Shown here: piece after piece, positions 1 to 38,193 of the stretch
How positions within the stretch are numbered: the first letter of the stretch is position 1
How the letters are laid out: each line of letters starts with the position of its first letter
From: an uncultured Bacteroidota bacterium
Lineage (GTDB): Bacteria > Bacteroidota > Bacteroidia > Bacteroidales > UBA12481
Length of the DNA stretch: 38,193 nucleotides
NCBI GenBank assembly: GCA_903919925.1
Contig: CAIXKO010000514.1
Coordinates: 1-38,193, forward strand
Direction: 5' to 3'
The notes under the pieces: generated by a model
What the model saw: only the letters and a program-made list of their open reading frames with translations
What the model was told of the DNA's origin: nothing
The model's database searches: none
Made by a program: the position numbers and the translations under genes

Positions 1-278
1 AGTCAATGAAAGAAATTTTGAAATATCTTAAAATTCGGAATCTTGAACAGATTCAATTCGTTACTAAAATGATAATCGTTCCTGGATACCAATTCCGACT
101 GGTCAGCCGGCTTATAACCAATTTCCATCAGCCATCAAGTACGTTATTGCTGCTTGTTTCTGCATTGATTGGCAGCAAATGGCGGGATGTTTATGAGTAT
201 GCTTTGGCCCACAATTTCAGGTTTTTAAGCTACGGTGACAGTTCTCTTTTAGAAACCCAATTATTCAAACATGCCTGA
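1..278 (+). CDS. queA: S-adenosylmethionine:tRNA ribosyltransferase-isomerase, C-terminal part
   Basis: QueA transfers and isomerises the ribosyl group of SAM onto 7-aminomethyl-deazaguanine in tRNA, forming epoxyqueuosine in the cytoplasm. Only the last roughly 90 residues are present because the gene runs off the left edge; the first complete codon begins at base 3, so the internal ATG at 6 should not be taken as the start. The visible part carries the family's C-terminal signature: PGYQFR, LITNFHQP, a serine-rich LLLLVSAL stretch, and FRFLSYGDSSLL near the end, matching the usual ITNFHLP and F-SYGD motifs. The last 8 bases overlap the start of the downstream radical SAM gene, which suggests co-transcription. 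The assignment is firm; only its 5' extent is unknown. Confidence 0.93.
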   Translation, partial: SMKEILKYLKIRNLEQIQFVTKMIIVPGYQFRLVSRLITNFHQPSSTLLLLVSALIGSKWRDVYEYALAHNFRFLSYGDSSLLETQLFKHA

Positions 279-2169
279 TCAAAGTCTCTATTACCCTGAT
301 CACTATAATATCGCGGATTGGCTTCCTATTTCGTTGAAGGAGGTTAAGGATCGGGGATGGAATGAGTTGGACGTGATTCTGATCAGCGGTGATGCATACG
401 TTGACCACCCTTCATTTGGAATAGCAGTTATCGGCCGCATATTGGAAAGAGAAGGATATAAGGTTGCTATCCTTCCGCAACCCAATTGGCGCGACGATCT
501 CCGTGATTTTACCAAATTGGGAAAGCCAGGATTATTCTTTGGCATTACCTCAGGCAATATGGACTCTATGGTGAACCATTACACCGCTAACAAACGTATT
601 CGATCCAACGATGCCTATTCCATAAATAACCAGGCGGGATTCCGGCCTGACCGGGCAGTGACAGTATATGCCGGAATTCTCAGAAAATTATATCCCGATT
701 CTATTATAGTAGCCGGGGGTATTGAAGCTTCTTTGAGAAGATTTGCTCACTATGATTATTGGGATGATACTGTGAAACCAGGCATATTGCATGAAAGCGG
801 TATTGATTTTTTGGTTTTTGGTAACGGTGAGAAACCTATCATCGAATTGGCGGCAAAGATCAAGAACAGGGCAACCACTCAGGAATTAAGGCAAACACCT
901 CAGGTAGCCTACAAAGTTCCGTCAAATGAGACCATTCCTGATTGGCCGGGACGAAACACCATTTCATTAAGTTCATTTGGCGAATCCAGAAAGAATAAGC
1001 TCAGTTTCGCAAAGGATTTCAGAATTATCGAAGAAGAATCAAATACACTTTCATCCGCACGTATTGTTCAGGAACATGATGATCAAAAAATAGTGGTAAA
1101 CCCACCTTTTGATCCTGCGACTACCCAGGAACTCGATGAATTTCACAATCTTCCGTTCACCCGCCTTCCCCACCCCAGGTATTGGAAAAAGCCCGTAATT
1201 CCGGCTTTTGAAATGATACGCTTTTCTGTTAACATACATCGTGGATGTTTTGGCGGATGTGCTTTTTGTACCATCTCTGCTCACCAGGGAAAGCATGTTT
1301 CCAGTCGCAGCTTATCATCGGTGGTTTCCGAAGTGGAGAATGTTGTAAAAATGCCGGGTTTTAAAGGCTATCTTTCTGATATTGGAGGTCCGTCGGCTAA
1401 CATGTACGGTATGGAACCCTACAAAAAAGATATCTGCCTGAAGTGCCGAAAACCTAGCTGTATTTATCCGTCAATTTGTAAAAATCTGAATATCAGTCAT
1501 AAAAACCTTATCGATCTGTATAAAAAGGTAAGAATGATTCCAGGAATCAAAAAGGCATTTGTCGGGAGCGGGGTTAGGTATGATCTTTTCATCAATGCGC
1601 GGAATAAGGAGGATAATTCATTGAAGGAGTATCCCTCCGAACTGATCAGGTATCATGTTTCCGGAAGGTTAAAAGTTGCACCGGAACATACCAGGGATTC
1701 CGTTTTAAAAGTGATCAGAAAGCCAGGATTTGAGAAATTCATCGAATTGAAAAAAATCTTTGAGCATGTCAATGAGAAAAATAATCTTAAGCAAGAGCTG
1801 ATACCATATTTCATTTCCAGCCATCCGGGCTGTACCCTTGAAGATATGGCAGAGCTCGCAGCTGAAACCCGTGCGCTGAATCTTAGGATTGAGCAAGTCC
1901 AGGATTTAACTCCTACCCCAATGACACTGGCTTCAACCATGTTTCATACAGGTTTGGACCCTTATTCGCTGCAACCAATTTTCGTAGCAAATAGTCAATC
2001 AGAAAAACTACTTCAGCGCAGTTTTTTCTTCACTGATAATTCAGAAGATAAGCAAAGGATTGTTTCAGCTTTGAAAAAGATTAATCGCGATGATCTTATT
2101 CCGAAAATATTCGGAAATATTAAGTTAAAACATGTTAAAGGGAAGCAATCCGGACGGCAGAATAAATAA
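271..2169 (+). CDS. YgiQ family radical SAM protein
   Basis: This is a 632-residue radical SAM protein of the YgiQ family (UPF0313), whose substrate is still not settled. The radical SAM cluster motif RGCFGGCAFC places cysteines at residues 326, 330 and 333 (CxxxCxxC), which would hold a 4Fe-4S cluster that cleaves SAM. The N-terminal third (GDAYVDHPSFGIAVIGR, then AGGIEASLRRFAHYDYW) is the conserved YgiQ N-terminal domain. A second cysteine group (CLKCRKPSCIYPSIC) follows the radical SAM motif and may be structural. Motifs KVAPEHT and FISSHPGC follow, as in the family. The ATG at 271 overlaps the queA stop by 8 bases, so translation is probably coupled. Length is normal and no defect is visible. 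Confidence 0.93.
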   Translation: MPDQSLYYPDHYNIADWLPISLKEVKDRGWNELDVILISGDAYVDHPSFGIAVIGRILEREGYKVAILPQPNWRDDLRDFTKLGKPGLFFGITSGNMDSMVNHYTANKRIRSNDAYSINNQAGFRPDRAVTVYAGILRKLYPDSIIVAGGIEASLRRFAHYDYWDDTVKPGILHESGIDFLVFGNGEKPIIELAAKIKNRATTQELRQTPQVAYKVPSNETIPDWPGRNTISLSSFGESRKNKLSFAKDFRIIEEESNTLSSARIVQEHDDQKIVVNPPFDPATTQELDEFHNLPFTRLPHPRYWKKPVIPAFEMIRFSVNIHRGCFGGCAFCTISAHQGKHVSSRSLSSVVSEVENVVKMPGFKGYLSDIGGPSANMYGMEPYKKDICLKCRKPSCIYPSICKNLNISHKNLIDLYKKVRMIPGIKKAFVGSGVRYDLFINARNKEDNSLKEYPSELIRYHVSGRLKVAPEHTRDSVLKVIRKPGFEKFIELKKIFEHVNEKNNLKQELIPYFISSHPGCTLEDMAELAAETRALNLRIEQVQDLTPTPMTLASTMFHTGLDPYSLQPIFVANSQSEKLLQRSFFFTDNSEDKQRIVSALKKINRDDLIPKIFGNIKLKHVKGKQSGRQNK

Positions 2170-2188
2170 ATTCGTTCCTAAAAAAAGG

Positions 2189-3427
2189 ATGAAAGCAATA
2201 CAGTTACGGTTGGGCTTAATGGTCATTTCAATTTCACTCATTGGGCTTGCGGGTTTTAGCCAGGAGGATACCCGGTTAAAGGCAATGAAAATCCACAGGG
2301 AAGTATATACGATTGATTCGCATAACGATACACCCATGAGTTTTGGCGATGCCGATTTCGATATGGCCGAAAGGCATGATTATCTGAATGGTGGCAGCCG
2401 CATGGATTTTCCCAGGATGAAGGATGGAGGGCTGGATGGAGCTTTCTTCGCAGTTTTTACCGGACAAGGGCCTTTAACTGATGAAGGCAGACGGAACGCT
2501 TACGAGCGGGCAAAAGCGACTTTCGACAATATTTATAAAACTGCCGCACAGCACGCTGATCTCGCCGGAATTGCCCTTTCGCCAAAAGATGGTTACCGGC
2601 TTAACAAAGAGGGAAAAACCTCCATGTTTATCGGTTTGGAAAATGGATACCCCATTGGACTGGATATCAATAGAGTTCAGGAGTTTTACAATCTGGGAAC
2701 CCGATATATTACCTTATGCCATTCGAAAAACAATGATATTTGCGATTCTTCGACCGACAAAGCAGGACCGGTTCATAATGGACTCAGTGATTTTGGCAAA
2801 CAGGTTGTGGAAAAAATGAATAGTCTTGGGATTATGGTTGATGTCTCTCACCTGTCCGACAAATCTGTTCAGGATGTTATAGCAGCAAGTAAAGTACCTG
2901 TCATTGCTTCACACAGTTGCGCCAAAGCGATGTGCGATAATCCTCGGAACCTAAGTGATGAATTACTTTTAGCGCTGGCAAAGAATAATGGAGTTATTCA
3001 AATGTGCATCCTTTCAGCCTATGTAAAGAACCCGGAACCAAACCCTGCCAGGGATTCGGCAGAAAATACTATCAGGCAGAAATATGGGGATTGGTCGAAA
3101 TTATCTCCTGAAGATCAAAAAAAGGCAAGATCTGAATATAAGGTTGTGCGTCAAAAATATCCGGAAGCCTTGGCCACAGTCAGCGATATGGTTGATCATA
3201 TTGATCATATTGTAAAAATCGCAGGAATTGACCATGTTGGGATCGGAACAGATTTCGATGGAGGTGGTGGCCTGGCTGATTGCATGGATGCCAGTCAAAT
3301 GGAGAACATCACCTTTGAATTGGTTAAGCGTGGCTATTCAAAAAAAGCAATAGCCAAAATTTGGAGTGGAAATCTGTTCAGGGTGATGAATGAGGCAGAA
3401 GCTTACGCATTAAAACAGAAAAAATAA
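2189..3427 (+). CDS. Exported membrane-dipeptidase-like zinc peptidase (M19 family)
   Basis: A 412-residue peptidase of the renal dipeptidase family (M19), which hydrolyses dipeptides with a binuclear zinc centre. The start is set at 2189, after an AAAAAAAGG ribosome-binding-like stretch, because it gives a clean signal peptide (hydrophobic core LGLMVISISLIGLAGFS); an upstream ATG at 2132 in the same frame would overlap the previous gene and put a basic tail before the signal. Zinc ligands fall where the family predicts: H45 and D47 (SHNDTP), E151 (GLENG), H221 (DVSH), H242 (ASHS) and D355 (GTDFDGGGG). It follows the ygiQ-like gene by 19 bases. It probably acts in the periplasm on peptides or peptidoglycan fragments; the substrate is inferred. 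Confidence 0.93.
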   Translation: MKAIQLRLGLMVISISLIGLAGFSQEDTRLKAMKIHREVYTIDSHNDTPMSFGDADFDMAERHDYLNGGSRMDFPRMKDGGLDGAFFAVFTGQGPLTDEGRRNAYERAKATFDNIYKTAAQHADLAGIALSPKDGYRLNKEGKTSMFIGLENGYPIGLDINRVQEFYNLGTRYITLCHSKNNDICDSSTDKAGPVHNGLSDFGKQVVEKMNSLGIMVDVSHLSDKSVQDVIAASKVPVIASHSCAKAMCDNPRNLSDELLLALAKNNGVIQMCILSAYVKNPEPNPARDSAENTIRQKYGDWSKLSPEDQKKARSEYKVVRQKYPEALATVSDMVDHIDHIVKIAGIDHVGIGTDFDGGGGLADCMDASQMENITFELVKRGYSKKAIAKIWSGNLFRVMNEAEAYALKQKK

Positions 3428-3448
3428 GTATAATTTCGCAGGCTTAAA

Positions 3449-4321
3449 ATGAAAAAAATGCCTGCCAAGATCAATCCAAAAACTCAGGTCGCCCGACTTT
3501 CAGTATTTTCGAATACCTTTTTAATCCTTCTGAAGGTTTTTGCCGGTGTTTTAAGTGGCTCTGTCAGTATTATCTCCGAAGCCATCCACTCATCAATGGA
3601 TTTGCTTGCTTCCATTATTGCCTTTTTTGCCGTAAAGATATCTGACACCCCTTCGGATGAAAAACACAATTATGGTCATGGAAAAATTGAAAATGTTTCA
3701 GGGGTTGTTGAAGGGTTATTGATATTTGTTGCTGCAGGTTGGATCATATTTGAAGCAATCAGCAAGATGGTTGATATTCAACCGGTTGAATCCCTGGGCA
3801 TTGGAAGTTTGGTCATGCTGATTTCTGCTGGAGTTAACACGGTGGTTTCCGGCAAATTATATAAAACAGCAAAAGCAACACACTCAGTTGCGCTCGAGGC
3901 TGATGCTCTTCACTTGAAAACCGATGTATACACTTCGCTAGGTGTTGCTACCGGCTTAATTCTGATGTGGATCACCAAACTTCACTGGTTAGATCCTATT
4001 GTGGCCATATTGGTTGCGCTTCTCATAATCAGGGAATCCTTTGCACTGCTTAAGCGGGCCTTTTTTCCACTGTTGGATGTTGCCTGGGATCAGGAGGAAC
4101 TTGAAAAGCTGAAACAGATTTTTATAGCAATGGATGTTAGCTACCATGATGTAAAAACCAGAAGGGCTGGCAATTATCGCTTTATTGACTTTCACATAGA
4201 AATGCCTCCTGAGGTTCCGTTTGAGCAGGTTCATAATTTCTGCAACCAGATTGAAACTGAAATCCACCGGACTTTCGAAAATGTCCAGATCACCATCCAT
4301 GCTGAACCGTTCGAAAATTGA
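3449..4321 (+). CDS. Cation diffusion facilitator family transporter
   Basis: A 290-residue inner-membrane exporter of divalent metal ions in the CDF family. Six membrane segments are expected and hydrophobic stretches at residues 18-40, 52-64, 88-104, 115-133, 161-176 and 181-196 fit. The metal-site residues are H47 and D51 in segment two (EAIHSSMD) and H155 and D159 in segment five (ALHLKTD), an HD-HD pattern that in the family points to zinc or a similar ion rather than manganese. The loop KHNYGHGKIEN and a C-terminal cytoplasmic domain of about 80 residues (FHIEMPPEVPFEQVHNFCNQIE) are typical. It lies 21 bases after the dipeptidase, and its end overlaps the next gene. The ion is inferred from motif type only. 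Confidence 0.94.
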   Translation: MKKMPAKINPKTQVARLSVFSNTFLILLKVFAGVLSGSVSIISEAIHSSMDLLASIIAFFAVKISDTPSDEKHNYGHGKIENVSGVVEGLLIFVAAGWIIFEAISKMVDIQPVESLGIGSLVMLISAGVNTVVSGKLYKTAKATHSVALEADALHLKTDVYTSLGVATGLILMWITKLHWLDPIVAILVALLIIRESFALLKRAFFPLLDVAWDQEELEKLKQIFIAMDVSYHDVKTRRAGNYRFIDFHIEMPPEVPFEQVHNFCNQIETEIHRTFENVQITIHAEPFEN

Positions 4322-5519
4322 TTCACTGGCCACCAATCGAATAATCACCAGGCCCATTCTTATAGTTTCAATTGTCAGTCTCCTGACAGATGTTGCGAGC
4401 GAGATGCTTTACCCTGTTATGCCTATGTTTCTGAAGTCAATAGGGTTTTCTATTGTCGGAATCGGCTTGCTCGAGGGTTTTGTCGAAGCCTTTGCAGGTA
4501 TTTCAAAAGGCTACTTTGGGCACCTGTCTGACCGTTTGGGTAAACGAGTTCCTTTCATCCGGTTTGGTTATTCTTTGAGTGCTTTAGCTAAACCGCTCAT
4601 GGCCTTAATGACTTTTCCGGTTTGGATATTTTTGATGCGCACCGTTGAGCGCCTTGGTAAAGGAATCAGAACCAGCGCCAGAGACGCTTATCTATCCGAT
4701 TACTCCACACCTGAAACCAAAGGAAGAGTGTTTGGGTTCCACCGAAGCATGGATACCCTCGGTGCCTCAATCGGTCCGGTAATCGCACTGGTGGTCCTTT
4801 ACTACCTCCCGGAAAGATACCGACTCCTTTTTGTCATATCAGTTATTCCGGGGATACTGGCAGTTCTTCTTACTTTTTCAGTTAAAGACACGATCAGGAA
4901 AAGAACAGCAAAAACTTCGGGAAAATCATTTTTCTCTTTTTTGTCCTATTGGAAACGTTCGAGCCATGAATATAGGTACTTGATAATTGGACTATTGGCC
5001 TTTACACTGATCAATAGTTCTGATGCCTTTTTGTTACTCGGCCTTAAGTATAAAGGCTTTTCTGATACTCAGGTAATCAGTTTTTATATATTTTACAATC
5101 TTGTTTATGCCGCCACCAGCTATCCAATAGGCCGGTTATCGGACCGTATTGGCCAAAAACAAATTCTTGTTTTTGGGTTTGTGATTTTCGCAACTGTTTA
5201 TGGTCTGTTTGGTTTTGTGAGCACCTCCTGGGCATTAGTCATCGTCTTTTTATTGTATGGTATCTTTGCCAGTTCAACGGAAGGAATTTCCAAAGCGTTG
5301 ATTACCAATATAGCCGGGAAAGAAGATACTGCAACTGCTTTAGGGTTTTACACCGGGTTAGCCAGCATATGCACTTTGTTTGCTTCTACCATCAGCGGCC
5401 TGGTGTGGACAATATGGTCTATTAAAGGAATGTTCCTGATTTCTGCGTCAGGGGCACTGATTGTAACCGGTTACTTTATTTTGCTTTTCAGGAATACACG
5501 AACCATGAAGCCTACCTAA
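4299..5519 (+). CDS. Major facilitator superfamily transporter
   Basis: A multi-pass permease of about 406 residues. Near the N-terminus it carries SLLTDVASEMLYPVMPMFL, a signature of a bacterial MFS subgroup often annotated only as MFS transporter. The loop between segments two and three reads GHLSDRLGKRVPFI, the MFS motif A, and a second copy (GRLSDRIGQKQ) occurs in the C-terminal half, as expected for a duplicated six-helix fold. Start choice is uncertain: ATG at 4299 overlaps the CDF gene by 23 bases, ATG at 4281 is also possible, and the frame stays open back to 4221. The gene ends 8 bases inside the convergent radical SAM gene. Its substrate cannot be read from sequence; cotranscription with a metal exporter is suggestive only. 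Confidence 0.9.
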   Translation: MLNRSKIDSLATNRIITRPILIVSIVSLLTDVASEMLYPVMPMFLKSIGFSIVGIGLLEGFVEAFAGISKGYFGHLSDRLGKRVPFIRFGYSLSALAKPLMALMTFPVWIFLMRTVERLGKGIRTSARDAYLSDYSTPETKGRVFGFHRSMDTLGASIGPVIALVVLYYLPERYRLLFVISVIPGILAVLLTFSVKDTIRKRTAKTSGKSFFSFLSYWKRSSHEYRYLIIGLLAFTLINSSDAFLLLGLKYKGFSDTQVISFYIFYNLVYAATSYPIGRLSDRIGQKQILVFGFVIFATVYGLFGFVSTSWALVIVFLLYGIFASSTEGISKALITNIAGKEDTATALGFYTGLASICTLFASTISGLVWTIWSIKGMFLISASGALIVTGYFILLFRNTRTMKPT

Positions 5520-6471
5520 ACAGCCGGCCTTGCCAGGTATTTCGGGAAGTCATCTCCTTTTCAATTTTTGCAACGATTTCAAAGTTCTTCAAACCCCACC
5601 TCTTCCCGGATATCAGGTCGGGTGGCGATGCACTGGCAAACCGCTCAACCACAATAGCCGGATTCAAAAGTTCTAGAAAGCTGATGACCAACTCAATATA
5701 CTCCGGTGCGGAAAATGTAACAAAATCATTAGGTGAGCATAAATAATCGGTTTCCATAACAGTACCCTTAAGAATCTGCAACTGATGAATTTTCAACATA
5801 TTAATGGGAAGAAGGCTCAATTTACAGGAATGATTTAGCATATCGTCAACACTCTCTCCCGGCAAGCCAAGAATCAGGTGCGCTCCAACATGAATTCCCC
5901 GGTTTGCTGTTTTATCTATTGCTTCAACACATTCATGGAAATCGTGGCCCCGGTTGATTCTTAAGAGTGATCTGTTCAAAGTTGACTCAACACCATATTC
6001 GATTGAAACGTAGCACTTTGTAGCCAAATCTTGAAAATAATCCAACAATTCATCGCTGATGCAATCCGGTCTTGTCCCTACCACAATCCCCACTATTCCG
6101 GGAATTCTCAAGGCTTCATTGTATAAACTAATCAGATGATTTAAGGATGCATAGGTATTGGTATATGCCTGAAAATAAGCTAGATACTTTATATCATGAT
6201 ATTTTCGGGAAAAATAATTCATTCCTTGATTAATCTGCTGACTAACAGATATCTCAGAAGAGCAATAGGCTGGATTGAATGATTTATTATTACAAAAGGT
6301 ACATCCTCCGGTCCCTTTTAGTCCATCGCGGTTTGGACAGGTAAAACCTGCATCAACGGACAGTTTCTGAACCCGTGTACCGAACTTATTTTTAAGGTAA
6401 CCTGATAAATCGTTGAATGGTCTGGAGTGCCCCCAGGGTAATAAGATTTCGCTTACGCGGTTTTCATTCAT
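5512..6471 (-). CDS. TIGR01212-type (YhcC) radical SAM protein
   Basis: A 319-residue radical SAM protein of the YhcC/TIGR01212 family, whose reaction is not settled. It has the family's unusual spacing of cluster cysteines: TCPNRDGLKGTGGCTFC gives C45, C57 and C60 (CX11CX2C) rather than CX3CX2C. Other family landmarks are YFQAYTNTYA, GTRPDC, and SIEYGVES followed by RGIHVGAHLILGLPGE. Its ATG overlaps the methylglyoxal synthase stop by 8 bases, so it is the last gene of a minus-strand run. Its 3' end overlaps the convergent MFS gene by 8 bases, with no hairpin terminator between them. Length and motifs are normal. Confidence 0.92.
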   Translation of the reverse strand: MNENRVSEILLPWGHSRPFNDLSGYLKNKFGTRVQKLSVDAGFTCPNRDGLKGTGGCTFCNNKSFNPAYCSSEISVSQQINQGMNYFSRKYHDIKYLAYFQAYTNTYASLNHLISLYNEALRIPGIVGIVVGTRPDCISDELLDYFQDLATKCYVSIEYGVESTLNRSLLRINRGHDFHECVEAIDKTANRGIHVGAHLILGLPGESVDDMLNHSCKLSLLPINMLKIHQLQILKGTVMETDYLCSPNDFVTFSAPEYIELVISFLELLNPAIVVERFASASPPDLISGKRWGLKNFEIVAKIEKEMTSRNTWQGRLFR

Positions 6472-6841
6472 TAATGATCAGGGTTGCAGATGCAGGATTT
6501 AATGCGATAGGAATATTATTGATAATAGCGGTACGGATAAGAGTCTGAATGTCATGCTCATGACCATGAGGGGTTTGCAGATCGACAAAAAAGATCAGTT
6601 TTTCGACTTCATTCTGAAGTATTTTCGCTGCCAGCAAAATATCTCCACCTTCAGGGCCATGTCCAAAAGATTCAACTTCCATTTCCAGCACGGAATTCAA
6701 TAAACGTGAGGTATTTGTAGTTCCAATAAGCTTGTGTTTCAATAATTCTTCCCGATTGTTCTTTACCCATTCTAAAAGAACGTTTTTTCTTTCATTGTGG
6801 GCAACCAGGGCTATCGCTTTTTGTGATGTGTTTGTTTCCAT
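6464..6841 (-). CDS. mgsA: Methylglyoxal synthase
   Basis: A 125-residue cytoplasmic lyase that turns dihydroxyacetone phosphate into methylglyoxal and phosphate, a bypass of lower glycolysis used under phosphate limitation or sugar-phosphate stress. Relative to the E. coli enzyme (from memory) the protein is offset by four residues and keeps the key positions: H15 and K19 (ALVAHNERK), the GTTNTSRLL phosphate loop, catalytic D67 (GPEGGD), D87 (FFVD), H94 and D97 (HGHEHD). It is shorter at the C-terminus than the E. coli protein, and the usual DP after FFW/VD is DL, so it is a somewhat divergent member. It starts 3 bases after the alkaline phosphatase stop; a shared transcript with a phosphate-releasing enzyme fits a phosphate-economy role, but that is inference. 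Confidence 0.9.
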   Translation of the reverse strand: METNTSQKAIALVAHNERKNVLLEWVKNNREELLKHKLIGTTNTSRLLNSVLEMEVESFGHGPEGGDILLAAKILQNEVEKLIFFVDLQTPHGHEHDIQTLIRTAIINNIPIALNPASATLIINE

Positions 6842-6844
6842 TTT

Positions 6845-7939
6845 TTATTTTCTTTTTACTTCAAATCCAAATGCATTCATCATTTTAAAAAAGAGGTCGG
6901 TATTCTCCTGAAAGCCGCTAAACATTTCTGATTGAGGTCCGAACGCAAAAACAGGAACCATAACTCCGGTGTGATTAGTACCGGTAAAACCAGCCTTTAT
7001 CTCGCCTGTTTCAAAACTTCCTCCATTCAGTCCCAATCCTCCGGTATCATGGTCAGCGGTAATAACGACCAGGGTTTCACCATCTTTCATCGCAAAATCA
7101 AGAGCTGCTCCAACAGCTTTATCAAAATCAACCATTTCTGTTGCCAGATAATTGATATTATTATCATGGCCGCCCCAGTCAATCTGAGAACCTTCAACCA
7201 TCATAAAAAAGCCATCTTTATCGGAAGATAACAGTCTGATAGCTTCATTGACTGATTCCGTCAACATATTTCCCCTGCCTTCCAGCCATTTTACCGGGTG
7301 AACGGTATCGAGCAAAGCAGCCACCGGACCTTTTTTTACGTTCCTTAACTCGTCCATTGTATAGGCCAATGAATAACCTTTTTCCTTCAGTTTTTGGGTT
7401 AAGTCAACTCCATCTTTGCGTTTCGCAAAATGGTTACGACCTCCGCCGATGAAAACGTCAATATCGGTTTTCAGAAAATCTAGGGCAATAAGTTCATAAT
7501 CGCTCCGGGAAGCCTGGTGAGAAATAAAACTGGCAGGAGTAGCGTGTGTAATTGCACAAGTTGCCACTAAACCGGTTGCTTTACCATATTCTTCGGCCCA
7601 TTCCAGGATAGTTTCAGCAGGTTTTCCTGTTGAATCAACTCCGATGGCGCCGTTGTATGTTTTATTACCGGTTGAGATTGCTGTGCCTCCAGCTCCTGAA
7701 TCGGTAACATAGGCAGTAGAATAGGTTTTAGAGAATCCAATATTTCGGATACGCTCCAGGTTCAAATGACCATGATTCAATGTATACCCTGCATATACTG
7801 CGGAAGTACCCATACCATCGCCAATCATGAGAATAATGTTTTTAACCGGCCGGTTACCTTTGGGCACAGTGAGTGAAAATCCTGATGCAGAAAACATTAA
7901 AACTACTGCCAGGAATGAGTAAAATGCAAGCCTCTTCAT
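6845..7939 (-). CDS. Exported alkaline phosphatase (PhoA family)
   Basis: A 364-residue metal-dependent phosphomonoesterase of the classical alkaline phosphatase family, expected in the periplasm or cell surface. The start at 7939 gives a signal peptide (MKRLAFYSFLAVVLMFSASG); an upstream ATG at 7975 in the same frame would place 12 extra residues before it. Motifs in order: metal-binding D41 in LMIGDGMG, the nucleophile S81 in VTDSGAGGTAISTG, HATPASFISH, EGSQIDWGGHDNN, ITADHDTGG, and a late H in GTNHTGVMVP. These supply the two zinc sites and the magnesium site. Length is slightly short for the family but no motif is missing. It lies between the rhomboid gene (44-base gap) and mgsA (3-base gap). 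Confidence 0.93.
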   Translation of the reverse strand: MKRLAFYSFLAVVLMFSASGFSLTVPKGNRPVKNIILMIGDGMGTSAVYAGYTLNHGHLNLERIRNIGFSKTYSTAYVTDSGAGGTAISTGNKTYNGAIGVDSTGKPAETILEWAEEYGKATGLVATCAITHATPASFISHQASRSDYELIALDFLKTDIDVFIGGGRNHFAKRKDGVDLTQKLKEKGYSLAYTMDELRNVKKGPVAALLDTVHPVKWLEGRGNMLTESVNEAIRLLSSDKDGFFMMVEGSQIDWGGHDNNINYLATEMVDFDKAVGAALDFAMKDGETLVVITADHDTGGLGLNGGSFETGEIKAGFTGTNHTGVMVPVFAFGPQSEMFSGFQENTDLFFKMMNAFGFEVKRK

Positions 7940-7983
7940 TATCAATTTATTAATGGTATATAACATTATTAACACCTGATAGT

Positions 7984-8697
7984 TTATGATTTGTCGCTAA
8001 TTCCGGGAGAATCAGGAGGAATGTTCTTAACCGGACCCTCAATCTCATACTCATTCCATGGCAATTCTTCCTCTAAAGGAGGCTCGGCTTCTTCTTCTCT
8101 TTCATAACCCAAACCCTGCCAAAAAAAGCGATTCCCTTTCGGACCCTTGTTCCGGTAACCAGCGGCTAGTCCCAAACCTGTAAGTAAGCCTGACAAATGC
8201 GATTCCCAGGAAACCCGTTCTTCGATTGGAAAAATTCCCCAAATCATGGAGCCGTACTGGAAGGCTACGAGGAATGAAATGGCCATTAGCCCCAGATGCT
8301 TTCTGATTATTCCGCTTACAAAAAGAAAAGTTGCCAGACCATATATGATGCCACTGGCTCCAACATGGTAAGATGGTCTGCCAATTATCCACACCAGAAT
8401 ACCAGTGAAAAAATAGCATACAATAATCACTCTGAAAGCCAGATTTTGATAGAAATAGAACAAGAGTCCCGATAATGCAAAAAGCGGTAGCGAGTTTGCA
8501 ATGAGGTGCTTGATTCCCCCATGGATAAGCGGTGCAAAAATGATTCCTTGCAAGCCGGCAATCTTTCTTGGAAAAAGGCCATGATAGAATAATTCAAGTT
8601 TCAGAGAAGTATCTACCCAAAAGACCATCCAGATGAGCAAAAGAAAAACTCCCGGAAAGAATATACTTAGGTATAGTCTCTTAACAGCAACATCCAT
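7984..8697 (-). CDS. Rhomboid family intramembrane serine protease
   Basis: A 237-residue inner-membrane protease. The catalytic pair is visible: S115 in HVGASGIIYG (GxSG motif) and H167 in WESHLSGLLTG, plus oxyanion-stabilising N68 in the HLIANSLPL motif (HxxxN). At least five hydrophobic segments precede a soluble tail of about 60 residues that is acidic and proline-rich (REEEAEPPLEEELPWNE). Its start codon shares one base with the threonine aldolase stop (TAATG), implying translational coupling. The active-site residues are intact, so it should be a working protease rather than a pseudo-rhomboid. Substrates are unknown. Confidence 0.92.
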   Translation of the reverse strand: MDVAVKRLYLSIFFPGVFLLLIWMVFWVDTSLKLELFYHGLFPRKIAGLQGIIFAPLIHGGIKHLIANSLPLFALSGLLFYFYQNLAFRVIIVCYFFTGILVWIIGRPSYHVGASGIIYGLATFLFVSGIIRKHLGLMAISFLVAFQYGSMIWGIFPIEERVSWESHLSGLLTGLGLAAGYRNKGPKGNRFFWQGLGYEREEEAEPPLEEELPWNEYEIEGPVKNIPPDSPGISDKS

Positions 8698-9728
8698 TAC
8701 TTGATCAGTTTAGCGAGCAAATCGGTAAAACGAATAATATCATCCTCATCAGTATCCCATGAAGTCATCCAGCGAACCTCGGAAAGTTTTTCATCCCAAA
8801 CATAAAAAAAGAATTCCTCTTGTAAGGGTTGAATCAATTTCTCGGGTATAATGGCAAAAACACCATTTGCATCTACAGGGCGGTTAATTTTCACTCCCGG
8901 TATCTGACCAGCCCTTTTTGCAAGTAATTGTGCCATTTCATTGGCATGAGCAGCATTTTTACTCCATAGATCGTTAGTCATCAATGCATCAAATTGGGCT
9001 GAAATGTAACGCATTTTGGAAGCCAGCTGCATACTCTGTTTTCTGAAATACTTAAAAGATTGGGTAAGACCAGGCGTAAAAAACAGAATGGCCTCTCCGT
9101 ACATCCCTCCATTTTTAGTACCTCCGAACGACAATACATCAACTCCTGCATCCCTGGAAACAGCCTTCATGGACAAACCCAGAGAAACAGCGGCATTGGC
9201 AATCCTTGCTCCGTCCATGTGCAAAAGTAGTCCATGCTGGTGGACAAAATCTGCAATTTCCCGGATTTCGCCGATCGAATATACGGTACCTAATTCGGTT
9301 GCTTGTGTAATGCTAACCACTTTTGGCTGTGAATGATGCTCAAAGTCGAAACCACGAAAATGGGGCTCTATCGATTCAATTGAAATTTTGCCATTCCTGG
9401 TTTCTGCAGGCAAAAGTTTACAGCCAGTGAAGAACTCCGGTGCACCGCATTCATCTTCCTGGATGTGAGCAGATTCAGCACAGATAATGGAATTAAAGGA
9501 AAGAGTCATATTCCGTAAACCCAGTACATTGGCAGCTGTACCATTAAAAACAAAAAATACCTCAGTATCATTACCAAAATGATCCTTAATTTTCTCCGAA
9601 GCATTCGCAGTAAAATCATCATGCCCGTACCCTACTGCGTGGCCCGTATTGCATCTGATCATTGCTTCCATGATGTTTGGGTGAACCGCGGCATTATTAT
9701 CACTGGCAAATCCTCTGGTGTTCTTCAT
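8697..9728 (-). CDS. Low-specificity L-threonine aldolase
   Basis: A PLP enzyme of about 343 residues that cleaves L-threonine (and allo-threonine) to glycine and acetaldehyde. K205 in SFGGTKNGG is the expected Schiff-base lysine and D172 in HMDGAR the pyridine-nitrogen contact; FASDNNAAVHP near the N-terminus and FFVFNGTAAN are family landmarks. The start is placed at ATG 9728. An upstream in-frame ATG at 9749 falls within a candidate promoter -7 box (9747-9754), so a transcript from it would begin downstream of that codon. It is the first gene of a five-gene minus-strand run ending at the YhcC-type radical SAM gene. Beta-eliminating lyases share this fold, but the active-site motifs favour an aldolase. 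Confidence 0.91.
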   Translation of the reverse strand: MKNTRGFASDNNAAVHPNIMEAMIRCNTGHAVGYGHDDFTANASEKIKDHFGNDTEVFFVFNGTAANVLGLRNMTLSFNSIICAESAHIQEDECGAPEFFTGCKLLPAETRNGKISIESIEPHFRGFDFEHHSQPKVVSITQATELGTVYSIGEIREIADFVHQHGLLLHMDGARIANAAVSLGLSMKAVSRDAGVDVLSFGGTKNGGMYGEAILFFTPGLTQSFKYFRKQSMQLASKMRYISAQFDALMTNDLWSKNAAHANEMAQLLAKRAGQIPGVKINRPVDANGVFAIIPEKLIQPLQEEFFFYVWDEKLSEVRWMTSWDTDEDDIIRFTDLLAKLIK

Positions 9729-9746
9729 CGTTAAACTCTTTGACGA

Positions 9747-9775
9747 CAAATTTAGCTTTTATCTCTTTTTGCAAA
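9747..9775 (-). promoter_or_regulatory. Candidate Bacteroidota-type promoter for the threonine aldolase run
   Basis: Read on the minus strand, TTTG (9775-9772) is followed after 17 bases by TAAATTTG (9754-9747), matching the TAnnTTTG -7 consensus exactly. The spacer is a little shorter than the usual 19-21. Transcription would start near 9740, supporting translation from 9728. Confidence 0.4.
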
Positions 9776-9820
9776 GGTTAATATTTATATCTTGACCACT
9801 TAAATGAAAATCTTAATACT

Positions 9821-11203
9821 ATGTTCACCAAGGAAACCTACATCAACCGCCGTTCGGAGCTTAAAAAGAGCTTAAAATCAGGTATTTTGCTCTTTCTGGG
9901 GAATGAAGAAAGTCCGATGAATTATGCCGATAACACCTTTCATTTCAGGCAAGACAGCACCTTTCTTTACTTCTTCGGGATGGATTTTGCCGGGTTAGCC
10001 GGTGTTATTGATCTTGATGAGGACAAAGAAATTCTTTTCGGAAATGATCTTACCGTTGAGGATATTGTTTGGATGGGAACGCAACCAACCCTGATGCAGC
10101 GTTGCGAACGGTATGGAATATCGCAGACGAGACCCTATTCGCAGCTCGCCGGGTATCTGATTTCAGCAATTAACAAGGGGCGAGTGGTTCATTATCTTCC
10201 CCCATACAGACCGGAGAACAAGATAAAGTTGATGGACATGCTCGGAGTTTCTCCCGCAATTGTTCAGTCAAAATCATCTACGGAATTAGTCAGGGCAGTA
10301 GTAGACCTAAGGAATCACAAGTCCACAGAGGAGATTTCTGAAATCGAAAGGGCGGTAAATATTTCTGTTGATATGCATGTTATGGCCATGAAAATGGCAA
10401 AACCGCATATTAAGGAGTCAGAATTGGCAGCAGCGGTCACACAGGTGGCATTAGCGGCTGGCGGACAGCTATCGTTCCCGGTAATCATGACTATCAATGG
10501 ACAAACACTTCACAATCATTATCATGGAAACACGCTAAAATCCGGTGACATGGTGCTATGTGATTGTGGTGCAGAAACCGGAATGCATTATGCAGGTGAT
10601 CTTTCCAGTACTTTCCCTGTTGACCCGCACTTTACTTCACGTCAGAAAGAAATCTATCAAATAGTTTTATCGGCTCATGAAGCTGCAAAAACCAGATTGG
10701 CTCCGGGAGTTCCATTTCGTGAAGTGCATTTTGCCGCCTGCAGAACCCTGATCAATGGTTTGAAAGAGATCAGCTTGATGAAAGGAGATACCGAGGAAGC
10801 GCTTGCAATGGGAGCCCACGCCATGTTTTTTCCATGTGGAACCGGACACATGATGGGATTGGATGTTCATGATATGGAGGATCTTGGTGAGGTTTATGTT
10901 GGATATAATGGTCAGCCAAAAAGCACCCAATTTGGCTTGAAATCTCTGAGACTAGCCCGTCCAATGGAAGAAGGCTTTGTTGCTACGATTGAACCCGGGT
11001 TATATTTTATACCTGAACTTATCGCCTCCTGGAAAAAGGATAATATTAATTCTTCCTTCATCAATTTCTCTAAAGTTGAGGCTTATTCCACTTTCAGCGG
11101 GATCAGGAATGAAGAAGATGTTGTAATTACCCATGATGGATACCGTGTTTTGGGTAAAAAGAAACCGATGACCATTGAGGAGGTGGAAGATTTAAGACGG
11201 TAG
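9821..11203 (+). CDS. Xaa-Pro aminopeptidase (aminopeptidase P, M24B)
   Basis: A 460-residue cytoplasmic metallopeptidase that removes N-terminal residues preceding proline. The N-terminal creatinase-like domain covers about residues 1-165 (FRQDSTFLYFFG is the typical aminopeptidase P motif), and the pita-bread catalytic domain follows. The five metal ligands are present: D248 (LCDCG), D260 (YAGDLSSTFP), H343 (GTGHMMGLDVHD), E391 (TIEPGLYF) and E431 (GIRNEED). Length is normal. It is transcribed alone, divergently from threonine aldolase, with a gene-free repeat-rich stretch downstream. No strong promoter match was found in the 92-base divergent gap in this direction. Confidence 0.94.
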   Translation: MFTKETYINRRSELKKSLKSGILLFLGNEESPMNYADNTFHFRQDSTFLYFFGMDFAGLAGVIDLDEDKEILFGNDLTVEDIVWMGTQPTLMQRCERYGISQTRPYSQLAGYLISAINKGRVVHYLPPYRPENKIKLMDMLGVSPAIVQSKSSTELVRAVVDLRNHKSTEEISEIERAVNISVDMHVMAMKMAKPHIKESELAAAVTQVALAAGGQLSFPVIMTINGQTLHNHYHGNTLKSGDMVLCDCGAETGMHYAGDLSSTFPVDPHFTSRQKEIYQIVLSAHEAAKTRLAPGVPFREVHFAACRTLINGLKEISLMKGDTEEALAMGAHAMFFPCGTGHMMGLDVHDMEDLGEVYVGYNGQPKSTQFGLKSLRLARPMEEGFVATIEPGLYFIPELIASWKKDNINSSFINFSKVEAYSTFSGIRNEEDVVITHDGYRVLGKKKPMTIEEVEDLRR

Positions 11204-11275
11204 CGGGTAGAGTCCGCCAGCATGTCGCCATTTTGCCCCAAACCTAATAACCCGCAAACTATTCGTGCATAGGCG

Positions 11276-11364
11276 TTTAAAGTACCCACCCCCAATGAGC
11301 TCCAATTTTCCTTCGGAGAGGAGCCCCTCCCTTTTTCAGGGAGGGGTTGGGGTGGGTACTTAAA
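11276..11364. repeat. Nested palindromic repeat element (REP/MITE-like)
   Basis: Two outer arms of about 20 bases (11276-11295 and 11347-11364; core GTACCCACCCC / GGGGTGGGTAC) are inverted copies differing by two single-base indels. Inside them, 11324-11332 (CCCCTCCCT) pairs perfectly with 11338-11346 (AGGGAGGGG) around a 5-base loop. The whole could fold into one long hairpin. No transposase lies nearby, so if mobile it would have to be moved in trans. Similar C-rich palindromes are common between genes in this phylum (recalled, not searched). Confidence 0.65.
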
Positions 11365-11375
11365 GGCTGATATAA

Positions 11376-11395
11376 GAGACGCATAATTGCGTGTC
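11376..11395 (+). repeat. 20-base palindromic unit, copy 1
   Basis: GAGACGCATAATTGCGTGTC is close to self-complementary. It equals the reverse complement of the copy at 11564-11583 except at one base. Confidence 0.6.
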
Positions 11396-11495
11396 TTTTA
11401 TTGTTAGTCCGTCCGCCTTTTGGTAGAGAAATAGGATGCATGCCGGTGGTTTCTGGTTCTTGATGATAGACAAAAAAACATGACCTTAAGAATAA

Positions 11496-11529
11496 AAAAG
11501 AGCCCTCCGAATAAACCGGGGGCTCTTTT
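11496..11529. terminator. Bidirectional intrinsic terminator
   Basis: AAAAGAGCCC and its complement GGGCTCTTTT form a GC-rich stem (with a G-T pair, one mismatch and an AATAAA loop inside), flanked by an A-run on the left and a T-run on the right. It can therefore terminate in both directions. It sits 83 bases past the end of the Spy-like gene on the minus strand and about 290 bases past aminopeptidase P on the plus strand. Confidence 0.75.
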
Positions 11530-11563
11530 CTTTTTATGGTTGGACTACAGCGAACTGCAATAG

Positions 11564-11583
11564 GAGACGCAATTATGCGTCTC
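11564..11583 (-). repeat. 20-base palindromic unit, copy 2
   Basis: GAGACGCAATTATGCGTCTC is nearly palindromic and lies in inverted orientation to the copy at 11376-11395. The two copies bracket 168 bases that include the terminator. Confidence 0.6.
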
Positions 11584-11611
11584 TACGGGTTACCAACTGA
11601 CGGACTGTCAA

Positions 11612-12007
11612 CTATCTGCCGCCGCCGCCGCCACCACCGCGTTGACGGTTAGCGCGTTCTGCTGCTTGTTTGGCTAAGATGTCTTTGAATTTTTTTGCCT
11701 GATCAGGAGTCAGAATTTTTTCAATTTTTGCATCCCTGTCCTTATTAATCTCAGTCATTTTTGTGCGCATTGCTTCACGATCGTCACCAGCTGCATCGCG
11801 GGCAGCAGTCATCTTTTCACCAGCCTCTTTGTAAATAGCATCAAATTTGGTGTTTTGATCTTTGGTCAGCACCAGTTCCTTTTTGAGGTCATCAATTTGC
11901 TGCTGCCTTCTTTGCTGCATATTCTGCTGTGGTGGTTGATCCTGAGCATTAAGTCCCCCAACAAGAAAAAGACCTAAAACCATCGAAAGAAAAAGATTAC
12001 GTTTCAT
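11612..12007 (-). CDS. Spy/LTXXQ-like exported helical protein with glycine tail
   Basis: A 131-residue exported protein. A signal peptide (MKRNLFLSMVLGLFLVGGLNAQ) is followed by a charged, helix-prone body. Two motif-like segments, LVLTKDQNTKFDAIY and ILTPDQAKKFKDIL, resemble the paired LTxxQ-type repeats of Spy/CpxP periplasmic proteins, which bind unfolded proteins or sense envelope stress. The last residues are a run of seven glycines between arginines, giving a GGC/GGT-rich low-complexity end to the gene. It follows the sigma factor gene on the same strand but is separated by a strong terminator, so it likely has its own promoter or is reached by readthrough. The chaperone role is inferred from fold-type similarity only. 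Confidence 0.7.
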   Translation of the reverse strand: MKRNLFLSMVLGLFLVGGLNAQDQPPQQNMQQRRQQQIDDLKKELVLTKDQNTKFDAIYKEAGEKMTAARDAAGDDREAMRTKMTEINKDRDAKIEKILTPDQAKKFKDILAKQAAERANRQRGGGGGGGR

Positions 12008-12079
12008 AATAAATTGTTATTAATTTTCGGTTTTTAGACCACCCCATGCTTCAGAAGGTTTAAAGTTCGTCAAAAAAAA

Positions 12080-12098
12080 AGACCGGAAAAACCGGTCT
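12080..12098 (-). terminator. Intrinsic terminator after the sigma factor gene
   Basis: On the minus strand AGACCGG, a 5-base T loop and CCGGTCT form a perfect 7-base-pair stem followed by a run of nine T (12079-12071 on the plus strand read as A). It begins just after the sigma factor stop and before the Spy-like start at 12007. Confidence 0.88.
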
Positions 12099-12104
12099 AT
12101 CTTT

Positions 12105-12608
12105 CTAAACAAAATCTTTAAGCCGATCCATCAGCCTCTTACGAGCAAAAAATATCTTACTTTTAACCGACCCCAGGGGTTGATCAAGATGCTCTGCAAT
12201 CTCCTTGTACTTGTAACCTTTAGTGTGCATTTCAAATGGCAATCGATAATCCTGCGGAAGTTCACTGATTGCTATCCTGATTTCCTTCTCATTGTGAGTA
12301 GCTTCGGGTGATTGAAAAACTGATTCAGGCCGAAGATTAAGGTAATATGAATTTTCTGTTGAGTCAATGAGTGTATTTGACCTCACGTTTCGACGATAAT
12401 TATTAATGAACGTGTTTTTCATAATGGTAAATACCCACGCCTTTAGGTTCTTGTCACCTTGAAATTTATCCCGGTTCGTGAGTGCTTTATACAACGTTTC
12501 CTGAAGTAGATCCTTTGCATCCTCAGGGTCCGATGTCAGGCTTTTTGCAAAGAAACCAAGTTTTGGTTGCATGCCCATCAGCTGGTGGTTAAATTCAATT
12601 GCGGTCAT
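12105..12608 (-). CDS. ECF-type RNA polymerase sigma factor
   Basis: A 167-residue extracytoplasmic-function sigma factor. Region 2 lies near residues 8-75 (DPEDAKDLLQETLYKAL, then KAWVFTIMKNTFINNYRR), and region 4 is the C-terminal helix-turn-helix (ISELPQDYRLPFEM, YKEIAEHLDQPLGSVKSKI). Length is typical of a minimal ECF factor. No FecR-type or zinc-binding anti-sigma gene is adjacent: upstream is the MerR-like gene, downstream a terminator and the Spy-like gene. It has an AT-rich leader with a candidate promoter at 12651-12682. Control may therefore be transcriptional or by an unlinked partner. Confidence 0.93.
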   Translation of the reverse strand: MTAIEFNHQLMGMQPKLGFFAKSLTSDPEDAKDLLQETLYKALTNRDKFQGDKNLKAWVFTIMKNTFINNYRRNVRSNTLIDSTENSYYLNLRPESVFQSPEATHNEKEIRIAISELPQDYRLPFEMHTKGYKYKEIAEHLDQPLGSVKSKIFFARKRLMDRLKDFV

Positions 12609-12650
12609 ATGTTTTGGTTTTTGTTATACTTTTTATTAATGTTTCTTAGA

Positions 12651-12682
12651 CAAATGTAAGTCTTTCTTCAACACAAACCAAA
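12651..12682 (-). promoter_or_regulatory. Candidate promoter of the sigma factor gene
   Basis: On the minus strand TTTG (12682-12679) is followed after exactly 20 bases by TACATTTG (12658-12651), a full match to the Bacteroidota housekeeping -33/-7 pattern. The start codon is at 12608, leaving a short leader of about 35 bases. The rest of 12609-12852 is AT-rich and shows no gene. Confidence 0.6.
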
Positions 12683-12852
12683 TTTTGTTCAATCACAACT
12701 TAAACAAAGTAATACAAAAACATTGAATTCTAAACAACACATATTCATATAAACCTATAGTTGAATAAGTTATACAAATTTGTACAAATAAATTCTAAAT
12801 AAGAGCGATGCAGAAACGGGGAGGAGGAAGACTTTTGACTACCTGGCTGCGA

Positions 12853-13734
12853 TTAGAAAGAAATCGCTTGAATAAGAGACTGATAGGAGAATATTTTGAT
12901 TATCCCCGGTGGCAATTCAACCTGTACATCAAAACCAATAGCAACCATAAAAATTTTCTTTTCAGGAAAGATGCTGACCAGCTTCTCTGCATACGAATAC
13001 AATTCTTTATCCGTGTGCCCCTGGTTTACTGAAACAACAATATGGTCAATAATCTGTCGGTTTGAAAGTGATCTCAAATGTTCGACAGGGATGGAAGGAC
13101 CCAGATAAATAACCTGGTGCCCAACCTTACGCAGCAGGTAATTCGAATAAAGCAGATTGATCTCGTCATATTGCCCGGACGGGAGAAAAAGGAGATAATG
13201 CTCGTTTGTTGATTGATTGTGGCCAACCATTCCATCTATTGCCACAACAAGTTTGTGCCTGACTAAATTATTCACAAACCTTTCCTGGCAAGCGCTGATT
13301 TTCCCGATCTGCCATAACAAGCTAATCTTTTGAAGAAAGGGAAAAACCACTTGCATAAATGATTGTTCAAAACCTTGCTTAAGAATGGAGCCATTTAATA
13401 TCTTCTCAAAACGATCTTCATCCAGGTCGTGAGTCGATTTAATCAATTCTGAAAGGTAGCCGTCTTCTGCGCCCGGCTGTTCACAGATTCTGGAAACCTC
13501 GGTTTGAACTTCAGAATCATTCATTCCCGATATCAGCGAAATTTTGAAGCCATGCCTATTTAGGAATGAGATATTAAGCAATCGCTGTAAGTCGGCCAGA
13601 TTATAATACCTGATATTTGTATCGGTACGTTCCGGTGCAATAATCCCATAGCGCTTTTCCCAGATCCTTATGGTGTGAGCTTTAATACCCGTTAGCTTTT
13701 CCAGATCACTTATACTATATCTTGCTAAATTCAT
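12853..13734 (-). CDS. MerR-family regulator with degenerate B12-binding-like (CarH/LitR) domain
   Basis: A 293-residue transcription factor. Residues 1-70 are a MerR-type winged helix (YSISDLEKLTGIKAHTIRIW, RTDTNIRYYNLADL). Residues about 90-170 resemble the four-helix cap of CarH/LitR photoreceptors and about 178-290 the Rossmann B12-binding domain (VGHQVIYLGPSIP). The cap motif W-x9-EH is W141-x9-E151-R152, so the histidine is lost. The axial-ligand motif ExHxxG reads Q188-x-D190-x-x-N193 (GQYDEIN), so all three conserved residues are changed. The protein has therefore probably lost cobalamin-dependent light sensing while keeping the fold. It stands alone between the sigma factor and the YbhN-type gene; no carotenoid or photolyase genes are near. 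Family call firm, loss of cofactor inferred. Confidence 0.88.
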   Translation of the reverse strand: MNLARYSISDLEKLTGIKAHTIRIWEKRYGIIAPERTDTNIRYYNLADLQRLLNISFLNRHGFKISLISGMNDSEVQTEVSRICEQPGAEDGYLSELIKSTHDLDEDRFEKILNGSILKQGFEQSFMQVVFPFLQKISLLWQIGKISACQERFVNNLVRHKLVVAIDGMVGHNQSTNEHYLLFLPSGQYDEINLLYSNYLLRKVGHQVIYLGPSIPVEHLRSLSNRQIIDHIVVSVNQGHTDKELYSYAEKLVSIFPEKKIFMVAIGFDVQVELPPGIIKIFSYQSLIQAISF

Positions 13735-13747
13735 TATGCCTCAAAAT

Positions 13748-13777
13748 CAAAACTATCTTAATTAGATATAGTACAAA
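13748..13777 (-). promoter_or_regulatory. Candidate promoter and operator of the MerR-like gene
   Basis: On the minus strand TTTG (13777-13774) and TAGTTTTG (13755-13748) are separated by 18 bases. The spacer overlaps an inverted repeat, TATCT-N5-AGATA on the plus strand at 13754-13768, extended by ACTAT/ATAGT at 13752-13772. MerR proteins bind such repeats in spacers, so autoregulation is plausible. Confidence 0.5.
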
Positions 13778-13815
13778 GAGAAATGTATTTGGTTCAAAGA
13801 GGATAAAAAAAGCAG

Positions 13816-14829
13816 CTATTCTGTGGTAATGATCTTCTTTTTCTTGTTTACAATTGGCAAAACACCGAGAGCAACAGCGCCGATTAGTATGATAAAGAGC
13901 GTGGTTGAACCGTGGAGTACAAGTGTAACCAATTGTGCATCTGGTCTTGATACACTATACAAAAGCAGGGTATTCATAGCAAACCAGTGGAATGTGCCGA
14001 TACCTCCGGGAACAGGAAGCACCATACCAATGCTGCCCATTGCCAAAACCGATAGTGCAACCATCAGTGAAAGGTCGGCTGTTGGGGCAAAAGCCTTGAA
14101 AACACTCAGTGTACCCAGGTAATAACATCCGTAAATCGCAATAGTAAGCAAAACAAAGCCAACAGGATTTTTAAGGCGGAAAACTGATTTCAAACCTTCC
14201 GTAAATTTTCCGGCATAGGAAAGCATCTTTAAGATTGCCGGAAGCTTAAGGAGTTGTTTCCGGTATACATAGATAACAGCAAATGCCAAAAAGAACAAGC
14301 CGATTGCTAAAAGAAAAATGGGGGATTGTATAAAAGAGATCTTGCTGGTCATGGCCCCTTTATCGTGACTAATTAAACTTGACAGGATGTCCCAATTGAA
14401 AAGCAGAACCATTGACAGGAGAAATAATAAGAATATTACATCGACAATTCGTTCCACTAACACCGTACCCAATTGAGAGGTAAAGGGAACGCCTTCATAT
14501 CGTTTGAGGATTCCGCACCGGGTAACTTCGCCTAATCGGGGAAAAGCGTAATTCGCCAGGTACATAACGAGTATTGATAGAAAAGTGTTTAAAAGCCCAG
14601 GTTTATAGCCGATGGATTCGATCAGCATTCTCCAGCGCATCGCCCTGAATAGGTGGCTAAAGATCATTGCCACGAATGAAACGGCGATCCATCCGTAATG
14701 AAACCGGGCTAATCCGTCCCATATATCACCGAGGTTCTGTCCTTTGTAAACCCATATAAACAATAAAATACCCACACTGAAAAAGAACACGTACTTCAGT
14801 GTATCCAAAAGAAATTTATTTTTACTCAC
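13816..14829 (-). CDS. YbhN/UPF0104 family integral membrane protein (LPG-synthase TM-like)
   Basis: A 337-residue inner-membrane protein of the PF03706 family, which includes the membrane domain of lysylphosphatidylglycerol synthases and stand-alone YbhN proteins. About eight hydrophobic segments are visible. Family landmarks include FSHLFRAMRWRML, YLANYAFPRLGEVTRCGIL, GTVLVERIVDVIFLL and the late glycine/proline-rich VLPVPGGIGTFHWF. The soluble aminoacyl-transfer domain of MprF-type enzymes is absent, so lipid lysinylation should not be claimed; a lipid or glycan flipping role is only a guess. It follows the C69 dipeptidase by 14 bases and probably shares its transcript. Confidence 0.88.
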   Translation of the reverse strand: MSKNKFLLDTLKYVFFFSVGILLFIWVYKGQNLGDIWDGLARFHYGWIAVSFVAMIFSHLFRAMRWRMLIESIGYKPGLLNTFLSILVMYLANYAFPRLGEVTRCGILKRYEGVPFTSQLGTVLVERIVDVIFLLFLLSMVLLFNWDILSSLISHDKGAMTSKISFIQSPIFLLAIGLFFLAFAVIYVYRKQLLKLPAILKMLSYAGKFTEGLKSVFRLKNPVGFVLLTIAIYGCYYLGTLSVFKAFAPTADLSLMVALSVLAMGSIGMVLPVPGGIGTFHWFAMNTLLLYSVSRPDAQLVTLVLHGSTTLFIILIGAVALGVLPIVNKKKKIITTE

Positions 14830-14843
14830 TTATATTCAATTGT

Positions 14844-16439
14844 TTAAAATTTCTCATCATATTTAGTCCAAAGAAAGTCGCCTAACTTCCAGGCACTTTT
14901 CACCACCTGGTTACCCCAATTTACGGTAAACTCGGTTAAAACAGACTTACGTTCACCAGGGCTGGATATTGTTTCCAACTGTTTTTCAGTATCCGCGGTT
15001 TTGATAAAGATTTCTTGCTGCAAGGGAATCCACACATTATCCACATCTTTTCGCATATCGCCCCATCGTTGAGCTGCCAGAGTTCCAAGCCTGTTAAAGG
15101 CCCACCAGGCAGATTCTGTGGAAAACCCGGTAACCCTGCCGTCAGTTTTATAGGTCTGCGGTAAATCGCTTACCCCGCAAAATACAGGTATATATATTGA
15201 AGTAGCCACATTATCAAGTGCAAACCACACAATTCCGCCAATATCATCGGGCAGCCAACTGCGGCATTGAATGATGGTTGCATACATTGTGTACCACCTT
15301 GCAATTGTTCTTTCGCCCAAAGATCCCCATCCTCCGTTTATTTTGAATACCTTGTTCATATCGTACGGCATGAACGGATTAGCCATGGGAGATATTACGG
15401 TTTTGCCCTGATCGTCCGTTACGGTGATATCTTTTATGAAGTTAAATTCAGTGCCTTCATAATAATCTTTGAACACCTTGATAAGGTCTTCACGGGTTAC
15501 CGGTTTATCCGGCTTAACTGAAAACGGATAATTCTCAGCATTGGGATCCAGCTTCAATGAGGGAGCCAACAGGCTGAACACCCGCCACTCACGCCGCCGC
15601 GAGGCGAGGCTGGTTCGGCTTTCAGGGGCGTAAGCGTAGCAGAACCGGAATGGCTCATTTTCACTCCACCAACCATTGCTTTTTGCCACCTCCATTAAAT
15701 TATCGGATGCCATAAAGTTAGCCTGGTCAAACAAGTCAACTTCTTTTATTGTGCTGGCATTGGCATTAACTGAAACATGGTTATCGGGTACTCTTTGTGC
15801 AACCCATATCGCGCCTTTAATACCCTTTCCCGGTCCTACAATTTCCAGATGCCACACTTCACTTTTATCAGCAATGGTCAGACATTCGCCTGCATCGCTC
15901 CACCCATATTGGCTCAGCATTCCACCGGTGAGAATCAGTGCTTCCCTGACTGTTTTGCACCTCTCAAGCATCAGTCTGATCAAACTCTGGCAATCGATCA
16001 ATCCTGCATCAGATCGCAGCTCAGGACGCCCTCCGAATGTGGATTCTCCAATTCCGAGTTGATATTGGTTCATGCAAGGATAAGCAGAATTTATAAAGCC
16101 AAAAGTATTGGGCAATTGAGGAATTTCGCCGGTTTTGATAAAAGCGTACGATGGCATTGCCTTGGTGTCATCGTTTACCCGCCGGAACATATCAGTTGTG
16201 GATCCGCGCGGGTAATCAGCCGGTGGAACTATTTCTACCGATGAGCGTGTCCGGTGACTGTCATCCGTGTGCGAGGTAATAACCGAACCGTCAGCAGTAG
16301 CAAGCCTGCCGGCTGTTATGGAGGTACAGCCATCCGGAAATCCATTAATCCAATCAGCGGTTGACTGAGACCAAAGAGGGCTCCAGGAAAAAGCAGCCAG
16401 TATAAATCCAAGCAACAAAGTTTGTATTCGCCTGTACAT
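14844..16439 (-). CDS. Exported C69 family dipeptidase
   Basis: A 531-residue Ntn-hydrolase-type dipeptidase related to Lactobacillus PepD (C69). A signal peptide (hydrophobic RIQTLLLGFILAAFSW, ending near WSQ) precedes C38 in GFPDGCTSITAG, the expected catalytic nucleophile, followed by RLATADGSVI typical of the family. The conserved region ECLTIADKSEVWHLEI and the segment YGWSDAG fit. In classical C69 enzymes the cysteine becomes N-terminal after processing; here the cysteine lies about 13 residues past the signal cleavage site, so a propeptide would have to be removed. It probably cleaves dipeptides in the periplasm. It is first of a two-gene unit with the YbhN-type protein. Confidence 0.9.
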   Translation of the reverse strand: MYRRIQTLLLGFILAAFSWSPLWSQSTADWINGFPDGCTSITAGRLATADGSVITSHTDDSHRTRSSVEIVPPADYPRGSTTDMFRRVNDDTKAMPSYAFIKTGEIPQLPNTFGFINSAYPCMNQYQLGIGESTFGGRPELRSDAGLIDCQSLIRLMLERCKTVREALILTGGMLSQYGWSDAGECLTIADKSEVWHLEIVGPGKGIKGAIWVAQRVPDNHVSVNANASTIKEVDLFDQANFMASDNLMEVAKSNGWWSENEPFRFCYAYAPESRTSLASRRREWRVFSLLAPSLKLDPNAENYPFSVKPDKPVTREDLIKVFKDYYEGTEFNFIKDITVTDDQGKTVISPMANPFMPYDMNKVFKINGGWGSLGERTIARWYTMYATIIQCRSWLPDDIGGIVWFALDNVATSIYIPVFCGVSDLPQTYKTDGRVTGFSTESAWWAFNRLGTLAAQRWGDMRKDVDNVWIPLQQEIFIKTADTEKQLETISSPGERKSVLTEFTVNWGNQVVKSAWKLGDFLWTKYDEKF

Positions 16440-16540
16440 AATTTGCGATTTTAATACGGCGAAAATACAAAAATCATTTATAGCCTGCTTCCATCAAGGT
16501 CAGGCTATTCGAAAGCGTTATCAACAAAACACGCTAAAAG

Positions 16541-17089
16541 CTAGTTTTTGAGCCATTGGATGATCTCCTCACTTCTTGGGCTTACCTTTGGTGGGATTAC
16601 TGAAACCAAAGCACCTTTTTCATCAATGAGGTACTTCTGAAAATTCCATTTCACCTCAGAATCTAATACTCCATTAAGCTTTTTATCGGTCAGCCACTTG
16701 TAAAGTGGATGCATATCCGAGCCTTTTACGGATATTTTTGACATCATAGGGAAAGTTACTCCGAATTTCGCATCGCAAAACTCCCTGATTTGAGCATTAG
16801 TCCCGGGCTCCTGAGACAAGAAGTTATTAGCCGGAAACCCGATAATTACAAATTTATCACCTCCATATTCTTTGTACAGTGACTCCAATTGCTCGTATTG
16901 AGGGGTAAAACCGCACTTGGAAGCGGTGTTTACAATCATCACCTTCTTCCCTATCAACTGCTTGAATGAGTAATCCTTACCATCCAATGAAGTTACTATG
17001 AAATTATAAATAGAAGGAACACGGGTATCCTGCGGAAAAGCATGCAAAATGAACACCGATAAAAAAAAGAGCACAATTAATTTTTTCAT
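16541..17089 (-). CDS. Exported glutathione-peroxidase-family thiol peroxidase
   Basis: A 182-residue cysteine-type GPx homologue. The start is placed at 17089 because it yields a signal peptide (MKKLIVLFFLSVFILHAFPQ); the open frame reaches 17254 but the extra N-terminus is low-quality. The catalytic triad is present: C59 (NTASKCGFTPQ), Q93 (GFPANNFLSQEPGT) and W148 (KWNFQKYL). A cysteine replaces selenocysteine, and bacterial enzymes of this kind are usually recycled by thioredoxin-like proteins rather than glutathione. Export to the periplasm is less common than cytoplasmic location and would need an envelope thiol reductant. It is transcribed alone, divergent from the barrel-SPOR gene. 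Confidence 0.93.
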   Translation of the reverse strand: MKKLIVLFFLSVFILHAFPQDTRVPSIYNFIVTSLDGKDYSFKQLIGKKVMIVNTASKCGFTPQYEQLESLYKEYGGDKFVIIGFPANNFLSQEPGTNAQIREFCDAKFGVTFPMMSKISVKGSDMHPLYKWLTDKKLNGVLDSEVKWNFQKYLIDEKGALVSVIPPKVSPRSEEIIQWLKN

Positions 17090-17260
17090 GTTAAGTTTGT
17101 ATAATGATAATAAAACAAGAATGTTGATAAAAAAGTTTATAAATGGTTTGATTAGTGGACAGGAGTCTGGCATTGTTAGTGTTAATGTATTCGTACCTTT
17201 AGACCTTAGATCGAAGAATACTTCTTGTACCCGACTTTTTGAACCTTTATACAAGATGGC

Positions 17261-18826
17261 ATGAACCGCAACAGCTTAAAAATATCTTTTTTAACGATCC
17301 TTGTGATCGTGCTAACCCATTTTGAAACCAGTGGTCAAACTGACAGTTTGAAGGGTTTTTCTATTAAACTAAGCCCCGGAGCTTTAACTTATTATGGCGA
17401 TTTAAGCACCAATAACTGGAACATTTTTAACAGAATCGGAACGGGTTCAAAATTCGGTTTTAGCGCCGGAATCGTTAAACAATTCAGTCCTTTTTTTGGC
17501 ATTCAGGCTCAGTTTATGGCAGGGAGTTTATACACAGCCGCTTCAGATAATACCATTTGGACCAACACCTATTTTGCGGGATCCTTAAGTGAGTTTAGTT
17601 TATCCGCCAGGCTCGATCCATTAAAAATTCTCAAAGGAAAACCATTGAAAATTTCGCCCTATCTCTCATTGGGAGTAGCTGCATTTGGCTTCAGAAGTGT
17701 CAGGCGTGAGATGTTTACCAATCTTGTTTTACTGCCTAATTTTGGGTACAATGTTGATGGATTGACTAAAGTTACCAGACAAACCGCCATGTCGCTACCC
17801 ATGGCCTTAGGCCTATCCTACGAGGTTATTCCAAATCTTCAGTTGGAGTTGGAGTATTCCGTCCGGTTAACCAATACCGATCTGCTTGATTGTGTTAAGG
17901 GAGCAAAAAACTCAAATGATCTTTATTCCTTCGCCAGCATTGGTTTGCGATACACCATTTCCAGAAAGTCGGCAACCAGCGCAGTACCGGCTGATAGTGT
18001 AAACAAGGTCCCCATGCAGCCTGCTGTTAAGACAATAGAACCTGCCAAGGCAGAACCTGCAGATTTTAACGCTTTTGTTGATGCAGAAATGCCGGAGAGT
18101 GCTGAGGTAGGAGAAACATTTGATGTTAAAGTCAGGGCAATAAAAGGGAACTATACCGGACCTGCAAAAATCACACAGAAATATCCCGAAGGTTTCACTG
18201 CTACTGGTGATCAGTCAAATGGCAATACATTTTCATTTGCTAATCAAAGCGTTAAGCTCGAATGGGATAAAATGCCTGTTGATTCGATCATTGTCCGCCG
18301 TTACCGGATAAAAGTTGGGGATGTTCCCCTTGGTAATAAAACGATAAACGGCAGATTCGAGTATCAGCAAGCAGATGGATCTAAACTTTTGGTTCGATTT
18401 GATAAAACCATTGAAATCAAGGGTCCCGCATCAACCGACGACAAAGACCTATCAATAAACCAATTGCTTAAACAGTACGATTCGGGAGATCCCAACAAAT
18501 CCAGCACCACTCCTAAAGCTAGCGGGAAAGGAAATATCAGGCCAGCGCAAGCAGTTGCAGGAATCGAATACCGGATTCAGTGCGGAGCTTTCCGTGATAA
18601 CAAACAGGCCAGTACGCAGTTGGCATCAAAATACCGAATCACCGAAACCATCCAGGAAGAATTAATCGATGGAATGTACAAATACACCGTAGGTTCATTC
18701 CGCACCAAGGAAGAAGCAGTTATATACAGGAACAAATTTGTTGATAGAACAAAACTGGAATCAGTTTTTATTGTTGCCTATCGGGATGGTGTTCGTTTGG
18801 CCAAAATCGGAGATGCCGGAAAGTAA
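17261..18826 (+). CDS. Outer-membrane barrel-like / Ig-like / SPOR-domain fusion protein
   Basis: A 521-residue exported protein I recognise by domains, not by name. After a signal peptide (ending near FETSGQ) residues about 30-235 look like an outer-membrane beta-barrel: alternating hydrophobic strands such as FSIKLSPGALTYYGDL, LQLELEYSVRL and FASIGLRYTIS. A proline/alanine linker leads to an Ig-like segment at about 268-390 (FDVKVRAIKGNYTGPAKI, YPEGFTATGD). A low-complexity linker ends in a SPOR domain at about 435-510 (EYRIQCGAFRD, YKYTVGSFRTKEEA), which in other proteins binds glycan strands lacking stem peptides. It would join outer membrane to peptidoglycan, especially at division sites. 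A weak promoter (TTG at 17173, TACCTTTA at 17194) lies upstream. The next gene starts 17 bases downstream. Confidence 0.78.
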   Translation: MNRNSLKISFLTILVIVLTHFETSGQTDSLKGFSIKLSPGALTYYGDLSTNNWNIFNRIGTGSKFGFSAGIVKQFSPFFGIQAQFMAGSLYTAASDNTIWTNTYFAGSLSEFSLSARLDPLKILKGKPLKISPYLSLGVAAFGFRSVRREMFTNLVLLPNFGYNVDGLTKVTRQTAMSLPMALGLSYEVIPNLQLELEYSVRLTNTDLLDCVKGAKNSNDLYSFASIGLRYTISRKSATSAVPADSVNKVPMQPAVKTIEPAKAEPADFNAFVDAEMPESAEVGETFDVKVRAIKGNYTGPAKITQKYPEGFTATGDQSNGNTFSFANQSVKLEWDKMPVDSIIVRRYRIKVGDVPLGNKTINGRFEYQQADGSKLLVRFDKTIEIKGPASTDDKDLSINQLLKQYDSGDPNKSSTTPKASGKGNIRPAQAVAGIEYRIQCGAFRDNKQASTQLASKYRITETIQEELIDGMYKYTVGSFRTKEEAVIYRNKFVDRTKLESVFIVAYRDGVRLAKIGDAGK

Positions 18827-18843
18827 TCCTCAATTCCCTGATT

Positions 18844-20079
18844 ATGGGTTTGCCTAGCGTTTTTGAAGCTTTTCAGCTTGCTGTTGGTCCGAGCACTGTA
18901 TTCACAACCGGTGCTTTACTAATAGGTCAGGCATTCCGTGAATCAATTTTATCGAGTCCTTTTCGCTCGAATCATCGGATTTTAATTGAATTGATTGGGA
19001 ATTTCTCGAAACTTGGTCGGGAGAACAAGTCAGACCAGGCAGTTATTGCCGGCCTGGGCGGATATAGACTTGAGGAGCCGGGAATGAAAATGCAATCGTT
19101 TTACCTTAAGATTAAGGAGAACGGCTATTTTCAGGTCCCCGGAGGATTGTGGCCTTTCAATCCTGAGTCGGACCTGATATTCAATGACACCGGAAAATCC
19201 AGGATGTTTGAAAATTGCATACGCTTCCATTTATTAAGCGAAGCCGGACAACCTGCCTACCAGGCGGAATACTTTTCCCTTTCGAACGGGTTAATCAAAG
19301 GGAATGGGGTACAGGACCCGGTAAGTTTTTCGGTTGATGATTTTCCCAAAAGTTTTCTGGAAATAAAAGACATGATAACTACTGGAAAAATTGCGCTGTT
19401 AGAGTTTGTTATATCCGGTGAATGCTCAAAACACCGTATATCCAGGGATCATTTTCACAGAAGAATGCATACCACCTGGAAATTGATGAAGGCTAACATT
19501 GATCGAGGATTAACAGCCAAAAGAGTATTCCTTAACACCATTAATATTAATCCTACTGCCAGCTCAGAGCATACACGCGCCTCCTTCTATGCTTTGGCCC
19601 TGACTGAAGAAATATTAAATAACAGCACGGTTATAACAGCACCTACCTGCACTGGATCAGCAATACTACCAGCGGTTTTCAGGCATATTCAGGAGAAATT
19701 TTTGTTTCCTGATGAAAAAATGGTCGAAGGGCTGATCATCAGCGGATTATTCGGATCGCTCATCCTTCACCAACTCAATGAATCCAAGAGGCTGGTAAAT
19801 TGGCTTACAGAAGTTGCATTTTCAGCGATTATGGCCGCCGCCGGGGCTTCATATTTACTGGGCGGATCACCCGATGACATAGAAAAGGCAGCCACAATGG
19901 CTGCCATTTTGTATGGAGGATCGAATCAAAAAACCAGCAAAATGGATTCTGATTCGCTGTTGTTGTTGAATTCTATGGTTGCTCAGACCCTACCCTCACT
20001 GATCGATTTTTCAAAAATACAATCAGGCTACGGCATTCCTGAATTCGATCATGCGCTAAGAGACCTATTTACCCGGTAA
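18844..20079 (+). CDS. Degenerate L-serine dehydratase homologue lacking Fe-S cysteines
   Basis: A 411-residue protein colinear with single-chain iron-sulfur L-serine dehydratases (SdaA). Matches include VFEAFQLAVGPS at the N-terminus (usual LFDMFKVGIGPSSSHT), VITAPTCTGSAILPAVF (usual VTAPTNGACGIVPAVL) and MAAAGASYLLGGSPDDI (usual MAAAGLAELLGGSPEQV). The catalytic features are gone. GPSSSHT is GPSTVFT. The cluster segment GCQGEVGVACSMAA reads NWLTEVAFSAIMAA at residues 319-332, with W and A for the two cysteines. The third cysteine (GLTCDP) aligns with SNQKT near residue 362. Only C124, C194 and C269 exist, none at ligand positions. The frame is intact and full length, so this is a maintained pseudoenzyme or a changed activity, not a decayed gene. 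Comparison motifs are recalled. Its end overlaps the convergent CBM9 gene by 15 bases. Confidence 0.8.
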   Translation: MGLPSVFEAFQLAVGPSTVFTTGALLIGQAFRESILSSPFRSNHRILIELIGNFSKLGRENKSDQAVIAGLGGYRLEEPGMKMQSFYLKIKENGYFQVPGGLWPFNPESDLIFNDTGKSRMFENCIRFHLLSEAGQPAYQAEYFSLSNGLIKGNGVQDPVSFSVDDFPKSFLEIKDMITTGKIALLEFVISGECSKHRISRDHFHRRMHTTWKLMKANIDRGLTAKRVFLNTININPTASSEHTRASFYALALTEEILNNSTVITAPTCTGSAILPAVFRHIQEKFLFPDEKMVEGLIISGLFGSLILHQLNESKRLVNWLTEVAFSAIMAAAGASYLLGGSPDDIEKAATMAAILYGGSNQKTSKMDSDSLLLLNSMVAQTLPSLIDFSKIQSGYGIPEFDHALRDLFTR

Positions 20080-21219
20080 TGACCCGGAAAGACTTACTAT
20101 TCTGCCATCGTGGTAAATAGTCCACTCCGGGCTTCCATTTGCTGCAGCAATGTTGCTTTCAAAAGTGCTGCGGGTTGATCGGATTAGTGGAAGCGGCAGA
20201 TTTTTCGGAAAATCTTCTGGGTTTAACCCGATCTCCGATAAACTAGATGAATAGGTACCATTCTTGACGAAATACTCAAATTCCGCATAATAAACCATTC
20301 TCAGGGCCCACTTGATATCGAAGTCCTTATCTGGCCGGAATTCCTCGGAACTGGTACCAGCCTGAAATGACGAAAATTGGATAAATCCCCACATTTCGGG
20401 CATATGCATATTAATGCGTCCCTGAGGTGACCATACCCAGTTATCCTCAGGATAGGGTTTACCGGTTTGAGGATTAATCTCTTTCCGATAATTACCATTC
20501 TCAATCAATGTTCGCCATTCTACCCTGGAAAAGCCCAATCGCCACTGATCACCAGCTTTAGGGAGACTGGCACCTGCATTGCATTCTTTTAATGCATCCA
20601 ATGGTATAACCAGCTCAACCGTCCATCCTTTGTCAATGTCAGCAGCGTTGTTTATAGTACCATCAACATGAGTACCTACCTGTAAACCAGCAATATTCCA
20701 CCCATTCACAGGAGGACCACCATCGCGATAGGGCTTCAATAACAGTAAGTCCCAGGCAGTTGAAAGAGCATTTACCTCGAGTTCATAATAAGCATGCGTA
20801 TCCCCATCGGGATCAATAAATACCTCAAAATCATTATCATAAAAGATTACGGTATCCCTTTGCCTGAGCCGTGCCCAAACGTGCGGTTCCTCTAATTCAG
20901 CTGCGATATACAAGTTCTTATCATCCCAGAGCAGTTTTGCACGTGTTTTATACTTCGGAGCAGGCTTAGCTGATCCTTCAATATCTGCAAAATAATCGGT
21001 CCAGGGTGCAGCAGACCAGGCTGGTTCATCAAAAATACCGTCGGCAATCACTGGCGAAGCGGTCCGATAGCAAACATAACTTCTAGGTGAAGGTTTCGGA
21101 GGAAGCAACAAAGCTGCCTCGCTAACAGACTTATTTGTGGGCTCAGAGCAAGAAAACAGACTGATTATCGATCCAAAGAGGATAGAGAATCGTAAAATAG
21201 GGAGTAAAAACGACCTCAT
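20065..21219 (-). CDS. CBM9-like carbohydrate-binding lipoprotein
   Basis: A 384-residue exported protein. The start at 21219 forms an ATGA overlap with the stop of the small upstream regulator gene; an in-frame ATG at 21240 would lie deeper in that gene. The N-terminus is a lipoprotein signal ending at LFSC (C24). Residues about 50-270 match the family-9 carbohydrate-binding-like domain: IADGIFDEPAWSAAPWTDYF, AKLLWDDKNLYIAAELEEP, DNDFEVFIDPDGDTHAYYEL and WTVELVIPLDAL. A tail of about 110 residues follows with no recognised domain. Such proteins are often stand-alone or attached to glycan enzymes; no catalytic domain is seen here. It is presumably a surface or periplasmic glycan binder. Confidence 0.87.
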   Translation of the reverse strand: MRSFLLPILRFSILFGSIISLFSCSEPTNKSVSEAALLLPPKPSPRSYVCYRTASPVIADGIFDEPAWSAAPWTDYFADIEGSAKPAPKYKTRAKLLWDDKNLYIAAELEEPHVWARLRQRDTVIFYDNDFEVFIDPDGDTHAYYELEVNALSTAWDLLLLKPYRDGGPPVNGWNIAGLQVGTHVDGTINNAADIDKGWTVELVIPLDALKECNAGASLPKAGDQWRLGFSRVEWRTLIENGNYRKEINPQTGKPYPEDNWVWSPQGRINMHMPEMWGFIQFSSFQAGTSSEEFRPDKDFDIKWALRMVYYAEFEYFVKNGTYSSSLSEIGLNPEDFPKNLPLPLIRSTRSTFESNIAAANGSPEWTIYHDGRIVSLSGSLPGK

Positions 21220-21395
21220 TTCTTTGGCTCCCAAAAACAAACCTTAGGAGAGGTTATCCGTTCTTCTTTTTTCAATTTGTTAAGCCCTTTGTCAACTTCA
21301 GCCCTGGTAAGGCCGCAAATCTCCACTAATTCACCTGCCTTCAAAGGCTTACCTGCATTGGTCATTGCTAAAAGTAACTGTTCCTGAATTTCCAT
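21216..21395 (-). CDS. Small winged-helix DNA-binding-like protein (59 aa)
   Basis: A 59-residue protein, MEIQEQLLLAMTNAGKPLKA at its start and ending SPKVCFWEPKK. It has the helix-turn-helix pattern GKPLKAGELVEICGLTRAEV followed by a lysine-rich recognition-like helix and a C-terminal wing-like SPKVCFWEP. I recall small Bacteroidota and archaeal proteins of this length with a similar SPK-x-C-Y/F ending annotated as transcriptional regulators. A candidate promoter lies just upstream (21418-21446), and its stop codon overlaps the CBM9 lipoprotein start as ATGA, so the two are translationally coupled. It may sense or regulate something linked to that lipoprotein; this is inference. Confidence 0.75.
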   Translation of the reverse strand: MEIQEQLLLAMTNAGKPLKAGELVEICGLTRAEVDKGLNKLKKEERITSPKVCFWEPKK

Positions 21396-21417
21396 TTTTT
21401 TAAGATATTTAGACGAT

Positions 21418-21446
21418 CAAATATACAAATAACCAATTTTGATCAA
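21418..21446 (-). promoter_or_regulatory. Candidate promoter of the winged-helix/CBM9 pair
   Basis: On the minus strand TTG (21446-21444) is followed after 18 bases by TATATTTG (21425-21418), an exact TAnnTTTG box. The start codon is at 21395, leaving a leader of about 15 bases. Confidence 0.5.
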
Positions 21447-21483
21447 TAGTTTCTTACATCAATAATCTTTCAGCGCAGATTAT

Positions 21484-21491
21484 TAATTTTG
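21484..21491 (+). promoter_or_regulatory. Candidate -7 box for the nucleotidyltransferase gene
   Basis: TAATTTTG matches TAnnTTTG and lies 25 bases before the ATG at 21517. No clear -33 TTTG is found at the usual distance, so this is weak. Confidence 0.35.
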
Positions 21492-21516
21492 CCGCCTGAT
21501 TAAAAATTCTCAACAA

Positions 21517-22422
21517 ATGAAACCTACTTTACTTGTTTTGGCTGCCGGCTTAGGTAGCAGATATGGCGGTTTGAAACAAATGGACCCACTCGGGCCCAAC
21601 GGTGAATCGATTATTGATTATTCAGTTTACGATGCAGTACAGGCCGGGTTTGGCAAGGTTGTTTTTGTACTAAGGGAAGAAATTGTTGATGATTTTTACG
21701 AACTATTCGCAAATCGCTACAAGAAGTTCATCACTGTTGACCATGTTGTTCAACGACTTAGTGATATTCCTTCTGGTGTAAGCGTTAATCCTGAGCGTGT
21801 AAAGCCATGGGGGACCGGCCATGCAGTGTTATCAGCAGAAAGTATTCTTGCTGAACCATTTGCAGTAATCAATGGTGACGATTATTATGGAAAGGATGCC
21901 TTTACCGTGATGGCTGCTTTTCTCAGTCAACTAAATCCTGCGGATGTAAAATCCCAATCGATGGTTGGCTATGGGATTTCCAATACCTTATCAGAGAATG
22001 GTGCCGTATCGAGGGGTGTTTGTGCTGTGGATGAGAATAGGGTTTTAACCGGAGTGGTGGAACGAACTCATATTGAACGAAAGGGCAATGGGATCGTTTT
22101 CCTGGATGAAAACAGTATTGAAGTTGATCTAACCGGCAACGAAATCGTTTCGATGAACTTCTGGGGATTTACTCCTGCTGTATTACCTTGGTTCAAAGAT
22201 CTTTTCAAGGAGTTCCTTAAACAAAAGGGAAACGAGTTGAAATCTGAATTTTATATTCCTTACGCGGTAAACCTGCTCATCGAATCAAAAACCATTGAGG
22301 TTAAAGTGTTGGAAAGCAATGCCCAATGGTTTGGGGTCACCTATCAGGCCGACAGACCCCATGTGCAGGAAAGAATCAGGGCGATGTACCTTGAAGGCAC
22401 CTATCCTGAAAACTTGTGGTGA
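21517..22422 (+). CDS. Nucleotidyltransferase-family protein (sugar-phosphate NTP transferase type)
   Basis: A 301-residue Rossmann-fold nucleotidyltransferase. The signature VLAAGLGSRYGGLKQMDPLG at the N-terminus is the nucleotide-binding loop, with K20 expected to contact phosphate. HAVLSAESILAEPFAVINGDDYYG contains the metal-binding aspartates, and YSVYDAVQAGFGKVVFVLR is typical. Enzymes of this fold join a sugar phosphate to an NTP; the precise sugar is not readable. The conserved GGLKQMDPLGPNGESIIDYS version is common in Bacteroidota and is usually left as a generic nucleotidyltransferase. It is transcribed alone and converges on iorB with only 9 bases between stops. Confidence 0.88.
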   Translation: MKPTLLVLAAGLGSRYGGLKQMDPLGPNGESIIDYSVYDAVQAGFGKVVFVLREEIVDDFYELFANRYKKFITVDHVVQRLSDIPSGVSVNPERVKPWGTGHAVLSAESILAEPFAVINGDDYYGKDAFTVMAAFLSQLNPADVKSQSMVGYGISNTLSENGAVSRGVCAVDENRVLTGVVERTHIERKGNGIVFLDENSIEVDLTGNEIVSMNFWGFTPAVLPWFKDLFKEFLKQKGNELKSEFYIPYAVNLLIESKTIEVKVLESNAQWFGVTYQADRPHVQERIRAMYLEGTYPENLW

Positions 22423-22431
22423 TCTGAACGA

Positions 22432-23010
22432 TTAAATCTTCAGACTACAATTTCTTCCAGCTTCGAGCGCGCGGATATTAGCATCGGTTATTTCGCTGCC
22501 CTTTCTCTTAAAGACCTGTTCAACACCAGCTCTCAGGGAATCGAAACCAAGGCCCAAATAGGCTGAGGCGGCTCCCAACATGACAATATTGGATGATTTT
22601 GGTGATTGGCAATCCCTGGCAATCTGATCTGCATTGATCCAGATTGAAAAAGGCAACGCTTTCAATTCCTGTTCAATACGATTGATCGAAGGATAATCTG
22701 AAATATTCTCGAAAGGAACCGAATTTGTTACCACCCAACCTTGTCTGGTCAGGTATGGAAGGTATCGCAGAGCTTCCATGGGTTCCACAGAAAGAATCAG
22801 ATCAGCGTGTCCCAGAGGAATAAGATCGGAAGACACAGGACCATCTGAAATTCTGAGATGTGATTGTACGGCGCCTCCCCTTTGACTCATTCCATGAACT
22901 TCGGCCTGCTTAACAAACTTCTTTTCATATAACGATGCAAATCCAATGGCAGCAGCAATAGTGAGAATTCCCTGGCCTCCTACACCTGCAAGAATAATAT
23001 CTGTTTTCAT
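22432..23010 (-). CDS. iorB: Indolepyruvate:ferredoxin oxidoreductase, beta subunit
   Basis: A 192-residue subunit of the oxygen-sensitive enzyme that converts aryl pyruvates (from aromatic amino acid transamination) plus CoA to aryl-acetyl-CoA, reducing ferredoxin. The sequence is the typical gamma-type domain of 2-oxoacid oxidoreductases: ILAGVGGQGILTIAAAIG at the start, VHGMSQRGGAVQSHLRI, then GHADLILSVEPMEALRYLPY. Length is normal. It follows iorA by 14 bases. The pair indicates amino acid fermentation, or reductive synthesis of aromatic amino acids from aryl acids, and an anaerobic way of life. Confidence 0.93.
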   Translation of the reverse strand: MKTDIILAGVGGQGILTIAAAIGFASLYEKKFVKQAEVHGMSQRGGAVQSHLRISDGPVSSDLIPLGHADLILSVEPMEALRYLPYLTRQGWVVTNSVPFENISDYPSINRIEQELKALPFSIWINADQIARDCQSPKSSNIVMLGAASAYLGLGFDSLRAGVEQVFKRKGSEITDANIRALEAGRNCSLKI

Positions 23011-23024
23011 TTGATGGGCGGATT

Positions 23025-24623
23025 TCAGGATTTTTGATCTTTCTTATGTTTAACGGCTGTTTGGATGCACTCTCGCCTGCTGATAACTACCGAAACACCC
23101 GAATAATTCAGCTCCTCGGTGATGGTGAGGACATTTGCATCATGGTTCTTTTTAAATGGATAAATCAGCCGGAGATGCTCAGGAAGAACCCCTAATCCAA
23201 GGCAAATGTTTTCCAATCGTCCAAAAGCTGAGGATGTCTGGCCACCTGTCATCCCGGTAGTTTCATTATCCGAGATTATAACGGTTATGGAGCTGTTTTC
23301 ATTAACGGCATCCAGCAAGCCGGTCATCCCGGAATGAGTAAAAGTTGAATCTCCGATCACTGCCACTGAAGGGACCAAACCTGCATCGGCTGCTCCTTTG
23401 GCCATTGTGATTGAAGCACCCATATCGACGCATGAATTCACCGCCTCAAATGGAGGAAGAGCTCCCAAGGTGTAGCATCCGATATCGGAAAAAGTTCGTC
23501 CGGTGCCAAAAGGTTTCAATGCTTCGATCAATGCAAGATAGGTATCAATATGACCGCAGCCTTTGCACATTGAAGGTGGACGGCTGGCAAGGAAATCAGG
23601 GATATCCGGCCCCGGATTTACCTCGAGACCAAGGGCAATCGCCACTATATCCGGAGTAAGCTCCCCATCGCGGGGAACAGTGCCGTCCAATCTGCCTTTT
23701 ATCGGAATGGAAGTGTTATTCAATAAACCTTTTAACCCTTTTTCCAGAAGTGGGTAACCCTCCTCCAGAACCAGAATACTATTGCAGTTTTCAGTTAGTT
23801 TTCTGACTTGATCAAGCGGAGCTGGGTACTGACTGATTTTCAATACATGATAAGGAATTCCGGATGGATAATTTTCCTGAAGGTAATTAAAAGCAATACC
23901 ACAAGTAATGATTCCCAGAGAGTTGTCGGTTCCTGAAAAATACTGATTAAATACGGAATTTTCTGACTCTGCGGCAAGGTCAGCCTGTATCCCCAGTAAT
24001 CGTTTATAACGTTTGCGTGCAATGGAAGGCAGCAAAATAAACTGTTGCGGATCCTCGGGCAGTTTCAGCGTATTTTGGTCCATCATGCTCCGTGTGGTTA
24101 CCGATGCCCGCGAGTGAGATAAACGTGTGGTTATGCGCATCATAACAGGCAGCCCAAATTTCTCGGATAAATCAAAACCGGCAAAAACCATATCATACGC
24201 TTCTTGCTGATTGGTGGGTTCCAACACTGGTAGCAAGGCAAAATCGGCATAAAATCTTGAATCCTGCTCATTCTGTGATGAATGCATGGAAGGATCATCT
24301 GCCACCACCACAATCAAGCCTCCGCAGCAGCCGGTTATAGCGGCGTTGATAAAACCATCGGCAGCCACATTTAAGCCAACATGCTTCATGCAAACTATCG
24401 CTCTTTTGCCAGAATATGACATTCCCAAGGCAGCTTCCATGGCTGTTTTCTCATTGGCTGACCAGGCGCTGTGAATACCTTTTTCTTTAGTCAACCGGCT
24501 TTTCTGAATATATTCTGTAATTTCTGTTGATGGAGTTCCAGGATAAGCATAAACCCCGGAAATGCCTGAATCCAGTGCTCCCTGTGCAATTGATTCGGCG
24601 CCAAGTAAAACAAGTTGTTGCAT
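23025..24623 (-). CDS. iorA: Indolepyruvate:ferredoxin oxidoreductase, alpha subunit (no ferredoxin domain)
   Basis: A 532-residue thiamine-diphosphate subunit. An N-terminal pyrimidine-binding region (YAYPGTPSTEITEYIQ, AALGMSYSGKRAIVCMKHVG) is followed by a central transketolase-like domain and a C-terminal TPP domain with MCKGCGH, IGDSTFTHSG and SDNETTGMTGG. The archaeal enzyme continues with two 4Fe-4S ferredoxin motifs at its C-terminus; here the protein ends soon after VVISRRECIQTA with no CxxCxxCxxxC motif. Electrons would need another carrier or direct ferredoxin docking. I recall that shorter IorA proteins are normal in this phylum. Its upstream gap carries a possible promoter (TTG, 19 bases, TACTTTTA on the minus strand). 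Confidence 0.92.
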   Translation of the reverse strand: MQQLVLLGAESIAQGALDSGISGVYAYPGTPSTEITEYIQKSRLTKEKGIHSAWSANEKTAMEAALGMSYSGKRAIVCMKHVGLNVAADGFINAAITGCCGGLIVVVADDPSMHSSQNEQDSRFYADFALLPVLEPTNQQEAYDMVFAGFDLSEKFGLPVMMRITTRLSHSRASVTTRSMMDQNTLKLPEDPQQFILLPSIARKRYKRLLGIQADLAAESENSVFNQYFSGTDNSLGIITCGIAFNYLQENYPSGIPYHVLKISQYPAPLDQVRKLTENCNSILVLEEGYPLLEKGLKGLLNNTSIPIKGRLDGTVPRDGELTPDIVAIALGLEVNPGPDIPDFLASRPPSMCKGCGHIDTYLALIEALKPFGTGRTFSDIGCYTLGALPPFEAVNSCVDMGASITMAKGAADAGLVPSVAVIGDSTFTHSGMTGLLDAVNENSSITVIISDNETTGMTGGQTSSAFGRLENICLGLGVLPEHLRLIYPFKKNHDANVLTITEELNYSGVSVVISRRECIQTAVKHKKDQKS

Positions 24624-24657
24624 TTGAGTTATATTAAACCAAAAAGGCAGCTAATCA

Positions 24658-24690
24658 TTTGCCGCCCGTTGTAAAAGTACCATAATTTTG
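24658..24690 (+). promoter_or_regulatory. Candidate promoter of the outer-membrane module
   Basis: TTTG (24658-24661) and TAATTTTG (24683-24690) are 21 bases apart, a full -33/-7 match. Transcription would start near 24697, so the open ATG at 24692 is unlikely and translation from 24734 or 24737 is favoured. Confidence 0.55.
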
Positions 24691-24733
24691 TTTGACAACA
24701 ACCGTTTTAAGGTATATTTGCCAACTGAAGACT

Positions 24734-25372
24734 ATGATGAAACTTATACCCATAAGCCTTTTCGTACTGCTATTTTTAATAGCCAGTCCCATTCATGCCC
24801 AGGTACCGGAAAAGTCGAATATTATCCACCTTACCGGACGTACCCTCAGCGACACTAATGAGCCTATTCCCTATGTGCATGTGATCCTGGTAAATAAAAG
24901 ACTAGCTACAGCAAGCGATCTACTGGGAAATTTCAATTTCCCAGCTGAGATTAATGATACCATCATATTCAGAGCGGTAGGCTTTAAATACTCGACCATG
25001 GTTGTCAAAGACACTTTTGCTATGAAGTATCCTTTCATTCCAATTTATATGCATGAGGACACCATTATGCTGAAAGAGTTGGTTATCAGGCCATGGCAGG
25101 GAAATTATCAACGGTTTAAACAGTCAGTACTGGCGTATAAATTGCCGATAACCGAATTGGATCGAGCGGTAAAGAACCTGAACATGATGGATCTTAAAGC
25201 CTTACTGATCAATTCTCCTCCTTCGCCAACAATGGCCTTCAGGAATACAATGAAAGTTTATAATGACCGTTTATACTGGGCGGGACAATTGCCTCCTGTG
25301 AGCATTACCAATCCGCTTGCATGGGCCCAGTTCTTTAAAGCGCTTAAAAACGGTGAATTCAAAAAAAAGTAA
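24734..25372 (+). CDS. Exported protein with carboxypeptidase-regulatory-like domain
   Basis: A protein of about 212 residues. A signal peptide (KLIPISLFVLLFLIASPIHAQ) is followed at about residues 30-105 by a carboxypeptidase-D regulatory-like beta-sandwich: LTGRTLSDTNEPIPYVHVIL, ATASDLLGNFNF and IIFRAVGFKYSTMVV, the pattern usually found at the N-terminus of TonB-dependent receptors. The remaining hundred residues have no recognised domain, and no barrel follows. Its end overlaps the downstream receptor by up to 56 bases. It may be a partner of that receptor. The start is set after the candidate promoter at 24658-24690. Confidence 0.8.
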   Translation: MMKLIPISLFVLLFLIASPIHAQVPEKSNIIHLTGRTLSDTNEPIPYVHVILVNKRLATASDLLGNFNFPAEINDTIIFRAVGFKYSTMVVKDTFAMKYPFIPIYMHEDTIMLKELVIRPWQGNYQRFKQSVLAYKLPITELDRAVKNLNMMDLKALLINSPPSPTMAFRNTMKVYNDRLYWAGQLPPVSITNPLAWAQFFKALKNGEFKKK

Positions 25373-27809
25373 ATTCTTGATAATTAACCTGTTAAGATAT
25401 CGGCTAATTATTGTTCTCACTCTGATGCTCGTGCCGGGCATTAGTTTGATAGGGCAAAGCACGATTAAGATTTCCGGTTCTGTTCATGATGAAACCGGGA
25501 TTCCGGTTGAAGATGTGAATATTGCGGTTAAGACTACAACATCGGGAGCAATCTCTTCAAAATCCGGTCTTTACCAGTTAAAACTGAGTAAAAAGCCGGA
25601 ATACACCCTGCAAGTTTCCAAAATCGGGTATACCCGCAGGGAATTGGTCATAAAAATTGCTGATTATCCGAACCCTGATAATATTGTATTCGATTTTATT
25701 TTGGAAAAGTCCGTCGAAGCGTTGAATGAGGCAATTATCAGACCTGACCGTGATCCGGGGTCAAACCTGATGCGTATCGATCCAAAATTGGTTTTCATTT
25801 TACCAGATCCATCGGGGAATTTTGAAGGTTTGATTAAGAAAATGACCGGAGTGGCCTCATCAAATGAACTCTCATCGCAATACTCCGTAAGGGGAGGAAA
25901 TTTTGATGAAAATCTGGTATATGTGAATGATATTGAGATTTACAGACCATTTCTGATCCGGTCGGGCCAGCAGGAAGGATTGAGTTTCATTAATTCGGAT
26001 TTAGTAGCATCTGTGCTTTTTTCAGCGGGTGGATTTGATGCCCGCTATGGCGATAAACTTTCTTCAGTTCTGGATATCAAGTACCGGAAACCAGTGGATT
26101 TTGCCGGTTCCGCCTCGATGAGTTTGATGGGTGGAACCTTGCATTTTGAGGGAACAAACAGTAGCAGGAGGTTTTCCTATATAACCGGAATACGATATAA
26201 GACCAATAAATATATTCTAAACAGCCTGGAAACCAGAGGAGACTATAATCCTAAGTTTGCTGATATTCAAACTTATCTCACTTATGATGTTACCCCGGAA
26301 TGGGAGATAAGCTTCCTGGGCAATATTGCCAACAACAAGTATGATTTTGAACCCGTAGATCGTGAAACATCCTTTGGCACCTACAAGCAAGCCTTGCAGC
26401 TGAAAATATATTTTGATGGTAAAGAAAGGGATGAATTTACCACCTACATGGGTGCTGTTACGGCTGGTTTTAAACCCAATAATAAACTGGAAATGAAATG
26501 GATTGCTTCTGCTTTTCGCACACAGGAAGCCGAAACATTTGATATTCAGGGCCAATACGCTTTAAATGAACTGGACAAGCAACTCAACTCTGAGAGTTAT
26601 GCTGATAGTATCCTGAATCTTGGAATTGGAACCTATCTCGATCATGCCCGCAACAAACTGAAAGCCAATGTTTTCAGTTTTGAATATAAAGGGGCTTATA
26701 AAACTGATGCTCATTGGCTCCAATGGGGCGCTCGTTTTCAACACAGCACTTTTACCGACAAAATAGAAGAGTGGATGATGCTTGATTCAGCTGGTTACTC
26801 GCTGCCCTATTCCGATTCATTGGTAAATTTATATACCACACATTTTGCCGAAACCACGCTAAATCCAAACCAGGTTAACGGATATGTGCGCGACTCGTAT
26901 GAAAAACAGCTGGCCAAAGGAAAACTGATTCTGACTGGCGGTCTTCGCACCACTTATACCGATATCAACGAGGAGTGGCTGATCAGCCCAAGAGCAAGTG
27001 TGTCATTTCAGCCATACACAAAAAAGGATTTGCAATTCAGGCTATCGGCCGGCTCCTACCATCAACCTGCCTTTTTTAAGGAATTAAGAGATCTTTCCGG
27101 GCAAATTCACACCAATGTTAAAGCGCAGAAATCCCTGCACTTTGTTGGTGGCACCGATTACTACTTTCTGGCATGGAAAAGAGCCTTTAAATTCACTACT
27201 GAGCTGTATTATAAATATTTATGGGATTTGGTTCCGTATGAAGTGGATAACGTCCGAATCCGCTATTACGGCGCTAACATGGCTCATGGCTACGCTGCTG
27301 GTTTTGATTTAAAAGTGAATGGTGAATTTGTTCCGGGTATTGACTCCTGGGCAAATGTATCAATTATGCAAACGCAGGAAGATATTGAAGGTGACACAAT
27401 AGGTTACATTGCCCGTCCCACCGACCAGCGCGTAAACGTTGGGATTTTCTTCCAGGATTATCTTCCAAATAATAAGTCATACAAAGCACATCTCAACCTG
27501 CTTTTTGGAACCGGACTTCCTTTTGGGCCTCCTGGAAGCCAGGCATATAAATCGGCTTTGCGTGTTCCTCCATACCGACGGGTGGATATCGGATTTTCGA
27601 AGATCCTGATCGATGGAAATAAAAAATCAACCAATCGCTATCTCAAAAATTTCAAATCGCTTTGGTTAAGTCTGGAGATTTTTAACCTGCTGGACATTAA
27701 CAATACTATTAGCCATATCTGGATAAAGGATATTACCAACCGTCAGTATTCAGTGCCAAATTACCTGACTGGCAGGCGTTTTAATGTTAAACTGCAAGCA
27801 ATTTTCTAG
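25317..27809 (+). CDS. TonB-dependent outer-membrane receptor with carboxypeptidase-like N-domain
   Basis: An outer-membrane active transporter of about 830 residues. The start is ambiguous: ATG 25317 overlaps the previous gene by 56 bases, whereas GTG 25353 or TTG 25377 would give a tidier signal peptide (core LIIVLTLMLVPGISLIGQ). A carboxypeptidase-regulatory-like domain occupies about residues 50-130 (ISGSVHDETGIPVEDVNIAV, SKIGYTRREL). The plug follows (SSQYSVRGGNFDENLVYVND, IYRPFLI), then a 22-strand-type barrel ending in an aromatic C-terminal residue (VKLQAIF). No SusD partner is adjacent, so it is not a classic SusCD polysaccharide pair. The substrate is unknown. It is followed after 3 bases by the BatA-like gene. 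Confidence 0.9.
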   Translation: MHGPSSLKRLKTVNSKKSKFLIINLLRYRLIIVLTLMLVPGISLIGQSTIKISGSVHDETGIPVEDVNIAVKTTTSGAISSKSGLYQLKLSKKPEYTLQVSKIGYTRRELVIKIADYPNPDNIVFDFILEKSVEALNEAIIRPDRDPGSNLMRIDPKLVFILPDPSGNFEGLIKKMTGVASSNELSSQYSVRGGNFDENLVYVNDIEIYRPFLIRSGQQEGLSFINSDLVASVLFSAGGFDARYGDKLSSVLDIKYRKPVDFAGSASMSLMGGTLHFEGTNSSRRFSYITGIRYKTNKYILNSLETRGDYNPKFADIQTYLTYDVTPEWEISFLGNIANNKYDFEPVDRETSFGTYKQALQLKIYFDGKERDEFTTYMGAVTAGFKPNNKLEMKWIASAFRTQEAETFDIQGQYALNELDKQLNSESYADSILNLGIGTYLDHARNKLKANVFSFEYKGAYKTDAHWLQWGARFQHSTFTDKIEEWMMLDSAGYSLPYSDSLVNLYTTHFAETTLNPNQVNGYVRDSYEKQLAKGKLILTGGLRTTYTDINEEWLISPRASVSFQPYTKKDLQFRLSAGSYHQPAFFKELRDLSGQIHTNVKAQKSLHFVGGTDYYFLAWKRAFKFTTELYYKYLWDLVPYEVDNVRIRYYGANMAHGYAAGFDLKVNGEFVPGIDSWANVSIMQTQEDIEGDTIGYIARPTDQRVNVGIFFQDYLPNNKSYKAHLNLLFGTGLPFGPPGSQAYKSALRVPPYRRVDIGFSKILIDGNKKSTNRYLKNFKSLWLSLEIFNLLDINNTISHIWIKDITNRQYSVPNYLTGRRFNVKLQAIF

Positions 27810-27812
27810 CTC

Positions 27813-29852
27813 ATGGTTTTTCTCCAGCCTTTTTTTCTGTTTGGTTTATTTCTTTTAGCCATTCCCATACTCATTCATTTCCTTAATTTTCGCAAGTCTA
27901 AAACGATATATTTCAGTTCGTTGAGATTTATTGAAGAAGTGAAATCCACTTACCGTAAAAGAAATCGCTTAACTGATATTTTGTTGCTCCTGCTACGGAT
28001 TATTGCGTTGGCTTGCCTGATCATTGCATTTGCCCAACCCGTAATTCAATCAAAAAATCCACTGGCGGGCCAGGCTTCTTCGGTAGTTTGTGTATTTTTG
28101 GATAATTCTCAAAGTATGGAACTCCTTGGGCAAGGAGAACCGCTCTTACAGAAAGCCAAATCGAGAGCAAAAGAAATAATCGGAAAATTTCCTCCCGATA
28201 GCAGGTTTATGCTTCTTGATAATGAGTATTCAAAGGGTTTGCAGGGTATTACAGACAAAGAATTGACAATAAAGGCAATAGATGAAGTAAGATCCTCTGC
28301 AAAGCAGTTATCGATGGATGAAATTCTAAGTTTTTATGATCAGAAAAATGACGGTAAGGAAGCAAAATTCTCCTCGTTGGTGCTGATTTCCGATTTCCAG
28401 CAGTCCATGTTTACCAAACCAATAGAACACAGCACTGCCAGTGCTACTATTTTCCCGATCGTGATCAAGCCGGATAAAACTGCTAATATCAGTATTGACA
28501 CTTGCTGGCTCGACAATCCATTGACGCTATTAGGGCAGAACAATCTGCTGATAGTCAGGATTAATAATCGATCTGACCAGGATTATCCTGATTATCCGGT
28601 GAGGCTGTTTATAAATGATACTTTACGAAACGAAACAACCATAAATTTAGCTTCAGGGACAATAACCGAGGCGGCGCTTCCTTTTCAGCCCAAAACCCGG
28701 GGCTGGCAAACCGGATCTATTCAGATATCAGATTTTCCGGTAGTTTTTGACAACGAATTGCTGTTCAGCTTCCGTATTGAGTCCAATATTCCTGTTTTGC
28801 TTTTGTATGATGGCAAGGAGAATCAATTTCTGAAAAGTGTTTTTGGTAACGACCCCTATTTTCAGTTAGAATCTTTTGTCGAGAAAGGATTTCCAAGGTC
28901 TGATTTTAAAGATTATAATCTGGTAGTTCTTTCGGGGATCAGAAAAATAGATTCTCAAACCAGCTCGAAAGTTCGGGAGTTTCTTGCTTCGGGAGGAACC
29001 GTTTGGTTTTTACCTGAAATATCCGGAGAAACTGATAATTACAATAACCTTTTAAAATCGATAAATGTTCCTGTAATTCAAAATGTTATTCCATATCGTG
29101 TTGAGTCTGGGATCGCATTGAAACAGAATCGCTGGTTGCAGGAGGTAGTGGTAAATGTGGATAAGAGGTTGCGTTTGCCCTATTTTAACCAGTCGCTGCG
29201 AATTTCCCCCTCATCACCTGACCGTACCGATTTACTGAATTCAGTATCCGGCGATCTGCTTCTAAGCCAGTTCAGGGTAGGCAACGGCTCATTTGTTTTA
29301 TCAGGGTTTCCTTTGGACGAACAGGTTACTGATTTCATGTTTCACCCGTTGTTCATCCCGATTTGTTATCGGATTGCCAACATGAGCAAAAAGAGTTCGG
29401 CCCTTTATCAGGTTAACGGACAAAACAGACCAGTATCAGTACATCGTGCTGGTTTATCGGCCGGAGAAGTAGTGCGGTTGAAAAACAGCAAAACCAACTT
29501 TGAAACCGTTCCTCTTCAGCGTGCAGGAGTGGGATCAGAGACGGTTTTATTTCCAGGTGATGTGGCACAAGCCGGCCAATACAGCGTTATTGCCGGAACT
29601 GATACGTTAGGCAATATTTCATTCAACTATTCGCGGGTGGAATCGGACTTGACTTGTTTATCGGATTCGTTGATCAAAAAACGACTTAGTGATTCGGGAT
29701 GGAATATTTCTATGAATAATAATTCATTATCAGCTGAAAACTCATCAGAACCAGCCATTGATATTGCTCCCAAAAAAGTATGGTATTACTTTCTGGTCAT
29801 GGCTTTAGTGGCATTAATTGCTGAGTCTTTTGTAATGAATAAAAAAAAGTGA
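27813..29852 (+). CDS. BatA-domain VWA-like membrane protein
   Basis: A 679-residue inner-membrane protein. The N-terminus has the BatA/aerotolerance regulator signature, two membrane segments around LFLLAIPILIHFLNFRKSK and ILLLLLRIIALACLIIAFAQ joined by a basic loop. A von Willebrand A-like domain follows, with a MIDAS-type DNSQS at residues 97-101 (VFLDNSQSMELLG). A long periplasmic region with a glutamine-amidotransferase-like or second sandwich segment (YNLVVLSGIRKIDSQ, SGGTVWFLPEI) leads to a final membrane helix (YFLVMALVALIAES). Similar proteins are widespread in Bacteroidota; their job is poorly defined. It starts 3 bases after the receptor gene. Confidence 0.88.
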   Translation: MVFLQPFFLFGLFLLAIPILIHFLNFRKSKTIYFSSLRFIEEVKSTYRKRNRLTDILLLLLRIIALACLIIAFAQPVIQSKNPLAGQASSVVCVFLDNSQSMELLGQGEPLLQKAKSRAKEIIGKFPPDSRFMLLDNEYSKGLQGITDKELTIKAIDEVRSSAKQLSMDEILSFYDQKNDGKEAKFSSLVLISDFQQSMFTKPIEHSTASATIFPIVIKPDKTANISIDTCWLDNPLTLLGQNNLLIVRINNRSDQDYPDYPVRLFINDTLRNETTINLASGTITEAALPFQPKTRGWQTGSIQISDFPVVFDNELLFSFRIESNIPVLLLYDGKENQFLKSVFGNDPYFQLESFVEKGFPRSDFKDYNLVVLSGIRKIDSQTSSKVREFLASGGTVWFLPEISGETDNYNNLLKSINVPVIQNVIPYRVESGIALKQNRWLQEVVVNVDKRLRLPYFNQSLRISPSSPDRTDLLNSVSGDLLLSQFRVGNGSFVLSGFPLDEQVTDFMFHPLFIPICYRIANMSKKSSALYQVNGQNRPVSVHRAGLSAGEVVRLKNSKTNFETVPLQRAGVGSETVLFPGDVAQAGQYSVIAGTDTLGNISFNYSRVESDLTCLSDSLIKKRLSDSGWNISMNNNSLSAENSSEPAIDIAPKKVWYYFLVMALVALIAESFVMNKKK

Positions 29853-29887
29853 TTTCTTTGTATAATTATTTTTAAAACATCTTACAC

Positions 29888-31096
29888 ATGAAACCAACTG
29901 ACTACATCAACCGCGAAGATTTATATGGAGCCCACAATTACCATCCGCTACCGGTAGTTTTAGATCGCGGTGAAGGTGTTTTTGTTTGGGATGTTGAAGG
30001 AAAACGGTATTTCGATTTCCTATCGGCTTACTCTGCCGTAAATCAGGGTCATTGTCATCCCAGGATCATAAAAGCCCTTGTTGAGCAGGCGTCCCGCTTA
30101 ACCCTAACCTCACGAGCCTTTTATGCGGCTGCGCTTGGGGAATATGAGGAATACATAACCAAGTATTTTGGGTACGATAAAGTTTTGCCCATGAATACCG
30201 GTGCCGAGGGTGATGAAACTGCACTGAAACTGTGCCGAAAATGGGCCTATACAAAAAAGGGCATAGCAGAAAATGAAGCCAAGATTATTGTTTGCGAGGG
30301 AAACTTCCACGGTCGCACCATTACGGTTGTATCGATGTCTACCGATCCGGATTCTTATGGTGGTTTTGGTCCGTTCACTCCCGGGTTCATCAAGATTCCC
30401 TACAATGATATTCCTGCCCTTAAACTTGCATTACTGGATCCGAATGTTGCCGGATTCCTGGTTGAACCGATCCAGGGAGAAGCAGGGGTATTTGTCCCGG
30501 ATGAAGGTTATTTAAAGACAGCCTTCGATCTTTGTAAAGAAAATAATGTCCTTTTTATAGCCGATGAGGTACAAACAGGTATTGCGCGAACTGGCAAATT
30601 ACTGGCTTGCGATCATGAGCAAGTGCGCCCGGATGTTTTGATTCTTGGCAAGGCATTGTCAGGCGGGGTTTATCCGATTTCTGCGGTACTTGCCGATAAT
30701 GATATCATGTTGTGTATCAAGCCTGGCGAGCATGGATCAACCTTTGGAGGTAACCCAATGGCAGCCAAAGTTGCAATTGCCGCCCTCGAAGTAATCAAGG
30801 ATGAAAAACTCGCTGAAAACGCGGAAAGGTTAGGGAAGATATTCCGCGCTGAACTGTTAAATATTAAATCGGACCGGATTGAACTGATACGTGGCAAAGG
30901 GTTGCTCAATGCAGTTATTATCCGTCCAAAGGGCAGCCAAACCGCCTGGGATGTGTGTATTGCTTTGAAAGAGAATGGATTGCTAGCTAAACCTACGCAT
31001 GATCATATTATCCGTTTTGCACCTCCATTAGTGATCACGGAGGAACAGATAATGGAAGCTGCCGCGATCATCCGGAAAACGATTGAAGGGATGTAA
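29888..31096 (+). CDS. rocD: Ornithine--oxo-acid aminotransferase
   Basis: A 402-residue PLP aminotransferase that moves the delta-amino group of ornithine to 2-oxoglutarate, giving glutamate semialdehyde. K255 ([18 protein letters not shown]) is the expected PLP lysine and D226 (FIADEVQTG) the pyridine contact. [13 protein letters not shown] and [14 protein letters not shown] are class-III landmarks, and [11 protein letters not shown] with [15 protein letters not shown] is typical of ornithine aminotransferase. Length is normal. It begins 35 bases after the BatA-like gene and ends 4 bases before a DUF3943-like gene. Related class-III enzymes (acetylornithine type) are possible but less likely by these motifs. 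Confidence 0.93.
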
Positions 31097-31100
31097 ACCT

Positions 31101-31727
31101 ATGCGGGCGTTTTGCTTCTGCATCCTTTTGTTGACGGGTATTGTTGAAAATCCGGTAAAGGCACAGTTAACCGATCAGCCGGCAGGTATATGGTTCAAAA
31201 AAACAAGTACCCCAATTGGCCGGTTCGCATATAGTCAGGCAATATTATGGCCGTCTTCGATTGGCGGACATCTATACTTGTACATCAGGGATGGTCAGCT
31301 GGGAAACCTAAAGGACATTTATTCGCTTAAAACCTACCGGAGGACGTTTACGCTTCCACCGGTTTGGGATAATGATTCATTGATCTGGAATTACGGAGCT
31401 CATCCAATTATGGGTTCGTTTTCCTATCTGGCTTACCGGAATAAGCGGGGGCATTGGGCCGAAGCATTTGCAGGAACTGCCATTAATTCGGCGATTTACG
31501 AATACCTGATAGCGGGAGGTACACAACAACCCAGTATCAATGATCTGGTTGTAACACCGATATTAGGCAGTGTTTTGGGCGAAGGGATTTATCAGGTCAA
31601 AAAGCTACTGCTAAGGGATCACCAACTTAATTGGGTTGAAAAGATTATCATAACGATAACTGATCCTTTTGAGGTGTTTTATTACGGGTTCAATTACCGG
31701 AAAATCTGCAAGGTAAATTACCGGTAG
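31101..31727 (+). CDS. Exported DUF3943-like protein
   Basis: A 208-residue protein starting at ATG 31101, 4 bases after the rocD stop; an upstream TTG at 31083 is possible but unneeded. It has a signal peptide (RAFCFCILLLTGIV, ending near VKAQ). The body has the pattern of DUF3943 proteins: NYGAHPIMGSFSYLAYRNKR, an EAFAGTAINSAIYEYLIAGG segment and QQPSINDLVVTPILGSVLGE. Such proteins are thought to sit in the outer membrane or periplasm, with no assigned function. No catalytic motif was seen. It is last in the plus-strand run. Confidence 0.75.
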   Translation: MRAFCFCILLLTGIVENPVKAQLTDQPAGIWFKKTSTPIGRFAYSQAILWPSSIGGHLYLYIRDGQLGNLKDIYSLKTYRRTFTLPPVWDNDSLIWNYGAHPIMGSFSYLAYRNKRGHWAEAFAGTAINSAIYEYLIAGGTQQPSINDLVVTPILGSVLGEGIYQVKKLLLRDHQLNWVEKIIITITDPFEVFYYGFNYRKICKVNYR

Positions 31728-31743
31728 AGGATTCTGGAAAAAT

Positions 31744-31797
31744 GGCACGCGAATGACGCGGATCCCTACGGGAGCGCGGATTTTCGCGGATCTTTTT
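31744..31797 (+). repeat. CGCGGAT-rich degenerate repeat
   Basis: The stretch has three close copies of CGCGGAT (about 31758, 31777 and 31786) and an ACGCGAATGACGCGGAT start, and ends in a T-run. I have seen this word pattern as an intergenic repeat in related genomes (recalled). Its CGCG arms and T-run could also act as a weak terminator. Confidence 0.5.
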
Positions 31798-31806
31798 TAT
31801 CCGGTC

Positions 31807-31889
31807 GATGGTTGCACCCATCGCTGATATATTGCGCCCTTTCAGGTAGATGGGCTGCACCCATCGCTGTTTTATTGCGCCCTTTCAGG
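31807..31889 (+). repeat. Two tandem 40-41-base hairpin-forming repeats
   Basis: 31807-31846 and 31849-31889 are near-identical units (period 42) with core TGCACCCATCGCTG and ATTGCGCCCTTTCAGG. The second can form GATGGG-5-CCCATC and GCCCT-TTC-AGGGC hairpins. They fill the gap between the convergent DUF3943-like and glycosyltransferase genes. Confidence 0.7.
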
Positions 31890-31900
31890 GCTGTTGGTGA

Positions 31901-33103
31901 TTAGGTGTTAGCTCTTTTGGCACGCTCCCAGTTTACGGATTGTTTCTTTTTTATGTATCGCATGAAGCCAAGGTAAACTGAATAATTCATGATAAAGAAG
32001 TAGTAAGGAACAAACAGCAGTTTGACACTGATCTGCCGGAACTCGAGTATCCAGCCGAGGATAGCTGAAAAATAGAACAAAAGTTGGCCCAGGAAAAGGA
32101 TGGAATAAAATCCGGGAGAGCCAGCTTTTAACTCAAGCAAACTCAAAATAAGATTTGTTACCAGAATAATGGAGAGTGATAAAGGAGCGAGCGACCAACG
32201 CAGCACACGATGTGAAATGTATTGGAAGGACAATCTCCCATATTTAAAAACATTAAGCAATTTCCTTAGTCGGACAATGGATTGGATACCGCCGGCAGAG
32301 ATTCTGATTTTCCGTTTCAGTTCTTCCTTCACGTTAGCCGATGCCGTTTCGCTCGCGTAAGCTTCGGGATTATACTGAATGGTATAGCCTTTCATTGCGA
32401 TTCGAAGGGATATAATAAAATCATCGAGCAAAGTATCGGGCTCAACATCCTGGTATAACTCGGTGCGTACAGCAAAAAGCTCACCGGCTGCACCCACTAC
32501 TGAATACCATTCAGCGTCCCACTTTTTAAGGGTTGACTCATATTTCCAATAGATGCCCTCCCCTGCCCCGGCGGCTGCTTCAGCGGTATTCTGCTGTATG
32601 CGCTTTTCGCCGGAAACGCAACCTACTTTTGGATTACGGAACATATCAACAATAAGTCTGACTGACTCCGGACCTAACCTGGTATTGGCATCTGAAAAAA
32701 CGATTATCGGCGTGGTAACCAGTTTAACAGCCCTGTTCATGGCGGCAATTTTCCCATTCCGCTCTGGAAGGTGATATACGCTAACGCCCGGATATTTCGC
32801 CAAAAGATCCGGTGTGCCATCATTGGAACCGTCAGTAACCCAAACCATCCTGATCTTGTCCTTTGGATAGTTAAGTTCCAGACTGTTTTGAATTTTCATG
32901 TCCACGAAATCCTTTTCGTTATAGGCTGCTACCAGAAGTGTTACTTCGGGTAAATAATCCTCATTGCCTGAGAATTTTCGATTCAGCTTAAATAATCGTC
33001 GCACGCGGACCACGAAAAAAAGTAGTATGCCATATCCGATATAAGCATAGAATACAATAAAAACACATAACCAAAATACCACTTGTAAAGCAATCATATT
33101 CAT
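31901..33103 (-). CDS. Family 2 membrane glycosyltransferase
   Basis: A 400-residue processive-type GT2 enzyme. An N-terminal membrane helix (ALQVVFWLCVFIVFYAYIGY) precedes the GT-A domain: VTLLVAAYNE, nucleotide-binding VWVTDGSNDGT, metal-binding FSDANT (D-x-N variant of DxD), SGEKRI and the catalytic-base region DTLLDDFIISLRI. The QxxRW acceptor motif is replaced by KRKIRISAGG, as in one GT2 subgroup. Three or more membrane helices close the protein (from SLAPLSLSIILVTNLILSLL). It is the last gene of the minus-strand polysaccharide cluster, 15 bases after the fusion gene. The sugar is unknown. An ATG two codons downstream is also a possible start. Confidence 0.91.
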   Translation of the reverse strand: MNMIALQVVFWLCVFIVFYAYIGYGILLFFVVRVRRLFKLNRKFSGNEDYLPEVTLLVAAYNEKDFVDMKIQNSLELNYPKDKIRMVWVTDGSNDGTPDLLAKYPGVSVYHLPERNGKIAAMNRAVKLVTTPIIVFSDANTRLGPESVRLIVDMFRNPKVGCVSGEKRIQQNTAEAAAGAGEGIYWKYESTLKKWDAEWYSVVGAAGELFAVRTELYQDVEPDTLLDDFIISLRIAMKGYTIQYNPEAYASETASANVKEELKRKIRISAGGIQSIVRLRKLLNVFKYGRLSFQYISHRVLRWSLAPLSLSIILVTNLILSLLELKAGSPGFYSILFLGQLLFYFSAILGWILEFRQISVKLLFVPYYFFIMNYSVYLGFMRYIKKKQSVNWERAKRANT

Positions 33104-33118
33104 CAGTATTATAATGAA

Positions 33119-34963
33119 TTAAACTTTTTCCCATTCACCTGATTCAGCATTAAAACGCTTAATTACCCTGGCCGGGTTTCCAACAACTATAGAGAAATCC
33201 GGAATATCCCTGGTTACCACACTTCCAGCCCCGATTTGGCAGCGACGTCCAATTTTAACTCCGGCCAGCACAACCGAATTGGCTCCGATATGTGACTCCT
33301 CGCCAATAACTACCGGCCTGATATCCAATGGTTGAACACTTGAATTCCGGGTACCATCCTTGTAACCGTGATTAAACCCGCTGACAAAAACATGCTGGCC
33401 CAGTCCCGATCCGTTTCCCATGGTAACCGGGCCAATAATCACGCTCCCGATCCCCACCCTCACTCGTTTACCCAGGATAACATTGCCCGAGCCGTTGTTT
33501 ACCACACAATAACTTTCGATAGTGCTGTTGTCGCCCAATTCAAAGCGGTTATAAGGAAATACATCCATACGGGATTGCCGGCGGATTAAGGTATTGGTGC
33601 CCCTTTTATGGAAAAACCGATTAACAAAAAGCCGAATATACCAACGGGGGCGGGGCCTTCGATTTGGTGTAATCAGCCACATTGCCAGTTTTTGAATTTT
33701 CGGGTTCGACTTTAACCTGGCTTTCAATCCGGTATCGGGCATTTTTCTTGAATTTTGAGTTTCAGATTTTTCCTTTTCAACCACTTTCACTGCCTGGTAG
33801 ATTTGATCAACATTATTCTCCCAGGTGTGGCTGCGTGCAAAAGCTTTTCTTTGATTGGAAAGAGTGGGTGAATCTTCATCGAGTGCCTTTTGAATCAACG
33901 ATATGTAATCATTAACCGATTCACCCAGGTAAGTAAAATCAGCAAAATAATCCATGGCTTTTGTTGCACTGGCCACAGTAGGTTTTCCCATAGCCAGATA
34001 CTCATCGATTTTCCTTGGATAATTACCTATTGTTGCATCGTTGATCCTTTGGGGATTCAGGCAAACATCAAAACCTTGAATATAACCAGGCAATTCCTCC
34101 GGTTTTCTCGATCCCAGAAAGACAACATTCTGCTGCTCATGCAGTTTAGATTGCTTAAACACTTCATCTTCCGGGCCTACCAAAACCATGGTCCAATCGG
34201 GCTGGCGTGTTGCAATCTCCTCCATAGTTTCCACATTCAGCCTTCTGGAACTCAGGAATCCCACATACCCAATAACTGGCTTTTTAATAGATGAAAGGTC
34301 CGCTGGTACTACAATTATCTGTTTATCATCATTATAAGCCTCAATATCGCATCCCTGCCCCACCATATAAGAATGGGGATTAAACTTACGCCCATATTCG
34401 GTGTAGAGCGTTGAATTATTGACAATTACATCTGATTTTCGAATAAGCTGTGGCTCCAGTCTTACGCCGTGTTTTTTCCAAAATGGATTTTTGATCAGGT
34501 AATCCCTCATATAATAAATATATAGGGAGGGCTTAAGGAGTTCCTTTTGATAGAGGCCCAGGAACATGTTGCTGTCGTTGAAGAGATAATAGTTTGAGAA
34601 GTTCAGGTCCCTGATCGCCTTACGGATTTCATTGGCAAATCTCTTATTATTAATCAGGTTAAGCCGGTCAAAGATTTTCCCATCGGGCAGTGAATTGATT
34701 GATTCAATGATAGTTTTGGGATTTAAAACCCAAAGGTTTTGCTGTACTTGCTCGATAGCCTGTTCCTGGCCATTCAAAACCCGAATTCTCCGCTTTACTT
34801 TTTCGGTATTTTTTTCTGTATACCGGCTTTTTCTATCGAGCGGGTTATTCACGTAAAGTACTCGGTTATTGCGGCTCATTACCTCTGCGATATTTTTGCA
34901 ATTACTGCCGATTTCAATATCCCAGGGTTGAATGCCTATAACAATAATATCACGATTTTCCAT
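33119..34963 (-). CDS. Glycosyltransferase fused to hexapeptide-repeat acyltransferase
   Basis: A 614-residue bifunctional-looking protein. Residues 1-390 are a GT-B-type glycosyltransferase of the GT4-like kind: PWDIEIGSNCKNIAE near the start, KPVIGYVGFLSSR, VLVGPEDEVFKQS, and the donor-binding PRKIDEYLAMGKPTVAS. A linker with a basic segment (RRPRPRWYIRLFVNRFF) follows. Residues about 470-600 are left-handed beta-helix repeats (IGPVTMGNGSGLGQHVFVSG, VVIGEESHIGANSVVLAGV, QIGAGSVVTRDIPDFSIVVG, ending GNPARVIKRF), as in sugar O-acetyltransferases. The frame is continuous, so the fusion is real in this sequence. It could transfer and acetylate one residue of a polysaccharide. It starts 5 bases after the upstream GT4 gene. 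Confidence 0.9.
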   Translation of the reverse strand: MENRDIIVIGIQPWDIEIGSNCKNIAEVMSRNNRVLYVNNPLDRKSRYTEKNTEKVKRRIRVLNGQEQAIEQVQQNLWVLNPKTIIESINSLPDGKIFDRLNLINNKRFANEIRKAIRDLNFSNYYLFNDSNMFLGLYQKELLKPSLYIYYMRDYLIKNPFWKKHGVRLEPQLIRKSDVIVNNSTLYTEYGRKFNPHSYMVGQGCDIEAYNDDKQIIVVPADLSSIKKPVIGYVGFLSSRRLNVETMEEIATRQPDWTMVLVGPEDEVFKQSKLHEQQNVVFLGSRKPEELPGYIQGFDVCLNPQRINDATIGNYPRKIDEYLAMGKPTVASATKAMDYFADFTYLGESVNDYISLIQKALDEDSPTLSNQRKAFARSHTWENNVDQIYQAVKVVEKEKSETQNSRKMPDTGLKARLKSNPKIQKLAMWLITPNRRPRPRWYIRLFVNRFFHKRGTNTLIRRQSRMDVFPYNRFELGDNSTIESYCVVNNGSGNVILGKRVRVGIGSVIIGPVTMGNGSGLGQHVFVSGFNHGYKDGTRNSSVQPLDIRPVVIGEESHIGANSVVLAGVKIGRRCQIGAGSVVTRDIPDFSIVVGNPARVIKRFNAESGEWEKV

Positions 34964-34968
34964 GTCGG

Positions 34969-36120
34969 TTACTTTTTCGATTTTACACCTATCTCATGGT
35001 AAATACCCAGGACTTTTTCAGCCATTCCGCGCCATGAAAAGCGCTGAGCATTGGCCAGTCCCTTTGTTTTCAGTTCCAGTTGCAGCTTAGGGTCCTGCAT
35101 AATGGTGATCATTGCCTGTGCAATTTCCTCCGGTTTAAAAGGATCGATAATAAAAGCTCCGTCGCCGGCAACTTCAGGCATTGATGAAGTATTTGAAGTA
35201 ATCACCGGTGTTCCGCAAGCCTGTGCCTCCAGAATTGGTATACCAAAACTCTCCCGGAAGGAAGGATACAGGAAAAGATCAGCCAGGCTATAAATGGCAG
35301 GCAATTCAGCATTATTTACATATCCGGTAAGAAAAATATTGCTGATCAGGCCGGGCTTTCCAATTTCATCGAGTATGGAGGTAAGGTCCTGATGGTCAAA
35401 ATCGAGCATAACCAAGGGGATATCTAAACCAGTGCGCTCTCTAAAAATCGAATAAGCCAATAAAGTGCCTGGGGTATTCTTTTTCTGGACCGTATTTCCG
35501 AGAAAAAAGAAATAGTGCTCTGGCAGGCGGTATTTTGCTCTCATTTGTTCAACAACCTGCAAATCGGTTACTTCTTTAAAGTGCTCGCCTACACCATTAT
35601 AAACGGCTCTTAATTTAGTTGGATCGAGTTTAAAAAAGTCAGCAATCCGCTCTTTTTCATACTCACTAACGGTAATTACCCTGGCACTCTTTTTTACCAC
35701 GATAGGGACATTATGCCGACGGTAAACATTTCCAAATCGCTGATAAGCAGTGCCTTTCCCTTTTAATAGCGACAGAAAGCTCCCCTCCATATATATCATA
35801 TCGTGCAAGGTAAGCACCAGAGGGACCCCTGGCATTTCGGGTGCGGTATTGCTGGTACAGTGTAAAATATCGCATTTTAGTCGTTTTGCAGCCCTCGGCA
35901 AAGCAATCTGCTCCCAGGTGGGATATGGTCCACCTCCGAGCTCAACTACCTTAAAATTAGCTGTTTCATCAATGCATTTATCAACATCCGGTTTAACTAA
36001 AATAAAGTATTCATTTACCTTGTCAATCTCCTGGAGGTTTTTAATGAGTTCGAGAACCACAACATCCATACCGTGCTTCTTTTCTCTGAACAATCGCTGA
36101 GCTTCAATGGCAATTCTCAT
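34969..36120 (-). CDS. Family 4 glycosyltransferase
   Basis: A 383-residue GT-B retaining glycosyltransferase. The N-terminal domain (MRIAIEAQRLFREKKHGMDV, LTLHDMIYMEG, ARVITVSEYEKERI) and the C-terminal domain (FFFLGNTVQKKNTPGTLLAY, PSFRESFGIPILEAQACGTP) follow the GT4 pattern; the E-x7-E motif is ESFGIPILE. Donor and acceptor are unknown. It sits between a GT2 and a GT-acyltransferase fusion, with 22- and 5-base gaps, so it belongs to the same exopolysaccharide transcript. Confidence 0.93.
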   Translation of the reverse strand: MRIAIEAQRLFREKKHGMDVVVLELIKNLQEIDKVNEYFILVKPDVDKCIDETANFKVVELGGGPYPTWEQIALPRAAKRLKCDILHCTSNTAPEMPGVPLVLTLHDMIYMEGSFLSLLKGKGTAYQRFGNVYRRHNVPIVVKKSARVITVSEYEKERIADFFKLDPTKLRAVYNGVGEHFKEVTDLQVVEQMRAKYRLPEHYFFFLGNTVQKKNTPGTLLAYSIFRERTGLDIPLVMLDFDHQDLTSILDEIGKPGLISNIFLTGYVNNAELPAIYSLADLFLYPSFRESFGIPILEAQACGTPVITSNTSSMPEVAGDGAFIIDPFKPEEIAQAMITIMQDPKLQLELKTKGLANAQRFSWRGMAEKVLGIYHEIGVKSKK

Positions 36121-36142
36121 TTTTATTATTCCTTTCCCGTGT

Positions 36143-37372
36143 TCATTTTTGATTGGATTTATTCTCCGTCACCCCATGCTGGGTGTGAATAAAAGTCTTA
36201 TTAGCACCTTTGAGTTTGAATAACGACCTGAACATCAGCCAAAAACCCATTGGCAATGTTAAAAGAGCCAATAAAGTTTGTTTGGTATAAAACTTTCTGT
36301 TCACTGAAAAAGCAAAAGCCAGAACTGTCAATATCCACACTACAAACCAGCATAAAAAGCTAAGAGCCAGGAACTCACTAGTCCACATATAATTAATCAG
36401 GGAAGCGGCCCCCATTATAGCAGTTAAAATGGTCATTATTCCGAGCAGCAGGATCCGTGGAGGCTGAATCATTTGATAAACCTTATCAAGGTAATCGATG
36501 TTAAAGCGGGTAAGGAACTGAATTAATCCATCCAGGGCAAACCTTCTGAAATAAACGAACTGAGCGGAGAGCCACCGGCGGCGCTGGTTCTCGAAAACTG
36601 CCTGTTTCTGCACTTTTTCATCTAATACCAGGGCATCATCCAGATATTCAATTTTAATACGATCGCGCAGCATGGTTAATTCCAGCTCTTTATCGAATCC
36701 TCCGATTGCTTTTATTTCGGTCATTCGCTTTTTAAACAGATCGTATTGAAAGGCCATTCCTGACCCAATCAAAGCCGAAGATAAACCGGCAACCCGGTGA
36801 CCTTTTCTGAAAATGTGATTATTGATTTCTTCACTCACCGAGTCGAGCAAAGCCATGGTGGTATTCATATTCTTAGCCATCCGGTGGCCCTGAACAGCAA
36901 TGAAACCAGATTCAAAAGCCTGATTAATCTTGTACAGAAAATCGGGCGCCATAATGTTATCCGCGTCAAGCACCACAGCAACCTGATAATCATCGCCAAT
37001 AGCGGCCATAGCCGCATTTAAAGCCTTTGATTTGGTGCTCTTTTCAAATACTACTTCAATCACTTTAATTGGCATTTTTTTAAGGGCCGCAATGGTTTCA
37101 GGCTGAAACGAATCGGCGATTACCACCACATCAAATGATTCTGAAGGATAGGTCTGGTTGAGCGATGCCTCTGCTACCTCCAGAATTACCGTATCCTCTT
37201 TATATCCAGGTATGAGAACCGCCATTTTCCGGAGATTTGCAGTCGGTTGAACTTTTCTGCGGTACGGAAAGATTCCCAGAAATGCAAAGATGAAAATATA
37301 AACGGCTGCCAGACCCAGATAAACATAAACAATCAGTTCAAGGCAATTGACAACTAATTTTATGAATTCCAT
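36143..37372 (-). CDS. Family 2 membrane glycosyltransferase
   Basis: A 409-residue membrane GT2. It starts with a membrane helix (LELIVYVYLGLAAVYIFIFA), then the GT-A fold: MAVLIPGYKED, VVIADSFQPET in place of the usual DGS, metal-binding VVLDADNIMAPDFL and an acceptor motif QRRRW (QxxRW) in VFENQRRRWLSAQ. Three or four C-terminal helices follow. It resembles chain-extending enzymes such as cellulose or poly-N-acetylglucosamine synthases but without further domains; the product is unknown. It lies 4 bases after the amidotransferase and 22 before the GT4. Confidence 0.9.
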   Translation of the reverse strand: MEFIKLVVNCLELIVYVYLGLAAVYIFIFAFLGIFPYRRKVQPTANLRKMAVLIPGYKEDTVILEVAEASLNQTYPSESFDVVVIADSFQPETIAALKKMPIKVIEVVFEKSTKSKALNAAMAAIGDDYQVAVVLDADNIMAPDFLYKINQAFESGFIAVQGHRMAKNMNTTMALLDSVSEEINNHIFRKGHRVAGLSSALIGSGMAFQYDLFKKRMTEIKAIGGFDKELELTMLRDRIKIEYLDDALVLDEKVQKQAVFENQRRRWLSAQFVYFRRFALDGLIQFLTRFNIDYLDKVYQMIQPPRILLLGIMTILTAIMGAASLINYMWTSEFLALSFLCWFVVWILTVLAFAFSVNRKFYTKQTLLALLTLPMGFWLMFRSLFKLKGANKTFIHTQHGVTENKSNQK

Positions 37373-37376
37373 AAGA

Positions 37377-38193
37377 TTACTTTATTAAATCAGTCAGTCG
37401 CTTAACAGACCTGCCATTGATGACAGTTTCCCACCAAACAGCCAAAACCAGCAGATTAAAGAGCTTGAAAGCTTGTAACTGTGAGTACCAGAACCAATTA
37501 GGATTACCTTGGTTTTCTTTGCGATATCGTTGAATAAACTCGGTTACCCAAGACATATTGATACCTGAGTTGATCAAACCTGACTGCAAAATCACTTTTT
37601 CGGTCAGATCGAGATTGGCTGTTGATTTGAAGAACAAGGGTAGAGGAGCAAAACCGCCCTGTTTTTTCTTAGTCATCAGCTCCTTAGGCATTGAGGCAGC
37701 AAATAGTTTCCGGTGAATGACCTTGCTTTTTCCACGGCCTTTAAGCAGATCCTTATACTCACCAGCAAAACGGTAACCTCTTGGCAATTGCGACTGGAAT
37801 GCAGCAACATCCTTATCCATATAAGGGAAAGCAATATTGATATCGCGGAGTGCCGCATTTTGCCCGGCTTTAAATAATATCACTTCATTAATTACCTGTT
37901 TTACATCCACATAATATTGGCGCTGGAAGAAAAACTCATCAAAATCGCGCGATGGTTTAAGTCTGGTGGGTAGTCCATATTTGCGTGAATCCGCATTTTT
38001 CAAGCCCAAAGATTTCAGCTCGCCTGGTGAAAATCCAAAGGCATCGCCATATAGGATATTAAGAATTTTGCGATTGTGGAAAGCATAGCGGAATAGATTA
38101 TCGTCATGAGAACTAGTTCTTTTGCTCTCCATCCGGTAAAAAGCTTTTTGAAGGAATCCCATACCGAAACTTCTAATCAGGTGATTCATTGCC
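37377..38193 (-). CDS. Asparagine-synthase-like amidotransferase, C-terminal part
   Basis: The last 270 or so residues of an asparagine-synthetase-like protein; the frame is open through the right edge of the window, so the start, the glutaminase domain and the SGGxDS pyrophosphate loop are not visible. The visible part has the C-terminal pattern of the family: INIAFPYMDKDVAAFQSQLP (usual R-PFLD--L--F---LP), SKVIHRKLFAASMPKELM and KKKQGGFAPLPLFF (usual K-GF--P). Members in exopolysaccharide clusters are thought to amidate sugar or polymer carboxyls rather than make asparagine. It is the first visible gene of the minus-strand polysaccharide run. Confidence 0.85.
   Translation of the reverse strand, partial: AMNHLIRSFGMGFLQKAFYRMESKRTSSHDDNLFRYAFHNRKILNILYGDAFGFSPGELKSLGLKNADSRKYGLPTRLKPSRDFDEFFFQRQYYVDVKQVINEVILFKAGQNAALRDINIAFPYMDKDVAAFQSQLPRGYRFAGEYKDLLKGRGKSKVIHRKLFAASMPKELMTKKKQGGFAPLPLFFKSTANLDLTEKVILQSGLINSGINMSWVTEFIQRYRKENQGNPNWFWYSQLQAFKLFNLLVLAVWWETVINGRSVKRLTDLIK

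Follow-up and report, generated by a model that had tools for sequence, protein, structure and literature searches.

A CarH/LitR-like regulator without its cobalamin histidines beside an ECF sigma-factor gene in Bacteroidales

Introduction

The nearest known structures to the regulator analyzed here are those of CarH/LitR from T. thermophilus (5c8d and 3whp). The two share a MerR helix-turn-helix (HTH) joined to a four-helix bundle and a Rossmann domain, the Trp and Glu of a cap motif, and half-sites that overlap a promoter; unlike CarH/LitR, our protein has four residues replaced, namely the His of the cap and the Glu, His and Gly of the axial motif. In CarH, W131, E141, H142 and H177 are named as key AdoCbl residues (PMC11796333).

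By analogy, CarA, AppA and HP1 are precedents for a B12-independent reading of such a protein. CarA of M. xanthus, a B12-independent CarH paralogue, is relieved by the CarS protein (PMC8156234) and represses a main-sigma promoter (PMC9304148, PMC8156234). Repression persists in CarA motif mutants, and CarA is able to bind B12 (PMC8156234). Our protein is likewise predicted to be a CarH relative working without B12 (PMC9304148 and PMC8156234 for CarA), but its residue pattern is the reverse: CarA lost the cap Trp and keeps Glu-His and the B12-binding motif (PMC9304148). The SCHIC domain of AppA, a B12-type fold that has given up cobalamin, binds haem through a His described as "shifted by two residues" relative to cobalamin domains (PMC9144470). 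AppA, a BLUF fusion, has PpsR and haem as binding partners; our protein has an HTH and Gln188. HP1 (Rru_A0625), a PpaA/AerR-like protein of Rhodospirillum rubrum, also descends from a B12 domain and is reported to have lost its cobalamin motif and kept function; it belongs to a different family and controls photosynthesis genes (PMC10734443). A literature search, mostly of papers outside subscription, found no report of CarH-like Bacteroidota regulators without cobalamin ligands.

Results and Discussion

The window, the whole 38,193-nucleotide stretch of DNA that was analyzed, encodes the regulator on its minus strand in a real ORF with an ATG start. The regulator and its domains are:

12853-13734, minus strand: MerR-type regulator, CarH/LitR-like, 293 amino acids, without cobalamin histidines (ORF, Pfam, HMMER, AlphaFold2, Foldseek)
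13522-13719, minus strand: MerR HTH domain, residues 6-71 (MerR_1, 59.4 bits)
13225-13467, minus strand: four-helix-bundle half of the effector domain, approximately residues 90-170 (secondary structure and fold match)
12859-13209, minus strand: Rossmann half of the effector domain, approximately residues 176-292 (secondary structure and fold match)

An earlier note, made from the letters alone, had called this protein CarH/LitR-like with an intact HTH and Rossmann core, a description that our analysis bore out. CarH was the best match by both sequence (HMMER; 3whp, E 8.3e-17; 5c8d, E 1e-16) and structure, and the HTH score lay well above the Pfam MerR_1 cut-off of 21.6 bits. The regulator fell under the cut-offs of both cobalamin-domain models (B12-binding_2, 18.3 bits, cut-off 23; B12-binding, 15 bits, cut-off 32.1) and scored 96.7 bits with the NCBIfam CarH equivalog model, whose cut-off is 400. 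An AlphaFold2 model, for which the window's sequence was combined with those of 65 of the 80 named loci (66 in all), had a mean pLDDT of 92.1 and contained the four-helix bundle and the Rossmann B12-type fold. Among the Foldseek matches listed, the top hit was CarH 5c8d (E 4.4e-15), with the effector domain superimposing on the CarH cobalamin domain at Z 18.1 and 2.4 Å over 194 residues; the AppA SCHIC domain (4heh) followed under the CarH matches (Z 14.6, 198 residues), and numerous unrelated B12-type domains also matched this fold.

The residues that hold cobalamin in CarH lie in two motifs:

13279-13314, minus strand: cap motif W141-x9-E151-R152 (W131-x9-E141-H142 in CarH), WQIGKISACQER, with family-specific Cys149 at 13288-13290 (HMMER alignment, census, DNA letters)
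13156-13173, minus strand: degenerate axial motif Q188-Y-D190-E-I-N193, QYDEIN (E175-x-H177-x-x-G180 in CarH) (HMMER alignment, census, DNA letters)

HMMER alignment to CarH, with no gaps within either motif, set W141 on the cap Trp, E151-R152 on the Glu-His pair, and Q188, D190 and N193 on the E, H and G of ExHxxG. The cap His (H142 in Thermus CarH) is thus R152, and E175, H177 and G180 are Q188, D190 and N193. Against the general pattern W-x9-EH, the cap has the Trp and Glu and lacks the His, and QYDEIN departs from the axial pattern E/D-x-H-x-x-G/P. The DNA letters and the alignment agree on the motifs as first read, W-x9-ER and QYDEIN at 188-193, and the alignment to Thermus CarH that had been proposed, together with the fold match, places the replaced residues on CarH ligand positions. 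Where the earlier note spoke of the loss of all cobalamin ligands, it went too far: the cap His, axial His, Glu partner and Gly are gone, and Trp141 and Glu151 remain. Judged by the residues named as key in CarH, the protein falls outside the CarH photoreceptors despite its CarH ancestry, and it probably acts as a repressor of similar type; B12 binding has probably been lost in its family.

We determined how far this loss reaches. A search of 60 related genomes at a homologue threshold of 1e-8 found the regulator in 27, and an order-wide search of 393 genomes gave a match in 143. Sequences from the matches listed were added to the 80 named loci; identical copies, sequences shorter than 150 amino acids, and L029, which a contig end cuts before the motifs, were excluded, giving 220 distinct sequences. 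Among the matches listed and named loci, 182 of these kept the W, E, H and axial H, 38 lacked at least one, and 26 lacked both histidines, so paired loss of the kind that the earlier note had suggested counting does recur. The Trp141 position was still W in 37 of the 38 non-intact sequences. With at least one of four key residues missing from 38 of 220 CarH-like proteins sampled, annotators should inspect these residues before transferring the B12-photoreceptor label.

Both histidines were absent from all eight sequences of the window's family that reach the motifs. Six of the eight genomes in the window's genus have the gene, all with R152 and D190 together; their cap reads CQERF and their axial motif [QH]YDEI[NQT]. 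The sister genus (two genomes) has an identical cap with Asn or Lys for the axial His, and a third genus is represented by the fragment L029, which ends ahead of the motifs. Because 182 of 220 relatives keep all four residues and 6/6 genus members share R152 and D190, the loss is beyond chance. On a quick tree built without the motif columns, the family formed a single branch (SH-aLRT 97) and ligand loss needed approximately 12 changes, a count made approximate by long branches; well-supported branches force four. Ligand loss is family-wide and recurrent rather than confined to one odd gene. One ligand-lost genome, G002, also carries a second regulator with full cobalamin motifs (L031; G002:C309, L124:3736-4614), with no ECF gene beside it within the stretch read. 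Tandem pairs of regulator copies occur in G126:C94 (L187, L243) and G224:C45 (L229, L247).

Three neighbors of the regulator recur with it:

12105-12608, minus strand: ECF sigma-factor gene, 167 amino acids, next gene downstream of the regulator, candidate target (Pfam, adjacency, whole-genome search)
11612-12007, minus strand: small Spy/LTXXQ-like gene after the ECF gene, a weak family-level match (Pfam, gene order)
13816-14829, minus strand: flippase-like membrane protein (LPG_synthase_TM), conserved upstream neighbor (Pfam, gene order)

The ECF product matched Pfam Sigma70_r2 and r4_2 above cut-off; the Spy-like product was under Pfam cut-offs in the window, and its L007 orthologue was above the LTXXQ cut-off. 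The ECF gene lies directly downstream in the seven of eight family loci with room to see it, and at genus level its product is 84-92% identical versus 53-79% for the regulator. The order flippase-like gene, regulator, ECF gene, Spy-like gene recurs in L004, L005, L006 (where a contig end cuts the flippase gene), L007 and L008, making a mis-binned contig unlikely. More broadly, 64 of 80 named loci had an ECF-type gene close to the regulator, and among matches listed with more than 900 bases of room it was the next gene downstream in 128 of 164 loci with an intact regulator and in 15 of 37 with a ligand-lost one. Neither regulator nor ECF gene was found in G005 (99% complete) or G010 (81%). Two genomes count against the reading we prefer: G003 (67% complete), with an ECF gene and no regulator found, and G008, whose regulator is at a contig end and which had no ECF gene at 1e-35.

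Upstream of the Spy-like gene, at approximately 12008-12104, conserved words TTTAAACC followed by GTCTAAA or similar were seen by eye in seven loci. These words could be an ECF-type promoter linking the sigma factor to the Spy-like gene.

Pattern searches upstream of the ECF gene, with the letters checked, revealed a promoter-like sequence and half-sites spanning 12646-12709:

12651-12681, minus strand: promoter-like sequence of the ECF gene, TTG-N20-TACATTTG
12646-12655, minus strand: half-site-like ATTTGTCTAA, overlapping the -7 element
12683-12692, minus strand: half-site TTGAACAAAA (TTTTGTTCAA on the opposite strand), extending into the -33 element
12700-12709, minus strand: half-site CTTTGTTTAA

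At 54 of 82 loci the region upstream of the ECF gene contained the word TTAAACAAA, versus approximately five in first-order shuffles. The commonest spacing of facing decamer pairs was 26 (18 cases); the pair in the window is spaced 17, which also counts against our preferred reading. TTG-N18-22-TANNTTTG, which we take to be the Bacteroidota-type promoter consensus, preceded the ECF gene in 79 of 129 intact loci (2.6 expected) and 10 of 15 ligand-lost loci (0.6 expected). A -7 element running into the half-site TTTGTNNAA (TANNTTTGTNNAA) was present in 53 of 129 intact loci (1.6 expected) and 9 of 15 ligand-lost loci (0.2 expected). The DNA side of the circuit therefore looks kept in ligand-lost loci, and we infer that the regulator binds the half-sites upstream of the ECF gene.

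We scanned nine family genomes for the pattern TRAACAARATTTG, with the reversed pattern as control. The window's own genome had five matches (one for the control), and the sole place shared between genomes besides the ECF promoter was upstream of folE (Pfam GTP_cyclohydroI in L151) in G000, G005 and G006. We did not count folE as a regulon member, since no regulator was found in G005 at our search threshold and the promoter spacing is missing from the site. A half-site-like word, T[GA]AACAAAATTTG, lies between folE and the divergent gene (L153, L148, L151) at near the reversed-control level.

The regulator gene is under purifying selection. Whole-gene dN/dS was 0.057 for L003-L004 and 0.039 for L005-L006, rough values with dS of approximately 2 or more and close to saturation, and intact pairs gave 0.042 (L040-L049) and 0.055 (L048-L064); dS was saturated in the remaining pairs. 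This selection favors the same fold serving another signal over a relic. Several pocket residues are newly fixed. Cys149 occurs in 8/8 family sequences, in 0/182 intact relatives and, among the matches listed, in one unrelated ligand-lost sequence, and two further histidines have similar distributions:

13078-13080, minus strand: His219, 8/8 family sequences, 0/182 intact relatives, one other ligand-lost sequence (census, DNA letters)
13255-13257, minus strand: His160, 6/6 genus members, 2/182 intact relatives, one other ligand-lost sequence (census, DNA letters)

The unrelated carriers of Cys149 and His219 are L267 and L277, with one residue each. Arg152, present in 8/8 family sequences, was also found in L160, L205 and L246; intact sequences have His there by definition. 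The pocket looks re-equipped rather than decayed. The earlier note mentioned neither these residues nor the strand of the gene, the ECF partner and its promoter half-sites.

Since the ligands are lost family-wide, yet the gene is kept by selection beside a sigma-factor gene, the regulator most likely senses something other than light. We tentatively favor, at a little under even confidence, a B12-independent repressor of the ECF-sigma gene, derived from a cobalamin photoreceptor and answering a different, non-light signal. The ancestor would have been a Bacteroidota CarH/LitR-type cobalamin photoreceptor beside an ECF sigma-factor gene, presumably repressing that gene. In the window's family the regulator would have become cobalamin-blind and would probably still bind half-sites overlapping the main-sigma promoter of the ECF gene, resulting in repression. 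Release may come from a non-light signal, perhaps redox or a small ligand, acting through the remodelled pocket (Cys149, Arg152, His219), and the freed sigma factor would turn on stress genes, possibly including the adjoining Spy-like gene. The repression, the signal and the regulon are all putative. Of the earlier suggestion that the same fold serves another signal or none, the kept fold and purifying selection support the first part; the signal itself is still a proposal.

A second reading is possible but somewhat unlikely: as in CarA, the effector domain would be a ligand-free dimerization scaffold, with repression relieved by an antirepressor partner or set by protein level. CarA itself, B12-independent and relieved by CarS (PMC8156234), provides the model, and the family keeps both the ECF partner and the half-sites. 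A pure scaffold, however, needs no newly fixed Cys149 and His219, and the CarA pattern of a lost cap Trp with Glu-His and motif kept was not the one found in the window protein.

The earlier note had raised the case of another histidine in the axial place, and several relatives do have a His two residues earlier, where the window protein has Gln. Of 30 sequences that lack the axial His, 9 had this shifted His, versus 1 of the 190 that keep it; these counts come from related sequences and are not independent, so that a p value is unreliable. It occurs in four ligand-lost groups: the window's family (5/8; His188 in L033, L032, L007, L009 and L010), L026, L027, and L104/L209/L214. L214 has both the axial and the shifted His, and L004 and L008 share Gln188 with the window protein.

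These histidines bear on a reading that we consider distinctly unlikely, in which haem or another tetrapyrrole has taken over from cobalamin as the ligand of the domain. The fold match to AppA SCHIC (Z 14.6, 198 residues) and the enrichment of the shifted His, which recalls the shifted haem ligand of AppA (PMC9144470), speak for it. However, Gln188 replaces this His in the window protein, L004 and L008, the fold is shared with numerous unrelated B12-type domains, the counts come from related sequences, and the AppA shift is known by description, not direction.

The regulators of Bacteroidales form a natural series that begins with intact photoreceptors, passes through L214 with its two histidines and ends in cobalamin-blind proteins. 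Across it the output, the ECF sigma gene and promoter half-sites, can stay constant as the sensor pocket is altered. Swapping a few pocket residues between close relatives would therefore make it testable how a light sensor gains a new signal or turns signal-free. A broader scenario, which we put forward as unlikely, is that CarH-type photoreceptors of this order repeatedly became cobalamin-free sensors by one route, losing the axial His and gaining a His two residues earlier, in convergence with the haem-binding SCHIC domain of AppA; L214 resembles an intermediate. The window's family would then have fixed Cys149, Arg152 and His219, with the window species losing the shifted His, to give a sensor of haem, metal or thiol by which the ECF-sigma gene is driven via the old operator.

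We asked if cobalamin was still available in the family. Cob_adeno_trans was found in 12/12 family genomes and mutase-family genes in 10/12, the misses being G003 (67% complete) and G011 (62%). Since these genes are present, AdoCbl is not missing in the family, and we rejected B12 shortage as the cause of ligand loss. AdoCbl enzymes in the organism are also consistent with a reading, to us decidedly improbable, in which cobalamin is still bound by other contacts (Trp141, Glu151, the corrin edge), base-on or with another axial ligand, and light sensing may persist. Because Trp141 and Glu151 are kept, along with the fold, and W is nearly invariant in non-intact sequences, some binding without the histidines may occur, and CarA motif mutants repress and CarA can bind B12 (PMC8156234). 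Against this, none of the axial His, its Glu partner and the Gly has been retained, and 8/8 family sequences carry Arg where the cap His would be; these residues are called key for AdoCbl binding in CarH (PMC11796333).

Clusters of light-protection genes lay near the regulator in the 80 named loci: photolyase (22), squalene/phytoene synthase (20), lycopene cyclase (11), a CrtI-like amino-oxidase-fold protein (19) and a NUDIX protein resembling isopentenyl-diphosphate isomerase (19). Clusters were named by Pfam on one representative each, and the CrtI and isomerase names are our interpretation; the one representative of a CrtZ-like cluster had no Pfam match. The window-family loci among the 80, L032 and L033, were in none of the light-protection clusters; L032 is short. 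Strong SQS_PSY matches (E <1e-30) were found in 2/7 ligand-lost family genomes at least 90% complete versus 13 of 16 intact-regulator genomes (of the 60 searched), and photolyase in 4/7 versus 8 of 16; two of the 16 are less than 90% complete, and G002, one of the seven, also has the intact L031. In ligand-lost genomes beyond the family, both genes are present in G039 and absent from G054. Loss of the light-protection program as the cause of ligand loss is a trend only and no rule, as other ligand-lost members keep photolyase.

PF03441 photolyase was absent from the window's own genome, G004 and G008, where SQS_PSY matched only weakly. These genomes may thus have lost a light-protection target of the ancestor, which could fit a decaying relic without function. 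This relic reading is very improbable: dN/dS of approximately 0.05 largely refutes it, and the open frames in eight family sequences and the conserved replacements also speak against it. The open frames and dN/dS likewise give no support to a pseudogene.

Several light-related genes lie elsewhere in these genomes. L122:2136-8518 (G006:C534), in a ligand-lost genome and on a contig other than the regulator's, contains a phytoene-synthase-like gene and two desaturase-like genes. L121:215-1192 (G000:C487) encodes a distant squalene/phytoene-synthase-like protein (46 bits, far under the HpnC and HpnD cut-offs) whose relatives recur in the genus as frames of 310-332 amino acids. In the window's own genome, L125:1483-2547 (G000:C13; the same as L002) encodes a 354-amino-acid protein with intact W-x9-EH and ELHEMG, adjoining a histidine-kinase-like gene; its closest PDB entries are the photocobilin/cobalamin-binding photoreceptors 8j2w/8j2x (E 6e-19). 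This assembly may therefore keep B12 light sensing in another protein, mis-binning being possible. Full-length relatives of this protein were found in G042, G024 and G034; the other members of the window's genus had none, and G006 matched the B12 domain only.
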